From NCBI GenBank assembly GCA_022239325.1, contig JAKOGP010000004.1, forward strand, positions 124,001 to 188,000: a DNA stretch of 64,000 nucleotides, written 5' to 3'. Below the pieces are notes generated by a model. That model made no database searches and was not told the DNA's origin. It saw nothing but the letters and a program-made list of their open reading frames with translations. Position 1 is the stretch's first letter; every line of letters begins with the position of its first letter. A program made the translations under genes and the position numbers. The DNA is from Flavobacteriaceae bacterium LSUCC0859. Its GTDB lineage: Bacteria > Bacteroidota > Bacteroidia > Flavobacteriales > Flavobacteriaceae. Below are positions 1 to 64,000 of this stretch, in pieces.

Positions 1-2
1 TT

Positions 3-95
3 AAAGAAGAGCTGGAAGCTTTTCAGTCAGACATGGATAGCCAGAATAACACAGATATTAGCATAGAGATTCAATCTATGGACGTTCGTGAATAA
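3..95 (+). CDS. 3' end of an unidentified gene (partial)
   Basis: A reading frame open from the left edge ends in TAA at 93-95 and gives about 30 residues, acidic and polar (it ends SMDVRE). A good terminator follows at once, which supports this being the true end of a gene. There is too little sequence to name a family. Confidence 0.55.
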   Translation, partial: KEELEAFQSDMDSQNNTDISIEIQSMDVRE

Positions 96-127
96 CCCAA
101 CCAATTCATAAAGGAGCTCTGCTCCAC

Positions 128-165
128 AAAAGGCCCATAGCAATCTTGTTTATGGGCCTTTTTGT
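128..165 (+). terminator. Rho-independent terminator
   Basis: AAGGCCCATA (130-139) pairs perfectly with TATGGGCCTT (151-160) around an 11-base loop, followed by a T-rich run. It closes the transcript of the partial gene at the left edge. Confidence 0.85.
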
Positions 166-215
166 ATGGAAGTACTTATTTGTTCTATTTTTATGCCTAA
201 TTGTTATCTCAGATC

Positions 216-668
216 ATGGATCCATTAAAAGAAGGGGTGTTTAAGCATTGCGAAGAACTGCTGCGCCAAAAGGCAGCTGCCTATTTGGAACAAGACCAAG
301 CCCTTTTAAACGCGCTAGACAGCGAGGGCAAAAGCTCCGCGGGAGACAAACATGAAACCGGCCGCGCCATGATCCAGTTAGAACGTGAAAAACTTGCCCA
401 CCAGCGGCAACTAAACGAGATAGCCTTCCAACAGCTAAGCGCCCTTAAAAACAAAAAGCCAAGTACTTTAATTGGCCCCGGTAGCCTGGTGAAAACCACC
501 CTAGCTACCTATTATTTGGCCGTCCCTGCCCATCCTTTCTTCTATGATGGGCAACCCATTTACTGCATCTCCCCCCAAAGCCCCATAGGGCAATTACTAC
601 GGAGCAAAAAAATGGGCGAGTCCTTTTCTTTTAGAGACTCTGATCATGAGATTTTAGAGATACTATAG
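216..668 (+). CDS. GreA/GreB-family protein (transcription-elongation-factor-like)
   Basis: A protein of 150 residues. The N-terminal half is charged and helical and looks like a coiled coil; it holds the block SSAGDKHETGRAMIQLERE near residues 40-58. The C-terminal part, from about residue 87, has the small-barrel pattern of the GreA/GreB C-terminal domain (GSLVKTT...YYLAV...ISPQSPIGQLL). Relatives in flavobacteria are often mislabelled 3-oxoacyl-ACP synthase, but no ketosynthase motif is present. A role at RNA polymerase is inferred from the fold only. I chose ATG 216; a TTG at 201 would add five residues but is a weaker start. The gene stands alone between two terminators. Confidence 0.7.
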   Translation: MDPLKEGVFKHCEELLRQKAAAYLEQDQALLNALDSEGKSSAGDKHETGRAMIQLEREKLAHQRQLNEIAFQQLSALKNKKPSTLIGPGSLVKTTLATYYLAVPAHPFFYDGQPIYCISPQSPIGQLLRSKKMGESFSFRDSDHEILEIL

Positions 669-933
669 GTCACAAAAATCGAATAGATTTCCCTTTTATG
701 TATGGTTTTCCAACAAAATAAAGTCACTTTATCGATTATTTGTGTAGTTCACCGATGTGGAGTATCAATTTATCAATTCCGTTTTATATTGTCATTTATA
801 ACACCTAAATCATATAAATTGTGGAACATACAAAAAGTACATGGTTATGAATTGGCCTCAGCAGGAACCAGACTTTTAGCTCAATTTTTTGAGAGGTTAA
901 TATTTACCCTAGACCAACTAATCTGTAAGACTT
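669..933. other. Intergenic stretch with no recognisable gene
   Basis: About 265 bases between the Gre-like gene and a bidirectional terminator. A 77-codon open frame lies at 702-935 but runs into the terminator's A-run, has a composition unlike its neighbours and resembles no family I know. I saw no RNA gene or riboswitch. It could be a gene relic or carry a small RNA ending at the terminator. Confidence 0.4.
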
Positions 934-968
934 AAAAAAAAAGCAGCCTACAGGGCTGCTTTTTTTTA
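934..968. terminator. Bidirectional terminator
   Basis: AAGCAGCC (941-948) pairs with GGCTGCTT (954-961), with an A-run on the left and a T-run on the right, so it can work on both strands. On the reverse strand it ends the deoxynucleoside kinase transcript. Confidence 0.85.
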
Positions 969-984
969 TATGTTTTTAACCTCC

Positions 985-1599
985 CTAAAACAAGCCGTGA
1001 ATTTCGGCGTCGATTTTTTCAATGATTTGGCCCAGGTCTTCTGGGTTGGCTACAAAGTCTAGTGGGTCTACGTCTATGACTAGCAATTTACTTTTGGTGT
1101 AGCCGTGCGCCCAAGCCTCGTAACGTTCGTTAAGCCTGCTGAGGTAGTCTATAGAAATGCTGTTTTCATATTCGCGGCCTCTTTTTTGTATTTGATTTAC
1201 CAAATTGGGTACCGAGCTTCTCAGGTAAATAACAAGCTCTGGCGGTTCTACCAAACGTTCCATGAGTTCAAAGAGTTGCTTGTAGTTATTAAAGTCTCTA
1301 TTGGTCATGAGTCCCATAGCATGTAAGTTGGGAGCAAAAATAAAGGCGTCTTCGTATATGGTACGGTCTTGAATAATATTTTTACCGCTCTCTCTTATTT
1401 CTAAAATCTGTCTGTAGCGGCTGTTGAGGAAGAAAATCTGAAGGTTAAAACTCCAGCGCTCCATTTGGTTGTAAAAATCGTCTAAATAAGGATTGTCTTC
1501 TACTTCTTCAAAGTGGGCGTCCCACTGATAATGCTTAGATAATAGTTTGGTTAATGTGGTTTTTCCAGCTCCAATGTTTCCGGCAATGGCTACATGCAT
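985..1599 (-). CDS. Deoxynucleoside kinase (dNK/dGK-dAK family)
   Basis: Phosphorylates deoxynucleosides for the dNTP salvage pathway in the cytoplasm. The 204-residue protein has the P-loop GNIGAGKTT at residues 7-15, an ERW substrate-site motif near 46-49, the QDRTIYED motif (the family's DRS-type region) near 76-83, and a basic lid QKRGREYE near 138-145. Length and motif order fit the deoxyadenosine/deoxyguanosine/deoxycytidine kinase family. The exact base preference cannot be read from the sequence. The gene appears monocistronic, is divergent from the GLPGLI gene and ends at the terminator at 934-968. Confidence 0.9.
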   Translation of the reverse strand: MHVAIAGNIGAGKTTLTKLLSKHYQWDAHFEEVEDNPYLDDFYNQMERWSFNLQIFFLNSRYRQILEIRESGKNIIQDRTIYEDAFIFAPNLHAMGLMTNRDFNNYKQLFELMERLVEPPELVIYLRSSVPNLVNQIQKRGREYENSISIDYLSRLNERYEAWAHGYTKSKLLVIDVDPLDFVANPEDLGQIIEKIDAEIHGLF

Positions 1600-1735
1600 A
1601 GGTGTTTAGGTTTGTTTTAGGTAAATTGATATCCTTTTTAAAAGGGGCAACAAGATACCGAAATTCTTTTATAATTTCTTTCCCAAAGATTAAACTATTT
1701 ATAATTAGCTTAGTCTTAGTTATAAAATATACCAC

Positions 1736-2665
1736 ATGAAAACATTTTTACATATTATTTGGGTATTCCTAGCCGCATCGGGCGCGTTAGCTGCCCAAGA
1801 ATTCCAAGGAACTGCAACCTATATGACCAAAACTTCATTAGATATGGATTTTGGAGGCAGACAAATGTCAGAGACTCAGAAGAAAATGATCCAGCAGCGT
1901 ATGAAATCTATGTTGGAAAAAACCTTCATTCTGAACTTTAACAGAACCAGCTCTACTTATGTAGAGGAGCAGAAATTAGATGCGCCAGGAGCTGCTGCTG
2001 GAGGTGGTATGCGTTTTATGGGTTTTGGAGGCGGAGGCTCTGGAGTGTATTACAAAGACATTCAATCTAAGACCTACACTAATGAGACCGATATTTTTGG
2101 AAAGCCCTTTTTAGTAGAAGACCAGCTGGAGCCATTGGAATGGACCCTTACGGCAGAGACCAAACAGATAGGGCAATACACCTGTTACAAGGCTACTGCA
2201 GTGAGAAAAGCAGACACTACTATGGTGAATTTATTTAGAAATATGCGTCCTAGATCTAGAGGAGGGGATACTGGACCAGAGGAGAAGCAGACAGATAGCA
2301 TACAAAAAGATACTGTGGCCTCTGGTCAAACCGGTGGTAGGTCTCTGACCTCCAGGTTTGAGCCTCCCACGGAAACTGCTATTACGGCTTGGTATACCTT
2401 AGACATTCCCATTAGTCAGGGTCCTAAAGAATATTGGGGACTTCCTGGGCTTATTTTAGAGGTTACAGAGGGAAGAACAGCTATTTTGTGTTCTAAAATC
2501 GTTATTAATCCCAAAGAGCCTTTAGTGATTGAAGCACCCTCTAAGGGAAAAAAGATCTCACAGGCAGAATTTCAAGAGACCATGGCCAAAAAAGTGAAAG
2601 AGATGTCCGAAAACTTTAGTCGTGGCGGAAGGTCCGGTGGCGCTAGAATTATGATTAGAAACTAA
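1736..2665 (+). CDS. GLPGLI-family secreted protein
   Basis: A 309-residue exported protein with a signal peptide over residues 1-19 (cleavage after AALA-type residues, before QEFQG). It carries the signature GLPGLI near residues 235-240, in the context EYWGLPGLILEVTEG, which defines a Bacteroidota-specific family of unknown function. Glycine-rich segments occur near residues 85-100 (GGGMRFMGFGGGGSG) and at the C-terminus. The next gene, 70 bases downstream, is an outer-membrane beta-barrel receptor. This pairing recurs in flavobacteria, so the two probably act together at the cell surface; that role is inference. Confidence 0.85.
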   Translation: MKTFLHIIWVFLAASGALAAQEFQGTATYMTKTSLDMDFGGRQMSETQKKMIQQRMKSMLEKTFILNFNRTSSTYVEEQKLDAPGAAAGGGMRFMGFGGGGSGVYYKDIQSKTYTNETDIFGKPFLVEDQLEPLEWTLTAETKQIGQYTCYKATAVRKADTTMVNLFRNMRPRSRGGDTGPEEKQTDSIQKDTVASGQTGGRSLTSRFEPPTETAITAWYTLDIPISQGPKEYWGLPGLILEVTEGRTAILCSKIVINPKEPLVIEAPSKGKKISQAEFQETMAKKVKEMSENFSRGGRSGGARIMIRN

Positions 2666-2735
2666 GATCGCTGCGATCTAAGCTTATTCTATTCATTTAC
2701 CAACCTAATATTGGCCTATTTTAGGCTCCTTATTT

Positions 2736-5414
2736 ATGAAAAAAATTATTTTAGTCTTTGCTTTAATAGGTTGTACAGCCATAGCCCACGCCCAAAAGGT
2801 GAACATTGTAGGGGTAGTGAAAGACTCTCTAGGAGTAGGCTTAGATATGGCTAACGTGGTGGCCATTAATGAGGCCAGTGGCGCTTTGGACGGTTTTGGA
2901 ATTACAGACCCAAGCGGGCGCTATAAGATTGCCGTTAAAGCCAATACACAGTACAGGCTTAAGGTAAGTTATATTGGATTTACCCCTAGAGAGTATCTAA
3001 TTACCACCGGTTTAGAAGACTTTAATAAAGACATCACCCTCTTGGAACAAGCAGAAGCCTTAGATGAGGTAGAGCTTACCTATGAAATTCCTGTGACCAT
3101 TCAGGGAGACACCATTGTTTACAATACAGACTCTTTTGTGAGTGGTACCGAGAAGAAACTAGGAGATGTGATTAAAAAGCTACCAGGTTTAGAGATTAAC
3201 GACGACGGAGAAATAGAAGCAGAGGGTAAAAAGGTAGGTAAGATCATGGTGAATGGGAAAGATTTTTTTGACGGAGACACCAAACTAGCCACCAAAAACA
3301 TACCTGCCAACGCGGTTTCTAAGGTAGAGGTACTCCGTAATTATTCTGAGGTAAGCCAGCTAAGTGGGGTAACCAACAACCAAGACAATGTGGCTATAAA
3401 TATTAAGTTAAAAGAAGGGAAAGAGCGGTTTTGGTTTGGAGAGATTACTGCAGGTTTGGGCTTGGATAACACCTTTTTAGCCCACCCTAAACTCTTTTAT
3501 TACAGCCCCAAATTGTCTGTAAATGTCATCACAGATTTTAACAATATTGGTGAGTTACCTTTTACGCCCAGAGACTATTTTAATTTTACGGGCGGCATGT
3601 CTAATTTTAGCAGGGGTGGGGGCACCCAATTCAATGCCACGAATAATTCTCTAGGAATTTCTCTATTGCAAAACAATAGGGCCAAATCTATTGACACCAA
3701 GTTTGGCGCTACCAATTTCAACTACGCTGTAAATGAAAAGCTAGACTTTAGTGGTTTTGCCATATATTCTTATACTGGAACCCAGTTGGAAGTGCTTACC
3801 AATAGGCAGTTTATTGTCTCAGACCAAAGAGAGCAATCTACTACCAATACCGACCAAAAAGCGACCCTTGGCTTGGCTAAATTTTCTAGCCGCTACAAGC
3901 CTTCTGCCTTGCTGCAATGGGATTATGATGTGCTTTTAAAAGACTCTTCTCAGGAAGAGGAAAGGAGCCTCAATTCTCAGGCTCTTGTTTCAGAAGACAT
4001 TCTAGAAAACAAAACCCAAGACCCTATAACAGTCACTCAAAATACAGGCCTGTATTACACCCTTTCTGACCAACACATTTTTGCTTTCCAGGCCCAGCAT
4101 ATGTATCAGAAGGAAGATCCTTTTTACAATGCAGTGCGTACCCAAGAGCCTTTTAACGGCGTTTTGCCCTTAGAGGGGAATGGTTTGGGCTTTAATATTA
4201 ATCAATCCCAGTTGGTCACCACAAATAAGTTAGACGCCAGATTGGATTACTACTGGGTTACAGGCACAAAGAGTAACTTGAATTTTACGCTTGGAACCAT
4301 ATGGAGCCAGCAAGATTTTAACTCCGATATTTTCGAGATTTTAGAAGGAGACGCCCCTAGGGAGCTAGCCCAAGACTTGTTTAAAAATAGGGTAGGATTT
4401 AATTTTACAGATCTCTATGCAGGGTTTCATTACAAGGTAATTTCCGGTAAGTTTACTTTTAATCCCGGCTTTAATGTGCACTCCTACGTGGCAGAAAACA
4501 CACAACTGGGCTCGGTAGAAACTAAAACTTTAACCAATTTGGTTCCAGACCTTTTTGTGAATGTACAGCTTAGAAAGACAGAAAATATTAGAATGAATTA
4601 CAGCATAAGCAGGGAGTTTACAGACATAAACAACCTGGCAGCAGGCTATGTGTTCTCCAACTACAACGCCATTTATCAGGGGAATAGAGATTTGGAAAGT
4701 GCGTTGTACCACAACGCAAGTCTGAACTTCTTTAGCTTTAATATGTTTAATTTTCAAAATGTATTTGCCAATTTTGCTTATAACAAGCGCATAGACGCTT
4801 TTAAAAATGCTGGGGTTATTAGCGGTATAAACCAGGTAAATACCACCATAAATGCGGCCCTTCCAGATGAAACTTTTTCGGGTTCTGCCAATTATCAGCG
4901 AACCTTTGGCAAGCTAAAGGTGAGCTCCAGAGCTAATTTTTCTAGCTCCAGACTAAACAATGTGATTAATAATACCCCAAGGGTGTCCAAATCTTTCACC
5001 CAAACCTACAGAGGTTCTTTAGCCACTAATTTTAGGCAGGCGCCCAACCTAGAGCTGGGATATTCTTATAGTGTAAATGACTATGACAACGCAGGAAGGC
5101 TCAGTACTTTTTATACAGACCAGCCCTTTGTAAAGTTAGATATGCAGTTTTTAAAGTCCTTTATTTTCACTGCAGATTATGACTATTATCATTACAGAGA
5201 CGCGGCTCAAACGGCAGACAACGAATATGCATTTTTAAACGCCAACCTCTCTTTTCAAAAGCCAGACACCAAGTGGGAATACAGCCTACAAGTGACCAAT
5301 GCCTTAGACACAGACGCTTTGAACCAAGACAGTTTTAATGATTTATTTATCTCCTCTACGGCCTATATGGTACAGCCCAGATATATAGTTTTTAAGATCA
5401 AATACGAATTGTAG
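2736..5414 (+). CDS. Outer-membrane beta-barrel protein, TonB-receptor-like
   Basis: An 892-residue protein with a signal peptide (residues 1-19, ending AHAQ). A carboxypeptidase-regulatory-like domain follows at about 22-105 (VNIVGVVKDSLGVGL...), then a plug-like region near 115-230 with GDVIKKLPGLEINDDG, then a long barrel rich in alternating aromatic strands. It lacks the SusC signature and matches the outer-membrane beta-barrel family that accompanies GLPGLI proteins. It probably forms a TonB-dependent or related outer-membrane channel; the substrate is unknown. Probably co-transcribed with the upstream GLPGLI gene. Confidence 0.85.
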   Translation: MKKIILVFALIGCTAIAHAQKVNIVGVVKDSLGVGLDMANVVAINEASGALDGFGITDPSGRYKIAVKANTQYRLKVSYIGFTPREYLITTGLEDFNKDITLLEQAEALDEVELTYEIPVTIQGDTIVYNTDSFVSGTEKKLGDVIKKLPGLEINDDGEIEAEGKKVGKIMVNGKDFFDGDTKLATKNIPANAVSKVEVLRNYSEVSQLSGVTNNQDNVAINIKLKEGKERFWFGEITAGLGLDNTFLAHPKLFYYSPKLSVNVITDFNNIGELPFTPRDYFNFTGGMSNFSRGGGTQFNATNNSLGISLLQNNRAKSIDTKFGATNFNYAVNEKLDFSGFAIYSYTGTQLEVLTNRQFIVSDQREQSTTNTDQKATLGLAKFSSRYKPSALLQWDYDVLLKDSSQEEERSLNSQALVSEDILENKTQDPITVTQNTGLYYTLSDQHIFAFQAQHMYQKEDPFYNAVRTQEPFNGVLPLEGNGLGFNINQSQLVTTNKLDARLDYYWVTGTKSNLNFTLGTIWSQQDFNSDIFEILEGDAPRELAQDLFKNRVGFNFTDLYAGFHYKVISGKFTFNPGFNVHSYVAENTQLGSVETKTLTNLVPDLFVNVQLRKTENIRMNYSISREFTDINNLAAGYVFSNYNAIYQGNRDLESALYHNASLNFFSFNMFNFQNVFANFAYNKRIDAFKNAGVISGINQVNTTINAALPDETFSGSANYQRTFGKLKVSSRANFSSSRLNNVINNTPRVSKSFTQTYRGSLATNFRQAPNLELGYSYSVNDYDNAGRLSTFYTDQPFVKLDMQFLKSFIFTADYDYYHYRDAAQTADNEYAFLNANLSFQKPDTKWEYSLQVTNALDTDALNQDSFNDLFISSTAYMVQPRYIVFKIKYEL

Positions 5415-5432
5415 CTTTTTTTTCTGTTTTTG

Positions 5433-5465
5433 TTTGGATATTAAATCTGAACTAACGTACCTTTG
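5433..5465 (+). promoter_or_regulatory. metK promoter, Bacteroidota type
   Basis: TTTG at 5433-5436 and TACCTTTG at 5458-5465 are 21 bases apart, matching the Bacteroidota consensus TTTG-N19-21-TAnnTTTG. The expected start of transcription, near 5472, falls just before the SAM-II-like aptamer. Confidence 0.7.
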
Positions 5466-5477
5466 TTATCTATTTAT

Positions 5478-5553
5478 TATTGAGGAAGGATTTGACTGAT
5501 TGCAACCTCTTTATTTTGGCCTCCGGCCGATGTAAAAAAATGCTAAAGCAGTT
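5478..5553 (+). promoter_or_regulatory. SAM-II-like riboswitch upstream of metK
   Basis: The conserved SAM-II blocks appear in order. P1 left arm GAGG is at 5482-5485, GATTTG at 5489-5494, ATTGCAA at 5499-5505, P1 right arm CCTC at 5506-5509, and GCTAAA at 5542-5547. The loop sequence ACTG (5495-5498) can pair with CAGT (5549-5552), giving the pseudoknot that defines this class. A small extra hairpin, GGCC-TCC-GGCC (5518-5528), sits in the connecting loop. The aptamer begins about ten bases after the predicted transcript start. High SAM would be expected to lower metK expression. No Shine-Dalgarno site overlaps the 3' arm, so how it acts is unclear. Confidence 0.75.
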
Positions 5554-5626
5554 CACCACATGTTCCATGTTGTGATCACCACCCGCTAAGATGTCAAGCC
5601 CCAACTCGTCAAAAAAAAAAGACGCA

Positions 5627-6883
5627 ATGGCTTATTTATTTACTTCAGAATCTGTGAGTGAGGGACACCCAGACAAGATAGCAGATCAGATTTCAGACGC
5701 TTTATTAGATCATTTTTTGGCCTTTGACCCCCAGAGTAAGGTGGCCTGTGAGACTTTGGTAACCACCGGACAGGTGGTTTTAGCCGGAGAGGTAAAAAGC
5801 AATACTTATTTAGACGTCCAGCAAATTGCTAGAGATGTAGTAAATGCCATTGGCTATACCAAAGGGGCTTATCAGTTTAGTGGAGACTCCTGTGGGGTTA
5901 TTTCACTAATTCACGAACAATCACAAGACATTAACCAAGGGGTAGACAGAGCTACCAAAGAGGAACAAGGTGCTGGAGATCAGGGAATGATGTTTGGTTA
6001 CGCCTCTAAGGAAACCGAAAATTACATGCCTTTGGCCTTAGATATTTCTCACAAGATTTTAGAGGAATTGGCCGCCATGAGAAGAGAAGGAACTGAAATT
6101 TCTTATCTGAGACCAGACGCTAAGGCGCAGGTGACCATAGAATATTCAGACGACAATGTGCCACAGCGTATAGACACCATAGTGGTTTCTACACAGCACG
6201 ACCCGTTTTTAGAAGAGGACGCCGCTATGTTGGCCACCATTAAAAAAGACATTATTGAAAAGCTCATTCCAAGGGTAGTACGTTTGTTCCCCCCTCATGT
6301 TCAGGCTTTGTTTAATAAGGATATTACCTACTACATAAATCCAACTGGGAAGTTTGTAATTGGTGGTCCTCATGGAGACACTGGCCTCACAGGAAGAAAA
6401 ATTATTGTAGACACTTACGGAGGAAAAGGGGCCCATGGTGGGGGTGCTTTTAGTGGGAAAGATCCTTCTAAGGTAGACCGCTCTGCTGCTTATGCAGCGC
6501 GCCATGCTGCTAAGAATTTAGTAGCCGCGGGCGTGGCCTCTGAAATTTTAGTACAGATTAGCTATGCCATTGGAGTGGTTGCACCTACTTCTATTTATGT
6601 AGACACCTATGGTACATCGGCTGTAGGCCTCACAGATGGAGAAATAGCTAAGAAAGTTAGCGAGATTTTTGACATGAGACCCCATGCCATTGAAGATCGT
6701 TTACAGTTACGCAATCCCATTTATTTGGAGACGGCTGCTTATGGACATATGGGAAAGACCCCTAAAAAAGTGACCAAAGTATTTGAGTCTCCTTACAACG
6801 GAAGGGTAGAAAAAGAAGTGACCCTTTTTACTTGGGAACAATTAGATAAAGTAACCGAGGTACAAAAAGCCTTTGGTTTGTGA
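5627..6883 (+). CDS. metK: S-adenosylmethionine synthetase (MetK)
   Basis: Makes S-adenosylmethionine from methionine and ATP in the cytoplasm. The 418-residue protein begins [21 protein letters not shown] with the ATP-site GHPDK. It then has [12 protein letters not shown] and the glycine-rich nucleotide loop [20 protein letters not shown]. It is somewhat longer than the roughly 384-residue E. coli enzyme, as is usual in this phylum. I chose ATG 5627 because homology starts there. An in-frame ATG at 5591 would add 12 residues ([12 protein letters not shown]) read through a run of ten A. The gene follows a SAM-II-like aptamer, which implies feedback by its own product. Confidence 0.97.
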
Positions 6884-6922
6884 TATATTAATGCATATGG
6901 GGGTTCGCATTTAAGAAACCCC

Positions 6923-6930
6923 TATATTTG
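6923..6930 (+). promoter_or_regulatory. Promoter -7 box for the methionine operon
   Basis: TATATTTG fits the Bacteroidota -7 consensus TAnnTTTG and would start transcription about 20 bases before the S-box aptamer. No convincing -33 TTTG is found at the right distance, so only the -7 box is called. Confidence 0.5.
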
Positions 6931-6956
6931 ACCCATAAGTTCAAACCATTATTGAA

Positions 6957-7097
6957 TAGTTATCAAGAAAGGCGGAGGGAGTAGACCCTATGAAGCCTTA
7001 GCAACCCTTTGCCCCATGCAATGAAGGTGCTACATTCTATCCCATAGGGAATAGATAACGTGAACGCTTACGGACGGTAAGCCTAACTTTCTTTTTT
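6957..7097 (+). promoter_or_regulatory. SAM-I (S-box) riboswitch
   Basis: The S-box core is present in order: TTATCAAGAAAGGCGGAGGG, then CCCTATGAAGCCTTAGCAAC, then AAGGTGCTACATTC. P1 forms between AAGAAAG (6965-6971) and CTTTCTT (7087-7093). P3 is a hairpin around CTATCCC-ATA-GGGAATAG, and P4 is GCTTAC-GGACG-GTAAGC. It binds S-adenosylmethionine and should switch off the five-gene methionine operon downstream when SAM is abundant. Confidence 0.95.
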
Positions 7098-7113
7098 AAC
7101 TTTTTCGATTTTT

Positions 7114-7157
7114 ACCCACTGGTGGCGCCGCCAGAAGGGGTTTGGCTTTTTAATTAT
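7114..7157 (+). terminator. Possible riboswitch-controlled terminator
   Basis: CTGGTG (7119-7124) pairs with CGCCAG (7129-7134, one G-U pair), extended by ACCC (7114-7117) with GGGT (7138-7141). The T-rich stretch that follows is interrupted (TTGGCTTTTT). It lies between the S-box and the metY start, where an expression platform is expected, but the U-tract is imperfect. Control at the level of translation is also possible. Confidence 0.45.
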
Positions 7158-7182
7158 TTTTTTAACATTTAAAGCAAAAATC

Positions 7183-8481
7183 ATGAGTACAGAAAACAAA
7201 CAATTTGCAACGAACGCCTTACATGCAGGGCACGATCCAAAACTAACAGGAGGCACAAGAGCGGTTCCTATCTATCAGAGCACAGCCTATGTGTTTGACA
7301 GTTCAGAGCATGCGGCCAATCTTTTTTCACTGGCAGAGCCAGGTAACATTTACACTAGAATTAACAACCCTACTACAGACATACTAGAGCAGCGATTGGC
7401 TGCTTTGGAGGGAGGTATCGCAGCAGTGGCTACCGCCTCTGGGACGGCAGCTATAGCCACTGCTTTGTTGGTGCTTTTAAAAGCAGGAGACCATATTGTA
7501 GCTTCTAACAGTTTGTATGGAGGTACCTATAACTTATTAAATGTTACCCTCCCTAGATTGGGAATTACCACCACCTTTGTAGACCCCTCAGATCCGTCTA
7601 ATTTTGAGGCGGCAGTTAGGGAAAATACGCGGGTATTTTTTGCAGAGTCCCTAGGAAATCCAAAATTAGATGTTCTAGATTTAAAAGCCATTGGGGCACA
7701 TGCTAAGGCCGCTAAGGTCCCTTTTATAGTAGACAATACCGTCGCTACCCCTGCGCTTTTAAACCCCATTGAACACGGTGCCAACATAGTCATTCACTCG
7801 CTTACCAAATACATAAATGGGAATGGGACTGCTCTGGGTGGCGCCATTATAGATGCTGGTACCTTTGACTGGAGTAGTGGTAAATTTCCAGAATTTACAG
7901 AGCCTGCTGCTGGCTATCACGGACTTATTTATCACGAGGCCTTAGGTGCTGCAGCCTACATTGCGAAGGTGCGAATAGAAGGGTTAAGAGATTACGGGGC
8001 AGCTATAAGTCCTTTTAATGCTTTTCAGATTATACAAGGTCTAGAGACCCTCCCTATTAGAATAGCCAAGCACTCTGAAAACGCTCTGGCTTTGGCCTTG
8101 TGGTTGGAAGAGCAAGAGTTGGTGTCTTGGGTTAATTATCCAGGTCTAAAATCTTCTGCTTATCACCAGCTGGCCCAACAGTATTTGCCAAAAGGGCAAA
8201 GTGGGATTGTAACCTTTGGAGTTCGCGGCGGTTATGCCTCTGCTAAAGCCGTAGCCAATCACTCTAAGTTATTTTCACTCTTGGCCAATATTGGAGACTC
8301 TAAGTCTTTAATTATTCACCCGGCTAGTACTACCCATCAGCAATTATCTCCAGAGGCGCAACTCACTACCGGTGTTACCGAAGATCTCATTAGACTCTCG
8401 GTAGGTTTGGAGTCTATAGAAGATTTAAAAGCAGATTTAGCGGCAGTGTTTGCACAGATTAAAGAAACAGCCTTGGTTTAA
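7183..8481 (+). CDS. metY: O-acetylhomoserine sulfhydrylase (MetY)
   Basis: A PLP enzyme of the Cys/Met metabolism family that makes homocysteine from O-acetylhomoserine and sulfide. At 432 residues it has the length of the O-acetylhomoserine aminocarboxypropyltransferase branch. The PLP-binding lysine is K209 in HSLTKYINGNGTALGG. The N-terminal active-site Tyr/Arg region reads YTRINNPTTDILEQRLAALE, and TASGTAAIATAL supplies phosphate-binding residues. It is first in the operon directly behind the S-box riboswitch. A second paralogous enzyme is encoded two genes downstream. Confidence 0.93.
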   Translation: MSTENKQFATNALHAGHDPKLTGGTRAVPIYQSTAYVFDSSEHAANLFSLAEPGNIYTRINNPTTDILEQRLAALEGGIAAVATASGTAAIATALLVLLKAGDHIVASNSLYGGTYNLLNVTLPRLGITTTFVDPSDPSNFEAAVRENTRVFFAESLGNPKLDVLDLKAIGAHAKAAKVPFIVDNTVATPALLNPIEHGANIVIHSLTKYINGNGTALGGAIIDAGTFDWSSGKFPEFTEPAAGYHGLIYHEALGAAAYIAKVRIEGLRDYGAAISPFNAFQIIQGLETLPIRIAKHSENALALALWLEEQELVSWVNYPGLKSSAYHQLAQQYLPKGQSGIVTFGVRGGYASAKAVANHSKLFSLLANIGDSKSLIIHPASTTHQQLSPEAQLTTGVTEDLIRLSVGLESIEDLKADLAAVFAQIKETALV

Positions 8482-8490
8482 AGATAGCAG

Positions 8491-8550
8491 GGCCAGAGTT
8501 TTTACAGTCTAGTGATGTATTTTGCAGACTGCAAACCTCTGGCCTTTATT
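8491..8550 (+). other. Intercistronic two-step hairpin
   Basis: Between metY and the metX-thrA fusion, GGCCAGAG (8491-8498) pairs perfectly with CTCTGGCC (8537-8544), and inside it CAGTCT (8505-8510) pairs with AGACTG (8526-8531). TTTATT follows. It could trim or partly terminate the operon transcript, or protect a processed end. It also argues against translation starting at the TTG at 8522, which lies inside the structure. Confidence 0.6.
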
Positions 8551-8563
8551 AGGAATTTATATT

Positions 8564-11500
8564 ATGGAAATCATTCAACTGAACAACTACCAAACCCTCT
8601 CAGGTCATATCCAAGATATTTCTTTGAGTTACGAACATTTTGGACAGCCTATAGACGCTGCTCCTGTAGTGCTTGTAAATCATGCCCTTACTGGTAATTC
8701 TAAGGTGGCCGGCGAAGGTGGCTGGTGGAACGCACTTATTGGCCCTGGAAAATGTATAGACACGGATAGTTACGCCATACTGTCTTTTAATGTCCCAGGA
8801 AATGGTTATGATGGCTTTCTGATAGAAGACTATAAAAAATTTGTAGCTGGAGACATAGCTGCTATTTTTTTAAAGGGACTAGAGATCCTTGGTGTTTCCA
8901 AACTCTATGCTATTATCGGTGGCTCCCTAGGGGGAGGAATAGCCTGGGAAATGGCTGCTTTACATCCCACTATAAGCCAGCATCTCATTCCGGTAGCCTC
9001 AGACTGGAAATCTACCGATTGGCTCATGGCCAACTGTCAAATTCAAGAGCAGTTTTTACTAAATTCCAAACAACCTGTGCACGACGCCCGCATGCATGCC
9101 ATGCTATGCTACCGCACTCCGGAGTCCTTTAACCAGCGTTTTAAAAGAAGCACCAATGAAGACCTTCAGGTTTTTAATGTGGAGAGTTGGCTTACCCACC
9201 ATGGAGAAAAACTGCAGTCGCGTTTTCAGCTAGCGGCTTATAAATTGGTGAATCAGCTTTTACGTACCATAGATATCACCAGAAATGGGCCTCAGGCTTT
9301 TAAGAAATTACAGGAAAGTGACACCCATATTCACATTATTGGGGTAGACTCAGATTTGTTTTTTACGGCCAACGAAAATAAAGAAACCTTTAAGCAGCTG
9401 GCACAATCTAGATCTAATGTGACCTACGGTGAAATTAGATCTGTACACGGCCACGACGCTTTTCTATTGGAATTTGAGCAATTAGAACAGCTCTTGGCGG
9501 GTATTTTTAGTCCGATTGCCGCACAGAAAAAAATTCAGGTGCTTAAGTTTGGGGGTAAATCATTGGCCAATGGAGAAGGGATAGAAAAGGTGTGTGAGAT
9601 TATTGCTCAAAAGCAATCCCAAGGGCAGCCCATTGCAGTGGTGGTTTCTGCCAGGGACCAAGCCACTAACCAGTTGGAACACTTATTGGAGGCAGCAGCG
9701 TCAGGTGCAGAATATACCCAGGCCTTTGAGGAGTTTAAGACCGAGCAGCAGCAGCCCATTCCAGAAGACATTCTAGCTGAAGATTTTGAGCAGTTGAGGC
9801 AGATACTGGCAGGGGTAGCTTTAGTAAGAGATTACAGCCTGAAGACCAAAGACCAGCTTCTGGCCTTTGGAGAAGTTCTTTCCGTGAAGACCCTAGTTTG
9901 CCTATTAAAAATCAAGGGCGTGGAAGCACAATTTTTAGATAGTCGCAAACTCATCAGAACCAATAATCAGTTTGGTCAGGCTCAGGTACAAGAAGTGCCT
10001 TCTAGGCAGCAAATAAAACAAGCAGTAGCAGATGTAGCCCCAGGTGTCATTCCTGTTTTAACTGGTTTTATTGGAGGTACTGAAGCAGGAGAGACCACTA
10101 CTCTGGGACGCAATGGGAGCAATTATTCCGCGGCCTTATTAGCTAGTTATTTAGAGGCTGGAGAACTTCAAAACTTCACCCATGTAGATGGGATTTATAC
10201 CGCAGACCCCAATTTGGTACCCGCTGCTCAAAAAATAGAAGCCTTGTCTTACTCTGAGGCCAATGAGTTGGCCAATTTTGGTGCTACTATTTTACATGCA
10301 AAGACCATTATACCACTAATAGAAAAGAATATTCCGCTTAGAATATTAAATACATTTAAGGCAGACAACAAGGGTACCCTTATTAGTGCCACACCTACCA
10401 AAGAAGGCATTAAGTCTCTATCTGTTATTGAGGCTGTAAGTCTGATAAATATAGAAGGACGTGGTCTTCTAGGGAAGGCAGGGGTAGACGCTAGAATTTT
10501 TAGAGCCTTGGCTCAGGTAGACATTAGCGTGAGTATTATTTCTCAAGGTTCCTCTGAACGGGGGATAGGTTTAGTAGTAGCAGACAAAGACGCCACCAAG
10601 GCTATTATTGCTTTGGAGAAAGAATTTGAGTCTGATTTTTATGCCCAAGATGTCAATAGGATATATGCGGTAGACCAGGTCTCTGTTATTTCTATAGTAG
10701 GGCAAGATTTAAGTTCCTTTCACAAGCCATACAATGCTCTTATTAAAAATCAAATAGTGCCTTTGCTCTTTAACAATACAGTCACAGGGAAAAACGTGTC
10801 TTTGATTGTGTATAAAAAAGATCTTATAAAGGCATTAAACGTGATACACGCCCAAATTTTTGGGCAGACCAAAAAAGTAAATATTGCCATTTTTGGAGTA
10901 GGACAAGTTGGGGGAGCTCTGGTAGATCAAATTTTAAAAGCAGCGCCACAGATAGAGAAAAGAAAAGGAATTCAACTCCAAATTTTTGCTATAGCCAATT
11001 CTTCAAAAATGTTACTAGAGGCTGGAGGGATAGATTCTTCCAATAAGGATTGGAGAAAGGCCCTCAAACAAGAAGGACAAGCGCAAGACATTGGAAAACT
11101 TTTTGACTATGCCCAATCCCAGCATTTGGAAAATCTCATTGTGGTAGACAATACGGCCAGTACCCATTTTGTAGCGCATTACAGCAGTTTTGTTGCCCAG
11201 GGTTTTGATTTGGTCTCTTCCAATAAAATTGCCAATACCGGATCTTTTGGTGCCTATGAAGCGCTGCGATCGCAGCTGCGAAAATTTCAAAAGCAATACC
11301 TTTATGAAACCAATGTAGGGGCTGGTTTACCTCTAATAGACACCATTAAGTTACTGCATTTGTCTGGAGAGAACATCACCCAAATTAGAGGGGTGTTTTC
11401 TGGTTCCTTGAGCTACATTTTTAATAGATTTTCTGACTCTGATCTCCCTTTTTCTGCCATTGTGAAAGAAGCCTTGGAGAATGGGTACACAGAGCCCGAC

Positions 11501-11956
11501 CCAAGAGAAGATTTATCTGGAAACGACGTAGGAAGAAAGCTGTTAATTTTAGCGAGAGAATTAGAACTCAAGAACGAGTTTTCAGATATAGAGATAGACA
11601 ACCTCATACCAGAGTCCTTGTCTGCTTTAGATGCGACCTCCTTTGTGGCACAAATGTCTAAATTAGATCTTATATTTGCAGAGCAGAAAAAGGCTTTGGC
11701 CCCAGGTGAGGTGCTCAGATATGTGGGTGTTTTAGATGGAGACTTGCAGCAGGAAAAGGGTCAATTAAAGGCTCAGCTCGTTGCCGTAGCAGGCTTAAGC
11801 CCCTTAGGACAGCTCAAAGGTTCAGACTCTATCATAGAAATATATACGGAGTCTTATGGAAACAGGCCCATTGTTATACAGGGAGCGGGCGCAGGAGCAG
11901 CTGTAACAGCTAGAGGAGTTTTTGGAGATATATTGAGAATAGTAGAAAAACATTAA
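8564..11956 (+). CDS. Fused homoserine O-acetyltransferase, aspartate kinase and homoserine dehydrogenase
   Basis: One 1130-residue protein joins three methionine-pathway activities. Residues 1 to about 325 are a MetX alpha/beta hydrolase with nucleophile S121 (GGSLGGG), D264 (VDSDLFF) and H297 (HGHDAF). From about 328 there is aspartate kinase (KFGGKS, later LGRNGSNYSAALLA) with ACT-type regulatory segments. From about 770 there is homoserine dehydrogenase (IAIFGVGQVGGAL, SSNKIAN, NVGAGLPLIDTIK, GYTEPDPREDLSGNDVGRKL). All catalytic motifs are intact, so the chain can phosphorylate aspartate, reduce the semialdehyde and acylate homoserine. ATG 8564 is preferred to the TTG at 8522. It lies in the S-box operon, 10 bases before the next gene. 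Acetyl rather than succinyl donor is inferred from the family. Confidence 0.93.
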   Translation: MEIIQLNNYQTLSGHIQDISLSYEHFGQPIDAAPVVLVNHALTGNSKVAGEGGWWNALIGPGKCIDTDSYAILSFNVPGNGYDGFLIEDYKKFVAGDIAAIFLKGLEILGVSKLYAIIGGSLGGGIAWEMAALHPTISQHLIPVASDWKSTDWLMANCQIQEQFLLNSKQPVHDARMHAMLCYRTPESFNQRFKRSTNEDLQVFNVESWLTHHGEKLQSRFQLAAYKLVNQLLRTIDITRNGPQAFKKLQESDTHIHIIGVDSDLFFTANENKETFKQLAQSRSNVTYGEIRSVHGHDAFLLEFEQLEQLLAGIFSPIAAQKKIQVLKFGGKSLANGEGIEKVCEIIAQKQSQGQPIAVVVSARDQATNQLEHLLEAAASGAEYTQAFEEFKTEQQQPIPEDILAEDFEQLRQILAGVALVRDYSLKTKDQLLAFGEVLSVKTLVCLLKIKGVEAQFLDSRKLIRTNNQFGQAQVQEVPSRQQIKQAVADVAPGVIPVLTGFIGGTEAGETTTLGRNGSNYSAALLASYLEAGELQNFTHVDGIYTADPNLVPAAQKIEALSYSEANELANFGATILHAKTIIPLIEKNIPLRILNTFKADNKGTLISATPTKEGIKSLSVIEAVSLINIEGRGLLGKAGVDARIFRALAQVDISVSIISQGSSERGIGLVVADKDATKAIIALEKEFESDFYAQDVNRIYAVDQVSVISIVGQDLSSFHKPYNALIKNQIVPLLFNNTVTGKNVSLIVYKKDLIKALNVIHAQIFGQTKKVNIAIFGVGQVGGALVDQILKAAPQIEKRKGIQLQIFAIANSSKMLLEAGGIDSSNKDWRKALKQEGQAQDIGKLFDYAQSQHLENLIVVDNTASTHFVAHYSSFVAQGFDLVSSNKIANTGSFGAYEALRSQLRKFQKQYLYETNVGAGLPLIDTIKLLHLSGENITQIRGVFSGSLSYIFNRFSDSDLPFSAIVKEALENGYTEPDPREDLSGNDVGRKLLILARELELKNEFSDIEIDNLIPESLSALDATSFVAQMSKLDLIFAEQKKALAPGEVLRYVGVLDGDLQQEKGQLKAQLVAVAGLSPLGQLKGSDSIIEIYTESYGNRPIVIQGAGAGAAVTARGVFGDILRIVEKH

Positions 11957-11966
11957 TGTAGCCCAT

Positions 11967-13148
11967 ATGGAAGAAAAGGAATTTGAAACCCGTGCCATTC
12001 GCATGCAGACGCCTAGGTCTGAAAACTTAGAGCATTCCACTCCTTTATACCTAACTTCTAGCTTTGTCTTTGAAGACGCAGAAGACATGCGGGCTTCTTT
12101 TGCAGAGGAAAAAGAGCGAAATATCTATTCCAGATACGCCAACCCCAATACTTCAGAACTCATTCAAAAAATATGTGCCATGGAAGGTGCAGACGCTGGA
12201 TTTGCCTTTGCCTCAGGTATGGCAGCAGTGTACAGTACTTTTGCTGCCCTGCTGGAGAGCGGGGACCATATAGTGTCCTGTGCCAGTGTCTTTGGTTCTA
12301 CCCTGAGTTTGTATACTCAGTTTTTCCCTAAATGGCAGATTAGTACAGACTTATTTCATGTAAACGCTAGCGCCTCTGAGATTGAAAGTCTTATAAAGCC
12401 TCAGACCAAAGTGATTTATGTGGAGTCTCCCACCAACCCAGGGGTAGATGTTTTAGACCTACAAATGGTAGGTGATTTGGCTAAAAAACACGGACTCATA
12501 CTCATTGTAGACAATTGTTTTGCTTCTCCCTATCTGCAGCAACCCATTGCTTTTGGGGCCCACTTAGTGGTGCATTCTGCCACTAAACTCATAGATGGTC
12601 AAGGTCGGGTCTTGGGAGGTGTTACTGTGGGAAGGAGAGATCTGATAGATAAGATTTACAGATTTTCAAGAATTTCTGGGCCAGCCATGTCCCCATTTAA
12701 CGCTTGGGTACTCTCTAAGAGTTTAGAGACGTTAGCGGTGCGGGTAGACCGCCATTGTGACAATGCCTTAGCCTTAGCCACTTATTTAGAGGCCCACCCA
12801 AAGGTAATAATGGTTAAATATCCTTTTTTAAAATCTCACCCCCGCTATTCTATAGCTAAGAAACAAATGAAAGCAGGAGGTGCCGTTGTAGCTTTTGAAA
12901 TTAAGGGTGGTTTAGAGATAGGTAAAGCCTTTTTTAATAATATTCAAATGTTGTCTCTCTCTGCCAATCTGGGAGACTCCAGAAGTATTGTAACCCATCC
13001 TGCCAGCACCACCCATGCTAAATTAAGCCCTCAGGAGCGGGAACACGCCGGTATAAGCGAGGGGCTTATCCGGGTTTCAGTTGGTTTAGAAAACCCTAAA
13101 GATATAATTGCAGACGTGGCTCAGGCCATAGATAAAGCCACCCAATAA
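11967..13148 (+). CDS. Trans-sulfuration PLP enzyme (MetZ/MetB-like)
   Basis: A 393-residue Cys/Met-metabolism PLP enzyme. The PLP lysine is K207 in [16 protein letters not shown]; the substrate loop reads [21 protein letters not shown], and [15 protein letters not shown] precedes the cofactor phosphate site. Its length and the [19 protein letters not shown] start are typical of O-succinylhomoserine sulfhydrylase or cystathionine gamma-synthase, and it is distinct from the longer MetY at the operon's head. It may use O-acylhomoserine with sulfide or cysteine; the sequence does not settle which. The spacing from the fusion gene (10 bases) supports co-transcription. Confidence 0.88.
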
Positions 13149-13158
13149 AACGCATATT

Positions 13159-16100
13159 TTGACCCAAAACAAAAAGAAACACATCCATAAGCCAAGTATT
13201 CAAAGCCAGCTCAAAGAGCGTGTACTTGTTCTTGATGGCGCCATGGGCACCATGATTCAAGAGTATAAGTTTACAGAGGCAGACTACAGAGGAGAGCGAT
13301 TTAAGGATTGGGCGCAACCCTTGCAGGGAAATAACGATCTACTTACGCTTACCCAACCTCAGGCCATAAAAACCATCCATGAAAAATATTTAGAGGCAGG
13401 AGCAGACATCATAGAAACCAACACCTTTTCTTGTACCACCATAGCCATGGAGGATTATCAAATGCAAGACCTGGTCTATGAGTTAAACTACCAAGGGGCT
13501 AGAATTGCCTTAGAAGCTGCAGCAGCATACACGGCCAAAAATCCAAATAAACCTAGGTATGTAGCCGGAAGTATTGGACCCACCAACAGAACAGCTAGTC
13601 TGTCTCCAGATGTAAACAATCCTGGTTATAGAGCGGTGAGTTTTGAAGATTTAAAAGTGGCTTACCAGCAGCAAGTGAGTGCCTTATTAGACGCAGGAAC
13701 CGACATTTTGTTGGTAGAAACTGTTTTTGACACCCTCAATGCCAAAGCTGCCTTATTTGCCATAGAGGCAGAAAAAAAAGCCAGAAATATCTCCATTCCC
13801 ATCATGGTGAGCGGCACCATTACAGACGCCTCTGGGCGTACTTTATCTGGCCAGACGGCAGAGGCTTTTCTTATTTCCATGGCCCATTCAGACCTTTTGT
13901 CTATTGGTTTTAATTGCGCCTTGGGCGCTAAGGCCTTGCTGCCCCACTTAGAGGTATTGGCAAAAAAAGCGCCTTTTGCGGTTTCTGCCCATCCCAATGC
14001 TGGTTTGCCTAACGCCTTTGGCGGATACGACGAAAGTGCTGCAGAAATGGCCGCTCAAATACAGCAGTATATAGATTTAGGTTTGGTGAATATTGTAGGT
14101 GGTTGCTGCGGAACAAGACCTGCACATATAGAGGCCATTTCTTCTATAGCCGCTGCCGCTAAGCCCAGGCTTATAACCGGAAGAATTGCAGGACCCATGC
14201 AACTTTCAGGTTTAGAGCCTTTGGTACTCACTCCAGATTTGAATTTTGTGAATGTTGGAGAACGCACCAATGTGGCGGGTTCTAAGATGTTTTTGAGATT
14301 GATTAAAGAAGGAGACTACGACGCTGCACTTGCTGTGGCCAGAGATCAGGTAGAAAATGGTGCTCAGATTATTGATATTAACATGGACGACGGTCTCATA
14401 GACGGGACAGAAGCCATGGTAAACTTCTTGAATTTAGTAGTGGCAGAACCAGATATTTCTAGGGTACCCATTATGATAGATAGTTCTAAATGGGAGATCA
14501 TAGAAGCTGGCCTGAGGGTAGTTCAGGGCAAATGCGTGGTAAATTCCATTAGTTTAAAAGAAGGGGAAGACACTTTTTTAGCCCAGGCCAAACGTATTAA
14601 AGAATACGGAGCTGCAGTGATTGTCATGGCATTCGATGAGGTTGGACAGGCAGACAATTACGAGCGTAGAATAGAGATAGCCAGACGTTCCTATGACCTA
14701 TTAGTGCAACAAATAGATTTTCCAGCCCAGGATATTATTTTTGACCTCAATATTTTTCCGGTGGCCACAGGTATGGAGGAGCACAGACGCAACGCTATAG
14801 ACTTTATTGAAGCTACGCGTTGGGTACGTACTCATTTACCTCATGCTTCTGTTAGTGGCGGTGTGAGTAATGTGTCCTTTAGTTTTAGGGGGAATAATCC
14901 CGTGAGAGAAGCCATGCACTCTGTTTTTTTGTATCACGCCATTGACGCTGGTATGAATATGGGGATTGTGAACCCGGCTATGTTAGAGGTCTATGATGAC
15001 ATTCCCAAAGACCTCTTGGAGTATGTAGAAGATGTTATACTAGACAGAAAGCCAGACGCCACAGAGCGCTTATTAGACTTTGCAGAGGGCTTTGTAGGAA
15101 CCACAAAAGAAAGTAAGGTAGACCTATCCTGGAGAACCTTGCCTTTGCAAGACAGAATTACCAGAGCTCTAGTAAAGGGCCTAGACGCTTTTATAATAGA
15201 AGACGTAGAAGAAGCCAGGTTGGCTGCAGCAGCTCCAATTCAAGTGATTGAGGGCAACCTCATGAAGGGGATGAATGTGGTTGGTGATCTTTTTGGGAGC
15301 GGTAAGATGTTTTTGCCACAGGTGGTTAAATCTGCTCGAGTGATGAAAAAAGCAGTAGCCTATTTGCTTCCTTTTATAGAAGAGGATAAGAAATCGCAGA
15401 CTAACTACGACTCCAGCGCCTCCCAGTCTGCTGGGAAAATACTAATGGCTACGGTTAAAGGAGATGTGCACGATATTGGTAAAAATATTGTCAGTGTGGT
15501 TCTCGCTTGCAATAATTATGAAATTATAGACTTAGGGGTGATGGTGCCTCCAGAGAAAATTATAGCAGCCGCCAAAGCGCACGGAGTTGACGCCATTGGT
15601 CTCAGCGGGCTTATTACCCCCTCTTTGGATGAGATGGTGTACTTGGCAGAAGCCATGGAAAGAGAGGGTCTTACCATGCCATTGCTCATTGGAGGAGCTA
15701 CAACCTCTAAAGCCCATACGGCTGTAAAAATAGCTCCGGCTTATAGCCAGGCTGTAGTTCATGTAAATGACGCTTCTAGAGCGGTTACAGTGGTTGGAGA
15801 CTTATTGCAAAAAGAGACTTCCAAGGCCTATAAAGCCAAACTTAAGACAGATTACGATCAGTTTAGAGATCAGTTTTTAAGTAGGGCAAAAACCAAAGAG
15901 TATGTGTCTTTATCTGAGGCTAGGGCCAATGCTTTACGCTTAGATTTTAATGACAAAAATGTGGTGGCACCAGCACGCTTAGGAATACAAATTATTGAAA
16001 AACAAGATTTAAATGCTTTGGTTCCCTATATAGATTGGACACCTTTTTTTAGAAGCTGGGAATTACACGGGCGTTATCCAGATATACTATCAGATGAGGT

Positions 16101-16872
16101 AGTAGGAGTACAAGCTACAGACTTATTTGCAGACGCTCAGAAAATGCTGAGAAAGATTATTGAAGAAGAGAAATTTACCGCTAAAGCAGTTTTTGGAATA
16201 TTCCCTGCCCAGCGAGAAGGAGCAGACGATATTGCCGTTCAAAAAAATGCAGAGCAGCGCATTATTTTGAGAACTCTTAGGCAGCAACTAAAGAAAAAAG
16301 CGGGTGTTGCTCATAGGGCTCTGTCTGATTATATTGCTCCAGCAGCTGCTGGAATTAGGGACCATATAGGTGCCTTTTGTGTCACTGCTGGTTTTGGTAC
16401 AGAAGAAATGGCCCTGAGCTATAGTGCCGCCTTAGACGACTACAATTCCATTATGGTGAAAGCCCTGGCAGACCGCTTGGCAGAGGCCTTTGCAGAATAT
16501 TTGCACCAGCAGGTACGCAGAGAGCATTGGGGGTACGCTGCTTCAGAGACTCTTGAAAATGAAGATTTAATTGCAGAGCAATACCAGGGGATTAGACCAG
16601 CCCCCGGATACCCAGCTTGTCCAGATCATTTAGAAAAGATCAGTCTCTGGGAGTTATTAGAGGTAGAAGAGCACATTGGGGTAAGTCTTACAGATAGCTT
16701 GGCCATGTGGCCTACAGCCTCTGTGTCTGGTTATTATTTTGCCCATCCAGATGCCACCTATTTTGGGGTTGGTAAAATGACCCAAGACCAATTAGAAGAT
16801 TTTGCTCACCGAAAAAACATGGATCTAGCCACAGCCAAAAAATGGTTAGCACCAAATCTTGCAGACTCATAA
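13159..16872 (+). CDS. metH: Cobalamin-dependent methionine synthase (MetH), full length
   Basis: Transfers a methyl group from 5-methyltetrahydrofolate to homocysteine. All four modules are in one 1237-residue chain. The homocysteine domain (to about 335) has zinc cysteines in GFNCALGA and [10 protein letters not shown] (around 252 and 316-317). The pterin domain covers about 355-640 ([13 protein letters not shown]). The B12 domain has [10 protein letters not shown] with the cobalt-ligand histidine near 770. The reactivation domain runs from about 900 to the end ([20 protein letters not shown]). Many flavobacteria split this enzyme in two; here it is intact. The start is TTG 13159; no ATG precedes the LDGAMGTM core. 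Confidence 0.95.
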
Positions 16873-16875
16873 ACT

Positions 16876-17829
16876 ATGAAGATAACAGATCATATAAAAG
16901 CCGCTCAAGGGAAAACGCTATTTTCTTTTGAAATTGTACCACCCGTAAAAGGGAAAAATATTCAGGAGCTCTATGACAATATAGATCCTCTCATGGAATA
17001 CAAACCTCCATTCATAGACGTAACCACTTCTAGGGAAGAGTTTGTGTACATTAAAAAAGACGGTCTTTTAGATAAAAAACTCACTCGAATGCGTCCCGGA
17101 ACGGTAGGTATTTGTGCTTCTATAGCTCACAAATATGGCGTAGACACGGTGCCCCATGTACTCTGTGGAGGTTTCACCAAAGAAGAGACAGAATATCTTT
17201 TGGTAGACTGTCAGTATTTGGGGATAGAAAACGTAATGGCTTTAAGGGGAGACGCTATGGCAGGCCAACGCTATTTTGAAGCCACAGCGGGTGGGCATGC
17301 TTATGCCAGCGGTTTGGTGTCTCAGATTCACCAGCTTTCTCAGGGGAAATATTTGCACGAGACCGTAGAGGGTATACCTACCAATTCCTTTTGTATTGGT
17401 GTAGCCGGATATCCTGAAAAACATTTAGAGGCTCCCTCTATGCAGCAAGATCTCAAACGACTAAAGGAAAAGGTAGATGCGGGTGCCCATTACGTAGTAA
17501 CGCAAATGTTTTTTGATAACCAAAAGTATTTTGAATTTGTTAGCGCTGCGAGAGAGATGGGTATTGAGGTGCCCATTATACCAGGTATTAAGCCTATTGC
17601 TGTGGAAAAGCATCTGCAACTTTTGCCGCAGGTATTTAGTTTGGACCTTCCACAGGACCTCATTGACGCGGTTAGTGACTGCTCAGACAACAAAGCAGTG
17701 AGACAAGTGGGAATTGAATGGGCCATTGCCCAATCCAAAGAGCTCTTGGCAGCCGGCGTACCTGTTTTACATTATTATTCTATGGGAAAATCTAGTAATA
17801 TAGAGGCCATAGCCAAGGAGGTATTTTAA
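16876..17829 (+). CDS. metF: 5,10-methylenetetrahydrofolate reductase (MetF)
   Basis: Makes 5-methyltetrahydrofolate for MetH. The 317-residue TIM-barrel flavoprotein starts MKITDHIKAAQGKTLFSFEI with the FSFEIVPP catalytic-glutamate motif. It continues with DVTTSREE, NVMALRGDAM (folate/FAD region) and a late QMFFDNQKYFEFV segment, all typical of MetF. It is the last gene of the S-box operon, three bases after metH. A tandem-repeat tract begins at its stop codon. Confidence 0.96.
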   Translation: MKITDHIKAAQGKTLFSFEIVPPVKGKNIQELYDNIDPLMEYKPPFIDVTTSREEFVYIKKDGLLDKKLTRMRPGTVGICASIAHKYGVDTVPHVLCGGFTKEETEYLLVDCQYLGIENVMALRGDAMAGQRYFEATAGGHAYASGLVSQIHQLSQGKYLHETVEGIPTNSFCIGVAGYPEKHLEAPSMQQDLKRLKEKVDAGAHYVVTQMFFDNQKYFEFVSAAREMGIEVPIIPGIKPIAVEKHLQLLPQVFSLDLPQDLIDAVSDCSDNKAVRQVGIEWAIAQSKELLAAGVPVLHYYSMGKSSNIEAIAKEVF

Positions 17830-17948
17830 AGTAAGTGCCTGCCTAGGAGCTGTCAGAACATAAGTTGTCAGCTAGGTGTTTTCAAAATAGAGCCTGCCAA
17901 AATAGAAGGGGCTAAAATAGAAGTTGTCAGAGAAGGATTTGTTTTTAC
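17829..17948 (+). repeat. 15-base degenerate tandem repeats after metF
   Basis: The clearest units are three exact-length copies in a row: AAAATAGAGCCTGCC, AAAATAGAAGGGGCT and AAAATAGAAGTTGTC. They are preceded by weaker units such as AAGTAAGTGCCTGCC and AGAACATAAGTTGTC that begin right at the stop codon. The metF frame stays open for 43 further codons after TAA and reads repeated K-I-E-x-x. The unit resembles the metF 3' end (AATATAGAGGCCATAGCC). The remaining bases up to 18112 are A/T-rich and hold no gene that I can see. Confidence 0.65.
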
Positions 17949-18112
17949 AGAAGCTTTATAGAAAGGGTGTTTTGAAAAAAGGAATACTCATACGGTTTTT
18001 GATTGGCTTCTATGTTTTATTGAATAGATGGTAATAAAACACCCCTAATCGTTAATAAATAAGTATTAATGAGATAGTTTTTTCATTTATTTCTAAAAAA
18101 GTGTAGAAAAGT

Positions 18113-18142
18113 ATTGATTATTAAATATAATAATTACATTAG
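18113..18142 (+). promoter_or_regulatory. Probable promoter of the aromatic operon
   Basis: ATTG at 18113-18116 is followed after 18 bases by TACATTAG (18135-18142), one mismatch from TAnnTTTG. Transcription would start near 18149, about 12 bases before the leader-peptide ATG. Confidence 0.45.
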
Positions 18143-18160
18143 CTTTTTATTGACAAATAA

Positions 18161-18235
18161 ATGATTTTACAAAGCACATTCTGGAACCGTTTTTTCTTTT
18201 ACTTCTATTTTAATAGAAGTACGAGACTTTTCTAG
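18161..18235 (+). CDS. Phe/Tyr-rich leader peptide of the aromatic operon
   Basis: An ATG at 18161 opens a 24-codon frame ending TAG (18233-18235). The peptide has seven Phe, two Tyr and one Trp, with the run FFFYFYF at residues 11-17 and an ending NRSTRLF. The Phe/Tyr codons (about 18191-18211) overlap the first arm of the attenuator hairpin, and the stop lies between arms 2 and 3. This is the arrangement of classical pheA-type leader peptides. Low charged tRNA-Phe or tRNA-Tyr would stall the ribosome there. The peptide itself probably has no other function. Confidence 0.8.
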   Translation: MILQSTFWNRFFFYFYFNRSTRLF

Positions 18236-18291
18236 GATTTTGCATACATCATAACCCTATTATAAGTCTCGCAATTGCGAGATTTTTTTTT
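18201..18291 (+). promoter_or_regulatory. Transcription attenuator (arms 1-4) before pheA
   Basis: Arm 1 ACTTCTAT (18201-18208) pairs with ATAGAAGT (18213-18220). Arm 2 CGAGACTT (18222-18229) pairs perfectly with arm 3 AAGTCTCG (18264-18271), forming the antiterminator. Arm 3-4 TCTCGC-AATT-GCGAGA (18267-18282), followed by nine T, is a Rho-independent terminator that excludes the antiterminator. A ribosome stalled on the Phe/Tyr codons covers arm 1 and frees arm 2, so the operon is read. One that reaches the stop codon covers arm 2, so the terminator forms. Confidence 0.85.
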
Positions 18292-18299
18292 GACTATAT

Positions 18300-19136
18300 A
18301 TGAAAGAAACCTTAACCATCGCCATACAGGGCATAGCAGGATCTAATCACCACCAGGTGGCTTTGGATTGCTATGGAGACCAGCAGCATATGCTGCCGTG
18401 TCTTTCTTTTCCCGCTTTGGTGCAAAGCTTACTGGAAAACAAAGCAGATAGGGGTGTCATGGCCATTGAAAATTCTATTGCAGGGTCTATTATACCCAAT
18501 TATGCTTTGGTGTACGACAATCAATTACATATTGTTGGCGAGCATTATTTGAACATCCACCACCACCTTATGGCGCTTCCCGGTCAGGATATGTCACAGA
18601 TTAAAGAAGTGCACTCCCATCCTATGGCACTGTTACAGTGCCAGCGTTTTTTTGAAAAACATCCCCATATTCGTTTGGTGGAAGACGTAGACACTGCAGA
18701 GACGGCACAGCGAATTGATCAAAATAAACTGAAAGGTATTGCTGCTGTAGCACCCAAGGTAGCCTCTACATTATACGGTTTAGATATTTTAGCATCGGAT
18801 ATTCAGACCATTCAAAATAACGCTACGCGTTTTATTTTAGTGGCAAAGACAGCCAAAGACTTAGCTAAAAAGGAAATAAATAAAGCCTCCTTGCGATTTG
18901 TGTTGGACCACAAACGCGGTAGTTTAGCTGCGGTACTCAATGTGATGAGCGACTGTAACCTAAACTTAACCAAAATACAATCCCTCCCGGTGATAGACTT
19001 ACCATGGAAGTACGCTTTCTTTGTAGACATCACCTTTGAGCAGTATGAAGATTATACTAAAGCTATGGCTATTTTAGAAATCATGGCTGCTGAATTTAGA
19101 ATTTTAGGGGCTTATAAAAACGCCAGATTAATATGA
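18300..19136 (+). CDS. pheA: Prephenate dehydratase
   Basis: Converts prephenate to phenylpyruvate, the committed step to phenylalanine. The 278-residue protein has the dehydratase domain at about 5-185 (AIENSIAGSI, SHPMALLQCQRF, the catalytic NNATRFILVAK with TRF near 176-178). An ACT domain follows at about 197-275 (LRFVLDHKRGSLAAVL...LNLTKIQSLP) that normally binds phenylalanine. There is no fused chorismate mutase here; that domain sits on the DAHP synthase three genes downstream. It is the first gene behind the attenuator and overlaps the aminotransferase gene by four bases (ATGA). Confidence 0.94.
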   Translation: MKETLTIAIQGIAGSNHHQVALDCYGDQQHMLPCLSFPALVQSLLENKADRGVMAIENSIAGSIIPNYALVYDNQLHIVGEHYLNIHHHLMALPGQDMSQIKEVHSHPMALLQCQRFFEKHPHIRLVEDVDTAETAQRIDQNKLKGIAAVAPKVASTLYGLDILASDIQTIQNNATRFILVAKTAKDLAKKEINKASLRFVLDHKRGSLAAVLNVMSDCNLNLTKIQSLPVIDLPWKYAFFVDITFEQYEDYTKAMAILEIMAAEFRILGAYKNARLI

Positions 19137-20281
19137 ATACAGCCAATAGATTAGCGTCAGTACAGGAATACTACTTCTCTAGAAAACTCAGAGAGGTGCG
19201 GGGCCTATTGGCAGCGGGAAAACCGATCATTAATATGGGAATTGGTAGTCCAGATTTGGCTCCAGATCCCGCTGTGACTCAGGCTATGATAGCTGCCACG
19301 GCCGCGGAAAAAGCGCATCAGTATCAGTCTTATCAGGGGGTTCCTGAATTGAGAGAAGCGATGGCTACATTTTACCAACAGCAGTTTGGGGTGTCTGTTC
19401 ATCCAGAGGATGAAGTGCTACCTCTTATGGGTTCCAAAGAGGGGATTATGCATGTGAGTATGGCCTTTTTAAACCCAGGGGATGGGGTGCTTATTCCAGA
19501 CCCGGGCTACCCCACTTATGCCTCCGTGTCTCATTTGGTGTCCGCTAGGCTCATTCCATACAGGCTGCGTTCGGAAAATGGCTGGTTGCCCAATATTCAA
19601 GAATTAGAAGCCCAGGATTTAAGCGGGGTAAAACTCATGTGGTTGTCCTACCCGCATATGCCCACAGGAGCAGTGGCTTCTCTAGCAGCCTTAACAGACC
19701 TAGTGGCCTTTGCCAAGAAACACGATATATTATTGGTGAACGACAATCCATACAGTTTTATTCTAAACGAGAAGCCTGTGAGTATACTCTCTGTAGCGGG
19801 TGCAGCAGGGCATGTGCTGGAGTTAAATTCACTGAGTAAAACCTTTAATATGGCCGGCTGGCGTGTGGGTATGTTATTGGGAGCTGCCCCGCTTATTCAT
19901 GCCGTTTTAAAGGTGAAGAGCAATATGGACTCAGGAATGTTTTATCCGGTTCAGATGGGGGCAGTAGCAGCCTTAGCTTCGGGCCCTAGTTGGTTCCAAA
20001 GTCTACATACAGTTTATGAAAAACGCAGGGCCTTGGTTTACGAATTAGCTGGCCTTTTAAATTGCACCTATGACCCCAAAGCGGTAGGTCTTTTTGTATG
20101 GGCCGCCCTGCCTGATGGCGCTCCAGACGCAGAGGAATTTATAGATAAGTTGCTGTATGAAAAAGATATTTTCATAACACCAGGGACTATTTTTGGAGTT
20201 GGCGGAACCGGTTATATTCGTTTTTCACTCTGTGTGAGTGAAGACCAAATTCAAAAAGCCATAGACAGAATTAAAGCATAG
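19133..20281 (+). CDS. Class I/II aminotransferase, probably aromatic
   Basis: A 382-residue fold-type-I PLP aminotransferase. NMGIGSPDLAPDPAV forms the N-terminal substrate region, YQGVPELREAMA the dimer loop, LVNDNPYSFIL the cofactor region, and the PLP lysine is near residue 236 in NSLSKTFNMAGWRVG. A conserved arginine is in YIRFSLC near the C-terminus. Its place between prephenate dehydratase and prephenate dehydrogenase, overlapping the first, suggests it forms phenylalanine and tyrosine from their keto acids. That specificity is inferred from context; an aspartate or prephenate aminotransferase is possible. Confidence 0.88.
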   Translation: MNTANRLASVQEYYFSRKLREVRGLLAAGKPIINMGIGSPDLAPDPAVTQAMIAATAAEKAHQYQSYQGVPELREAMATFYQQQFGVSVHPEDEVLPLMGSKEGIMHVSMAFLNPGDGVLIPDPGYPTYASVSHLVSARLIPYRLRSENGWLPNIQELEAQDLSGVKLMWLSYPHMPTGAVASLAALTDLVAFAKKHDILLVNDNPYSFILNEKPVSILSVAGAAGHVLELNSLSKTFNMAGWRVGMLLGAAPLIHAVLKVKSNMDSGMFYPVQMGAVAALASGPSWFQSLHTVYEKRRALVYELAGLLNCTYDPKAVGLFVWAALPDGAPDAEEFIDKLLYEKDIFITPGTIFGVGGTGYIRFSLCVSEDQIQKAIDRIKA

Positions 20282-20283
20282 GC

Positions 20284-21147
20284 ATGAAACAGTTATCAAT
20301 TATAGGAGTAGGTTTAATTGGTGGGTCTTTTGCTAAAGACTTTAGGGAGCTGTTTCCCAAGGCTTCCATTGTAGGCTTGGATAAAAATGAGTCTCACCTT
20401 ACGGAAGCTTTGTCTCTAGGGGTAATAGACAAAGCAGGTGATATGAAGGATTTGTCAGACTCTGATTTGGTTTTTGTGGCCATTCCAGTAGACGCTACAC
20501 TTTCCCTAATATCCGAGATCTTGGATATGGCAGGAGAGCACACCGTGGTAGTAGACGCTGGCTCTACCAAAGCCAGTCTTTGCGAGGCCGTAGCGAAGCA
20601 TGATAAAAGAAGACATTATTTGGCTGCCCACCCCATTGCAGGTACTGAATTTTCAGGACCATCGGCCGCGATAGCAGGCCTCTTTAAAGGAAAGACACAA
20701 ATTATTTGTGAGGTAGAGCAAACAGCTTTTCAATTACAAGAAAAAGCATTAAATGTTTTTAATGCTATGGGCATGCGTATACGCTATATGAACGCCAAGG
20801 CGCACGACAAACACATTGCCTATGTGTCTCATCTATCACATATTAGTTCCTTTATGTTGGGAAAGACTGTGATGGACAAGGAAAAAAATGAAAGGGATAT
20901 CTTTGATATGGCAGGTAGTGGTTTTGAGAGCACAGTTCGTTTGGCCAAGAGTTCGCCGGCCATGTGGGCACCCATTTTTAAAGACAATAAAGAGGCGGTC
21001 TTAGAATCTTTGAATGAATACATATACAACCTCAATGCGTTTAAGACCCTTATGGAGCAGGATGATTTCTCTGGAGTTTTTGAAGAAATGCAGCAAACAA
21101 ACAGAATTAAGGAAATCCTAAATGGCATTCCACATAACAATAAATAA
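20284..21147 (+). CDS. tyrA: Prephenate dehydrogenase (TyrA)
   Basis: Oxidatively decarboxylates prephenate to 4-hydroxyphenylpyruvate on the way to tyrosine. The 287-residue protein has the NAD-binding IGVGLIGGSFAKDF at residues 5-18, DAGSTKASL, the active-site AAHPIAGTEFSGP, and the helical dimer domain with HDKHIAYVSHLSHI. No chorismate mutase is fused to it. It starts two bases after the aminotransferase stop, inside the attenuated operon. Confidence 0.94.
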   Translation: MKQLSIIGVGLIGGSFAKDFRELFPKASIVGLDKNESHLTEALSLGVIDKAGDMKDLSDSDLVFVAIPVDATLSLISEILDMAGEHTVVVDAGSTKASLCEAVAKHDKRRHYLAAHPIAGTEFSGPSAAIAGLFKGKTQIICEVEQTAFQLQEKALNVFNAMGMRIRYMNAKAHDKHIAYVSHLSHISSFMLGKTVMDKEKNERDIFDMAGSGFESTVRLAKSSPAMWAPIFKDNKEAVLESLNEYIYNLNAFKTLMEQDDFSGVFEEMQQTNRIKEILNGIPHNNK

Positions 21148-21177
21148 TTAAGAAATACCAATAAAACATAATAAGCA

Positions 21178-22260
21178 ATGGAGAATTCAAAACAAATGAG
21201 AACTTGGTTAGACAATTTGGGTTTAGACCACCCTTTAGTGATTGCAGGACCTTGTAGCGCAGAGACAGAAGAGCAGGTTTTAAAAATTGCTCACCAGCTC
21301 AAAGACACAGATGTTAATTATTACAGAGCCGGAATCTGGAAACCTAGAACCAAACCGGGTATGTTTGAAGGGGTAGGTGCCCTGGGATTAAAATGGTTAC
21401 AAAAGGTAAAAGCAGAAACCGGATTAAAGACGGCTACTGAGGTGGCCAATAAGGCCCATGTAGAATTGGCTCTGGAGCATGATGTAGACCTGCTGTGGAT
21501 TGGAGCACGTTCTACCGTAAGCCCTTTTATTATTCAAGAAATTGCAGACGCTTTGGAAGGCACGGATAAAATTGTCCTGGTTAAAAACCCAGTAAATCCA
21601 GACTTGGCACTGTGGTTAGGTGCGGTAGAGCGTTTAGCCAATGCCAATATTAAAAATCTTGGAGTTATACACCGTGGTTTTTCTACCTACGAAAAAACCA
21701 AATACAGAAATATTCCAGAGTGGCAACTCCCCATTGAGCTGCAACAAAAATTCCCCGATTTACCTATTATAAATGACCCTTCTCACATTACTGGGAAGCG
21801 TGATATGATTTTTGATGTCTCTCAAACCGCCTTGGATTTAAATTTTGATGGCCTCATGATAGAGACCCACTTTGACCCTGACAATGCATGGAGTGACGCT
21901 GCCCAGCAAGTTACTCCAGCTTCTTTGGTACAGATTATGAAAGATTTAAAAATCAGAAAGGAGTCTTCTTCGGAGGTAGATTACACCTCTGAATTAAAAA
22001 CCTTACGTGCCCAGATAGACATTATAGACAACCAGCTCATAGATACGCTGTCTAAAAGAATGAAGGTGGCAGACGCTATTGGTGCAATTAAAAAATCTCA
22101 AAATGTAGCGGTACTTCAGAGTAACCGTTGGAATGAAATTTTAGGTAAAATGATTTTGGAGGGAGAGTCTAAAGGTTTAAGTGAAGAGTTTGTTCTCAAG
22201 ATGTTTAAGGCCATTCACCAAGAGTCTATAAACCACCAGGAAAAGATCTTAAAGGCCTAA
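21178..22260 (+). CDS. Bifunctional DAHP synthase / chorismate mutase
   Basis: Residues 1-265 are a type I-beta DAHP synthase (AGPCSAETEEQVL, YYRAGIWKPRTKPGMFEG, GARSTVSPF, VIHRGFS, INDPSHITGKRDM, MIETHFDPDNAWSDA). It condenses phosphoenolpyruvate and erythrose-4-phosphate to open the shikimate pathway. Residues from about 270 to 360 are an AroQ chorismate mutase helix bundle (LKTLRAQIDIIDNQLIDTLS...). The one protein supplies the first step of the pathway and the prephenate used by the two dehydrating and dehydrogenating neighbours. Last gene of the aromatic operon. Confidence 0.94.
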   Translation: MENSKQMRTWLDNLGLDHPLVIAGPCSAETEEQVLKIAHQLKDTDVNYYRAGIWKPRTKPGMFEGVGALGLKWLQKVKAETGLKTATEVANKAHVELALEHDVDLLWIGARSTVSPFIIQEIADALEGTDKIVLVKNPVNPDLALWLGAVERLANANIKNLGVIHRGFSTYEKTKYRNIPEWQLPIELQQKFPDLPIINDPSHITGKRDMIFDVSQTALDLNFDGLMIETHFDPDNAWSDAAQQVTPASLVQIMKDLKIRKESSSEVDYTSELKTLRAQIDIIDNQLIDTLSKRMKVADAIGAIKKSQNVAVLQSNRWNEILGKMILEGESKGLSEEFVLKMFKAIHQESINHQEKILKA

Positions 22261-22344
22261 TCTGTAACATATATATAAAACCTTTGTCTTTATTAGGTAC
22301 GTATTTAATAACTTGCAGCCCCATGCTGTAATAAATTCACACCT

Positions 22345-23025
22345 ATGAAAAAGTATTTAGTTTTATTATTTGTTTGGTTTTCTCATTTGGCCATCGCTCA
22401 ATTCGATATTGAAAAAAATATTGGTGATTTTCACGAAATTAAGGTCTATGATCTTATTGAAGTCACTCTGATTAAGTCTGATGAGAATAAAATTCGAATA
22501 AAGGGCCAGAATGCCCAAGACATTGTCTTGGTTTCTAAGGGTGGCGTATTAAAAATACGCATGCAGCTCGAGAAAAAATTTCAAGGAGAAAACACCCTGG
22601 TAGAGGTCTTATATAAAGACCTAGAGGTGGTAGACGGGAATGAAGGCGCTCAGATTACCTTTAATGAGCTCATGAGCCAAACGGCACTGACGCTTAAGGT
22701 GCAAGAGGGTGCCCAAATACGTGCGGGCGTTGCTGTAGATTACTTAGAAACCAAGGCTGTTACTGGTGGTATAGTCACCATTAATGGCACCGCTAAGGTG
22801 CATGAGGTGCAGATGAATACAGGTGCTATATTAGAGGCTAAAAAACTGAAGACTCAAATTACTAATATTAAAGTGACTGCTGGTGGCGATGCTTCTATTT
22901 ACGCTAGCAAAAGAGCAGACGTTCAAGTAAGGGCTGGGGGCGATGTAGAGGTTTATGGAAATCCAGAGGAGTTTATGAAAAAGCAGTTTGCTGGGGGAAG
23001 AATTATTAGGAGATCTGAATACTAA
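22345..23025 (+). CDS. Exported head-GIN-domain (DUF2807) protein
   Basis: A 226-residue protein with a signal peptide (residues 1-18, ending AIAQ). The rest is an adhesin-like beta-helix with the head-GIN pattern: FHEIKVYDLIEVTLIKSDE near the start, then repeated short strands such as ITFNELM, QIRAGVAV, VTINGTA and ASIYASKRADVQVRAGGDVEVYGNP. The family is common in Bacteroidota, probably in the periplasm or on the surface; its function is not known. The 8-base gap to rsgA suggests shared transcription. Confidence 0.8.
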   Translation: MKKYLVLLFVWFSHLAIAQFDIEKNIGDFHEIKVYDLIEVTLIKSDENKIRIKGQNAQDIVLVSKGGVLKIRMQLEKKFQGENTLVEVLYKDLEVVDGNEGAQITFNELMSQTALTLKVQEGAQIRAGVAVDYLETKAVTGGIVTINGTAKVHEVQMNTGAILEAKKLKTQITNIKVTAGGDASIYASKRADVQVRAGGDVEVYGNPEEFMKKQFAGGRIIRRSEY

Positions 23026-23033
23026 ATTTACAA

Positions 23034-24002
23034 ATGCGAGGAACCGTTTATAAATCTACAGGAAGTTGGTATACTGTAAAAGCCACAGACGGTTTTTTCT
23101 ATGAGTGTCGTATAAAGGGTAAGTTTAGAATGAAAGGGATAAAGAGTACCAATCCCATAGCCGTTGGAGATCATGTAAATTTTGAATTAGAGCCTTCTGT
23201 AGAGGCAATTCAAGAAGGAGAAAGACCTAATGGGGTTATTCATGAGATTTTGGATCGGAAAAATTATATCGTGAGAAAGTCTGTAAACCTCTCAAAGCAA
23301 ACCCACATTATAGCGGCTAATCTAGACAGGGTGTTTCTGATGATAACCCTGAATAACCCACCTACTTTAACCCCTTTTATAGATCGTTTTTTAGTATCTG
23401 CAGAGGCCTATGGCATAGAAGCTGTTTTGCTTTTTAACAAGATGGATACCTATAGCCAAGAAGAGATTTTTGAGGTGAAGTACCTCATGCATATGTACCA
23501 GAGTATAGGGTATTCATGCATAGACATCTCTGCTGTAAGCGGCTTACATCTGTCGCGTTTAAAAACGCTGATGCAACATCAGGTTACCTTATTTTCAGGT
23601 CATTCGGGAGTAGGTAAATCAACGCTAGTAAATGCAATAGAAAATGGCTTAGACCTCAAAACAGCTCAGATTTCACAGCAGCATATGCAGGGGCAGCATA
23701 CCACTACCTTTGCAGAGATGTACGATCTGAGTTTTGGCGGTCAAATTATAGATACTCCCGGGATTAAAGGTTTTGGTATTGTAGATTTAGAACCCGCAGA
23801 CATCGGTAATTATTTTCGAGAGTTTTTTGCTTTAAAACAAGATTGTAAATTTAACAACTGCCTGCATTTGGAAGAGCCTAAATGTGCCGTTAAAGAGGCT
23901 TTGGAAGCTAACGCCATTTTTGAGTCTCGCTATAAAAGTTATGTGCAAATGCTCTCAGATGAAGACGCCCATTACAGGCAAGACATACACGCTGGCTCAT
24001 GA
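23034..24002 (+). CDS. rsgA: Ribosome small-subunit GTPase RsgA
   Basis: A circularly permuted GTPase that helps mature and proofread the 30S subunit. The 322-residue protein has an N-terminal OB fold (to about 75), then G4 NKMD near 137, G1 GHSGVGKST near 190 and G3 DTPG near 240, the permuted order that defines the family. A C-terminal zinc site follows (CKFNNCLHLEEPKC). Its stop overlaps the start of dtd by four bases, so the pair is translationally coupled. Confidence 0.95.
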   Translation: MRGTVYKSTGSWYTVKATDGFFYECRIKGKFRMKGIKSTNPIAVGDHVNFELEPSVEAIQEGERPNGVIHEILDRKNYIVRKSVNLSKQTHIIAANLDRVFLMITLNNPPTLTPFIDRFLVSAEAYGIEAVLLFNKMDTYSQEEIFEVKYLMHMYQSIGYSCIDISAVSGLHLSRLKTLMQHQVTLFSGHSGVGKSTLVNAIENGLDLKTAQISQQHMQGQHTTTFAEMYDLSFGGQIIDTPGIKGFGIVDLEPADIGNYFREFFALKQDCKFNNCLHLEEPKCAVKEALEANAIFESRYKSYVQMLSDEDAHYRQDIHAGS

Positions 24003-24451
24003 GGGTAGTAGTGCAAAGAGTTTCTGAGGCAGCGGTTGCTGTTCATGGTAAATCCACAGCAACTATAGGGAAGGGGCTATTGGTTCTAGTGGGTATCACC
24101 CAAACGGACGGCTTAGCAGACATAGAATGGCTGGCACAAAAAGTGGTAAACCTCAGAATTTTTGAGGACCATGCTGGCCAAATGAACTGCTCCTTATTGG
24201 AGCTTGGTTTAGATCTTATTGTGGTGAGCCAGTTCACTCTGTTTGGAGCAACTAAAAAGGGAAACAGACCTTCTTATATTCGTGCAGCCAAACCTGAAAT
24301 AGCCATTCCCATCTACGAGCAGTTTGTTAGTAAATTAGAAGAATTAATTGGAAAAGCTGTGGGGACGGGTGTGTTTGGAGCAGACATGAAAGTGTCCTTA
24401 ATTAATGATGGTCCCGTAACCATAACGATAGATAGCCAACAAAAAGAGTAA
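23999..24451 (+). CDS. dtd: D-aminoacyl-tRNA deacylase (Dtd)
   Basis: Removes D-amino acids wrongly attached to tRNA. The 150-residue protein has the family's MRVVVQRVSEAAV start, the catalytic SQFTLFGATKKGNRPS motif near 78-93, and the cross-subunit Gly-Pro motif in NDGPVT near the C-terminus. The length is normal for the family. It overlaps rsgA and is one base from the MazG-like gene. Confidence 0.95.
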   Translation: MRVVVQRVSEAAVAVHGKSTATIGKGLLVLVGITQTDGLADIEWLAQKVVNLRIFEDHAGQMNCSLLELGLDLIVVSQFTLFGATKKGNRPSYIRAAKPEIAIPIYEQFVSKLEELIGKAVGTGVFGADMKVSLINDGPVTITIDSQQKE

Positions 24452-24452
24452 T

Positions 24453-24779
24453 ATGGAACTTAAAAACGCACAAAAAGTAGTGGATGATTGGATCCAAAAC
24501 CACGGGGTCCGTTACTTTAATGAACTCACAAATATGGCCCAGCTTACAGAAGAAGTGGGAGAGGTGGCCAGGATTATAGCACGGCGTTATGGAGAGCAGT
24601 CTGAAAAGGAGTCTGACACCCACAAAGATTTAGGGGAGGAACTGGCAGACGTATTATTCGTGGTACTCTGTTTGGCCAATCAGACTGGTGTAGACCTACA
24701 AGCGGCCTTTGACAAAAAGTTAGATCTCAAGACCCAAAGGGATCACGACAGGCACCAAAACAATGAAAAATTAAAATAA
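24453..24779 (+). CDS. MazG-like nucleotide pyrophosphohydrolase
   Basis: A 108-residue all-helical pyrophosphohydrolase. The metal-binding glutamates are in LTEEVGEVARIIARRYGEQ and the matching acidic residues in DLGEELADVLFVVLCLAN, the paired ExxE and ExxD pattern of MazG-type enzymes. It probably hydrolyses a non-canonical or excess nucleoside triphosphate; the substrate is not evident. It sits between dtd and aroA, in the same direction. Confidence 0.88.
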   Translation: MELKNAQKVVDDWIQNHGVRYFNELTNMAQLTEEVGEVARIIARRYGEQSEKESDTHKDLGEELADVLFVVLCLANQTGVDLQAAFDKKLDLKTQRDHDRHQNNEKLK

Positions 24780-24809
24780 TAGTATAGGGCCAGGAGGCCA
24801 AAAAAAAGC

Positions 24810-26069
24810 ATGACAGATTCTACTTTCTCCATAGCAGGACCATCGAATACCCACTTAAATGCTCAGATTCAGATTACAGGGTCTAAGAGTGAGACCAACA
24901 GATTATTGCTGCTTCAGGCCTTGTTTTCAGGATTGAAAATTGACAATATTTCAAATTCTGACGACGCCGCAGCCATGCAAAAAGGGGTGGGGCTCAGAAA
25001 AGGAACGGTAGACGTTTTTCACGCTGGCACCGCCATGCGTTTTTTAACGGCATTCTTTGCCACCCAAGAAGGCGTAGATATTCTTCTAACAGGCTCAGAA
25101 AGAATGCAACAGCGTCCGATTGGTATATTAGTTGCTGCACTTCAAAAGCTTGGGGCAGACATTCAATACGAAGCTCAGCAGGGTTTTCCGCCACTTAGAA
25201 TTAAAGGTAAAAACTTGGAGATTTCTGAGGTGTCTTTAGACGCTGGCGTGAGTAGTCAATATATTTCTGCTTTGTTGTTGGTGGCTCCCAGTCTTAAGAA
25301 TGGTTTGCGCTTACATTTAAAAGGGCATATTACCTCTGTACCTTACATTAAAATGACTTTATCCCTTTTACAGCAGATAGGGGTACGTACTCGTTTTGAA
25401 GATCAGACTATTGAGGTACAGCCTGCAAACCAAATTTCTCCTACCACTTTAGTAGTAGAATCTGATTGGAGCTCTGCTTCTTACTACTATTCTATTGTGG
25501 CCATGTCTGCCATTGGGAGTGAAGTTTCTTTGTCTTCTTATAAAGCAGAGAGTTTACAAGGAGACGCAGTTTTAGCCACTATTTATGAGTCTATGGGAGT
25601 AACGACCCATTTTGAAGGGCATAGATTGGTGTTGCGTAAAATAGCAATCCCCTCTGCGGCTATCTTAGAAGAAGGATTGAGTTGGGATTTATCCAATGCT
25701 CCTGACATTGCACAGACCATTGCAGTGAGTTGCTTTGGCTTGGGGTTGGCCTGCAATCTAACTGGCCTTCATACTCTGAAAATTAAAGAGACAGACCGTT
25801 TGTTGGCCCTGGAGGCAGAGCTCAGTAAGTTTGGTGCTTCTGTGCGGGTAAGCGATAAAAGTTTGCACCTAGCCCCTTTTAAAGGTCCGTTTAATAAGGG
25901 TGTTTCCGTTGCAACTTACCATGACCATAGAATGGCTATGGCCTTTGCACCCCTGGCTTTAAGAGTTCCTTTTCAGATAGAAGAAGCCATGGTGGTGAAA
26001 AAGTCCTATCCAGATTTTTGGGAAGATCTCTCCCTCTTGGGTTTTCAGATCAAGGACTTGGGCAACTAA
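24810..26069 (+). CDS. aroA: 5-enolpyruvylshikimate-3-phosphate synthase (AroA)
   Basis: Adds the enolpyruvyl group to shikimate-3-phosphate. The 419-residue protein shows the substrate motifs GSKSETNRLLLLQAL, DVFHAGTAMRFLTAFFA, SGSERMQQRPIGILV (as TGSERMQQRPIG), DAGVSSQYISALL, and the late IKETDRLLALEAEL and YHDHRMAMAFAPLAL. All main phosphate- and shikimate-binding residues are visible. It lies downstream of the aromatic operon but is separated from it by four unrelated genes. Confidence 0.95.
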   Translation: MTDSTFSIAGPSNTHLNAQIQITGSKSETNRLLLLQALFSGLKIDNISNSDDAAAMQKGVGLRKGTVDVFHAGTAMRFLTAFFATQEGVDILLTGSERMQQRPIGILVAALQKLGADIQYEAQQGFPPLRIKGKNLEISEVSLDAGVSSQYISALLLVAPSLKNGLRLHLKGHITSVPYIKMTLSLLQQIGVRTRFEDQTIEVQPANQISPTTLVVESDWSSASYYYSIVAMSAIGSEVSLSSYKAESLQGDAVLATIYESMGVTTHFEGHRLVLRKIAIPSAAILEEGLSWDLSNAPDIAQTIAVSCFGLGLACNLTGLHTLKIKETDRLLALEAELSKFGASVRVSDKSLHLAPFKGPFNKGVSVATYHDHRMAMAFAPLALRVPFQIEEAMVVKKSYPDFWEDLSLLGFQIKDLGN

Positions 26070-26132
26070 TCCAGATTTGAAGGCTCTCAGCCCTTGTATA
26101 CACTACAAATACTTAATTAATAGCCTATTTGC

Positions 26133-26164
26133 TTGACATGCCTATGCGTTGGGTTGTATATTTG
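26133..26164 (+). promoter_or_regulatory. queA promoter, Bacteroidota type
   Basis: TTG at 26133-26135 and TATATTTG at 26157-26164 are 21 bases apart. Transcription would start near 26170, which rules out the upstream in-frame TTG at 26149 as a start and supports ATG 26191 for queA. Confidence 0.65.
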
Positions 26165-26190
26165 CCCCTTGTAAATTAGAAAAATACACT

Positions 26191-27240
26191 ATGAAATTAT
26201 CCCACTTTGGTTTTGAATTGCCCGAGGAGCTTTTAGCTGAATATCCTGCAGAAAACAGAGATGAGTCTAAATTAATGGTTATTGATAGGGCCAAAGGCAC
26301 TATTGAACACAAAATGTTTAAAGATCTTATAAACTATTTTGACGAGGGAGACGTCATGGTGCTCAATAATACGAAAGTTTTTCCAGCCAGATTGTACGGT
26401 AACAAAGAGAAAACCGGCGCGCGCATAGAGGTATTCCTGCTCAGAGAGCTCAATGAAGAGCAGCGTCTTTGGGATGTGCTTGTAGACCCAGCGCGTAAAA
26501 TTAGAATTGGAAACAAGTTGTACTTCGGTGAAGACGAGAGTTTGGTGGCAGAGGTTATAGACAATACTACCTCTAGAGGAAGAACTTTGAGGTTTTTATA
26601 CGACGGTTCCTATACAGATTTTAGAAAAAAACTAAGAGATTTAGGAGAAACACCACTGCCTAAATACATTAAGCGTGAGGTAGAAGCAGAGGACGAGGAG
26701 CGTTATCAAACCATTTATGCCAAGCATGAGGGCGCTGTAGCAGCACCCACAGCTGGGATGCACTTTTCTAAGCATCTTTTAAAGCGTTTAGAGATTAAAG
26801 GATTGAACTTTGCAGAGGTTACCCTTCACGTAGGTCTTGGGACCTTTAACCCGGTTGAGGTAGAAGATCTGTCTAAGCATAAAATGGACAGTGAGGAGTT
26901 AATTATAGAGACCCATGCTACCGAGGTAATCAATCAGGCTAAGGCCAACAAGAAAAGAATCTGTGCGGTGGGTACAACGGTTATGAGAAGCTTAGAAACC
27001 GCAGTTTCTTCTCAGCGAACCTTGAATACCTACCAGGGATGGACCAATAAATTTATTTTTCCTCCCTATGATTTTAGTATTGCGAATTGTATGATTACTA
27101 ACTTTCATTTACCAAAATCTACACTTCTCATGATGATCTCTGCCTTTATGGGTCACGACCTTATGAAAGAAGCATATAAGCAGGCTATTGAAGAAAAGTA
27201 CAAGTTTTACTCTTACGGAGACGCCATGCTCATCTTATAA
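26191..27240 (+). CDS. queA: tRNA preQ1(34) ribosyltransferase-isomerase QueA
   Basis: Transfers the ribosyl part of S-adenosylmethionine to preQ1 in the anticodon of tRNA, making epoxyqueuosine. The 349-residue protein starts [20 protein letters not shown] and has the family's [12 protein letters not shown], the insertion barrel, [32 protein letters not shown], and [19 protein letters not shown]. The length is usual. It has its own promoter and is followed by a terminator. Confidence 0.95.
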
Positions 27241-27256
27241 CGATTACTGTTCCAGA

Positions 27257-27300
27257 GAAAAAGCCTGACCCAGCCCTACGGAGCGGTTGGGCTTTTTCAT
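27257..27300 (+). terminator. Terminator after queA
   Basis: AAAAAGCC near 27258 pairs with GGCTTTTT near 27290-27297, with further CCC/GGG pairing inside, and ends in a T-run. It separates queA from rlmN. Confidence 0.75.
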
Positions 27301-27332
27301 TTTATAAGCTATGGATTTAATACTACCTTTAA

Positions 27333-28385
27333 GTGGTGAAAACAACAGACAAAAAAGACATACGTGCCCTGAGTAAAGAAGCCTTGAGAGATTTTTTTAT
27401 GGCTCAGGGCCAAGCTACCTTTAGAGGCAATCAGGTATATGAGTGGCTGTGGCAAAAAGGGGCCCACTCCTTTGAGGACATGACCAACCTCTCTAAGGAA
27501 ATGCGTTCTTTTTTAGAAACACATTTTGTGATTAATCACATTGCTGTAGACCAAATGCAGCGCTCCTCAGATGGTACTATTAAAAATGCAGTACGCCTAC
27601 ACGATAACCTGATTGTAGAGTCTGTACTTATTCCTACTAAAACCAGAACTACGGCCTGTGTTTCTAGCCAAGTGGGTTGTAGTTTAGATTGTAAATTTTG
27701 TGCTACCGCTAGATTAAAGCGGATGAGAAATTTACAGCCTGACGAAATTTATGATCAGGTAGTGGCTATAGACCAAGAAAGCCGATTGTATTTTAACAGA
27801 CCGCTCTCTAATATTGTATTTATGGGCATGGGAGAACCACTCATGAATTATAATAATGTTCTTAAAGCCATAGATAAAATTACCGCCAAAGATGGTTTGG
27901 GTATGTCTCCCAAACGCATTATTGTCTCTACCTCTGGGGTGCCTAAAATGATTAAAAAAATGGCAGACGACGGTGTGAAGTTTAAACTAGCCGTGTCTTT
28001 GCACTCTGCCATAGATGAGGTTCGTTCTCGAATCATGCCTTTTAATGAAACCTTTCCTTTGGCAGACCTTAGAGAAGCACTCATTTATTGGTACGAGAAA
28101 ACCAAAAGTAGGATTACTTATGAATATGTGGTCTGGAAGGGTATTAATGACAACCAACAGGCGGTAGACGCCCTAGTAGCATTTTGTAAATTTGCACCCG
28201 CCAAGGTGAATATTATAGAGTATAACCCTATAGGAGACGGTGTTTTTTCTCAGGCAGCTCCAGAGGCCATAGATCGCTATGTAGAAACTTTAGAACGTCA
28301 CCATATAACAGTAACAGTGAGACGTTCTCGTGGGAAGGACATAGATGCCGCCTGCGGACAATTAGCAAACAAACAAGAAAAATAA
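27333..28385 (+). CDS. rlmN: Dual-specificity RNA methyltransferase RlmN
   Basis: A radical-SAM enzyme that methylates C2 of adenosine 2503 in 23S rRNA and A37 of some tRNAs. The 350-residue protein has the cluster motif C116-x3-C120-x2-C123 (SCS-type QVGCSLDCKFCATA), FMGMGEPLMNY, and the second catalytic cysteine near the end in DIDAACGQL. The start is GTG 27333 or the next GTG at 27336; no nearby in-frame ATG exists. Four bases separate it from the SDR gene. Confidence 0.95.
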   Translation: MVKTTDKKDIRALSKEALRDFFMAQGQATFRGNQVYEWLWQKGAHSFEDMTNLSKEMRSFLETHFVINHIAVDQMQRSSDGTIKNAVRLHDNLIVESVLIPTKTRTTACVSSQVGCSLDCKFCATARLKRMRNLQPDEIYDQVVAIDQESRLYFNRPLSNIVFMGMGEPLMNYNNVLKAIDKITAKDGLGMSPKRIIVSTSGVPKMIKKMADDGVKFKLAVSLHSAIDEVRSRIMPFNETFPLADLREALIYWYEKTKSRITYEYVVWKGINDNQQAVDALVAFCKFAPAKVNIIEYNPIGDGVFSQAAPEAIDRYVETLERHHITVTVRRSRGKDIDAACGQLANKQEK

Positions 28386-28389
28386 GCAT

Positions 28390-29070
28390 ATGGCACATAT
28401 TGTAATTACAGGAACCAGTAGGGGAATAGGATATGAAATGGCTCAAATTTTAGCAGGGCAGGGTCACAAAGTTTTGGCACTTTCTAGAAGCGCTGCCGCT
28501 ATTGCTGTTTTGGAAAATAAACATATCCACAGCTTTGATTTTGACATCACCCAGCCAGCAGACATAGCCCAGGCTGTTGCATTTGTACGCTCTGAGTGGG
28601 CTGGGCATGTAGACGCCCTTATTAACAATGCGGGCGCCTTGGTAAATAGCCCTTTCTTAGAGACTTCAATAGCAGACTTTAAGCAGGTATACGAGGTGAA
28701 TGTTTTTGGGGTAGCCGCCCTAACACAGGCCTTGATCCCTTTCATGTCAAATGGGCATGTGGTTACAGTGAGCTCTATGGGAGGGGTACAAGGGAGTTCT
28801 AAATTTCCTGGTTTGTCTGCATATAGCTCCAGTAAAGGCGCTGTAATTACCCTTACCGAGCTCTGGGCAGAGGAATTTAAAGAAAAGGGGCCAGCTTTTA
28901 ATGTACTGGCTATTGGAGCAGTGAAGACGGAGATGTTGGCTGCTGCTTTTCCTGGATATGAACCCCCGACTACTGCAGCACAAATGGGCCGCTATATTGC
29001 AGATTTTGCCCTTAACGGACACGAACTCTACAACGGCAAAATTCTTCCTGTAAGTAATACTACGCCTTAA
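28390..29070 (+). CDS. Short-chain dehydrogenase/reductase
   Basis: A 226-residue classical SDR oxidoreductase. The nucleotide-binding GTSRGIG is at residues 8-14, NNAG near 79-82, a catalytic serine in VTVSSMGG, and the YSSSKG motif (Y-x3-K) near 137-142. It probably uses NADP(H); the substrate is unknown. It is read in the same direction as rlmN and converges on the pirin gene. Confidence 0.88.
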   Translation: MAHIVITGTSRGIGYEMAQILAGQGHKVLALSRSAAAIAVLENKHIHSFDFDITQPADIAQAVAFVRSEWAGHVDALINNAGALVNSPFLETSIADFKQVYEVNVFGVAALTQALIPFMSNGHVVTVSSMGGVQGSSKFPGLSAYSSSKGAVITLTELWAEEFKEKGPAFNVLAIGAVKTEMLAAAFPGYEPPTTAAQMGRYIADFALNGHELYNGKILPVSNTTP

Positions 29071-29073
29071 AGC

Positions 29074-29096
29074 AGAAGACTTAGTCTTCTAATTTT
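29074..29096. terminator. Short bidirectional hairpin between SDR and pirin genes
   Basis: AGAAGACT (29074-29081) and AGTCTTCT (29083-29090) form a perfect inverted repeat overlapping the pirin stop codon, with AATTTT on the right. It may end both converging transcripts. The stem is short and the T-run weak. Confidence 0.45.
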
Positions 29097-29962
29097 CCAA
29101 ATTTTCCCGTGTGAAAATCTCTAATGGCCTGGTTTATCTCTTCTGCAGTGTTCATCACAAATGGCCCTTGGGCAGCAATGGGTTCCTCAATAGGTGCTCC
29201 CGACAGAATGAGAACTTGTGATTTTTCTTGGGCTGTAATTTCAAAGTGCTCTCCCTGATTTTCAAAAAGAACAAAGTGATTGTCAAGAGCGCGCTCCTCG
29301 TGCCCGTTTATTTCTATGCTTCCAGATAAGACCAAAAGGCATGTGTTGTTGCTAGCAGGAAAGCTAAAAGTGGCCTTTCCTTCTGGATTTAGGTAGGCTG
29401 TTAACAGATGCACTTCTGTAAAGGTGCTGGCCGCGCCTTGCGTGTTTTGATAATGACCAGCGACCACCTTTATGTGACCCATCTCATTTTCTAGAGATAC
29501 TGTGGGTATGTCTTGCTCGTTAAAACCCTGATATTTTGGAGGAGACATTTTGTGGGCTGCTGGTAAATTAACCCAAAGCTGTACCATTTGAAACATCCCC
29601 CCTTGTTTTGCAAATTCCTTTTCGTGGTATTCTTTGTGTAATACGCCAGAAGCTGCAGTCATCCATTGTACGCCTCCAGGTCCAATAACACCAGAATTAC
29701 CCGCTGAGTCATGGTGGGCTACAGCTCCTTGATAGGCTAAGGTCACAGTCTCAAAACCTCTGTGTGGGTGCACGCCAACCCCGCGTGGAGTCTCAGTTGC
29801 AGGAAAGTGAAAAGGCGCATTGTAGTCTAGCATAATAAATGGACTCATGCGCTGCATGTCTAGACCGTAGGCAGAAGGGATAAAGTTTTGTACCCTAAAA
29901 CCGTCTCCTACAAAGTGAGGGTTTCTAGGGGGTATAATATGGGATATGGGTTTAAGTGCCAT
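29081..29962 (-). CDS. Pirin-family protein
   Basis: A 293-residue bicupin. The N-terminal cupin holds the metal-binding pattern HPHRGFETVTLAYQG with a later histidine in VAHHDSAGN, and GVQWMTAASGVLHKE, the pirin core. The C-terminal cupin is seen in LVLSGSIEINGH. Members bind iron, and some have quercetin dioxygenase or redox-sensing activity; which applies here is unknown. Single gene on the reverse strand. Confidence 0.92.
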   Translation of the reverse strand: MALKPISHIIPPRNPHFVGDGFRVQNFIPSAYGLDMQRMSPFIMLDYNAPFHFPATETPRGVGVHPHRGFETVTLAYQGAVAHHDSAGNSGVIGPGGVQWMTAASGVLHKEYHEKEFAKQGGMFQMVQLWVNLPAAHKMSPPKYQGFNEQDIPTVSLENEMGHIKVVAGHYQNTQGAASTFTEVHLLTAYLNPEGKATFSFPASNNTCLLVLSGSIEINGHEERALDNHFVLFENQGEHFEITAQEKSQVLILSGAPIEEPIAAQGPFVMNTAEEINQAIRDFHTGKFGKLED

Positions 29963-30006
29963 CTTTTTTTAAGTAAAGATAATTTAAAAACCACTATTTT
30001 AGTACG

Positions 30007-30624
30007 GTGAATGAGATTCTTGACAAATACCTACCTCCAGGAGCCGTAGCGCCCTGTATGCATCTCATAGAAACCCATGAGGTACATTTAAAAATTGTCA
30101 ATTCTAGAGTTACTAGACATGGAGATTATCGGAGAAATTTAGACGGGCGACATGCCATTACGGTGAACGCCAACCTAAACCCATACCGATTTCTCATGAC
30201 CCTTATTCACGAAATAGCGCATTTGGTGGCTTTTAAAATGTATGGCTATCATATTAAGCCCCACGGTTTAGAATGGAAAAACAGTTTTAGGAACCTCATG
30301 CTACCATTTATAAATCCACAGATTTTCCCATTAGATCTTCTGCCTCTTTTAGCCAGACATTTTAAAAATCCAAAGGCCAGTACAGACACAGATGCTGCTT
30401 TGTCTGTGGCTTTTTCAAAATACAATACCCAGCAAACCAATGAAAGCTATGTTTTTGAAGTACCTTTGGGAAGTCTCTTTAAGATTTACAACGGTAAAAT
30501 ATTTAAAAAGGGACCCAAGCGGGTAAAGCGATATGAATGTGTAGAGGTGCAAACGGGACGTTCCTATTTGTTCCAGCCCAATGCAAAAGTTGAATTTTTA
30601 ATAGAAAACCATCATGGCAGCTAA
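30007..30624 (+). CDS. SprT-like zinc metalloprotease-fold protein
   Basis: A 205-residue protein with the zinc motif H68-E69-IA-H72 (TLIHEIAHLVAF), followed by a histidine in IKPHGLEWKNSF, as in SprT-like domains. A further basic C-terminal region is rich in Lys and aromatic residues. Related eukaryotic proteins (Spartan) cut DNA-protein crosslinks; the bacterial role is not established. The start is GTG 30007. It overlaps the guanylyltransferase gene by 11 bases. Confidence 0.85.
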   Translation: MNEILDKYLPPGAVAPCMHLIETHEVHLKIVNSRVTRHGDYRRNLDGRHAITVNANLNPYRFLMTLIHEIAHLVAFKMYGYHIKPHGLEWKNSFRNLMLPFINPQIFPLDLLPLLARHFKNPKASTDTDAALSVAFSKYNTQQTNESYVFEVPLGSLFKIYNGKIFKKGPKRVKRYECVEVQTGRSYLFQPNAKVEFLIENHHGS

Positions 30625-31705
30625 ATATGCACTTATTATGGCTGGAGGTGTAGGTAGTAGGTTTTGGCCTATGAGCACAGCCTCTTACCCCAAACAATTT
30701 CACGATTTTTTGGGAGCAGGGCGGAGTTTGCTTCAGCAAACTTTTGACCGCATGGCCGCTTTTATTGCTCCAGAAAATATATTAATCCTTACCAATGAGC
30801 GCTATGCATCTCTAGTGTTAGAACAGCTGCCAGCGGTCACCCAAGACCAGCTGGTCTTGGAGCCCTGCATGAGAAATACGGCCCCTTGTATTTTGTACGC
30901 TGCTATGAAAATAGCTAAAAAAGACCCAGAGGCTCAGTTGTTGGTAGCCCCTTCAGATCATTGGATTGAAGATCAGACTGCTTTTGCAGCAGACGTAGAA
31001 AAGTGCTTTAAGGCCAGCGAAACTCCAGGGTTGCTCTGCACCCTAGGAATTACACCCAGCTTTCCCAACACCGGATTTGGCTATATTGAAACCGGGGTTT
31101 CAGACTCGGGAGCTGTTTCACCAGATGGTCTACTTAAGGTGGTACAATTTAGAGAGAAGCCAGATTACAAAACAGCGCAATCCTTTATAGCTGCTGGAAA
31201 TTTTTCTTGGAATGCTGGGATTTTTATTTGGAGTGTACCAACTATTCTGAATGCTTTTGAAGAATTTGAGCCTGAATTATTCGATCTATTTAAGCTAGGG
31301 GAGGCCTACTATAACACAGCGCGGGAGGTAGATTTTATAACGAAGCAGTACCCTTTAGCAGCGAACATTTCTATTGATTACGCTATTTTAGAAAGAGCCT
31401 CAGATATTTATATGTGCCCGGCTAGTTTTGATTGGAATGACTTGGGTACCTGGGGTGCGTTGTACGAAAAACTTCCAAAAGATGCTTCTCAAAACGCGGT
31501 AGCCCACACCCAATTATTAGCCTCTAACGCTAGAGGAAATATGGTGATGGCTCCTGCCCATAAAAAGGTAGTGATAGAGGGTTTGGAAGATTTTATTGTA
31601 GTAGACCAAGAGGGCATCCTTATGATTTATCCCAGAGCTAAAGAGCAGGATATTAAAGTGCTTGTCGCTCAGGTAAAAGATACTTTTGGCCCTGAGTATA
31701 CCTAG
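30614..31705 (+). CDS. Mannose-1-phosphate guanylyltransferase
   Basis: Makes GDP-mannose from mannose-1-phosphate and GTP for glycan synthesis. The 363-residue nucleotidyltransferase starts with the GT-A signature MAGGVGSRFWPMSTASYPKQ, then has LVAPSDHWI, NTGFGYIE, VVQFREKPD, NFSWNAGIFIW and SFDWNDLGTW. It ends without the isomerase domain found in the longer ManC/AlgA enzymes. It is translationally close to the SprT-like gene upstream. Confidence 0.93.
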   Translation: MAAKYALIMAGGVGSRFWPMSTASYPKQFHDFLGAGRSLLQQTFDRMAAFIAPENILILTNERYASLVLEQLPAVTQDQLVLEPCMRNTAPCILYAAMKIAKKDPEAQLLVAPSDHWIEDQTAFAADVEKCFKASETPGLLCTLGITPSFPNTGFGYIETGVSDSGAVSPDGLLKVVQFREKPDYKTAQSFIAAGNFSWNAGIFIWSVPTILNAFEEFEPELFDLFKLGEAYYNTAREVDFITKQYPLAANISIDYAILERASDIYMCPASFDWNDLGTWGALYEKLPKDASQNAVAHTQLLASNARGNMVMAPAHKKVVIEGLEDFIVVDQEGILMIYPRAKEQDIKVLVAQVKDTFGPEYT

Positions 31706-31778
31706 AGAGATTTTGTAGCCTGTGAAAAACACTTATTTTTAGACTGGCCCTTTTTTAGTTCAAAGGCAAGGGATGGGA

Positions 31779-32546
31779 CTAGGCCTTTCCCTCCAAATAC
31801 ATTTGCCTAACTTTTTTAAACAGCTCAGAGGAGTATACAAAGTCTGTAACGGCCTGATTGTCTGTCTTAAAAATTTCTCTATGGGTGCCCTCCCAGGCTT
31901 TATAGCCCTCTTTTAGAAAGACAATTTTTTCACCTATTTCCATGACAGAATTCATGTCGTGGGTGTTAATGACGGTGGTCATCTGATATTCATCGGTAAT
32001 TTCTTGGATGAGGTTATCTATGAGAATAGCTGTTCTAGGGTCCAAACCAGAGTTGGGCTCGTCACAGAAAAGATATTTAGGATTCATGACAATAGCTCTG
32101 GCAATAGCCACCCTTTTTTGCATCCCCCCAGAAATTTCAGAAGGAAATTTTTGGTGGGCATTTACTAGATTTACCCTTTTTAACACCTCGTTTACCCGAT
32201 CTTCTTTTTCACTTGTACCTTGGCTGGTAAACATGTCTAAGGGGAAGCGCACGTTGTCTTGCACACTCATAGAGTCAAAAAGAGCAGACCCTTGAAACAC
32301 CATACCCATTTGTTCTCTCAGGGCTCTTTGTTGTTTTATATCTAATTGGGCATAATTTGAGTTGTCGTAGGCTATAACTCCTTTTTCTGGAGTAAAAAGC
32401 CCAAGCAGACACTTTAGAAAAACCGTTTTCCCTGAGCCACTTTGACCAATAATAAGGGAGGTTTTACCTTTTTCAAAAGAGGTGCTGATGCCTTTAAGTA
32501 CGTGATTTTCTCCAAAGGATTTATGAATGTTGTCTACAGTAATCAT
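31779..32546 (-). CDS. ABC transporter ATP-binding protein (MlaF-type)
   Basis: A 255-residue ATPase of the Mla/Mkl lipid-transport group. It has Walker A GQSGSGKT, the Q-loop, the signature motif SGGMQKRVAIARA and Walker B YLFCDEPNSGLDP. The start MITVDNIHKSFGE overlaps the permease stop in TAATG (32544-32548), so the two are translationally coupled. A longer in-frame start at 32606 would lie inside the permease gene and is not preferred. With the MlaE-type permease it probably moves phospholipid between the membranes; no MCE substrate-binding gene lies nearby. Confidence 0.92.
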   Translation of the reverse strand: MITVDNIHKSFGENHVLKGISTSFEKGKTSLIIGQSGSGKTVFLKCLLGLFTPEKGVIAYDNSNYAQLDIKQQRALREQMGMVFQGSALFDSMSVQDNVRFPLDMFTSQGTSEKEDRVNEVLKRVNLVNAHQKFPSEISGGMQKRVAIARAIVMNPKYLFCDEPNSGLDPRTAILIDNLIQEITDEYQMTTVINTHDMNSVMEIGEKIVFLKEGYKAWEGTHREIFKTDNQAVTDFVYSSELFKKVRQMYLEGKA

Positions 32547-33283
32547 TAGCCTAGGAGTAATTGAGTGAGTATATAATTTGTAATAATAATGACCACGGCC
32601 GTCCAAACAAAAGAGGTGGTACTGGCTTTTCCAACTTCTAAGGCGCCCCCTTTCATATAGTATCCGTGATAAGAGGGAATGGTAGCAATAATGAAGGCAA
32701 AAAATAAAGTTTTAATAAAGGCATAGGTTATGTGAAAGGGTATGAAATCTATTCTCACTCCTTCTATAAAGTCTGCAGCCGTAGTGAACCCTCCAAAAAC
32801 ACCCGCTAAAAAGCCACCAAAAATGCCTAAATACATGGCAATAGCAATTACAAAGGGGTACATGAGTAGGGCTATGATTTTTGGAAAAACCAAGTAGTTT
32901 AGAGAGTTTACGCCCATGACTTCCAGGGCGTCTATCTGTTCTGTGACCCGCATAGAACCTATACTAGAGGTAATAAAGGAGCCTACTTTTCCAGCCATAA
33001 TAATGGAGGTAAAGGTAGGAGCAAACTCTAATATCACCGACTGTCTGGCTGCAAAACCAATTAAATTTTTGGGGATAAGCGGGCTACTGAGGTTCAGTGC
33101 TGTTTGTATGGTTACTACCCCACCTATAAAAAAGGATACAAATATCACAATACCCATAGATCCATATATGAGTTCATCTATCTCTTTTAGAATAAGACTG
33201 CGCATCATTTTCCATTTGGTAGGTTTTTTAAAAACCTCCTTAATCATAATGAAATACTGGCCAATGGTTGTGATGTGGGTCAT
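32546..33283 (-). CDS. MlaE-family ABC permease
   Basis: A 245-residue inner-membrane protein with about five or six hydrophobic helices. It shows the MlaE hallmarks FFIGGVVTIQTALNLSS, a central EFAPTFTSIIMAGKVGSFITSSIGSMRVTEQIDALEVMG segment and a C-terminal IATIPSYHGYYMKGGALEVG. It pairs with the overlapping ATPase gene as the core of a lipid transporter. It is divergent from the PafA phosphatase gene. Confidence 0.93.
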   Translation of the reverse strand: MTHITTIGQYFIMIKEVFKKPTKWKMMRSLILKEIDELIYGSMGIVIFVSFFIGGVVTIQTALNLSSPLIPKNLIGFAARQSVILEFAPTFTSIIMAGKVGSFITSSIGSMRVTEQIDALEVMGVNSLNYLVFPKIIALLMYPFVIAIAMYLGIFGGFLAGVFGGFTTAADFIEGVRIDFIPFHITYAFIKTLFFAFIIATIPSYHGYYMKGGALEVGKASTTSFVWTAVVIIITNYILTQLLLG

Positions 33284-33431
33284 AATAGTTAAATAATAAA
33301 GTAAAAATACTAATATGCTTTTAACTAACCATTCTTAAGTTCTTTTATTGGGTATCTTTTTAACAATCATTTTACGTGAAATTTCTCCTGCATGACGTCA
33401 TTTGTGTATTTTTACTAAAATATTTTTTCTC

Positions 33432-35087
33432 ATGAAACCTACATTTTTTACCATAGGATCTTTTTTGTTTGTTCTCACTTTTAGTTTTTCTGTGCTGGCT
33501 CAAGAGGCACCCTCAAATGCTTTGGTAAAGACCCAGCCCAATTTGGTGGTGGGGATTGTTGTAGATCAAATGCGTTATGACTACCTGAGCCGCTTTTGGG
33601 ATGGCTATGGCAATGACGGATTTAAGCGCTTGCTTAGAGAGGGTTTTAACTTTAAGAACAACCACTATAATTATGCGCCAACGAGTACTGGCCCTGGTCA
33701 TGCTTCTGTATATACAGGAACCACTCCGGCAACCCACGGCATTATAGGGAATAATTGGTATGACAAAGAAATTGGAGCCTTTGTGTATTGTGCTGCAGAT
33801 AACACCTACCGCTCTATTGGTACAGAAACTAGTGCAGGACAAATGTCTCCAAAGCAATTGCTCACTACCACAGTAACTGACCAGCTTAGGTTAAGTAATC
33901 AAGGTAAGTCTAAGGTAATTGCTATAGCTTTAAAAGATAGGGGCGCTGTATTGCCTGGGGGCCATATGGCCAATGCGGCTTATTGGTTTCATGGCAAAAA
34001 TGAAGGACATTGGATTAGTAGTAGTTTTTATATGGACCGCCTTCCAAGATGGGTAGACACTTTTAACAAAAGTGAGGCTGCAGCTGCTTACAAAAAATCT
34101 TGGGACTTGTTAAAACCAGCCAAAGACTATGTAGGTGGGCCAGACAAAACACCTTATGACGGTGCTTTTAAAGGGGAAGCTGCGGCTGTTTTTCCTCATG
34201 ATATTCCTAGTTTATGGGAGCAAAATGGACAGTTTGATATTTTAAAAGCCACGGCATACGGCAATAGTCTCACTACTGATTTTGCGCTTGCCGCCCTAGA
34301 AGGTGAGGCCCTAGGAAAAGGGATCCATACAGATTTTTTAGCCATTAGCTACTCTTCTACCGACTATGTGGGGCATCAGTTTGGTGTAAATTCCAGAGAG
34401 GTAGAAGACACCTATTACAGACTAGACCAAGATATTGCTCGTTTGCTAAAGGCATTAGACAAACAAGTAGGTAAAGGAAATTACACCTTGTTTTTAACCG
34501 CAGACCATGCAGCTGTTCAAGTACCCTCTTTTTTAAAGGACCAGCGCATTCCAGCAGATTATTTTGACTCCAAAGCTTCTTTGGGACGTGTGAAGGAGTA
34601 TGTATCTGAAACCTATGGTTCAGATGAGATCATAGAAAATATTTCTAACGATCAGATCTTTTTCAACAGGCCTTTACTTAAAAATTTAGAAATTGAATTG
34701 GACGATATTCAGGAAGATGTAGCTCACTTTATGTTGTTAGATCCCTCTATAGAACGCGCTTACACTGCCACCCAGATGTGGGAACAGGAATACAGCAGAG
34801 GATTGCCTTATATTTTGCAAAATGGATATAACCTAAAGCGATCTGGAGATGTGTTGTTTGTCTTAAAGCCTGCTGTGATTAGTTATTCTAGAACAGGTTC
34901 TACCCATGGTTCTCCGCAAATTTATGACACCCATACCCCCTTACTGTTTTTTGGAAAAGGCATAAAAAAAGGCGCTACTGTAAGCCGGTCTGAAATTCCA
35001 GATATTGCCCCAACGATTGCAGCTTTATTAGGGATTGCTTTTCCAAATGGAACCACAGGAAAGCCGTTAACCGCGGTATTAGATTAA
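33432..35087 (+). CDS. PafA-type alkaline phosphatase
   Basis: A periplasmic phosphomonoesterase of the alkaline-phosphatase superfamily. The 551-residue protein has a signal peptide (residues 1-24, ending VLAQ). The nucleophile is T86 in PTSTGPGHASV; NNWYDKE and ALKDRGAV supply the Asn and the Lys/Arg pair typical of PafA, and FLTADHAAV and GSTHGSP hold zinc ligands. PafA enzymes act on many phosphate esters and are not shut off by phosphate. I chose ATG 33432; a GTG at 33402 would put ten residues in front of the signal peptide. Confidence 0.9.
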   Translation: MKPTFFTIGSFLFVLTFSFSVLAQEAPSNALVKTQPNLVVGIVVDQMRYDYLSRFWDGYGNDGFKRLLREGFNFKNNHYNYAPTSTGPGHASVYTGTTPATHGIIGNNWYDKEIGAFVYCAADNTYRSIGTETSAGQMSPKQLLTTTVTDQLRLSNQGKSKVIAIALKDRGAVLPGGHMANAAYWFHGKNEGHWISSSFYMDRLPRWVDTFNKSEAAAAYKKSWDLLKPAKDYVGGPDKTPYDGAFKGEAAAVFPHDIPSLWEQNGQFDILKATAYGNSLTTDFALAALEGEALGKGIHTDFLAISYSSTDYVGHQFGVNSREVEDTYYRLDQDIARLLKALDKQVGKGNYTLFLTADHAAVQVPSFLKDQRIPADYFDSKASLGRVKEYVSETYGSDEIIENISNDQIFFNRPLLKNLEIELDDIQEDVAHFMLLDPSIERAYTATQMWEQEYSRGLPYILQNGYNLKRSGDVLFVLKPAVISYSRTGSTHGSPQIYDTHTPLLFFGKGIKKGATVSRSEIPDIAPTIAALLGIAFPNGTTGKPLTAVLD

Positions 35088-35095
35088 TTTCTGCA

Positions 35096-35290
35096 GCCCT
35101 TTAGTACCAAAGAAGATTGCTTATAAATTTAGTATGGCTATTTTAGTACATTTTTTAACTGGGCCTTCTTAGTACTGCTGCTTTAGTTTAGCTGTTTCAG
35201 TGTGCCTTTTTTAGTGGGCTTGTTCTGTGTCCCTGTTGTAACGCACCTTTTTTAGTACGTCTGTTTTAGTGTACTTTTTTAGTGGGCTGT
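35096..35290 (-). repeat. 12-16-base degenerate repeats around a glycosyltransferase stop
   Basis: Read on the reverse strand, ACTAAAA-type heptamers recur roughly a dozen times with 5-9 variable bases between them. The last unit contains the glycosyltransferase's own stop codon. The 15-mer CTTTTTTAGTGGGCT occurs twice on the plus strand, at the stop and about 70 bases beyond it. The tract fills the space between the convergent pafA and glycosyltransferase genes. I see no other terminator there. Confidence 0.6.
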
Positions 35291-36142
35291 TTTAAGAAGT
35301 TTGGCGCCTATGTTTTTCCATCGAAGCTTTCTAATAAACTGACCTTCTTCCTCAGAGACCAAATAGCTCAGCGGTTCAGATTGGGCTTTTAGGTAGCCGC
35401 CTAAACAGTGAATAAAGGCCCAAGGTTTCTGTTGTTTAAAAGCCATTTTAAGTGCTGCTATGCATGTGATTAGGAATCCATATCTCATGCTGTACATAGC
35501 TTTCCCCTGAAGTAATTTTGCTTTTTTGTTGTAAGCCGCTCCAATAGGTCTGAGGTGTTTTACAGGAAGTTCAGGATCTGTACACAGCTCAAAACCATGG
35601 TATTGGGCTAGTAATTCGTCTACTGTGTCCCACCCCATAGCCACTCTTAGACCACCCATGGCTGTAAAACAGGCTTTGCTATAGGTTTTAAAGGCGCCTC
35701 TAATATGGTTTTTATCCATGGGATGGTTTAGTAGCCAGTTCCCTTTTTTGTCTTGCTCATATGCAAAACCGCCACAGATTCCCAATTTAGGGTTGCTGCT
35801 AAAGTGGTTTACAATCCCTTCCAAATAGTGTACAGGCAATATAATGTCTGCATCTAGTTTCATGAGTAGATCATAGTTAGAGTCTAGCTCAGAAAGACCT
35901 ACATTAAATGCGTTTACTACCTTACTACCTGGCATATGCAAGTCTGAGGATTGGTGATTTATATGCCTGATAAAAGGGTATTTAGAAGAAAAATTTTCAG
36001 CGATGGTTTGGGTGTTATCTGTAGAGTGGTCATTTACTACGATCACTTGCGTAGGCAAATAAGTCTGTTGGCAAATGGAAGCTAGTGCTCCTTCTAAAAA
36101 AGCCCCTTCATTGTGCGCAGGTATGACTATATAGACTTTCAT
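35279..36142 (-). CDS. Family 2 glycosyltransferase
   Basis: A 287-residue GT-A glycosyltransferase. It starts VYIVIPAHNEGAFLEGALAS with VIVVNDHSTDNT, has the metal-binding DxD as KLDADIIL near residue 97, and an acceptor-side region GWDTVDELLAQ. The C-terminal third may associate with the membrane. The sugar and acceptor are unknown. It overlaps the methyltransferase gene by four bases, which links the two in one pathway, perhaps surface-glycan synthesis. Confidence 0.88.
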   Translation of the reverse strand: MKVYIVIPAHNEGAFLEGALASICQQTYLPTQVIVVNDHSTDNTQTIAENFSSKYPFIRHINHQSSDLHMPGSKVVNAFNVGLSELDSNYDLLMKLDADIILPVHYLEGIVNHFSSNPKLGICGGFAYEQDKKGNWLLNHPMDKNHIRGAFKTYSKACFTAMGGLRVAMGWDTVDELLAQYHGFELCTDPELPVKHLRPIGAAYNKKAKLLQGKAMYSMRYGFLITCIAALKMAFKQQKPWAFIHCLGGYLKAQSEPLSYLVSEEEGQFIRKLRWKNIGAKLLKTAH

Positions 36143-36660
36143 GATTTTACAGCATAAACTATATAATACCTTGGGGTAAAAAGTCTCAATAGGGGTCTAA
36201 TCCCTATTTTTTTAGTAGGATTGGTCCACTGATCTCGAGCGACAATAGTCCATCCGGTTTTTTCTAATAGCCAATCTAATTGCCAGGACTCAAATTCGTG
36301 ATAATGTCTATCCCAGGGGTCTGTTTTACTTCTGTAGGCAAGGGAAAACCACAATCTTAAGGGCACACTAATGAGCAGCTCTTTGGCTTTAATGGATTGC
36401 AGTACCTGAAAAGGATTTAATAGGTGCTCAAAAATTTCAAAAGCGGTCACCACTTGGGCATGGCTTTGCGTTAGGCTCTTTTGATCTATGTCTAAGTCTT
36501 CTCCAGATGTATTTTGTACCTGGTAACCATGCGCAGTCATACGATCACTTAGCGGGTTGGAAATCCCAAGGTCTAGAATGTGTTTGTCCTTAGAAATATG
36601 TGCTTCTAAAAAAGCTAAAGTTTTGCGGTACCTTTTGCTTGGAAAATGTTTTTCGTACAT
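36139..36660 (-). CDS. Class I SAM-dependent methyltransferase
   Basis: A 173-residue small methyltransferase with a Rossmann motif I of the form ILDLGISNPLS near 33-43, where the usual GxGxG is replaced. It also has VVTAFEIFEHLLNPFQVL (motif II/III region) and SVPLRLWFS. A catalytic role is inferred from the fold; the substrate is unknown. The gene overlaps the glycosyltransferase and follows the KAS III gene by 67 bases. Confidence 0.75.
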   Translation of the reverse strand: MYEKHFPSKRYRKTLAFLEAHISKDKHILDLGISNPLSDRMTAHGYQVQNTSGEDLDIDQKSLTQSHAQVVTAFEIFEHLLNPFQVLQSIKAKELLISVPLRLWFSLAYRSKTDPWDRHYHEFESWQLDWLLEKTGWTIVARDQWTNPTKKIGIRPLLRLFTPRYYIVYAVKS

Positions 36661-36727
36661 CTGAAGTTATTGCCAAAGATCCATGGTGGACCATTTAGAG
36701 CGTGAAAATACAATTAAAAGATCATTT

Positions 36728-37789
36728 TTACACTTGGTAGACAAACGCATTGATGTTCATACCGGCTCCTACACTGGCAAACATGACTATATCTCCTTTT
36801 TCAATGCTGTGGTCTTCTATTTGTCCTTTTTTTACCATGTCAAACAAGGTAGGGATGGTGGCCACAGAGCTATTGCCAAATTCGTGAATATTCATAGGCA
36901 TGATATGTTCAGGAACGGGTATTTTATAATTTCTATAAAATCGTTTTACAATGGCAGCATCCATTTTTTCATTGGCCTGGTGAATAAATATTTTTTTTAA
37001 ATCTGTAATGGAAACACCACTATCCTCCAAGCATTTTTTCATGGCTAAGGGGACCTGTGTCACTGCAAATTCATAAATTTTACGACCGTACATTTTAATG
37101 TATTTCTCTTCTTTTGGGGCTTCTTTTTTGTAAGAGCACCCGAAGAACAGGTAATGTGCTTCTTCAAAGGCGTGTGTTTGTGAGGCATGGGATAAAATAC
37201 GCCCTCCATTGGGGTCTGCTATATCTAAGAGGGTAGCACCTGCCCCGTCTGCATAGATCATAGAATCTCTGTCGTGCGGGTCCAAAACCCTAGACAAAGT
37301 TTCTCCACCAATAACTAGGCATCTTTTTGCCATACCAGCTTTCATAAAGGCTTGGGCTTGTATAACACCCTCTACCCATCCGGGACAGCCAAATATTAAG
37401 TCATAGGCCACGCAGTTAGGATTTTTTATGCGAAGTAGGTTTTTTACTCTGGAGGCCAAACTGGGTAGGGTGTCTCCCTGGGCACCAGGAGCAGAGACAT
37501 CTCCGAAATTATGGCCAAAAATTATATAGTCTATTGTTTCCGGGTCTACACCTGCGTCTTTAATAGCGGCTTCTGCTGCCAGAAAACCCAGCTCTGAGGT
37601 ATTCATATTTTCTGGAGCATAGCGTCTTTTTTCAATGCCTGTGATGGCCTTGAATTTTTCTATGATAACGCTGTTGTCATCCTCAAATTGGGCACCGTCT
37701 TCCTGAAGAAATTCATGGGAATTAAAAGCCTCATTTGGGGTGATAAGTGAGGGTATATAACTACCGCTTCCTTTGATACTTACATGCAT
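36728..37789 (-). CDS. 3-oxoacyl-ACP synthase III family protein
   Basis: A 353-residue thiolase-fold condensing enzyme. The Cys-His-Asn triad is visible: C135 in DLIFGCPGWVEG, His in IHQANEKMD, and Asn in FGNSSVATIP. It resembles FabH, which starts fatty-acid synthesis from acyl-CoA and malonyl-ACP, but the active-site loop and length (about 30 residues longer) set it apart. It may make specialised fatty acids. The gene next upstream on this strand is gcvP, with no evident link. Confidence 0.85.
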   Translation of the reverse strand: MHVSIKGSGSYIPSLITPNEAFNSHEFLQEDGAQFEDDNSVIIEKFKAITGIEKRRYAPENMNTSELGFLAAEAAIKDAGVDPETIDYIIFGHNFGDVSAPGAQGDTLPSLASRVKNLLRIKNPNCVAYDLIFGCPGWVEGVIQAQAFMKAGMAKRCLVIGGETLSRVLDPHDRDSMIYADGAGATLLDIADPNGGRILSHASQTHAFEEAHYLFFGCSYKKEAPKEEKYIKMYGRKIYEFAVTQVPLAMKKCLEDSGVSITDLKKIFIHQANEKMDAAIVKRFYRNYKIPVPEHIMPMNIHEFGNSSVATIPTLFDMVKKGQIEDHSIEKGDIVMFASVGAGMNINAFVYQV

Positions 37790-37868
37790 AGATGACTAAT
37801 TTTTTACAATATAAAAAAATTGTAAGCCATCTATCTTGAAAAATTCAAAATAATACGATGCCCAAATC

Positions 37869-40718
37869 CTAGGCGTTTTCTACATAGGCTTCAATGGGGG
37901 TACAGGTACAAATCAGATTTCTGTCACCATAGGCGTCGTCTACCCTTCTTACCGTTGGCCAGAATTTGTTGTCACTGACAAATTCCAATGGAAAGGCAGC
38001 AGTTTGCCTGCTGTAGGGGAAATTCCATTGATCTGCGGTAAGCATGGCTTGGGTGTGTGGCGCATTTTTTAAGGGGTTGTTGGGCTGGGATTCTTCTGCT
38101 GCATCTATCTCTTTTCTGATAGAAATCATGGCCTCGCAAAAACGATCTAATTCTGCAAGGTCTTCACTCTCTGTAGGTTCTATCATCATAGTGCCCCCAA
38201 CAGGGAAAGAGACGGTAGGTGCATGGAATCCGTAATCCATAAGCCTTTTGGCAATATCTGTTACCTCTATTCCATGGGCTTTAAATGGTCTACAATCAAT
38301 AATCATTTCATGGGCAGCCCTGCCTTGCTCTCCTGTGTATAGCACTTCAAAAGCTCCCTCTAATTTGGCCTTGATATAATTTGCGTTTAAGATGGCTATG
38401 ACAGTAGATTTGGTTAAGCCAGATTCTCCTAACATTTTTATATAGCCATAAGAAATGAGACAGGCTAGAGCAGAGCCCCATGGGGCTGCAGAAATAGCTG
38501 TGATGGCCTGGTCTCCACCTGTTGGAATGACTGGATTTCCTGGTAAAAAGGGTACCAATTGGGGGGCCACACATATAGGGCCTACTCCTGGTCCGCCACC
38601 ACCGTGAGGGATGGCAAATGTTTTATGTAGGTTTAGGTGACATACGTCTGCACCAATGGTAGCAGGATTAGTCAATCCCACCTGAGCATTCATATTAGCA
38701 CCATCCATGTAAACCTGACCGCCATGGCTATGAATGAGCCCAGTAATTTCTCTAATGGAAGACTCAAACACTCCGTGAGTAGAGGGATAAGTTACCATAA
38801 GAGCAGCTAAGTTTTTGCTGTGTGCGATGGCTTTTTCTTTGAGGTCTTCCAGGTCTATATTCCCCTTCTGGTCTGTCTTTGTCACAACAACCTTCATTCC
38901 GGCCATTACTGCAGAGGCTGGGTTGGTTCCGTGAGCAGAAGCTGGAATGAGACAGATATTTCTGTGAGATTCTCCTCTGGAGGCGTGATAGGCTCTAATG
39001 GTCATAAGACCCGCATATTCTCCTTGTGCGCCAGAGTTTGGCTGTAAAGAGGTACCCGCAAAACCTGTAATTTCATTTAATTGTTTCTCTAAAGCGCCTA
39101 GTACCTCATGATACCCGGCTGCTTGTTCCACAGGAACAAAGGGATGTATGTTAGCCCATTGGGCCCAAGATAAAGGAAGCATTTCAGAGGCTGCATTGAG
39201 TTTCATGGTGCAGGAACCTAAAGAAATCATCGATTGATTTAACGCCAAATCCTTTCTCTCGAGTTTTTTAATATAGCGCATGAGCGCTGTTTCTGAGTGG
39301 TAGCTGTTAAAAACCTCCTGGGTTAAGAAGGGAGTTTGCCTGCTTAGGTTTTGAGGAATTCTATGGTCTTCTCCAATTGCTAAGGCTACCGTGTCTGTAT
39401 TTTTAGCTGCGGCAAATAGGTCTAATATATCTTGGGCATCGGCCACGGATGTGGCCTCATTTAAAGAAATACCTACCAAATCATTGGAAGGGTATAAAAA
39501 GTTTATTTCCCTTTCTTCTGCCAGTGCTTTTATGGCTGCCGCTGGTGCCTGGATTAAAATAGTGTCAAAGAAGTGCTCGTTTACTTGGGTATAGCCTAAG
39601 GTTTCTAGACCTCTAGCCAAGGCAACCGCTTTGGCATGTATATTTTTTGCAATATACTCCAGCCCTTTTGGACCGTGGTACACGGCATACATCCCTGCCA
39701 TCACCGCCAAGAGAACCTGTGCCGTACAGATGTTTGAAGTGGCTTTGTCTCTTTTAATATGCTGCTCTCTGGTTTGTAATGCCATGCGATATGCTGGCCC
39801 CCCATCTGTATCTTTGGTAAGCCCAATAATCCTTCCAGGAATATTTCTTTTGTGGGCTTCCTTTGTGGCAAAAAAAGCAGCATGAGGACCGCCGTAACCC
39901 AATGGAATTCCAAATCTTTGTGTGGTACCTACCACTACTTCTGCTCCCAAACTGCCTGGGGAGGCTAGAAGTGTTAAACTCAAAATATCTGCAGCGAATG
40001 CCACTTTTATATCTGTGTTTTTGGCTTTATTCATAAAGCCTTCTACATCTTGAATGGCTCCATTTTTGCCTGGGTACTGAACCAAGGCTCCGTAAAAATT
40101 AGGCTCAAAGTTAAATGCCTCTATGGGTCCCACTTCTAATTGGATGCCTAATGGAGTGGCTCTGGTTTCTAATAAGGATAGTGTCTGAGGGAGTATTTGA
40201 TCTGACACAAAAAAGGACATGGCCCCTTCTTTCTTTTGTTCTCTGCTGCGGCAGTCCAATAGCATGGTCATGGCTTCTGCAGCTGCCGTACTCTCGTCTA
40301 AGAGGGAAGCATTGGCTAAATCCATCCCACTTAGCTCGCAAACCATAGTTTGGAAATTGATAAGCGCCTCTAAACGCCCTTGAGCAATTTCTGCTTGGTA
40401 AGGAGTGTAGGCCGTATACCACCCTGGGTTTTCTAAAATATTTCTTTTGATCACAGAAGGAGTAATGCTCTGATGGTACCCCAATCCTATATAAGACTTA
40501 AATACCTTATTCTTTTGTGACAAAGTTTCTATATGAGAAAGGTATTCATGCTCGCTCATCGCAGGCTCTAATGCTAAGGGCTGCTTGAGTCTAATATCTG
40601 ACGGAATGGTCTGGGCAATGAGTTCCTCCAAACTACTGGCACCAACCCTTTTGAGCATTTGTTTTTCTTGGTCCTCTTGAATTCCAATGTGTCTTAAAGC
40701 AAAAAGATCTGTTCTCAT
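37869..40718 (-). CDS. gcvP: Glycine dehydrogenase, decarboxylating (GcvP)
   Basis: The P protein of the glycine cleavage system; it decarboxylates glycine and passes the aminomethyl group to GcvH. The 949-residue single chain carries both halves of the duplicated PLP fold. The PLP lysine is K699 in NLHKTFAIPHGGGGPG. Other family motifs are LGYHQSITPSVIKRN, YTPYQAEIAQGRLEAL, LDESTAAAEAM and LGSCTMKLNAASEM. The gcvH and gcvT genes are not in this window. No glycine riboswitch is evident upstream. Confidence 0.97.
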   Translation of the reverse strand: MRTDLFALRHIGIQEDQEKQMLKRVGASSLEELIAQTIPSDIRLKQPLALEPAMSEHEYLSHIETLSQKNKVFKSYIGLGYHQSITPSVIKRNILENPGWYTAYTPYQAEIAQGRLEALINFQTMVCELSGMDLANASLLDESTAAAEAMTMLLDCRSREQKKEGAMSFFVSDQILPQTLSLLETRATPLGIQLEVGPIEAFNFEPNFYGALVQYPGKNGAIQDVEGFMNKAKNTDIKVAFAADILSLTLLASPGSLGAEVVVGTTQRFGIPLGYGGPHAAFFATKEAHKRNIPGRIIGLTKDTDGGPAYRMALQTREQHIKRDKATSNICTAQVLLAVMAGMYAVYHGPKGLEYIAKNIHAKAVALARGLETLGYTQVNEHFFDTILIQAPAAAIKALAEEREINFLYPSNDLVGISLNEATSVADAQDILDLFAAAKNTDTVALAIGEDHRIPQNLSRQTPFLTQEVFNSYHSETALMRYIKKLERKDLALNQSMISLGSCTMKLNAASEMLPLSWAQWANIHPFVPVEQAAGYHEVLGALEKQLNEITGFAGTSLQPNSGAQGEYAGLMTIRAYHASRGESHRNICLIPASAHGTNPASAVMAGMKVVVTKTDQKGNIDLEDLKEKAIAHSKNLAALMVTYPSTHGVFESSIREITGLIHSHGGQVYMDGANMNAQVGLTNPATIGADVCHLNLHKTFAIPHGGGGPGVGPICVAPQLVPFLPGNPVIPTGGDQAITAISAAPWGSALACLISYGYIKMLGESGLTKSTVIAILNANYIKAKLEGAFEVLYTGEQGRAAHEMIIDCRPFKAHGIEVTDIAKRLMDYGFHAPTVSFPVGGTMMIEPTESEDLAELDRFCEAMISIRKEIDAAEESQPNNPLKNAPHTQAMLTADQWNFPYSRQTAAFPLEFVSDNKFWPTVRRVDDAYGDRNLICTCTPIEAYVENA

Positions 40719-40755
40719 AAGCGAAATCGTTGTAAATGATCAAAAATAAGTGGCA

Positions 40756-40763
40756 CAAAATTA
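40756..40763 (-). promoter_or_regulatory. gcvP promoter -7 box
   Basis: On the reverse strand TAATTTTG fits TAnnTTTG, 37 bases before the gcvP ATG. No good -33 box is seen at the usual distance. Confidence 0.4.
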
Positions 40764-40860
40764 AGTATAAAAAGGCTAATTATGAGGTATTTTTTTGGAG
40801 ACTTACATAAACTTTTTAACCAAATGGAGTGCTTATAAACCGTTTGTGTACTTTTGTTTA

Positions 40861-41715
40861 ATGCAGTTTTTAACAAGGATATTTGATTTTTATCTTCGGG
40901 CCAGTGTTCATGTGGCTTTGGCTGTCTTTTCTTTGCTTTATGTGGGCTTTCAAAGTCTAAACATTTCACTAGATGTACCTTTGACTATCACTGTTTTTTG
41001 TGGCACCATAATGAGTTATAATTTTATTAAATATGGGGAGAGTGCAACCTACTATTTTCGGGTTACTAAAAAAGCTTTTGTTCCCATACAAATTTTAAGT
41101 GTGCTGGCAGGATTTTTTGGAGCCTATGGTTTATTTGAATTGTCAAATTTTAGCTATGGGGTTTTAATTTTTATGATTTTTTTGACAGGGCTATACGCCC
41201 TGCCGATGCTGCCTTCTAAAAAAAACCTCAGGAGTATTGGCGGTCTCAAAATGTCTGTAGTGGCTCTAGTGTGGGCTATGGCCTCTGTTTTATTACCCCT
41301 TTCTACTTTGGGGAAGGAGTTGTTTTCAGTAGCTGTGTTGGCAGAATTTTTTTGGGTGGGAGTTATGGGCCTGTTTTTGGCGCATTTTATTTTAGTTTGG
41401 GTACTTATGATTCCTTTTGAGATTAGAGATTTTAAGACAGACCCAGAGGAGGTGAAGAATATTGTACAGAAATACGGACTTAGAAAAACCATTTATTTTG
41501 GGGTATTAGGCAGCTTCCTTTTTATTCTATTGCAACTCTTTAATGCCGCTGTTTTTCAGTGGAGTACCTTAGAAATAGCCCTTCAGTTTCTTTTGGGCAT
41601 TTTGTTAATTGTTTCTTTGTTTATGTCTTTTACACCCCGCTCCAAGTATTTTGCTAATTTTTGGGTAGAGTCTATTCCAATAGGGTACGCCTTATCTTGG
41701 TTTTTAATATCTTAA
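40861..41715 (+). CDS. UbiA-like multi-pass membrane protein
   Basis: A 284-residue integral membrane protein with about eight hydrophobic helices. It resembles the UbiA prenyltransferase superfamily in layout, and a loop reading PFEIRDFKTDPEE could be the second Asp-rich motif. The place of the first motif (usually NDxxD) reads SYNFIKYGESA and lacks the aspartates, so activity is doubtful. It may be a flavobacterial branch of unknown function. ATG 40861 is preferred to a TTG at 40795 that would add an unlikely leader. Four bases separate it from the rhodanese gene. Confidence 0.7.
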   Translation: MQFLTRIFDFYLRASVHVALAVFSLLYVGFQSLNISLDVPLTITVFCGTIMSYNFIKYGESATYYFRVTKKAFVPIQILSVLAGFFGAYGLFELSNFSYGVLIFMIFLTGLYALPMLPSKKNLRSIGGLKMSVVALVWAMASVLLPLSTLGKELFSVAVLAEFFWVGVMGLFLAHFILVWVLMIPFEIRDFKTDPEEVKNIVQKYGLRKTIYFGVLGSFLFILLQLFNAAVFQWSTLEIALQFLLGILLIVSLFMSFTPRSKYFANFWVESIPIGYALSWFLIS

Positions 41716-41719
41716 CGTC

Positions 41720-42118
41720 ATGAATAAAAATATAGTTTTACTTTTTGTTTTGTTTGTTTGCCAAACCGCTCCGGCACAGCATAAGTCTATCTCTATGAAT
41801 ACCTTTGAGACTCAGTTGCAGACTCCATTGGGGTCTAAGTTGGAGCGCTCCACAAAAAAAACACAAAAAATGCTACTTGTAGACGTTCGAACTTCTGAAG
41901 AGTTTCTTCAAGGGCATATTCCTGGAGCTAAAAACATAGACTGGTTCTCAAAAGACTTTAGTGCTGCTTTTAAAGGAATGAAAAAACGTCAAAAAATTTA
42001 TGTGTATTGCCGCTCAGGTAAACGCTCTGCAAAAGCAGCAGCCCGTTTAGATAGTCTGGGCTTTAAACGAGTCGTTAATTTATTAGGGGGCTATAAGGCC
42101 TACCAAGAACTTAAATAA
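41720..42118 (+). CDS. Exported rhodanese-domain protein
   Basis: A 132-residue protein with a signal peptide (residues 1-20, ending APAQ). A single rhodanese domain follows, with LLVDVRTSEEFLQGHIPGAKNI and the active-site loop C97-RSGKRSA. It may carry persulfide sulfur in the periplasm; the substrate is unknown. The two-gene unit with the UbiA-like protein has no evident shared pathway. Confidence 0.88.
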   Translation: MNKNIVLLFVLFVCQTAPAQHKSISMNTFETQLQTPLGSKLERSTKKTQKMLLVDVRTSEEFLQGHIPGAKNIDWFSKDFSAAFKGMKKRQKIYVYCRSGKRSAKAAARLDSLGFKRVVNLLGGYKAYQELK

Positions 42119-42128
42119 AGAGAATTCC

Positions 42129-42310
42129 TATCTTTAGGCCACCCATGAATTGGGTTTCTGGTTTTGTGCCATCTGTGTAGACTTTTTATTGTAAAAGTCC
42201 TTCGCGTTTGACAAGTACCTTTGGTGTTGGTGAGACTCTTTAAGAATACCTACTACTCTAGTAGTCCTGCTCGTTTGAGTAGTGCCTCTGGTTTTGGGGC
42301 AGCTCCTCTG
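42129..42310 (-). repeat. Tandem copies of the M3 peptidase 3' end
   Basis: On the reverse strand the peptidase ends PKPEALLKRAGLLE-stop. In the frame of copy 2, starting 67 bases further on, the reading is SPTPKVLVKREGLLQ-stop, and beyond it a third, poorer copy reads DGTKPETQFMGGL. On the plus strand, AGTCC at 42263 and at 42196 begin matching stretches of about 40 bases. The copies lie between the convergent rhodanese and peptidase genes. Confidence 0.65.
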
Positions 42311-44280
42311 AATTTTATGTATAAATCCATAGGGTCTTCTGAGCCTCCTTTAGAGAGAATATGCTCTTTAAATGATCTTGCTACCTCGGTATTAAAAATG
42401 CCAGAGGCTTTAAAATGGGCAAAGGCGTCTGCGTCTAGTACTTCTGCCCATTTATAACTGTAGTAGCCTGCGGCGTATCCGCCTTGAAAAATATGGGAGA
42501 ATGCCGTACTCATGGCACTTCCAGGAACTTCCGGAAATAAGTCTGTTCCTGCGAAAGCTTCTTTTTCAAAGGCGCTCACTTCTTTTATATCTGGAGCGGC
42601 TGTACTGTGCCATGCCATGTCTAACATGCCAAAACTAAGCTGTCTTAGCGTGGCCATCCCTTCTAAAAAAGTAGCCTGGTCTTTTATTTTTTGAACCATC
42701 TCCATCGGAATGTCACTCTGGTTTTCATAATGCTTGGCAAAAAGGGCCAGAGCCTCTTCTTCATAGCACCAGTTTTCCATCAGTTGGCTTGGGAGCTCCA
42801 CAAAATCCCAGGACACAGAGGTGCCAGAAAGGCTGGGATAACGAGTGTTGGCAAGCATGCCGTGTAGGGCATGGCCAAATTCATGAAAAAGGGTAGTTAG
42901 TTCGCTAAAAGTGAGTAGGGCGGGAGTGTTTTTCGTGGGTCTGGAGAAATTACATACAATAGCCACCTGAGGTCTGAAATTTTCTCCGTTTTCTGTGTAT
43001 TGAGACCTAAAAGAGGTCATCCAAGCACCATCTCTTTTACCTGGTCTGGGATGAAAGTCTGTGTAAAAATAAGAGATGAAGTTGTTTTTTTCATCGTATA
43101 CCTTATAGGACTTTACTTCTGAATGGTAAACAGGAATGTTTGTGTCCTGCTCAAAGCGAAGGCCAAATAATTTACGAGCCACTTCAAAAACACCTTTTAC
43201 CGAGGCGTCTAAAGCGAGGTAGGGTTTTAGAAGTTCCTCGTCAAAATTAAAACGTTGTTGTCTCCATTTTTCAGAGACATAAGCACTGTCCCATTTTTGA
43301 AGATCTGAGATACCGAGCTTTTCTTTAGCGAAGGCGCTAAGTTCTTCAAACTCCCTCTTTGCTGCTGGTAGTGCTTTTTCTAAAAGATGGTTTAGAAAGT
43401 CTTTGACTTTGGCTGGACTCTTTGCCATTCGTTCCTCTAATACATATTGAGCGTGATTTTCATAACCAAGTAATTGGGCGCGTTGCTGTCTTAGTTTTAC
43501 CAGCTCTAAAACAATGGCTTCATTGTTGTTACTGTTGTCTTGAAACCCTTTGCTGGTAAAAGCCTTGTAGAGCTTTTCTCTGAGGTCTCTGCGGCTGGAG
43601 AATTTCATAAATGGAACATAGCTGGGATAAGACAAACTAATGAGCCAACCTTTTTTGTCTTTACTTTTTGCTAATTCAGCCGCTGCATTTACAGCGCTTT
43701 CAGGGAGACCCTCTAGCGCTTCTTTATCTGTAAGATGCATTTCAAATGCGTTGGTGTCTGCCAAAACATGATTTCCAAAACTCAGTTGTAAGCTAGACAA
43801 TCTGCTGTCTATTTTTCTAAGTTCTTCCTGCTCTTGTGAAGAGAGTAAGGCACCATTTCTTACAAATGATTTATAGGTTTTGTCTAGTAATCTCTCAGAT
43901 TCTTTATCTAGGCCCAAACTATCTTTCTGCTTCTGCACCTCTAACACCCTAGCAAACAAGTCCGGATCTAGACTTAGGTCATTGTTAAATGCGCTTAATA
44001 AGGGAGAGACTTCTTGGGCAATTTCTTGCATTTCTGGATTGGTCTCTGCTGCATTTAAATTAAAAAAGATACTAGAGATCTGACTTAATAGTTTACCGGC
44101 ATAATCCAAGGCGGCAATGGTGTTCTCAAAGGTTGCTGCTTCCTGCTGCTCTTTAATCTGTTTGATTTCTGACTTGGCTTGAGCCATAGCATTTTGAAAA
44201 GCAGGTAGGAAATGCTCATTTTTAATGAGGTGAAAAGGAGGAGTGTTAAAATCTTCCAATAGTGGGTTTGGCTGCGACAT
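42253..44280 (-). CDS. M3-family oligopeptidase (Dcp/PrlC type)
   Basis: A 675-residue zinc peptidase of the thimet oligopeptidase family that breaks down short peptides in the cytoplasm. The zinc motif is H466-E467-FG-H470 (TTLFHEFGHALHGML), followed by the second ligand region VSWDFVELPSQLMENW. The substrate-channel signature GGYAAGYYSYKWAEVLDADAF is near the C-terminus. It has no signal peptide. Two degraded copies of its last codons follow the stop. Confidence 0.93.
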   Translation of the reverse strand: MSQPNPLLEDFNTPPFHLIKNEHFLPAFQNAMAQAKSEIKQIKEQQEAATFENTIAALDYAGKLLSQISSIFFNLNAAETNPEMQEIAQEVSPLLSAFNNDLSLDPDLFARVLEVQKQKDSLGLDKESERLLDKTYKSFVRNGALLSSQEQEELRKIDSRLSSLQLSFGNHVLADTNAFEMHLTDKEALEGLPESAVNAAAELAKSKDKKGWLISLSYPSYVPFMKFSSRRDLREKLYKAFTSKGFQDNSNNNEAIVLELVKLRQQRAQLLGYENHAQYVLEERMAKSPAKVKDFLNHLLEKALPAAKREFEELSAFAKEKLGISDLQKWDSAYVSEKWRQQRFNFDEELLKPYLALDASVKGVFEVARKLFGLRFEQDTNIPVYHSEVKSYKVYDEKNNFISYFYTDFHPRPGKRDGAWMTSFRSQYTENGENFRPQVAIVCNFSRPTKNTPALLTFSELTTLFHEFGHALHGMLANTRYPSLSGTSVSWDFVELPSQLMENWCYEEEALALFAKHYENQSDIPMEMVQKIKDQATFLEGMATLRQLSFGMLDMAWHSTAAPDIKEVSAFEKEAFAGTDLFPEVPGSAMSTAFSHIFQGGYAAGYYSYKWAEVLDADAFAHFKASGIFNTEVARSFKEHILSKGGSEDPMDLYIKFRGAAPKPEALLKRAGLLE

Positions 44281-44337
44281 GCTATTTTAGTGCTTTTTTT
44301 ATGCTTTAGAGCTATTCCATTTGTTCTTGCGTATTCC

Positions 44338-44823
44338 CTATTTGGAAAGTGTTTTGGCACCTTCTATGACCTTTTCTTTAAGCGCTTCTTTATAAGCGAT
44401 CACACTTTCTAAAATATGGGGTTGGCTGCTACCTAATATTTGGGCGGCGAGAATGCCTGCATTCTTGGCACCATTCAGTGCCACGGTGCCTACCGGTACC
44501 CCACCCGGCATTTGTAAAATAGATAAGACAGAGTCCCATCCATCTATGGAATTACTACTCTTTATAGGTACTCCAATCACGGGTAATGGAGACAATGAAG
44601 CCACCATTCCTGGTAGGTGAGCTGCTCCTCCTGCACCAGCTATGATAACTGAAATACCATTTTTATGTGCATTTTTACTGAAATCAAACAATTTTTCTGG
44701 GGTTCTATGGGCAGAAACAATGTCTACCATTACCTCTATATGAAACTGTTTTAGGATGTCTATGGCTTCTTGCATAATGGGCAAGTCGCTGGTACTTCCC
44801 ATAACTACGGCTACTTTACTCAT
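44338..44823 (-). CDS. purE: N5-carboxyaminoimidazole ribonucleotide mutase (PurE)
   Basis: Converts N5-CAIR to CAIR in purine synthesis. The 161-residue class I PurE has MGSTSDLPIM, the catalytic VSAHRTPEKLFDF, IIAGAGGAAHLPGMVA, and a substrate loop SSNSIDGWDSVLSILQMPGGVPVGTV. It lies directly downstream of purK, its partner in the pathway. The gap between them (123 bases) is partly filled by a purK-derived repeat. Confidence 0.97.
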   Translation of the reverse strand: MSKVAVVMGSTSDLPIMQEAIDILKQFHIEVMVDIVSAHRTPEKLFDFSKNAHKNGISVIIAGAGGAAHLPGMVASLSPLPVIGVPIKSSNSIDGWDSVLSILQMPGGVPVGTVALNGAKNAGILAAQILGSSQPHILESVIAYKEALKEKVIEGAKTLSK

Positions 44824-44882
44824 ACTGTTGTTTTTTGTATTTTTAAACAGTGGTGTTTAGACCACTTTTTTCAATTTTTCAG

Positions 44883-44967
44883 GAACAGACTATTCTTTCC
44901 TACTTATTATGAACAAACTATCCTGTCCTAGTTTATTAGCAACAAACTATAGTTTCCTACTAATTAC
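44883..44967 (-). repeat. Three 28-29-base tandem copies spanning the purK stop
   Basis: On the plus strand the copies begin GAACAGACTATTC (44883), GAACAAACTATCC (44911) and CAACAAACTATAG (44940). The last includes the end of purK. Read on the reverse strand, purK ends VISRKL-stop and the farthest copy reads IISRKE-stop in the matching frame. The copies are degenerate, so they are not recent. Confidence 0.7.
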
Positions 44968-46107
44968 TTCAATAGATTTTTTTACTTGCTCAGCCAAATG
45001 CCTAGCCTTTTCCATTTGGGTGTTTACTACGGTCACATGACCCATTTTTCTGAAAGGACGGGTGTCTCTCTTGCCGTAAATATGAGGTGTTACCCCTTCT
45101 AAGGCTAAGATGTTTTCTATATTTTTATAATGCACAGGCCCTGAATGCCCTTCAGAGCCCACTAAATTAACCATAACTGCCGCCATTTTACTACTGCAAT
45201 CTCCTAAGGGGAGGTTTAATATGGCTCTAAGATGTTGCTCGTACTGATTAGTCACACTGGCTTCTATGGAATAATGTCCTGAGTTGTGTGGCCTGGGGGC
45301 TACCTCATTTACGAGAACATCTCCTTCTTTGGTTAAAAACATCTCCACAGCTAAAAGGCCCACATGAGCATATGCTTCACTTGTTTTAAGGGCTACCTCT
45401 ATGGCTTTCTGCGCTATTTTTTGGTCTAACCTTGCTGGGCAGAGCACATATTCTACTTGATTGGCCTCAGGGTGAAACTCCATTTCTACCACAGGGTAAT
45501 TTACCACTTCTCCACTGGGGTTTCTGCAAACAATTACTGCCAATTCTTTCTCAAAAGGGATGAGGGTCTCTGCAATGCAGGCTACGTTGGGAAGCTCTTC
45601 TAAATCTTGTACTTTTCTAACTATTTTTACGCCTTGGCCATCATAACCAAATTGAGCAGACTTCCACACAAAAGGGAGGCTTAGTGCTCCATTTTGAAGA
45701 GACTCCTTTATTTCTGAGGTGGCGTTAAAACAAATAAAAGGAGCTGTGGGTATATTTTGTTCTGAATAAAATACCTTTTGGGTGGCTTTATTAGCAATTT
45801 TTTTTAGTGCCTTTGTAGGGGGGTAAACTGCAGTGCCTGCGGCCTCTAAAGTTTCTAAGGCGGCTATGTTTACATTTTCAATTTCAATGGTCAGAACATT
45901 TACGTCTTTGGCAAAATCTATTATGGTTTGATAGTCTAATAAGTCTCCAGTTAGAAAATCATTACAGGCCATTCTAGATGGTGCCTCTGGAGAGGGGTCT
46001 AAGACTTTGGTTTTAATGTCCCATTTCCTAGTTTCTTGAAGGATCATTTTACCCAATTGTCCTCCCCCTAAAATACCGAGGGTGAAGTCTGAAGAAAAGT
46101 AATTCAT
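44947..46107 (-). CDS. purK: 5-(carboxyamino)imidazole ribonucleotide synthase (PurK)
   Basis: An ATP-grasp enzyme that carboxylates aminoimidazole ribonucleotide for PurE. The 386-residue protein begins with LGILGGGQLGKMILQE, has ATP-grasp motifs FVWKSAQFGYDGQGV and LIPFEKELAVIVCRN, and ends in the metal and product region VNEVAPRPHNSGHYSIEAS. A perfect GCCC-TCAC-GGGC hairpin lies in its leader (46124-46135). Divergent from adk, in an arrangement that may share regulation. Confidence 0.97.
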   Translation of the reverse strand: MNYFSSDFTLGILGGGQLGKMILQETRKWDIKTKVLDPSPEAPSRMACNDFLTGDLLDYQTIIDFAKDVNVLTIEIENVNIAALETLEAAGTAVYPPTKALKKIANKATQKVFYSEQNIPTAPFICFNATSEIKESLQNGALSLPFVWKSAQFGYDGQGVKIVRKVQDLEELPNVACIAETLIPFEKELAVIVCRNPSGEVVNYPVVEMEFHPEANQVEYVLCPARLDQKIAQKAIEVALKTSEAYAHVGLLAVEMFLTKEGDVLVNEVAPRPHNSGHYSIEASVTNQYEQHLRAILNLPLGDCSSKMAAVMVNLVGSEGHSGPVHYKNIENILALEGVTPHIYGKRDTRPFRKMGHVTVVNTQMEKARHLAEQVKKSIEVISRKL

Positions 46108-46215
46108 AGCTTTACAAGGAGCCCGTGAGGGCGGTATTTGTTTTTAAAAAACAAAAATACGAGATAAAAATTACAAAGCCTGCCCAATGCCTTTAAAAAT
46201 GCAAAATCAAAACAC

Positions 46216-46223
46216 TATCTTTG
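46216..46223 (+). promoter_or_regulatory. adk promoter -7 box
   Basis: TATCTTTG matches TAnnTTTG, 26 bases before the adk ATG. The -33 region is A-rich and has no clear TTTG. Confidence 0.5.
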
Positions 46224-46249
46224 CGCTTTTAATTCGCTAAATAACAACC

Positions 46250-46825
46250 ATGAAAACCAACCTTGTTTTGTTTGGAAAACCAGGCGCAGGAAAAGGCACA
46301 CAGGCCTCATTTTTAAAAGAAACATATCGTTTAAAGCATATTTCTACTGGAGATGTCTTTAGGTACAATATCTCTGAGAACACCCCCCTTGGACAGCTTG
46401 CAAAATCTTATATGGATCAGGGAGACTTAGTTCCAGATGAGGTAACCATTCAGATGCTAGAGGCGGAGGTAAATAAATTCCCAGATGTTGCTGGTTTTAT
46501 TTTTGATGGATTTCCCAGAACCACGGCTCAAGCAGAAGCTTTAGACCAATTCCTAAGTCGCAAAAATATGTCTATTTCTGGCACCATTGCTTTAGAAGCA
46601 GACGAAGACGTCCTAACGGCTAGGTTGTTGGAGCGCGGGAAAGAAAGTGGTAGACCAGATGACCAGGACGAAACCAAAATTAGAAATCGCTTTGAGGAGT
46701 ACAATAAGAAGACTGCTCCATTAGAGGCCTACTACAGAAATCAAAATAAGTTTTATGAGGTAGACGGTATAGGTGAGATTTCTGAGATTACACAAAGAAT
46801 TTCTAAGGTGATAGATTCACTTTAA
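46250..46825 (+). CDS. adk: Adenylate kinase
   Basis: Interconverts ATP and AMP with two ADP. The 191-residue short-lid form has the P-loop GKPGAGKGTQ at residues 9-18 (the usual GGPGAGKGTQ with a Lys). It also has the AMP-site STGDVFR, DGFPRTTAQAE, and a brief lid GKESGRPDDQDE without zinc cysteines. The adk-obgE gene order is common in Bacteroidota. Confidence 0.97.
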   Translation: MKTNLVLFGKPGAGKGTQASFLKETYRLKHISTGDVFRYNISENTPLGQLAKSYMDQGDLVPDEVTIQMLEAEVNKFPDVAGFIFDGFPRTTAQAEALDQFLSRKNMSISGTIALEADEDVLTARLLERGKESGRPDDQDETKIRNRFEEYNKKTAPLEAYYRNQNKFYEVDGIGEISEITQRISKVIDSL

Positions 46826-46905
46826 ATAAATATTGGACCTAAAAGGCTCAAAAAAACGACAAGCAGAGCTTAAAAATGGCAGGCTTTTAAACAAAAGAAA
46901 ACCAA

Positions 46906-47925
46906 ATGACAGAAGGCAATTTTGTAGATTATGTAAAGGTATTTCTTAGCTCTGGTAACGGAGGTAAAGGTTCAGTGCATCTGCACAGGGAGAAATTTAT
47001 TACTAAAGGAGGCCCAGACGGAGGTGATGGTGGCCGCGGGGGGCATATCATACTCAAAGGCAATAAAAACCTTTGGACCCTCATACACTATAAATTTAAA
47101 AAACACTTTTCTGCAGAACATGGAGGCCATGGGAGTAAGAATAGAAGTTTTGGGAAAGATGGTCAAGATGTGTATTTAGAAGTGCCCTTGGGAACGGTGG
47201 TTAAAGATGGAGAGACAGGAGAAACCCTATATGAAATTACAGAGCACGAACAGGAAATTATAGTCCTAAAAGGAGGTAAAGGAGGGCTGGGAAACTGGCA
47301 TTTTAGATCTGCCACCAACCAAACTCCAAGATATGCACAGCCAGGTATGGAAGGCCTTGAAGCCTCTTTTACCCTTGAGCTAAAGGTCTTAGCAGATGTA
47401 GGATTGGTGGGCTTCCCCAATGCAGGTAAATCTACTTTATTGTCTGTGATTACCGCGGCCAAGCCTAAAATTGCTTCTTATGAGTTTACCACCTTAAAGC
47501 CCAATTTAGGGATTGTGGAGTACCGAGATTTCAGAAGTTTTGTCATGGCAGACATCCCTGGGATTATAGAAGGGGCTGCAGAGGGAAAAGGCCTGGGACA
47601 CTATTTCCTCAGACATATAGAAAGAAACGCCACCCTTTTATTTCTAGTGCCTGCAGACAGTGATGACATTGTAAAAGAGTATGGAATTCTTTTGGACGAA
47701 CTACGGCGGTACAATCCTGAATTATTAGATAAAGACCGTCTGGTTGCCATTTCTAAAAGTGATATGTTAGACCAAGAGTTGGAGGAAGAAATTGCAGCCC
47801 AATTAAAACCAGTATTGGGAGATATTCCCTTCCTATTTTTTTCTTCGGTAGCCCAAAAAGGTATTATGCCCTTAAAAGATACATTATGGGACATGATTCA
47901 CGATCACAAAGAACCAAAGGTCTAA
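46906..47925 (+). CDS. obgE: Obg-family GTPase ObgE/CgtA
   Basis: A ribosome-associated GTPase needed for 50S assembly. The 339-residue protein has the glycine-rich Obg fold (to about 160, [12 protein letters not shown]). The G domain follows with G1 GFPNAGKST, the switch TTLKPNLG, G3 [16 protein letters not shown] and G4 SKSD. It lacks the extra C-terminal OCT domain. Downstream of adk in the same direction. Confidence 0.96.
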
Positions 47926-47944
47926 GCCCACAAAATACAATAAA

Positions 47945-49300
47945 ATGAGAATACACTTTATAGCTATCGGAGGCAGCGCTATGCACAACTTAGCCCTGGC
48001 TTTGAGTGACGTTGGTCACCTGGTATCTGGCAGTGATGACGTTATTTTTGAACCCTCAAAATCCAGACTTCAAGCGGCTGGACTTCTTCCTGCTCAGATG
48101 GGTTGGCATGCAGCAAATATAACAGAGGAGGTAGAGGCTGTTATTTTAGGCATGCATGCCAAGAAAGACAATCCTGAGCTTTTAAGGGCCCAAGAATTGG
48201 GATTAAAAATATATTCTTATCCTGAATTTTTATATGAGCATGCCAAGGCCAAGACCCGAGTTGTCATTGGAGGTAGCCATGGAAAAACTACAATAAGCGC
48301 TATGGTTTTGCATGTGATGAAGTATCATGAGCGTCCCTTAGATTTTATGGTTGGTGCCCAATTAGATGGTTTTGATAGGATGGTACAGCTCACCGAGGAA
48401 AATGATTTTATGCTGATAGAGGGAGATGAATATCTCTCCTCACCTATAGACTCAAGGTCTAAATTTTTGCATTATAAGCCCCATATTGCACTATTGAGTG
48501 GGGTGGCATGGGACCATATTAATGTATTCCCCACCTTGGAGGCTTATAAAGCTACTTTTGCGTCTTTTATAGATAGTATTGTGCCTGGAGGGAGTCTCAC
48601 CTACAACGCAGAAGACTCTGAATTAGAGGCCATGGTTTTAGCAGCAACTAATCCCATTAGAAAAATAGCTTATCAGACCCCTGATTTTAAGATTGTAGAC
48701 GGACAAAGTGTATTAGACACAGAAGAGGGCGAACTGCCATTGGAGGTTTTTGGTGCTCACAACCTAAATAATTTAGCTGGAGCCAAATGGATATGCCAAC
48801 ATATGGGTGTAGACGCCTTAGACTTTTACGAGGCTATCTCAAGTTTTAAAGGTGCTTCTAAACGTCTGGAGTTGGTGGCCAAAAACGCTAGGACAGCTGT
48901 GTATAAAGATTTTGCCCACGCACCGAGTAAGGTGCGAGCAACTACTGCTGCAGTAAAAGAGCAGTTTCCAGGGAGAAAATTAGTGGTGGTTTTAGAGTTA
49001 CACACTTACAGTAGTTTAGACCCAGCATTTTTAACTCAATACAGAGGAGCTCTGGAGGCAGCAGATCAGGGAGTGGTTTTTTATGAGCCAGAAGTTTTGA
49101 AAATTAAAAATAGAGCACCCATAGACCCGCAGCATATTAAAGAGGCTTTTGGAAATGCACACCTACAAATAGAAACAGAGCCAATTGGATTGGAAAAATT
49201 CATTGCTTCCTTGGATCTAGAGAATAGGGTACTTTTATTCATGAGTTCTGGTAATTACGGAGGAACAGATTTTAAAGCCTTGGCTAACAGGGTTCAATAA
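47945..49300 (+). CDS. Mur ligase (Mpl-type, peptidoglycan recycling)
   Basis: A 451-residue Mur-ligase-fold enzyme. It starts MRIHFIAIGGSAMHNLALAL and has the ATP-site GGSHGKTTISAMVLHV, LIEGDEY and AHNLNNLAGA, then DFAHAPSKVRAT. The family joins the recycled tripeptide L-Ala-gamma-D-Glu-meso-DAP to UDP-MurNAc. A MurC role is less likely given the Mpl-like start. 19 bases after obgE. Confidence 0.88.
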   Translation: MRIHFIAIGGSAMHNLALALSDVGHLVSGSDDVIFEPSKSRLQAAGLLPAQMGWHAANITEEVEAVILGMHAKKDNPELLRAQELGLKIYSYPEFLYEHAKAKTRVVIGGSHGKTTISAMVLHVMKYHERPLDFMVGAQLDGFDRMVQLTEENDFMLIEGDEYLSSPIDSRSKFLHYKPHIALLSGVAWDHINVFPTLEAYKATFASFIDSIVPGGSLTYNAEDSELEAMVLAATNPIRKIAYQTPDFKIVDGQSVLDTEEGELPLEVFGAHNLNNLAGAKWICQHMGVDALDFYEAISSFKGASKRLELVAKNARTAVYKDFAHAPSKVRATTAAVKEQFPGRKLVVVLELHTYSSLDPAFLTQYRGALEAADQGVVFYEPEVLKIKNRAPIDPQHIKEAFGNAHLQIETEPIGLEKFIASLDLENRVLLFMSSGNYGGTDFKALANRVQ

Positions 49301-49371
49301 CCGTTAATCTATAAATTTGGTCATTGGTCTGTGCTTAGTAGGCTCCGAGGTATTCTGCCTTACCTTTAGGC

Positions 49372-50064
49372 ATGAGCTATTCCAAAACAGGCATAAAATC
49401 TTGGTCTGTGTCAGACCAACCCCGAGAGAAATACAAGCGTTTGGGTGGGCAAAAACTCACAGACGCAGAGCTTTTGGCCATTGTGATAGCCAATGGATTT
49501 CAGGGTCAGTCTGCATTGCTTTTGGCTAAAACTATACTAGAGACAACTGGTCATAGCCTGCACACTTTATTTGAAATGCCGATTGACCGCCTCATGGAAT
49601 TTAAAGGAATAGGCTTGGCTAAGGCCATTCAGATTAAAGCGGCATTAGATATGGGCCATAGGTCTGTTTCCCTTGGTGCCGCTCATAGAAAGTCTATTGC
49701 CTCTAGTGCGGCAGCCTATGGGCAATTTAAAGGGGTTCTGACCGGGCTGGCTCATGAAGAATTCTGGATGCTTTACCTAAACAATGCCAATGAGGTATTG
49801 GAGTTGTCCGTGGTAGGTCGCGGCGGTTTTACAGCCACCTTGGTAGACATTCGCTTGTTGCTGCGAAAAGCCATACAATTGGGTGCTATTGGTTTAATTG
49901 CGGCCCATAACCATCCATCTGGAGCACTCAGGCCCTCTGAACAAGACAAGAAGCTAACAGAAAAACTAAAGACTGCAGCGGCATCTGTAGACATTAAACT
50001 CTTGGATCATTTAATTATTGGACGTGGGGAATACTTTAGTTTTGCAGACCAAGATCTCTTATAA
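49372..50064 (+). CDS. radC: RadC-family JAB-domain protein
   Basis: A 230-residue protein with an N-terminal helix-hairpin-helix part (LMEFKGIGLAKAIQIKAALD). A C-terminal JAB/MPN metallopeptidase-like domain carries the JAMM residues H179-x-H181-x7-S189-x2-D192 (HNHPSGALRPSEQD). It is named for DNA repair, but the function in bacteria is disputed. A single gene between the Mpl-like ligase and the deacetylase. Confidence 0.92.
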   Translation: MSYSKTGIKSWSVSDQPREKYKRLGGQKLTDAELLAIVIANGFQGQSALLLAKTILETTGHSLHTLFEMPIDRLMEFKGIGLAKAIQIKAALDMGHRSVSLGAAHRKSIASSAAAYGQFKGVLTGLAHEEFWMLYLNNANEVLELSVVGRGGFTATLVDIRLLLRKAIQLGAIGLIAAHNHPSGALRPSEQDKKLTEKLKTAAASVDIKLLDHLIIGRGEYFSFADQDLL

Positions 50065-50112
50065 TTGGTTATTTTTATAGCGGAAAGCCATTGGTGATCT
50101 TGAATTACGTCT

Positions 50113-51408
50113 ATGCTCCTAATCTATACTTATAAAATCACACCAAGATTTACCTATATAACTAAGCATATCTTTGAAAAAATGCTTGGGGTTCCCTTGG
50201 CCTTTACCACCGAGATTTCCGATTTTATAAAGCACGAGGGGCCTAAATTAACCTACACCAAACAGGCGTTACAAAATGAGTTTTTTATACGGTCTCATGA
50301 GTTGCTTTTTGAGCAGGGAATTAATGACCACACGGTAAAACCATCTATGTGGGAAGAGGTACCCTGTTTGTTCCCAGCAGGCGAAAAAAGCAGTATTCCC
50401 TTTGACGTCTTCGCAGCTACTTTCTATATGCTTTCTAGGTATGAAGAGTACCTTCCACATGTAAAAGACCATCACGGACGTTTTCCTCCCAAAGAAAGTA
50501 TTGGTTATGTGCATGGGTTTCTGCAGTTGCCAGTAGTAGAAATCTGGGTGCAAAAGCTCTACAAAGCCCTTCAGGATCGCTTTCCAGAGCTAAAGCGGGT
50601 TCAGGGGGTATATAGCATGTGTTCCCTAATAGACATCACCAGCTCTCATGCCTTTGGGCATAGGGGGCTCATCAGGGGGTTGTCCGGGTTTTTTATGGAT
50701 CTAGGAAGTTTAAAATTCAGGAGGTTGCTCCGCAGAGTAGGGGTGTGGTTCAGGCTAAAAAAAGATCCTTATGACAATTTTGAATTTCTTGAAATTTTAC
50801 TCCAACAATATCAGGCAAAAGCGATTTTCTTTTTTCAATTTGCGCCCTACGGTCCTTTTGATAAAAACGTGTCGCCCTTTAACAGCCATTTTAAATCGTT
50901 GATTAAATCTGTGGCAGACCATTTTCAAGTAGCTTTGGCAGCTTCCTATGAGTCTTTTGGAAAGCCGGAGGTGCTGGCTACAGAACTCAAAGAGCTTTCT
51001 GGGGTGGTGAACAGACCTATTACAGGGTCTAGAATGCGATACAATAGAGTAGATGTTCCGGTTTCTTATAGAGATCTGGTAGACGCAGAAATTCAAAATG
51101 ATTACTCTATGGGGTATACCCACGAGTTGGGTTTTAGGGCTGGAACAGCTACTCCATTTTATTTTTACGACATCTATTTAGAGGTTCAACTTCCTGTAAA
51201 GGTGCATCCTTTTGCGGTACACGATTACGCGCTTTTAAAGGAAAAAAGTGATTTAGATGCCCTGAAGAGAATGACCCACCTTTACAAGGCAGTCAAAGAA
51301 GTAGGCGCCCCTTTTAATGTTGTTTTCTCCAATGAGCTTTTGGGAGGAGAACGTTCAGAAGAATGGCAGCGCCTTTTTCAAAAACACCTCAATCAATTTA
51401 AAAATTAA
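50113..51408 (+). CDS. Polysaccharide-deacetylase-like protein
   Basis: A 431-residue protein that resembles the flavobacterial polysaccharide deacetylase family with an N-terminal extension domain (residues 1-150, starting MLLIYTYKITPRFTYIT). The carbohydrate esterase core is weakly visible: CSLIDITSSHAFGHRGLIRG holds an acidic residue and histidines, and GYTHELGFRAGTATPFYFYD a conserved Arg/Gly-rich loop. Catalytic competence is uncertain. It is followed by a HAD phosphatase gene six bases away. Confidence 0.75.
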   Translation: MLLIYTYKITPRFTYITKHIFEKMLGVPLAFTTEISDFIKHEGPKLTYTKQALQNEFFIRSHELLFEQGINDHTVKPSMWEEVPCLFPAGEKSSIPFDVFAATFYMLSRYEEYLPHVKDHHGRFPPKESIGYVHGFLQLPVVEIWVQKLYKALQDRFPELKRVQGVYSMCSLIDITSSHAFGHRGLIRGLSGFFMDLGSLKFRRLLRRVGVWFRLKKDPYDNFEFLEILLQQYQAKAIFFFQFAPYGPFDKNVSPFNSHFKSLIKSVADHFQVALAASYESFGKPEVLATELKELSGVVNRPITGSRMRYNRVDVPVSYRDLVDAEIQNDYSMGYTHELGFRAGTATPFYFYDIYLEVQLPVKVHPFAVHDYALLKEKSDLDALKRMTHLYKAVKEVGAPFNVVFSNELLGGERSEEWQRLFQKHLNQFKN

Positions 51409-51414
51409 GTCCCT

Positions 51415-52104
51415 ATGTTTAAAGACCGTGTAACAGATGTATTTTTTGATTTAGATCACACCCTTTGGGATTTTGAAAAAAACTCTGCCCTAACTTTTGA
51501 AAGGCTTTTAGTAGACTTTAAAGTAGCCATTCCCCTAGCTGTTTTTTTAGAGGCCTATATCCCTATAAATTTGAAGTACTGGCGCATGTATAGGAATGGA
51601 GAAGTTTCCAAAGAAACCCTGCGCTATGAGCGTTTAAAATACACTTTTGACCACTTATCTTACTCTGCTACTGATAGCCTTATACACCAGATGGCAGACC
51701 GGTATATGGAGGTGCTAACTACATTTAACCATGTATTTCCAGGGGCACATAACTTATTAGATTATCTACAGCCCAAATACAGGCTACACATTATTACTAA
51801 TGGATTTACAGAAGTCCAGACAAAAAAAATGAAGCATTCCAATATGGATCATTATTTTGAAGTTATAGTAGACTCTGAGTTGGCAGGGGTAAAAAAGCCA
51901 CATCCCAAGATTTTTAAAAAGGCCTTAGATATGGCTGGTGTTTCTGCGGCACAATCTCTAATGATAGGAGACAGCCTAGAGGCAGACATCTTAGGGGCCA
52001 AGGCTGCGGGTTTACAGGTACTACATTTTAATGCCCATGGGGAAGACACACATTCCCATGCGCCTATTGTTCATAGCTTAGAGGAGATTAAGCAGTATTT
52101 GTAA
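51415..52104 (+). CDS. HAD hydrolase, YjjG-type nucleotidase
   Basis: A 229-residue HAD phosphatase. The catalytic aspartates are D12 and D14 in FFDLDHTLWDF; motif II is ITNG, the lysine is in VKKPHPKIF, and the acidic motif is GDSLEADILGAKAAG. The helical cap and length fit the YjjG family, which removes phosphate from non-canonical pyrimidine nucleotides. The specific substrate is inferred from the family. Confidence 0.88.
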   Translation: MFKDRVTDVFFDLDHTLWDFEKNSALTFERLLVDFKVAIPLAVFLEAYIPINLKYWRMYRNGEVSKETLRYERLKYTFDHLSYSATDSLIHQMADRYMEVLTTFNHVFPGAHNLLDYLQPKYRLHIITNGFTEVQTKKMKHSNMDHYFEVIVDSELAGVKKPHPKIFKKALDMAGVSAAQSLMIGDSLEADILGAKAAGLQVLHFNAHGEDTHSHAPIVHSLEEIKQYL

Positions 52105-52115
52105 AATTTGTAAGA

Positions 52116-53396
52116 CTATTGGTTATAGTCGTATTTATCTTTCCAGCGTTGCTTTAAGAACTCCTTTGCAGCAGTTTCTCGAGGGTTGTCCCCTGTTTGG
52201 TAAAATGAGGTTCCTGAAAGCTCCTTTGGTAAAAATTCCATAGGCGCAAATTGTCCAGGATAGTCGTGTGCGTACAAATATTGCTCTCCGTAGCCTAAGT
52301 CTTTCATCAGTTTGGTAGGGGCATTTCTTAAACTTAATGGCACCCCAAGGTCTCCTGTTTCTTGTACCTTTTGGATGGCCTTGTTTATGGCTAGGTATGT
52401 CTTGTTGCTTTTAGGAGAAGTGGCCAAGTAAATAGCGCACTGGCTAAGTATAATCCTGGCCTCTGGCGGGCCGATGTTGGCAACGGCTTGAAAACAACTG
52501 TTGGCTAAAACAAGTGCCGTAGGGTTTGCATTGCCAATGTCTTCACTGGCAGCAATGACCATTCTTCTGGCAATGAACTTGACGTCTTCCCCGCCTACAA
52601 TCATTCTGGCCAACCAATACACAGCAGCATTTGGATCACTACCGCGAATAGATTTTATAAAGGCAGAAACAATGTCGTAGTGTTGCTCACCAGATTTGTC
52701 ATAAAAGGCAGTGTTGTTTTGAAGGTGCTCTGAGACAAAAGCATCTGTGATTACAGTTTTTGAGCTGGTCTGGGTTACTAAAAATTCAAAAATATTGAGT
52801 AGTTTTCTGGCGTCTCCACCCGAGTACCTAAAAAGAGCTGTAGTCTCTTTAATTTCAATATCTTTTTCTCCAAGCCAGGGATCTTTTTGTATGGCATTGT
52901 GCAGCAAGGCGGTGAGTTCTTCTTTTCCAAAGGCCTCTAAAACGTGTACTTGACAGCGAGAAAGGAGGGCTGCGTTTACTTCAAAGCTTGGGTTTTCAGT
53001 GGTGGCCCCTATGAGAGTTACCCAGCCTTTTTCTACTGCAGCCAAAAGAGAGTCTTGCTGAGACTTGCTAAAGCGGTGTATCTCATCTATGAAAAGAATG
53101 GGATTTTTGGTGGTAAACAAACCACCAGATTGTTTGGCTTTTTCTATAACTTCACGAACCTCTTTAACTCCAGAATTAATAGCACTTAGAGCGTAAAAAG
53201 GACGCTTGCTCTCCTGAGCAATGATATTTGCCAGGGTAGTTTTTCCCGTTCCTGGAGGCCCCCAAAGAATAATAGAGGGCACTACCCCTTGTTTAATCTG
53301 TTTGGTTAGTGTGCCATTGGACCCTACCAAGTGTTGTTGGCTAATGTAGCTTTCCAGACTTTTGGGTCGTACTCTTTCTGCTAATGGCTCATTCAT
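52116..53396 (-). CDS. rarA: Replication-associated recombination protein RarA (MgsA)
   Basis: An AAA+ ATPase of the clamp-loader group that acts at stalled replication forks. The 426-residue protein has [21 protein letters not shown], Walker [10 protein letters not shown] at 46-54, Walker [10 protein letters not shown] near 100, sensor region [10 protein letters not shown], and the C-terminal tetramerisation domain [17 protein letters not shown]. Five bases separate it from rlmB upstream, so they are co-transcribed. Confidence 0.96.
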
Positions 53397-53401
53397 GTTT
53401 T

Positions 53402-54142
53402 TTATTTTCTTTGTCTCACGGCTTCATATAGAAAAACCCCACAGGCAACAGAAACATTGAGGGAGTTAATGGGTCCTTGCATGGGTAATTTAGCCTGCGC
53501 ATTGGCTGCTTTTAAAATAGAGGGACTAATGCCAATGTCTTCAGAGCCCATCACAATAGCAGTGGGTCCTTTAAAAGAAACCTCATAGAGTTCCTTTTGT
53601 GCTTTTTCCGTAGCTGCAATGATTTGTACTTCACAGGCTTGAAGGTGAAAAACAGCGTCTTTAATGTGATCTACTTTAATAATAGGGACTTGAAAGGCAG
53701 CCCCAGCAGAGGTTTTAATAGTGTCTGCAGTTACAGGTGCAGCACCTTTTTTTTGAATGATTATTCCGTCTACACCAGTACAAGAGGCAGTTCTAATTAT
53801 GGCACCAAAGTTTCTCACATCTGAAATTTGGTCTAATAAAAGGAAAAGTGGCGCCTCCTTAGTCTCAAGGACCTTTTCTACAAAAGGATCTAATTCATGA
53901 AACTCAATGGGAGAGATGCTAGCTACAACCCCTTGGTGGTTGTTGTGTTGTTTGGCCAGTCTGTCTAACTTTTCTATTGGGACATAGGATCTATTTAGTC
54001 CATTTTTTCTAATCAGGGTTTCCAAGGATCTAATGAGCTCACCTTGAAGCCCTTTTTGAATAAATATCTTATCTACGGTTTCTTTGGCTTCTATAGCTTC
54101 TATAACCGCTCTAATCCCGTATATGTGTGTTTGTTTCTCCAT
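53402..54142 (-). CDS. rlmB: 23S rRNA (guanosine-2'-O) methyltransferase RlmB
   Basis: A SPOUT methyltransferase that modifies G2251 of 23S rRNA. The 246-residue protein has an N-terminal substrate-binding domain (IYGIRAVIEAIEAKETVDKIF). The SpoU fold follows with LLDQISDVRNFGAIIRTA, MGSEDIGISPSIL and the knot motif LPMQGPINSLNVSVACGVFLYE. Member assignment rests on length and motif set; TrmH-type specificity is the alternative. Confidence 0.9.
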   Translation of the reverse strand: MEKQTHIYGIRAVIEAIEAKETVDKIFIQKGLQGELIRSLETLIRKNGLNRSYVPIEKLDRLAKQHNNHQGVVASISPIEFHELDPFVEKVLETKEAPLFLLLDQISDVRNFGAIIRTASCTGVDGIIIQKKGAAPVTADTIKTSAGAAFQVPIIKVDHIKDAVFHLQACEVQIIAATEKAQKELYEVSFKGPTAIVMGSEDIGISPSILKAANAQAKLPMQGPINSLNVSVACGVFLYEAVRQRK

Positions 54143-54162
54143 GGCACAAAAGTAAACAAAAA

Positions 54163-54188
54163 CCCCCTGCCAAGGGCAGGGGGTTTTG
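54163..54188 (-). terminator. Terminator of the secreted-protein gene
   Basis: CCCCCTGCC (54163-54171) pairs with GGCAGGGGG (54175-54183) around AAG, a very strong GC stem with T-runs on both sides. It ends the reverse-strand transcript from 54895, just before rlmB. Confidence 0.85.
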
Positions 54189-54202
54189 ATTGACTATTAA
54201 TT

Positions 54203-54895
54203 TTATTGATAATAATATGCTACGATAGGAACTAAGTCTACTGCCTCCTTAATTTTGATATTATTTTTTTTGATAAAGTTAGATATGGCTTCTTTCTTGT
54301 CCTTAAATAAAGTTAAAAGAGATTTTTCTTTGAGTGATATTTTGTGATATTTGTTGTCCCTAGCCAACACATATACCTTAGTAATATCATTAAACTCTCC
54401 AGCTTTGTTGTTGTACCTACTAGAGACCCAGCCACTACTATTTGGATCTTTAAATATTTTTAATGGTTCTATGATCACCTTGTTGTCTTTTGGGGAGACT
54501 TGAAGATAAAACTTATCTGTGTCTTTTAAATCCTGAAACTGTACCCCTTTTATTTTTGAAAAGACAAAGCTTTTTGTTGTGTCTTTGTTGTAGAGTATAA
54601 AGCCAGCAATGTTCTCTAATTGGAGAGCTATATAGTCTTTCTCTCTATCTCCTGTTTTGAGAAATAGGTTGCTGTTGTATACGTTGTAAATAAGAGTTTT
54701 ATTCTCTTTATAACTTCCATCGATGTCTATGATAGTTCCCATAGACCAGTCATCTATAAAAAAGGGAGACCCTTTTACATCCGTTTGCCTTAATGAGAGG
54801 CCGTCATTCATATTAGCTGTTCCTCTATTACTTGTAATTTGGGCTGCGCTTATTTGAGCGAGTCCTAATAGACATAAAATCAGGTATTTTTTCAT
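54203..54895 (-). CDS. Secreted protein of unknown function
   Basis: A 230-residue protein with a signal peptide (residues 1-18, ending SAAQ). The mature part is rich in beta strands and Lys/Asn, with no cysteine, no lipobox and no motif I know; the sequence SKIKGVQFQDLKDTDKFYLQ is typical of its style. It stands alone between terminators, downstream of a SusC/SusD pair. I cannot name a function. It may be a periplasmic or outer-membrane-linked protein. Confidence 0.75.
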   Translation of the reverse strand: MKKYLILCLLGLAQISAAQITSNRGTANMNDGLSLRQTDVKGSPFFIDDWSMGTIIDIDGSYKENKTLIYNVYNSNLFLKTGDREKDYIALQLENIAGFILYNKDTTKSFVFSKIKGVQFQDLKDTDKFYLQVSPKDNKVIIEPLKIFKDPNSSGWVSSRYNNKAGEFNDITKVYVLARDNKYHKISLKEKSLLTLFKDKKEAISNFIKKNNIKIKEAVDLVPIVAYYYQ

Positions 54896-54945
54896 GATTG
54901 CATTGTTTATTTAAATATAGCAAAAAACTATTTTGCCTTGTGATC

Positions 54946-54982
54946 AAAAAAAAGGGCCTGTTTGTAATAAACGGCCCCTTTT
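54946..54982 (-). terminator. Terminator after SusD pair 1
   Basis: AAAGGGCC...GTTT (54951-54963) pairs with AAAC...GGCCCCTTT (54969-54981) around GTAAT with two small bulges. The T-run is on the reverse-strand side. It ends the SusC-SusD transcript. Confidence 0.75.
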
Positions 54983-55003
54983 GCTAATTCAAATTAAATT
55001 GGA

Positions 55004-56437
55004 TTATTTATTAATCCAAAGTACGGTGTCTAAGTTGTCTGCCCCTTGAGCAGAAATAGCTGCATTATAGTTTTCTTCATTTAAGGCAGATGCTGTTGCA
55101 GAATACCCATGTCTTTGAGGAATACCTGTGGCATTACTTAAAAGGTCCTCAGGTGCTGTAAGAGATACGCCATAACCCATAGCATTTTGTCTTCTCCACT
55201 CCGCCCAGCTGTTATAGCCTTGCATGTACATTGCTACCCATTTTTCATAAGCTATGTCATTCTTGCTTGTGTATGGATTTGCCGCCACATACGCATCGGC
55301 GTCTGCGCTGTCTACGCCCCACTGAGCCATGGAGGCTTTTATAGCTTGAGCATATAATTCTGCAGTATTTTCTGAGGTCCAGCCTAAACTAGCAGCTTCT
55401 GCTCTTGCGAACAAACTTTCTGCGTAAGTATAAATCATAAGAGGTGCGTCTCCTTTATAAATAATATCTCCTGTGATGAAAGAATAATCATCTGTGGCTG
55501 AATTTGATTTTCCATAAGGAGCTCCAGCATAAACGCCTCCGTTAAAAGATTTAGCGGCCATTTTTTCCAATCTTGGGTCTTCTGGAGCTATGTTGGTTCC
55601 AGATCCAATCAGTGCATTTACAAAAACATCACTTACTAGGTAATCCCTTCTTGTTTCAAAGCGATCTTGCCATGGATTGTCATTGGTATCCTCACTTAAG
55701 AATGTGTAGTAAAGGTTATTGCTGTTACTGTCTATAGATCCGTTATATGCCTCTGAGAATTTTGCTCGTCCAGTGGAAGGATCTGCTTTAGACAATCTCA
55801 ATGCCATTGTCATTTTAATGGTATTGGCAAACATACGCCACTTAGACATATCTCCTCTAAATAAGATATCTCCTTTAGGACCGTTACCATTATTAATCAT
55901 ATTAAGAGCACTATCTAATTCTGCAAAAATAGCGGTGTATACAGATTGTTGGCTGTCAAACTTAGGGTACTGACTTTCCAAACCTCCTAATGCTTCGCTG
56001 TATGGAATCATTCCCCAAATATCAGTCATTTGATGGAAGTAGTAGGATTTTAGAATAGTTGCAGCTGCAATTTGATTTGCATTAGATCCGTTGGCTTGAG
56101 CTGCCACTTTGGTCTCCTCATTGGTATTGAGTTCAATGACCTTTTGTAAGTCTGTTAAAGTTGCATAAAAACCATTAAAACTCCAGTTCAAGGTTTGGTA
56201 TCTAGATTCCTCATCGTACTGACCATTAGATAAATATTGAACATAGAGGTTGGGTGTTGTTGCAGCTACATGTCCCCCCAAAGTGAGTTGAGCGTTTGTC
56301 ATAAGTGAGGCCGTAGAGGCTGCACTAGGGCTGTTTGGGTCTACGTTGGTGTCTCCAAAATCTACAGTGTCACAAGAAGCTAAGCCTATAAAACCTGCCA
56401 GTAACAATGTCTTTATATTTTTTGATATATTTTTCAT
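55004..56437 (-). CDS. SusD/RagB-like outer-membrane lipoprotein
   Basis: A 477-residue surface lipoprotein. The lipobox is in FIGLASCDTVDF (Cys near residue 22). The rest is the TPR-like SusD fold, with DPNSPSAASTASLMTNAQL, an early YFHQMTDIWGMIPYSEAL motif, a mid FRGDMSKWRMFANTIKMTMALRL segment and a late YEKWVAMYMQGYNSWAEWRRQ. It forms the lid of the SusC channel encoded 12 bases upstream. The substrate is unknown; no glycoside hydrolase is near, so it need not be a glycan. Confidence 0.93.
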   Translation of the reverse strand: MKNISKNIKTLLLAGFIGLASCDTVDFGDTNVDPNSPSAASTASLMTNAQLTLGGHVAATTPNLYVQYLSNGQYDEESRYQTLNWSFNGFYATLTDLQKVIELNTNEETKVAAQANGSNANQIAAATILKSYYFHQMTDIWGMIPYSEALGGLESQYPKFDSQQSVYTAIFAELDSALNMINNGNGPKGDILFRGDMSKWRMFANTIKMTMALRLSKADPSTGRAKFSEAYNGSIDSNSNNLYYTFLSEDTNDNPWQDRFETRRDYLVSDVFVNALIGSGTNIAPEDPRLEKMAAKSFNGGVYAGAPYGKSNSATDDYSFITGDIIYKGDAPLMIYTYAESLFARAEAASLGWTSENTAELYAQAIKASMAQWGVDSADADAYVAANPYTSKNDIAYEKWVAMYMQGYNSWAEWRRQNAMGYGVSLTAPEDLLSNATGIPQRHGYSATASALNEENYNAAISAQGADNLDTVLWINK

Positions 56438-56449
56438 TTTTAAAAACTT

Positions 56450-59400
56450 TTAGAACGTTAATTTAACATTTAAACCAATGGTTCTGACGTTTGGTAACTG
56501 ACCACCTTCAGTCCATGGCACTCCATTTCTAAGTTCAATCTCTGAAGGGTCTAAACCTGGAATAGCAGAGTGGATTAGCCAAAGGTTATTGGCAAAAACA
56601 CCAATATTAGCTCCTTTGAATGGAGTTTTATCTGTAACAGCTTTTGGAAGGGTATAGTCCAAACGCATGGTTCTTAATTTCACGTAAGAAGCGTCATACA
56701 ACCATCTTTCATGAAGGGCGAATAATCTTCCCCAGTATGTAGCAGCTTCTACATTCATAGAAACTGGAGCCCCAGAAGTTTCATCTACCCCTTCAATCAG
56801 AACACCTCCACCATCTGCAACGGCGTCACGAACTGGGTTTCCTAGGTTATTGTTTCCTACAGTTTCTATCCCCAAACCTGAGTAGTTATTAAACATTCTA
56901 GTTACAGAGAATACTTTTCCTCCTTTTTGGAAGTCTATATCAAAACCTAAATTGAAGTTTTTGTAAGCAATGTTGTTAGTCATACCTCCCGTGAAGTCTG
57001 GAAGAACATTTCCTAAATACTGATCTGTGTCATATCTGGGTGCTCCAGAGCTTGATAGTATCATATTTCCAGCCTCATCTCTTCTAAAAGCTCTACCGTA
57101 GATAGCTCCCCACTCTTCACCTCTGCGTTCTTGAAGCTGTATACCTCTCCAAGAAGATGAAAGGACGTTCACATCTATCCCTTCTGCAATTTGGTTTACG
57201 TATCTGTTAAGAGTAGCGAAGTTTGCATTTAACTCCCAAGAGAAATTATTTCCTTGTAACGGAATGGCATTAAAACCAACTTCAAAACCTTTGTAGAATT
57301 GTTCGCCTGAATTGGCCAATGTAGAAGTATATCCTGTGGCACCGTCTAAAGAGATACTAGCAGGTAAGTTAGAATCTGTTTTTTCAAAGTATGTAAGATC
57401 TAATCCTAATCTGTTTCCAAAAAACTTTAATTCTGTTCCCAATTCAATTTCTTCTCTAACCCCACCTTGTAATAAGGAGTTAGGGAATTGACCTCTTACA
57501 GAAAGTGTCCCATCTGAACCGTATGGAGTTCCTACAGCATAGGTTTCTGCCAGTTGGTATACGTTTGGAAATCTTGGTGCTTGTGCAAAAGAGGCTCTAA
57601 GTTTACCAAAAGAAAGTATTTCATTATTTTCAATCAAATTAGAAAAAATAAAACTCGCAGATCCTCCAAAAGTATCTACTCTGTTAGCGTCCGGGTTAGC
57701 AGTGGAGCTCCAGTCAAAACGCGCAGAACCGTCTAAGTATAAGATGCCTTTATAACCAAATGAAGCTTTCGCAAATGCAGACCTTCTCTTATTTGTAGAA
57801 AAATAACTTGAAAGGCTAGGTCTATCTACAGAGGTGTTAAGACTGTAAAAATCTACAGTTGTTAGCCCTCCTACAGACCCTGCAGTAGTACTTTTAGAAG
57901 CGATTGTTTGAATTTCAAAACCAGCAGAGGCAGACACATCTATGTCTTCTGTTAGTTGCTTTTGGTAGTTTACAATACCAAAGAGTTCGTCAGAAGAATC
58001 TATGCTTTCACTTTCATTGTAAGAGGGTAAGTTAAGTCCTCCCCATGCTGTTCTGTTGTTATATTCATATGAGTTAACGGTCTTTCTTAATTCTAGGGTT
58101 GCATTTAGTGCATCATTAACTGTGTAGGTTAAACCAATCTTACCGTAGGTAGAGTTTTTATTTTGAAAGTTTAAATTTTCAAATGGCTCAAAAAACGGTG
58201 AGTCCCAATACAGAGGAGTCGTATTTGTTGGACTATTTAAGTTCCATGAAACAATTTGTCCGTTTCTTCTGTATTCTCTAAGTCGGTCCATGTCTAACTG
58301 ACGTTGCCACCATTGGTTGAAGTTAGAACCTAAGTTTCCATAACCATTGTCTGGAAAGTTTTTAGTTCTTCTGTCTTGGTAGTTTACATTCATGAAAGCC
58401 TCTAGCTTATCATTAATATTTAAGCTTGCATTGATTGAAGCTTGTACCGTATTTCTATCTGAGTTTGGAGAAACAGATGTTCTGTCAATATTAATTAATG
58501 AGGCTCTTACGGCATAACCATCTCCACCTTTTGAGAAATTTAGGGCTGTGTTATTGGTGATTCCTGTGTCATAGAAATCCTTAACATTATTAGGATTTGG
58601 AGAGAAAGGTCTCAATTGACCAAATTCAGGGTCTCCTTCTATCCATGAATCCCAATGTCTTACTAATTGACCATCCATTCTTGGACCCCAAGACTCATCT
58701 GCATAGTATTCTACCATACTCTGTCCGTCAAAAGCTGCCCAAGAAGCTGGGTGTTGGCTTGGGTTGAAAGAGAAGGTGTTAAATTCCTGAGAATAACCAC
58801 CTCCATATTCATTCTGATATTCAGGAAGTAAGTACACATCTTCTAAGGCGGTTGAGTGATTTAAAGTAACAACACTTTCTCCGCTTTTAGCTTGTTTGGT
58901 CGTAATAATAATTACCCCGTTTATCCCCTGAGGTCCAAATAAAGCAGTAGCGGCTGCACCCTTAAGAACTGACATCTCTTCAATGTCATCTGTGTTTATA
59001 TCAGAAGATGAATTTACTTTAATATTGTCTACAATAAAAAGTACGTTTGTGTTACCTCTTAATCTAATATTAGAATTTCCAAAACCTGTACTTGGTGCCC
59101 CAACAAATTGAACCCCTGCTACTTTTCCTGCTAAGGCGTTACTTACATCTGTTTCTCTTGATCTGACCAAGTTTTCACTTTTCACAGTTTGTTGTGCAAA
59201 TCCAAGGCTTTTTTTGTCTCTTTTAATACCCAATGCAGTGACTACCACTTCTTCAAGTGCTTGAGCGTCTTCTTGCATTTGAATATTAATGACGTTGGAA
59301 GAGCCAACTACTGCAGTTGCCTCTTTAAGTCCGATGTAAGTGAATACTAGGGTCTCACCGACACTAGCGGTGATGCTGTAGTTTCCATCAAAATCTGACT

Positions 59401-59560
59401 GTGTTCCATTGGTGGTTCCTTGAACAAGAATGTTCACACCTCCAAGGGGAACATTGTTTTGATCAGAAACAGTCCCTGAAATTGTTTTCTCTTGTGCAAA
59501 AGAAAGCTGCACAACGAACGCTAGGAGTAGCGTGAAAATTCCATTTAAAGTTGTTTTCAT
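56450..59560 (-). CDS. SusC/RagA TonB-dependent outer-membrane transporter
   Basis: A 1036-residue importer with a signal peptide (residues 1-22, ending SFAQ). A carboxypeptidase-regulatory-like domain covers about 25-110 (ISGTVSDQNNVPLGGVNILV). A plug follows from about 115 with LRGNTNVLFIVDNIKV and the SusC signature region FGPQGINGVIIITTK. The rest is the 22-strand barrel. It works with the SusD-like lipoprotein downstream. With the GGT gene upstream it may import peptides or gamma-glutamyl products, which is inference. Confidence 0.94.
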   Translation of the reverse strand: MKTTLNGIFTLLLAFVVQLSFAQEKTISGTVSDQNNVPLGGVNILVQGTTNGTQSDFDGNYSITASVGETLVFTYIGLKEATAVVGSSNVINIQMQEDAQALEEVVVTALGIKRDKKSLGFAQQTVKSENLVRSRETDVSNALAGKVAGVQFVGAPSTGFGNSNIRLRGNTNVLFIVDNIKVNSSSDINTDDIEEMSVLKGAAATALFGPQGINGVIIITTKQAKSGESVVTLNHSTALEDVYLLPEYQNEYGGGYSQEFNTFSFNPSQHPASWAAFDGQSMVEYYADESWGPRMDGQLVRHWDSWIEGDPEFGQLRPFSPNPNNVKDFYDTGITNNTALNFSKGGDGYAVRASLINIDRTSVSPNSDRNTVQASINASLNINDKLEAFMNVNYQDRRTKNFPDNGYGNLGSNFNQWWQRQLDMDRLREYRRNGQIVSWNLNSPTNTTPLYWDSPFFEPFENLNFQNKNSTYGKIGLTYTVNDALNATLELRKTVNSYEYNNRTAWGGLNLPSYNESESIDSSDELFGIVNYQKQLTEDIDVSASAGFEIQTIASKSTTAGSVGGLTTVDFYSLNTSVDRPSLSSYFSTNKRRSAFAKASFGYKGILYLDGSARFDWSSTANPDANRVDTFGGSASFIFSNLIENNEILSFGKLRASFAQAPRFPNVYQLAETYAVGTPYGSDGTLSVRGQFPNSLLQGGVREEIELGTELKFFGNRLGLDLTYFEKTDSNLPASISLDGATGYTSTLANSGEQFYKGFEVGFNAIPLQGNNFSWELNANFATLNRYVNQIAEGIDVNVLSSSWRGIQLQERRGEEWGAIYGRAFRRDEAGNMILSSSGAPRYDTDQYLGNVLPDFTGGMTNNIAYKNFNLGFDIDFQKGGKVFSVTRMFNNYSGLGIETVGNNNLGNPVRDAVADGGGVLIEGVDETSGAPVSMNVEAATYWGRLFALHERWLYDASYVKLRTMRLDYTLPKAVTDKTPFKGANIGVFANNLWLIHSAIPGLDPSEIELRNGVPWTEGGQLPNVRTIGLNVKLTF

Positions 59561-59709
59561 TATTGGTTAGATTTTTAGTTAAGAAAACAAAGTTGAACAA
59601 AATATTCTACTTATCAAAATTTTTTATAATACATATACATATTTTTTATTTTTATTTTTAAATCAATTAACTCTTCTTCAAAAATAAAGTTGAATACAAT
59701 TAATTTTTA

Positions 59710-61308
59710 TTAATTAGAATCTAATTCTATTGCATTGCCCTCCCAGTCAGGGTCAGACGCTCCAATCCATTTATTTGCTAATGTATCTAACATAATGGCA
59801 TTGACTCTTCCATTGTAGGCAACTTTATTTTGAATAAAATAAGGTACACTCATATCATTTAGTTCTGTTAGTGTTTTTTCACTCCATTTAATGCCTTTGT
59901 GTCCCTCTATCTGTATGCTGTCATTTACAGGGTAAACCCTACCTCTAGCTATGGCTTGATCCAGATTTAATTCTAAATCAATAATGTTTTTTATAGTTTG
60001 AACAATGGCAGTCACAATCTTATTCCCTCCAGCAGCACCAAGAGCTAGTATAACCTTATTGTTTTTGCTTACCAGTGTTGGGCTTATATGAGAATTAGCG
60101 CGATCTCCGGGTTTGTAATCTCCCAAATATCCTCCCATTGTTACTGCATAAAGAAATCCTAGTCCTTTAGTTGTAACTTTAGAGCCCATTAGAGGTCCTA
60201 TGGTTTGTGTGAGCGAAATAACCATGCCATTTTTGTCTGCTGATGTCAGATGAGAAGTGTGTCCCTGAGGTACATTCCATGACACTGGTTCATTTTCTTT
60301 TTTTAAGTAAATATTCCTTATATTTTTTTTTATAAGTTGTGCTTCTTTTTCACTTGTTTCAAATGATAAGATGCTTTTTAAGCTGTCTTTATTCGTTTGA
60401 TACTTTCTTTTTTCATAAGCAATCCTAATGGATTCATTTGTTACATAAATGTCTTCTGCCTCTTTTTCCAAGCTTAAATTAAAATGATTTAATATGTTTA
60501 ATATGTTTAAAGTAATGGCTCCAAAGGAGGGTAGGTATAGTGATTCTACTAGATATCCTTTATAATAAGTTTTTAAAATTTTAGATTTTTTGACTTGATA
60601 ATTTTTCAAATCTTCTAAGGATATATAGCCACCATTACTTTGAATATCTGCGGCTATTTTCTTTGCAATTTCACCCTCATAAAATCCTTTTCTTCCACGA
60701 TCTTTTATGGCTGTAAGTGTTTTTGCAAGATCTTCTTGAATAAATAAGTCTGAGGTATTGTAAGTGCTTCCGTCTTTTTTTAAAAAGTGGTAGGAACTCC
60801 CTTTATTTTTTTCAATACTTTTCTTAGCAAGTTGATGTCTATAAACTTCTCCCTCCAGTAAGTTAAAACCAAATTTTGCATAATTTATAGCTGGCTTCAT
60901 TATAATGTCTAAACTAAGATTACCATGCGTTTTCTGCAATTCCAATAAACCTGCAACCACGCCGGGAACACCTATTGTTTTATATCCATCTTTGTCATTG
61001 GTGTTTTCTTTAAAACTAATTGGTACTACTGTGGAGGCATCAATACCAGAAGTTTCATTCAAATTTTTCACTATAGCTTGAAGCCTTCCGCCAATACCGC
61101 TCATACTTGGCTCTACTACAGCTAATGTAAAAGCTGCAGCTACAGCTGCGTCTGCTGCATTACCTCCAAGTTTATACATTTCTATTCCAGCTTTAGTCGC
61201 TAGAGGGTGTGCAGTTGAGATACTATTGTTTTTATACTGACTTTTTTGATTACAGCCTACAGATGTTATAGTGCTAAAAACTAATAAGCATATTAATAAT
61301 TTTTTCAT
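59710..61308 (-). CDS. Lipoprotein gamma-glutamyltransferase
   Basis: A 532-residue Ntn-hydrolase related to gamma-glutamyltranspeptidase, which cleaves glutathione and other gamma-glutamyl compounds. A lipobox (ITSVGC, Cys near 19) suggests anchoring to a membrane. The probable autocleavage nucleophile is T351 in GHTSHLTSAD. Family motifs are GGNAADAAVAAAFTLAVVEPSMSGIGG and a late ALGAAGGNKIVTAIVQTI. The usual Asn before the nucleophile is His, and the SGIGGGGF loop reads SGIGGRLQ, so it is divergent. The gene is more A/T-rich than its neighbours and lies between two SusC/SusD pairs. Confidence 0.85.
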   Translation of the reverse strand: MKKLLICLLVFSTITSVGCNQKSQYKNNSISTAHPLATKAGIEMYKLGGNAADAAVAAAFTLAVVEPSMSGIGGRLQAIVKNLNETSGIDASTVVPISFKENTNDKDGYKTIGVPGVVAGLLELQKTHGNLSLDIIMKPAINYAKFGFNLLEGEVYRHQLAKKSIEKNKGSSYHFLKKDGSTYNTSDLFIQEDLAKTLTAIKDRGRKGFYEGEIAKKIAADIQSNGGYISLEDLKNYQVKKSKILKTYYKGYLVESLYLPSFGAITLNILNILNHFNLSLEKEAEDIYVTNESIRIAYEKRKYQTNKDSLKSILSFETSEKEAQLIKKNIRNIYLKKENEPVSWNVPQGHTSHLTSADKNGMVISLTQTIGPLMGSKVTTKGLGFLYAVTMGGYLGDYKPGDRANSHISPTLVSKNNKVILALGAAGGNKIVTAIVQTIKNIIDLELNLDQAIARGRVYPVNDSIQIEGHKGIKWSEKTLTELNDMSVPYFIQNKVAYNGRVNAIMLDTLANKWIGASDPDWEGNAIELDSN

Positions 61309-61326
61309 ATAATGATATTTTTAGTC

Positions 61327-61356
61327 AAAAAAAAAGCCACCTACTTAGGTGGCTTT
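61327..61356 (-). terminator. Terminator after SusD pair 2
   Basis: AAAGCCACCTA (61333-61343) pairs with TAGGTGGCTTT (61346-61356), a perfect 11-base inverted repeat with an A-run at 61327-61335 that becomes a T-run on the reverse strand. It separates the second SusC/SusD pair from the gamma-glutamyltransferase gene, which starts 19 bases beyond. Confidence 0.85.
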
Positions 61357-61374
61357 AAATTAGCATAAATAATT

Positions 61375-62718
61375 TTAATTATTGATGTCTGTTTTTACGA
61401 ATATATCAACAAGACCTGGGAAATTTGAGTTTGAAGCTTGTTCTGCAGAAGAATATAAAAATCTCTGTGGAATTACGTCAGTATTAGAATTCTTAATTGG
61501 AACATTGATCAAGTTGTTAGTTCTGTTTACGTCTAGAAAACTTGGAACTCCAATTACTGAACAATATTTTTCAAAAAGAGATTCCTTAATCATGGCGTTA
61601 AAAGCAGAAGATTCACCATGACTTACCATACCACCTGCTTGAAAGTCTGCCAATACATATGCGTCATAAGTAGTTCCAAATTTAGCAGCATTAGAGGCTC
61701 TTACTTTGTTAATCGCTGCCAAAGAGTTTTCAGCTAAATTTAGTCTTGCTGCTGCTTCTGCTATAATCATTTGAACTTCTTCAAAGGATACTACAGGGAA
61801 ATTTCTGGTTTGAGCTGCAAAGCCATCAGTTGTGTTCATGCTAAGCCCATTTGGTGCTACATAGAAATTGTATCTTGCAGTTTCATCAGTTTTAGCGTTA
61901 CCTCTGTATACATCTTCACCATCTTTTAGAAGTCTAGACATATAGCTGTTTTCAACTTTTAAGTAGTCTTGTCTTTGTTCTACTTCAAATTGCCAAAAAA
62001 GGTTTTCTCCGTAGTTAGCAGTAGTATGTTTAATACTCCAATCATTATCATTACTACTAAAATTTGCAGCTACTGCAGCGTCATGTGCATTTTGGTATTC
62101 TCCCAAAGATAAAAGATACCTAGCTTTCAGAGCGTTTCCAACTTGTGCCCATGAGGATGAAGTTGCAAAAACATTATTAGCTGCGCTTGCAGAGCCTGCT
62201 TTCGCAATCCCTTGATCAATTAAACCTATAGCAGCTCTGATTACAGCTTCTTGTTCTTCATAAACTGGATCTGCAAAATCTAAACTATTTACTTCTGCGT
62301 AAGGTACGTCATTAAAAACTAATGCAGCTTCTGCAAAATAATAACCTTCCAATATTAAGGCTTGACCTTCAACTAAGGCATTTCCGCCATCTTGTGCTTT
62401 TTGCTTTGCTATTTGAGTTTGAGATATTCCTCTTCCATAAAGGTCATCCCATACTTCGTCAAAGTCAGCACCAGTTACTGAGTATAAATTTAAGGTTCCA
62501 TATTGTCTGTCTACACCTGTTAATTGATCGGAGAAGATTGCTCCATATCTAGCAGGTTCCGCCTCTGCAATTGAGGCAACATTTAGCAACGCATGATTTA
62601 AAAGCAAACTAATAGGAGCGTCTGTAAACTCATTGGGGTTGTCATTTAATCCTTCTACAGGAGCCTCACACGAAATGAGTGCAAACACAGATAGGATTGA
62701 TGCTATATATTTTTTCAT
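61375..62718 (-). CDS. SusD/RagB-like outer-membrane lipoprotein (pair 2)
   Basis: A 447-residue lipoprotein. The lipobox reads VFALISCEAP (Cys near 18), and the mature start LNDNPNEFTDAPISLLLNHAL is like SusD-type-2 proteins. TPR-like helices follow with FVAPNGLSMNTTDGFAAQ and SFEEVQMIIAEAAARLNL. It pairs with the SusC-type gene 19 bases upstream. It is distinct in sequence from the other SusD in this window, so the two systems probably bind different ligands. Confidence 0.92.
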   Translation of the reverse strand: MKKYIASILSVFALISCEAPVEGLNDNPNEFTDAPISLLLNHALLNVASIAEAEPARYGAIFSDQLTGVDRQYGTLNLYSVTGADFDEVWDDLYGRGISQTQIAKQKAQDGGNALVEGQALILEGYYFAEAALVFNDVPYAEVNSLDFADPVYEEQEAVIRAAIGLIDQGIAKAGSASAANNVFATSSSWAQVGNALKARYLLSLGEYQNAHDAAVAANFSSNDNDWSIKHTTANYGENLFWQFEVEQRQDYLKVENSYMSRLLKDGEDVYRGNAKTDETARYNFYVAPNGLSMNTTDGFAAQTRNFPVVSFEEVQMIIAEAAARLNLAENSLAAINKVRASNAAKFGTTYDAYVLADFQAGGMVSHGESSAFNAMIKESLFEKYCSVIGVPSFLDVNRTNNLINVPIKNSNTDVIPQRFLYSSAEQASNSNFPGLVDIFVKTDINN

Positions 62719-62737
62719 AATTATTATATTTTTGAGA

Positions 62738-64000
62738 TTAAAATTCTAATTTAAGGTTTAATAGCACACTTCTAGTTCCTGGGTTAGTAAAGTAATCTAA
62801 TCCCCTACCTTTAGAAGCTCCTGTGAGGTTTACCTCAGGATCTACCCCTTTAAAGTCTGTAATAAGAAGCAAGTTTCTACCTGCAACTCCTATTTGTCCC
62901 GACCTAGCTCCTAAGAAATCTAATATGTTTGAAGGGAAATTGTAGTTTAAAGTAATCTCTCTTAATTTTATCCAGGAAGCGTCCTCTACAAATTGTTCAC
63001 CCACCTGGCCAAAACCACCTCCGTTGGAAGAGTACCAAGACTGATCTAAGGCAACAAGACCACCACCCCAATCTCCAATGTTTCCTCTGAAAGTACTACC
63101 AGCTGGTATAACATTACTAGATCCGTAAATTGGTAGATCTACTGGAGCAACAGATTCTACAGCTGTTTCAGGTGCAATACCAAAATGTCTTAACACTCCT
63201 TGTGTACCACCCCACATATCATTTCCTTGGGAGGTTTCAAATAAGAAAGAAAAATTAATAGCTTTGTAATCTAAATTCATACCTAATCCAGCTCTAAAGT
63301 CTGGGTTAGGATCCCCGATTACTTGTTGTTCAATTGCCACTTCTGGGAAGCCACTAGCGTCTGTCACAATATTGCCTGATCCATCTCTCAACCATGCACC
63401 ACCAAATATAGCAGCAAATGGCTCTCCTTCTTTTACAACAGATCCTGTAGATGAAAATCCATTTAGAATTAGTCTACTTACCTCAGGCAATTTTTCTACA
63501 ATATTTTTATATTTAGTAAAGTTACCAAATAGGTTCAATTTTAAATCATTGTTAGAATATAAATTGTAGTTAAAATCGAATTCAATACCTGAATTTGAAA
63601 TTTCCGCTGCATTTACATATCTACTTGAAAATCCAGTAGATGGAGGAGTTTCTAGACTTAAAATTCCGTCAGTTGTTAAACGGTCATAGTATGTAAAGCC
63701 TAAGGTTAATTTATTGTCAAAAAATCTTGAGTCAAAACCAAATTCTGTTTCAGTTACTCTCTCTACTTTTAAGTCTGGATTACCTTGCACTCCACTTCTT
63801 CTAATACTACCACCGTAATTAGCACCATCTATGTAATCTCCCCATCCTTCAGAACCAGCAGTAGATGTTACATAATTGCTTTGATTTAAGTATAATCCAG
63901 GGGCAATACCAACTTGTCCGTAAGAAGCTCTTAATTTTAAGAAAGATAAAGCGCCTTTAGCGTTTGAGGCGTCTGTTAACACATATCCTAAACTTGCTGA
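62738..64000 (-). CDS. SusC/RagA TonB-dependent transporter (pair 2, C-terminal part)
   Basis: The C-terminal 420 residues of an outer-membrane barrel. The frame is open to the right edge, so the gene starts outside the window; the first GTG near 63982 is internal. Barrel features are LKLRASYGQVGIAPG, DSRFFDNKLTLGFTYYDR, and the closing GTRSVLLNLKLEF with a terminal Phe typical of outer-membrane proteins. It precedes its SusD partner by 19 bases. Confidence 0.92.
   Translation of the reverse strand, partial: SASLGYVLTDASNAKGALSFLKLRASYGQVGIAPGLYLNQSNYVTSTAGSEGWGDYIDGANYGGSIRRSGVQGNPDLKVERVTETEFGFDSRFFDNKLTLGFTYYDRLTTDGILSLETPPSTGFSSRYVNAAEISNSGIEFDFNYNLYSNNDLKLNLFGNFTKYKNIVEKLPEVSRLILNGFSSTGSVVKEGEPFAAIFGGAWLRDGSGNIVTDASGFPEVAIEQQVIGDPNPDFRAGLGMNLDYKAINFSFLFETSQGNDMWGGTQGVLRHFGIAPETAVESVAPVDLPIYGSSNVIPAGSTFRGNIGDWGGGLVALDQSWYSSNGGGFGQVGEQFVEDASWIKLREITLNYNFPSNILDFLGARSGQIGVAGRNLLLITDFKGVDPEVNLTGASKGRGLDYFTNPGTRSVLLNLKLEF

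Follow-up and report, generated by a model that had tools for sequence, protein, structure and literature searches.

The 64,000-nucleotide stretch of Flavobacteriaceae bacterium LSUCC0859 analyzed here (hereafter the window) carries, in front of pheA, a short open reading frame with a run of phenylalanine and tyrosine codons, and the locus raises the question of whether the ribosome translating this frame decides if the aromatic operon downstream is transcribed, and by what arrangement of the RNA. The leader is real and strongly conserved, and it is very probably a working attenuator; we assign a probability of roughly 0.92 to the reading that the pheA-aminotransferase-tyrA-DAHP synthase operon is under the control of a ribosome-dependent transcription attenuator. 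What is new here is modest, namely the anatomy, the breadth and a quantitative spacing rule, attenuation in the phylum having already been published. Attenuators of Bacteroidetes/Chlorobi are reportedly also mentioned by Vitreschak (FEMS, 2004). According to a survey from 2010, leader-peptide systems were known until then only from Proteobacteria and Actinobacteria, to which the survey added Firmicutes (PMC2965389). Bacteroid-trp (RF01692), a leader-peptide attenuator from the same phylum as the window, was described by Weinberg et al. (2010, PMC2864571), and the main text of a transcriptome study of Flavobacterium psychrophilum reports attenuation-like leaders, suggested to act on amino-acid operons (PMC9723704). 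An earlier note on this DNA, which knew of no published description for the phylum, is contradicted by the latter two sources.

Anatomy of the pheA leader

The leader frame (Table 1) encodes the 24 residues MILQSTFWNRFFFYFYFNRSTRLF, with FFFYFYF at positions 11-17, and ends with TAG at 18233-18235. Arm 2 (CGAGACTT) is the perfect complement of AAGTCTCG at 18264-18271, the core of arm 3 (AAGTCTCGC), which together with arm 4 (GCGAGATTT) forms a terminator hairpin of 9 bp with the loop AATT (18264-18285). The nine-T run occupies 18283-18291 and the pheA ATG is located at 18300. When checked against the sequence, the coordinates given earlier for the leader, the aromatic run, arms 2 and 3, the terminator and the T run were all exact. 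Folding of 18149-18291 yielded an energy of -32.7 kcal/mol, corresponding to z = -5.6 versus dinucleotide shuffles.

Inside the aromatic codons lies another hairpin (hairpin 1). Compared with synonymous recodings, its stability is higher in 83 of 87 leaders, with z = -3.75 in the window. The earlier note had an arm 1 in classic geometry; we found hairpin 1 to abut arm 2, with overlap limited to a weak extension that lies beyond a single mismatch and pairs 18195-18198 with 18223-18226. We infer that hairpin 1 probably acts as an RNA polymerase pause hairpin.

Promoters were searched with a TTG-N15-21-TAnnTTTG-like pattern, with up to one mismatch tolerated in the -7 box. Such sites were present in 58/87 leaders, mostly 18-30 nt 5' of the ATG (shuffles: mean 6.1, maximum 11). 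From the position of the promoter-like site in the window, the transcript is expected to start near 18149 and would thus include the leader.

Table 1. Features of the pheA leader and of the operon downstream, in window coordinates.
Feature	Position	Strand	Details
Leader promoter (putative), Bacteroidota-type	18114..18142	+	TTG 18114-18116, 18 bases, TACATTAG 18135-18142
Leader ORF, MILQSTFWNRFFFYFYFNRSTRLF then stop	18161..18235	+	ATG at 18161; homologs, likewise aromatic and in front of pheA, in 87/90 and 79/79 relatives
Regulatory codons FFFYFYF	18191..18211	+	W8 upstream at 18182-18184
Hairpin 1, in coding sequence	18200..18221	+	arm 1 18200-18209 pairs with arm 1' 18212-18221
Arm 2, antiterminator 5' strand, CGAGACTT	18222..18229	+	complementary to arm 3, covarying
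Arm 3, AAGTCTCGC	18264..18272	+	common to antiterminator and terminator
Arm 4 and nine-T run, intrinsic terminator	18277..18291	+	sequence, folding, relatives
pheA, prephenate dehydratase	18300..19136	+	PF00800; weak ACT-domain match PF01842
Class I/II aminotransferase	19133..20281	+	PF00155
tyrA, prephenate dehydrogenase	20284..21147	+	NF006307 above cut-off; PF02153, PF20463
DAHP synthase / chorismate mutase fusion	21178..22260	+	PF00793, PF01817

Conservation of the leader in relatives

PheA is present in 180 of the 201 genomes of the family, and the regions upstream of pheA were read in 90 of these 180 genomes. At 87 of the 90 loci, pheA has an aromatic-rich leader and then a terminator in front of it; as to the other three, L045 ends at the contig edge, and L052 and L084 are without a recognized aromatic leader. 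A second set of named genomes gave the same arrangement in 79/79 cases. As a control, 537 other long ORF starts from the same loci were inspected: a small aromatic ORF was located upstream of 30, seven of which also had a terminator, and all seven turned out to be pheA itself called from a displaced start, so that the background is 0/530. The combination of aromatic leader and terminator before pheA is therefore not due to chance. The leader frame and the pairing of its arms are kept family-wide, compensating changes included, which is the conservation that the earlier note had proposed to look for in relatives.

The residues of the 87 leaders comprise 25% F, 15% Y and 3% W, and the Flavobacterium pheA loci have leaders of the form M..NRFYFSNSFYFFF. 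The Phe/Tyr codons of the earlier proposal are thus confirmed; its restriction to these two amino acids is not, as Trp is found in 62/87 leaders. This suggests that sensing may extend to all three aromatics, which fits the presence of DAHP synthase in the operon. The distance between the terminator and the ATG of pheA ranges from 3 to 341 nt among the family leaders, which is easier to reconcile with a terminator than with a block of the pheA ribosome site.

Beyond the family, the leaders were used to train a covariance model, which gave matches before pheA both in a second class and in further families of the same class, and reading of the pheA upstream regions across the phylum revealed an aromatic leader with terminator in families f3, f4, f5, f8, f9, f16 and f19. 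In this reading, no leader was seen before pheA in L221 and L229-L237, where pheA is apparently operon-internal or part of a longer frame. At L226 and L228 (families f9 and f5), pheA is preceded in each case by a pair of small ORFs rich in aromatic codons (MLQTRFFFGYYYFYAAA and MVPTQQVFFTYGYYFFYLKKPARCCQC; MAYRSAYYFYFFCFFSSCRG and MGYTYYYFFSLMDHRRLWVV), possibly tandem attenuators. The matches of the covariance model elsewhere in the genome of the window, away from pheA, were plain terminators or unrelated ORFs and were discarded. A leader of the pheA type was not found upstream of ilvD and pheS, and no clear attenuator was recognized for thrA.

Pairing and covariation of the arms

The arm 3 core pairs perfectly with a segment 8-13 nt past the last aromatic codon in 69/86 leaders; the same count was on average 1.9 (maximum 6) for shuffled leaders and 45.7 (maximum 53) when the arm 3s were swapped between leaders. 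Arm 2 starts 10 or 11 nt past the last aromatic codon in most leaders. For the majority, this distance stays within about 8-12 nt, and that between the stop codon and arm 2 varies, as predicted for a switch operated by the edge of the ribosome.

The third pair between arms 2 and 3 is A-U in 37, G-C in 46 and G-U in 3 of 86 leaders. A PheA tree was built from the first 30 family loci together with the named set; on it, five changes are counted at this position in arm 2 and five in arm 3, and all 101 counted leaders have G-C or A-U there. Three of the five coupled changes fall on well-supported branches, the number being too small for a significant sign test. Between the window and its closest relative, L128 (79% PheA identity), arms 2, 3 and 4 change in a coordinated manner, from GAGACT/AGTCTC/GCGAGA to GGGACT/AGTCCC/GCGGGA.

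Arm 2 is read as ACG GGA CT (T-G-L) in clade A and as AAC GAG AC (N-E-T) in clade B, and the stop codon is located before or within arm 2 in five leaders (L025, L032, L035, L048 and L075), indicating that the RNA arm is conserved and its reading changes. An attempt to classify the reading-frame phase of arm 2 by regular expressions was too ambiguous and was dropped. RNAalifold on a MAFFT alignment of 77 sequences recovered the terminator alone, partly because the clades differ by one column in the placement of arm 2 and because a nested prediction cannot hold both uses of arm 3; counts anchored on the arms were used instead.

Modeling of the ribosome position

To follow the fate of arm 3 with the ribosome at each codon, a footprint reaching from 14 nt upstream to 15 nt downstream of the P-site base was masked, and the RNA was folded up to a point just past arm 3. 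The outcome depends on two assumptions, namely that the edge of the ribosome is 15 nt from the P-site base, as general knowledge of footprints suggests, and that the truncated transcript folds to equilibrium. In the window, arm 2 is predicted to capture arm 3 with a probability of 0.98 when the A site is on F11-F17 and of 0.01 at N18. Over 86 leaders, the modeled capture reaches 0.82-0.87 at the aromatic codons and drops to 0.23 after one further codon and to 0.07 after two. The first codon predicted to be OFF directly follows the last aromatic codon in 69 leaders; in 12 it lies one position further on, and in five it coincides with the last aromatic codon. An earlier measure of the switch took the last ON codon; it was distorted when RNA re-paired behind a ribosome at the stop codon, and was replaced. 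In the full-length transcript, stalls at F15-F17 favor the terminator at equilibrium, so that the capture of arm 3 would have to be kinetic there. With no ribosome on the leader of the window, the antiterminator is still favored before arm 4 emerges (0.85), and likewise in most relatives. An untranslated leader is accordingly expected, as a prediction of this model, to be expressed and not super-attenuated.

Taken with the anatomy, the model suggests the following sequence of events. Transcription would start at about 18149 and the leader would be translated at once. When aromatic aminoacyl-tRNAs are scarce, the ribosome would stall on codons 11-17, possibly also at W8, and with its front edge at or before 18221 would leave arm 2 free to capture arm 3 upon emergence; the terminator would then not form and the operon would be read. 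With charged aromatic tRNAs, the ribosome would move on and cover arm 2, arms 3 and 4 would pair, and transcription would stop in the T run. Since hairpin 1 abuts arm 2 and does not overlap it, the role of a protector hairpin is probably taken in this model by the moving ribosome, which masks arm 2. Of the classic four-arm choice proposed earlier, the ribosome-dependent attenuator stands and the geometry does not quite: hairpin 1 can nearly coexist with the antiterminator, and the choice would depend on where the ribosome stands.

Comparison with known leaders

A search of Rfam with the pheA leader gave no match at gathering scores, RF01692 and T-box included, and sub-threshold scores of 23.4 bits for Leu_leader (cut-off 50) and 19.4 bits for Trp_leader (cut-off 41). 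The pheA leader is an element without an Rfam family. It shares with Bacteroid-trp the phylum and the type of attenuator, but the latter has Trp codons and belongs to the trp operon. In F. psychrophilum, a structured element before pheA has been described that is without an Rfam match and conserved in other genera; gene and family are those of the leader studied here, and the main text of that study gives no anatomy or mechanism for the pheA element (PMC9723704).

Like the pheA, trp and his attenuators of E. coli, the flavobacterial leader has a small ORF containing codons for what the operon produces, an antiterminator and a terminator hairpin that form as alternatives, and a T run before the first gene (comparison based on PMC1183508 and general knowledge). 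Unlike in E. coli, arm 2 is usually inside the leader ORF, with the stop codon before or after it, and hairpin 1 abuts arm 2, whereas that of E. coli overlaps most of it. In the flavobacterial model the absence of translation favors antitermination, which is the opposite of E. coli trp.

Other regulatory leaders were noticed in the same genome. Upstream of trpE (L239/L246; G000:C4 ~376,200; L246:670-782), a leader MNTKQKNIWWWNNLQQTL with a terminator matches Rfam Bacteroid-trp at 52.3 bits (cut-off 49). Upstream of hisG (L238/L245; G000:C6 ~151,200), a leader MITKFIHTHHHFTSYAQAR is followed by a terminator hairpin and is a probable His attenuator. In the window itself, a SAM-II (long loop) riboswitch at 5476-5556 precedes an apparent metK (5591), and a SAM-I riboswitch at 6957-7061 precedes a gene for an apparent PLP enzyme of Cys/Met metabolism (7183), which is followed by other methionine genes; two different classes of riboswitch are thus found at neighboring positions.

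Discussion

The conserved leader could in principle act through its peptide instead of its RNA. In a nascent-peptide arrest of the TnaC type, the signal that makes the aromatic peptide stall the ribosome would be a free aromatic amino acid or another ligand, not starvation for tRNA, and the peptide is indeed conserved beyond its mere F/Y content (e.g. YFWN.FYFYFF). However, F and Y both occur at every position of the run from -5 to -1, the tail RGTGL of group A is encoded by arm 2 and gives way to another frame in group B (NET), the tail is lost around the stop in the five leaders with an early stop codon named above, and the conservation at the codon level serves hairpin 1 in part. We therefore regard an arrest peptide as improbable. 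That the ORF is hydrophobic and conserved would also suit a small functional protein next to an unrelated terminator, with pheA unregulated; against this speak the covariation of arms 2 and 3, the fixed spacing to the last aromatic codon, the variable position of the stop codon and the strict linkage to pheA, which make it very improbable.

Least probable is direct binding of a ligand or of tRNA by a riboswitch or T-box, with the ORF there by coincidence. Such an RNA would account for a structured 5' region ahead of a biosynthetic operon, but the leader lacks a match to any such family at gathering scores, its best sub-threshold matches include leader attenuators, and the aromatic codons are conserved. 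The ribosome-dependent attenuator remains our preferred reading, and we infer that it would respond to tRNA charging. Tentatively, we put forward a more detailed design for the whole class, with the ribosome edge as the switch: arm 2 would lie inside the ORF at the distance of one edge from the final aromatic codon, the system would do without a true protector hairpin, codons for all three aromatics (Phe, Tyr and Trp) would be read, and a leader that is not translated would lead to expression, not to super-attenuation; that all of these elements hold jointly has somewhat less than an even chance.

The pheA leader is a well-supported aromatic attenuator at the scale of the phylum that is missing from Rfam, and the set of leaders is a natural series for testing how the ribosome edge sets an RNA switch. 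The attenuator implies tight coupling of transcription and translation at the pheA leader in Bacteroidota, and it predicts regulation of the entire Phe/Tyr branch across a large bacterial group.
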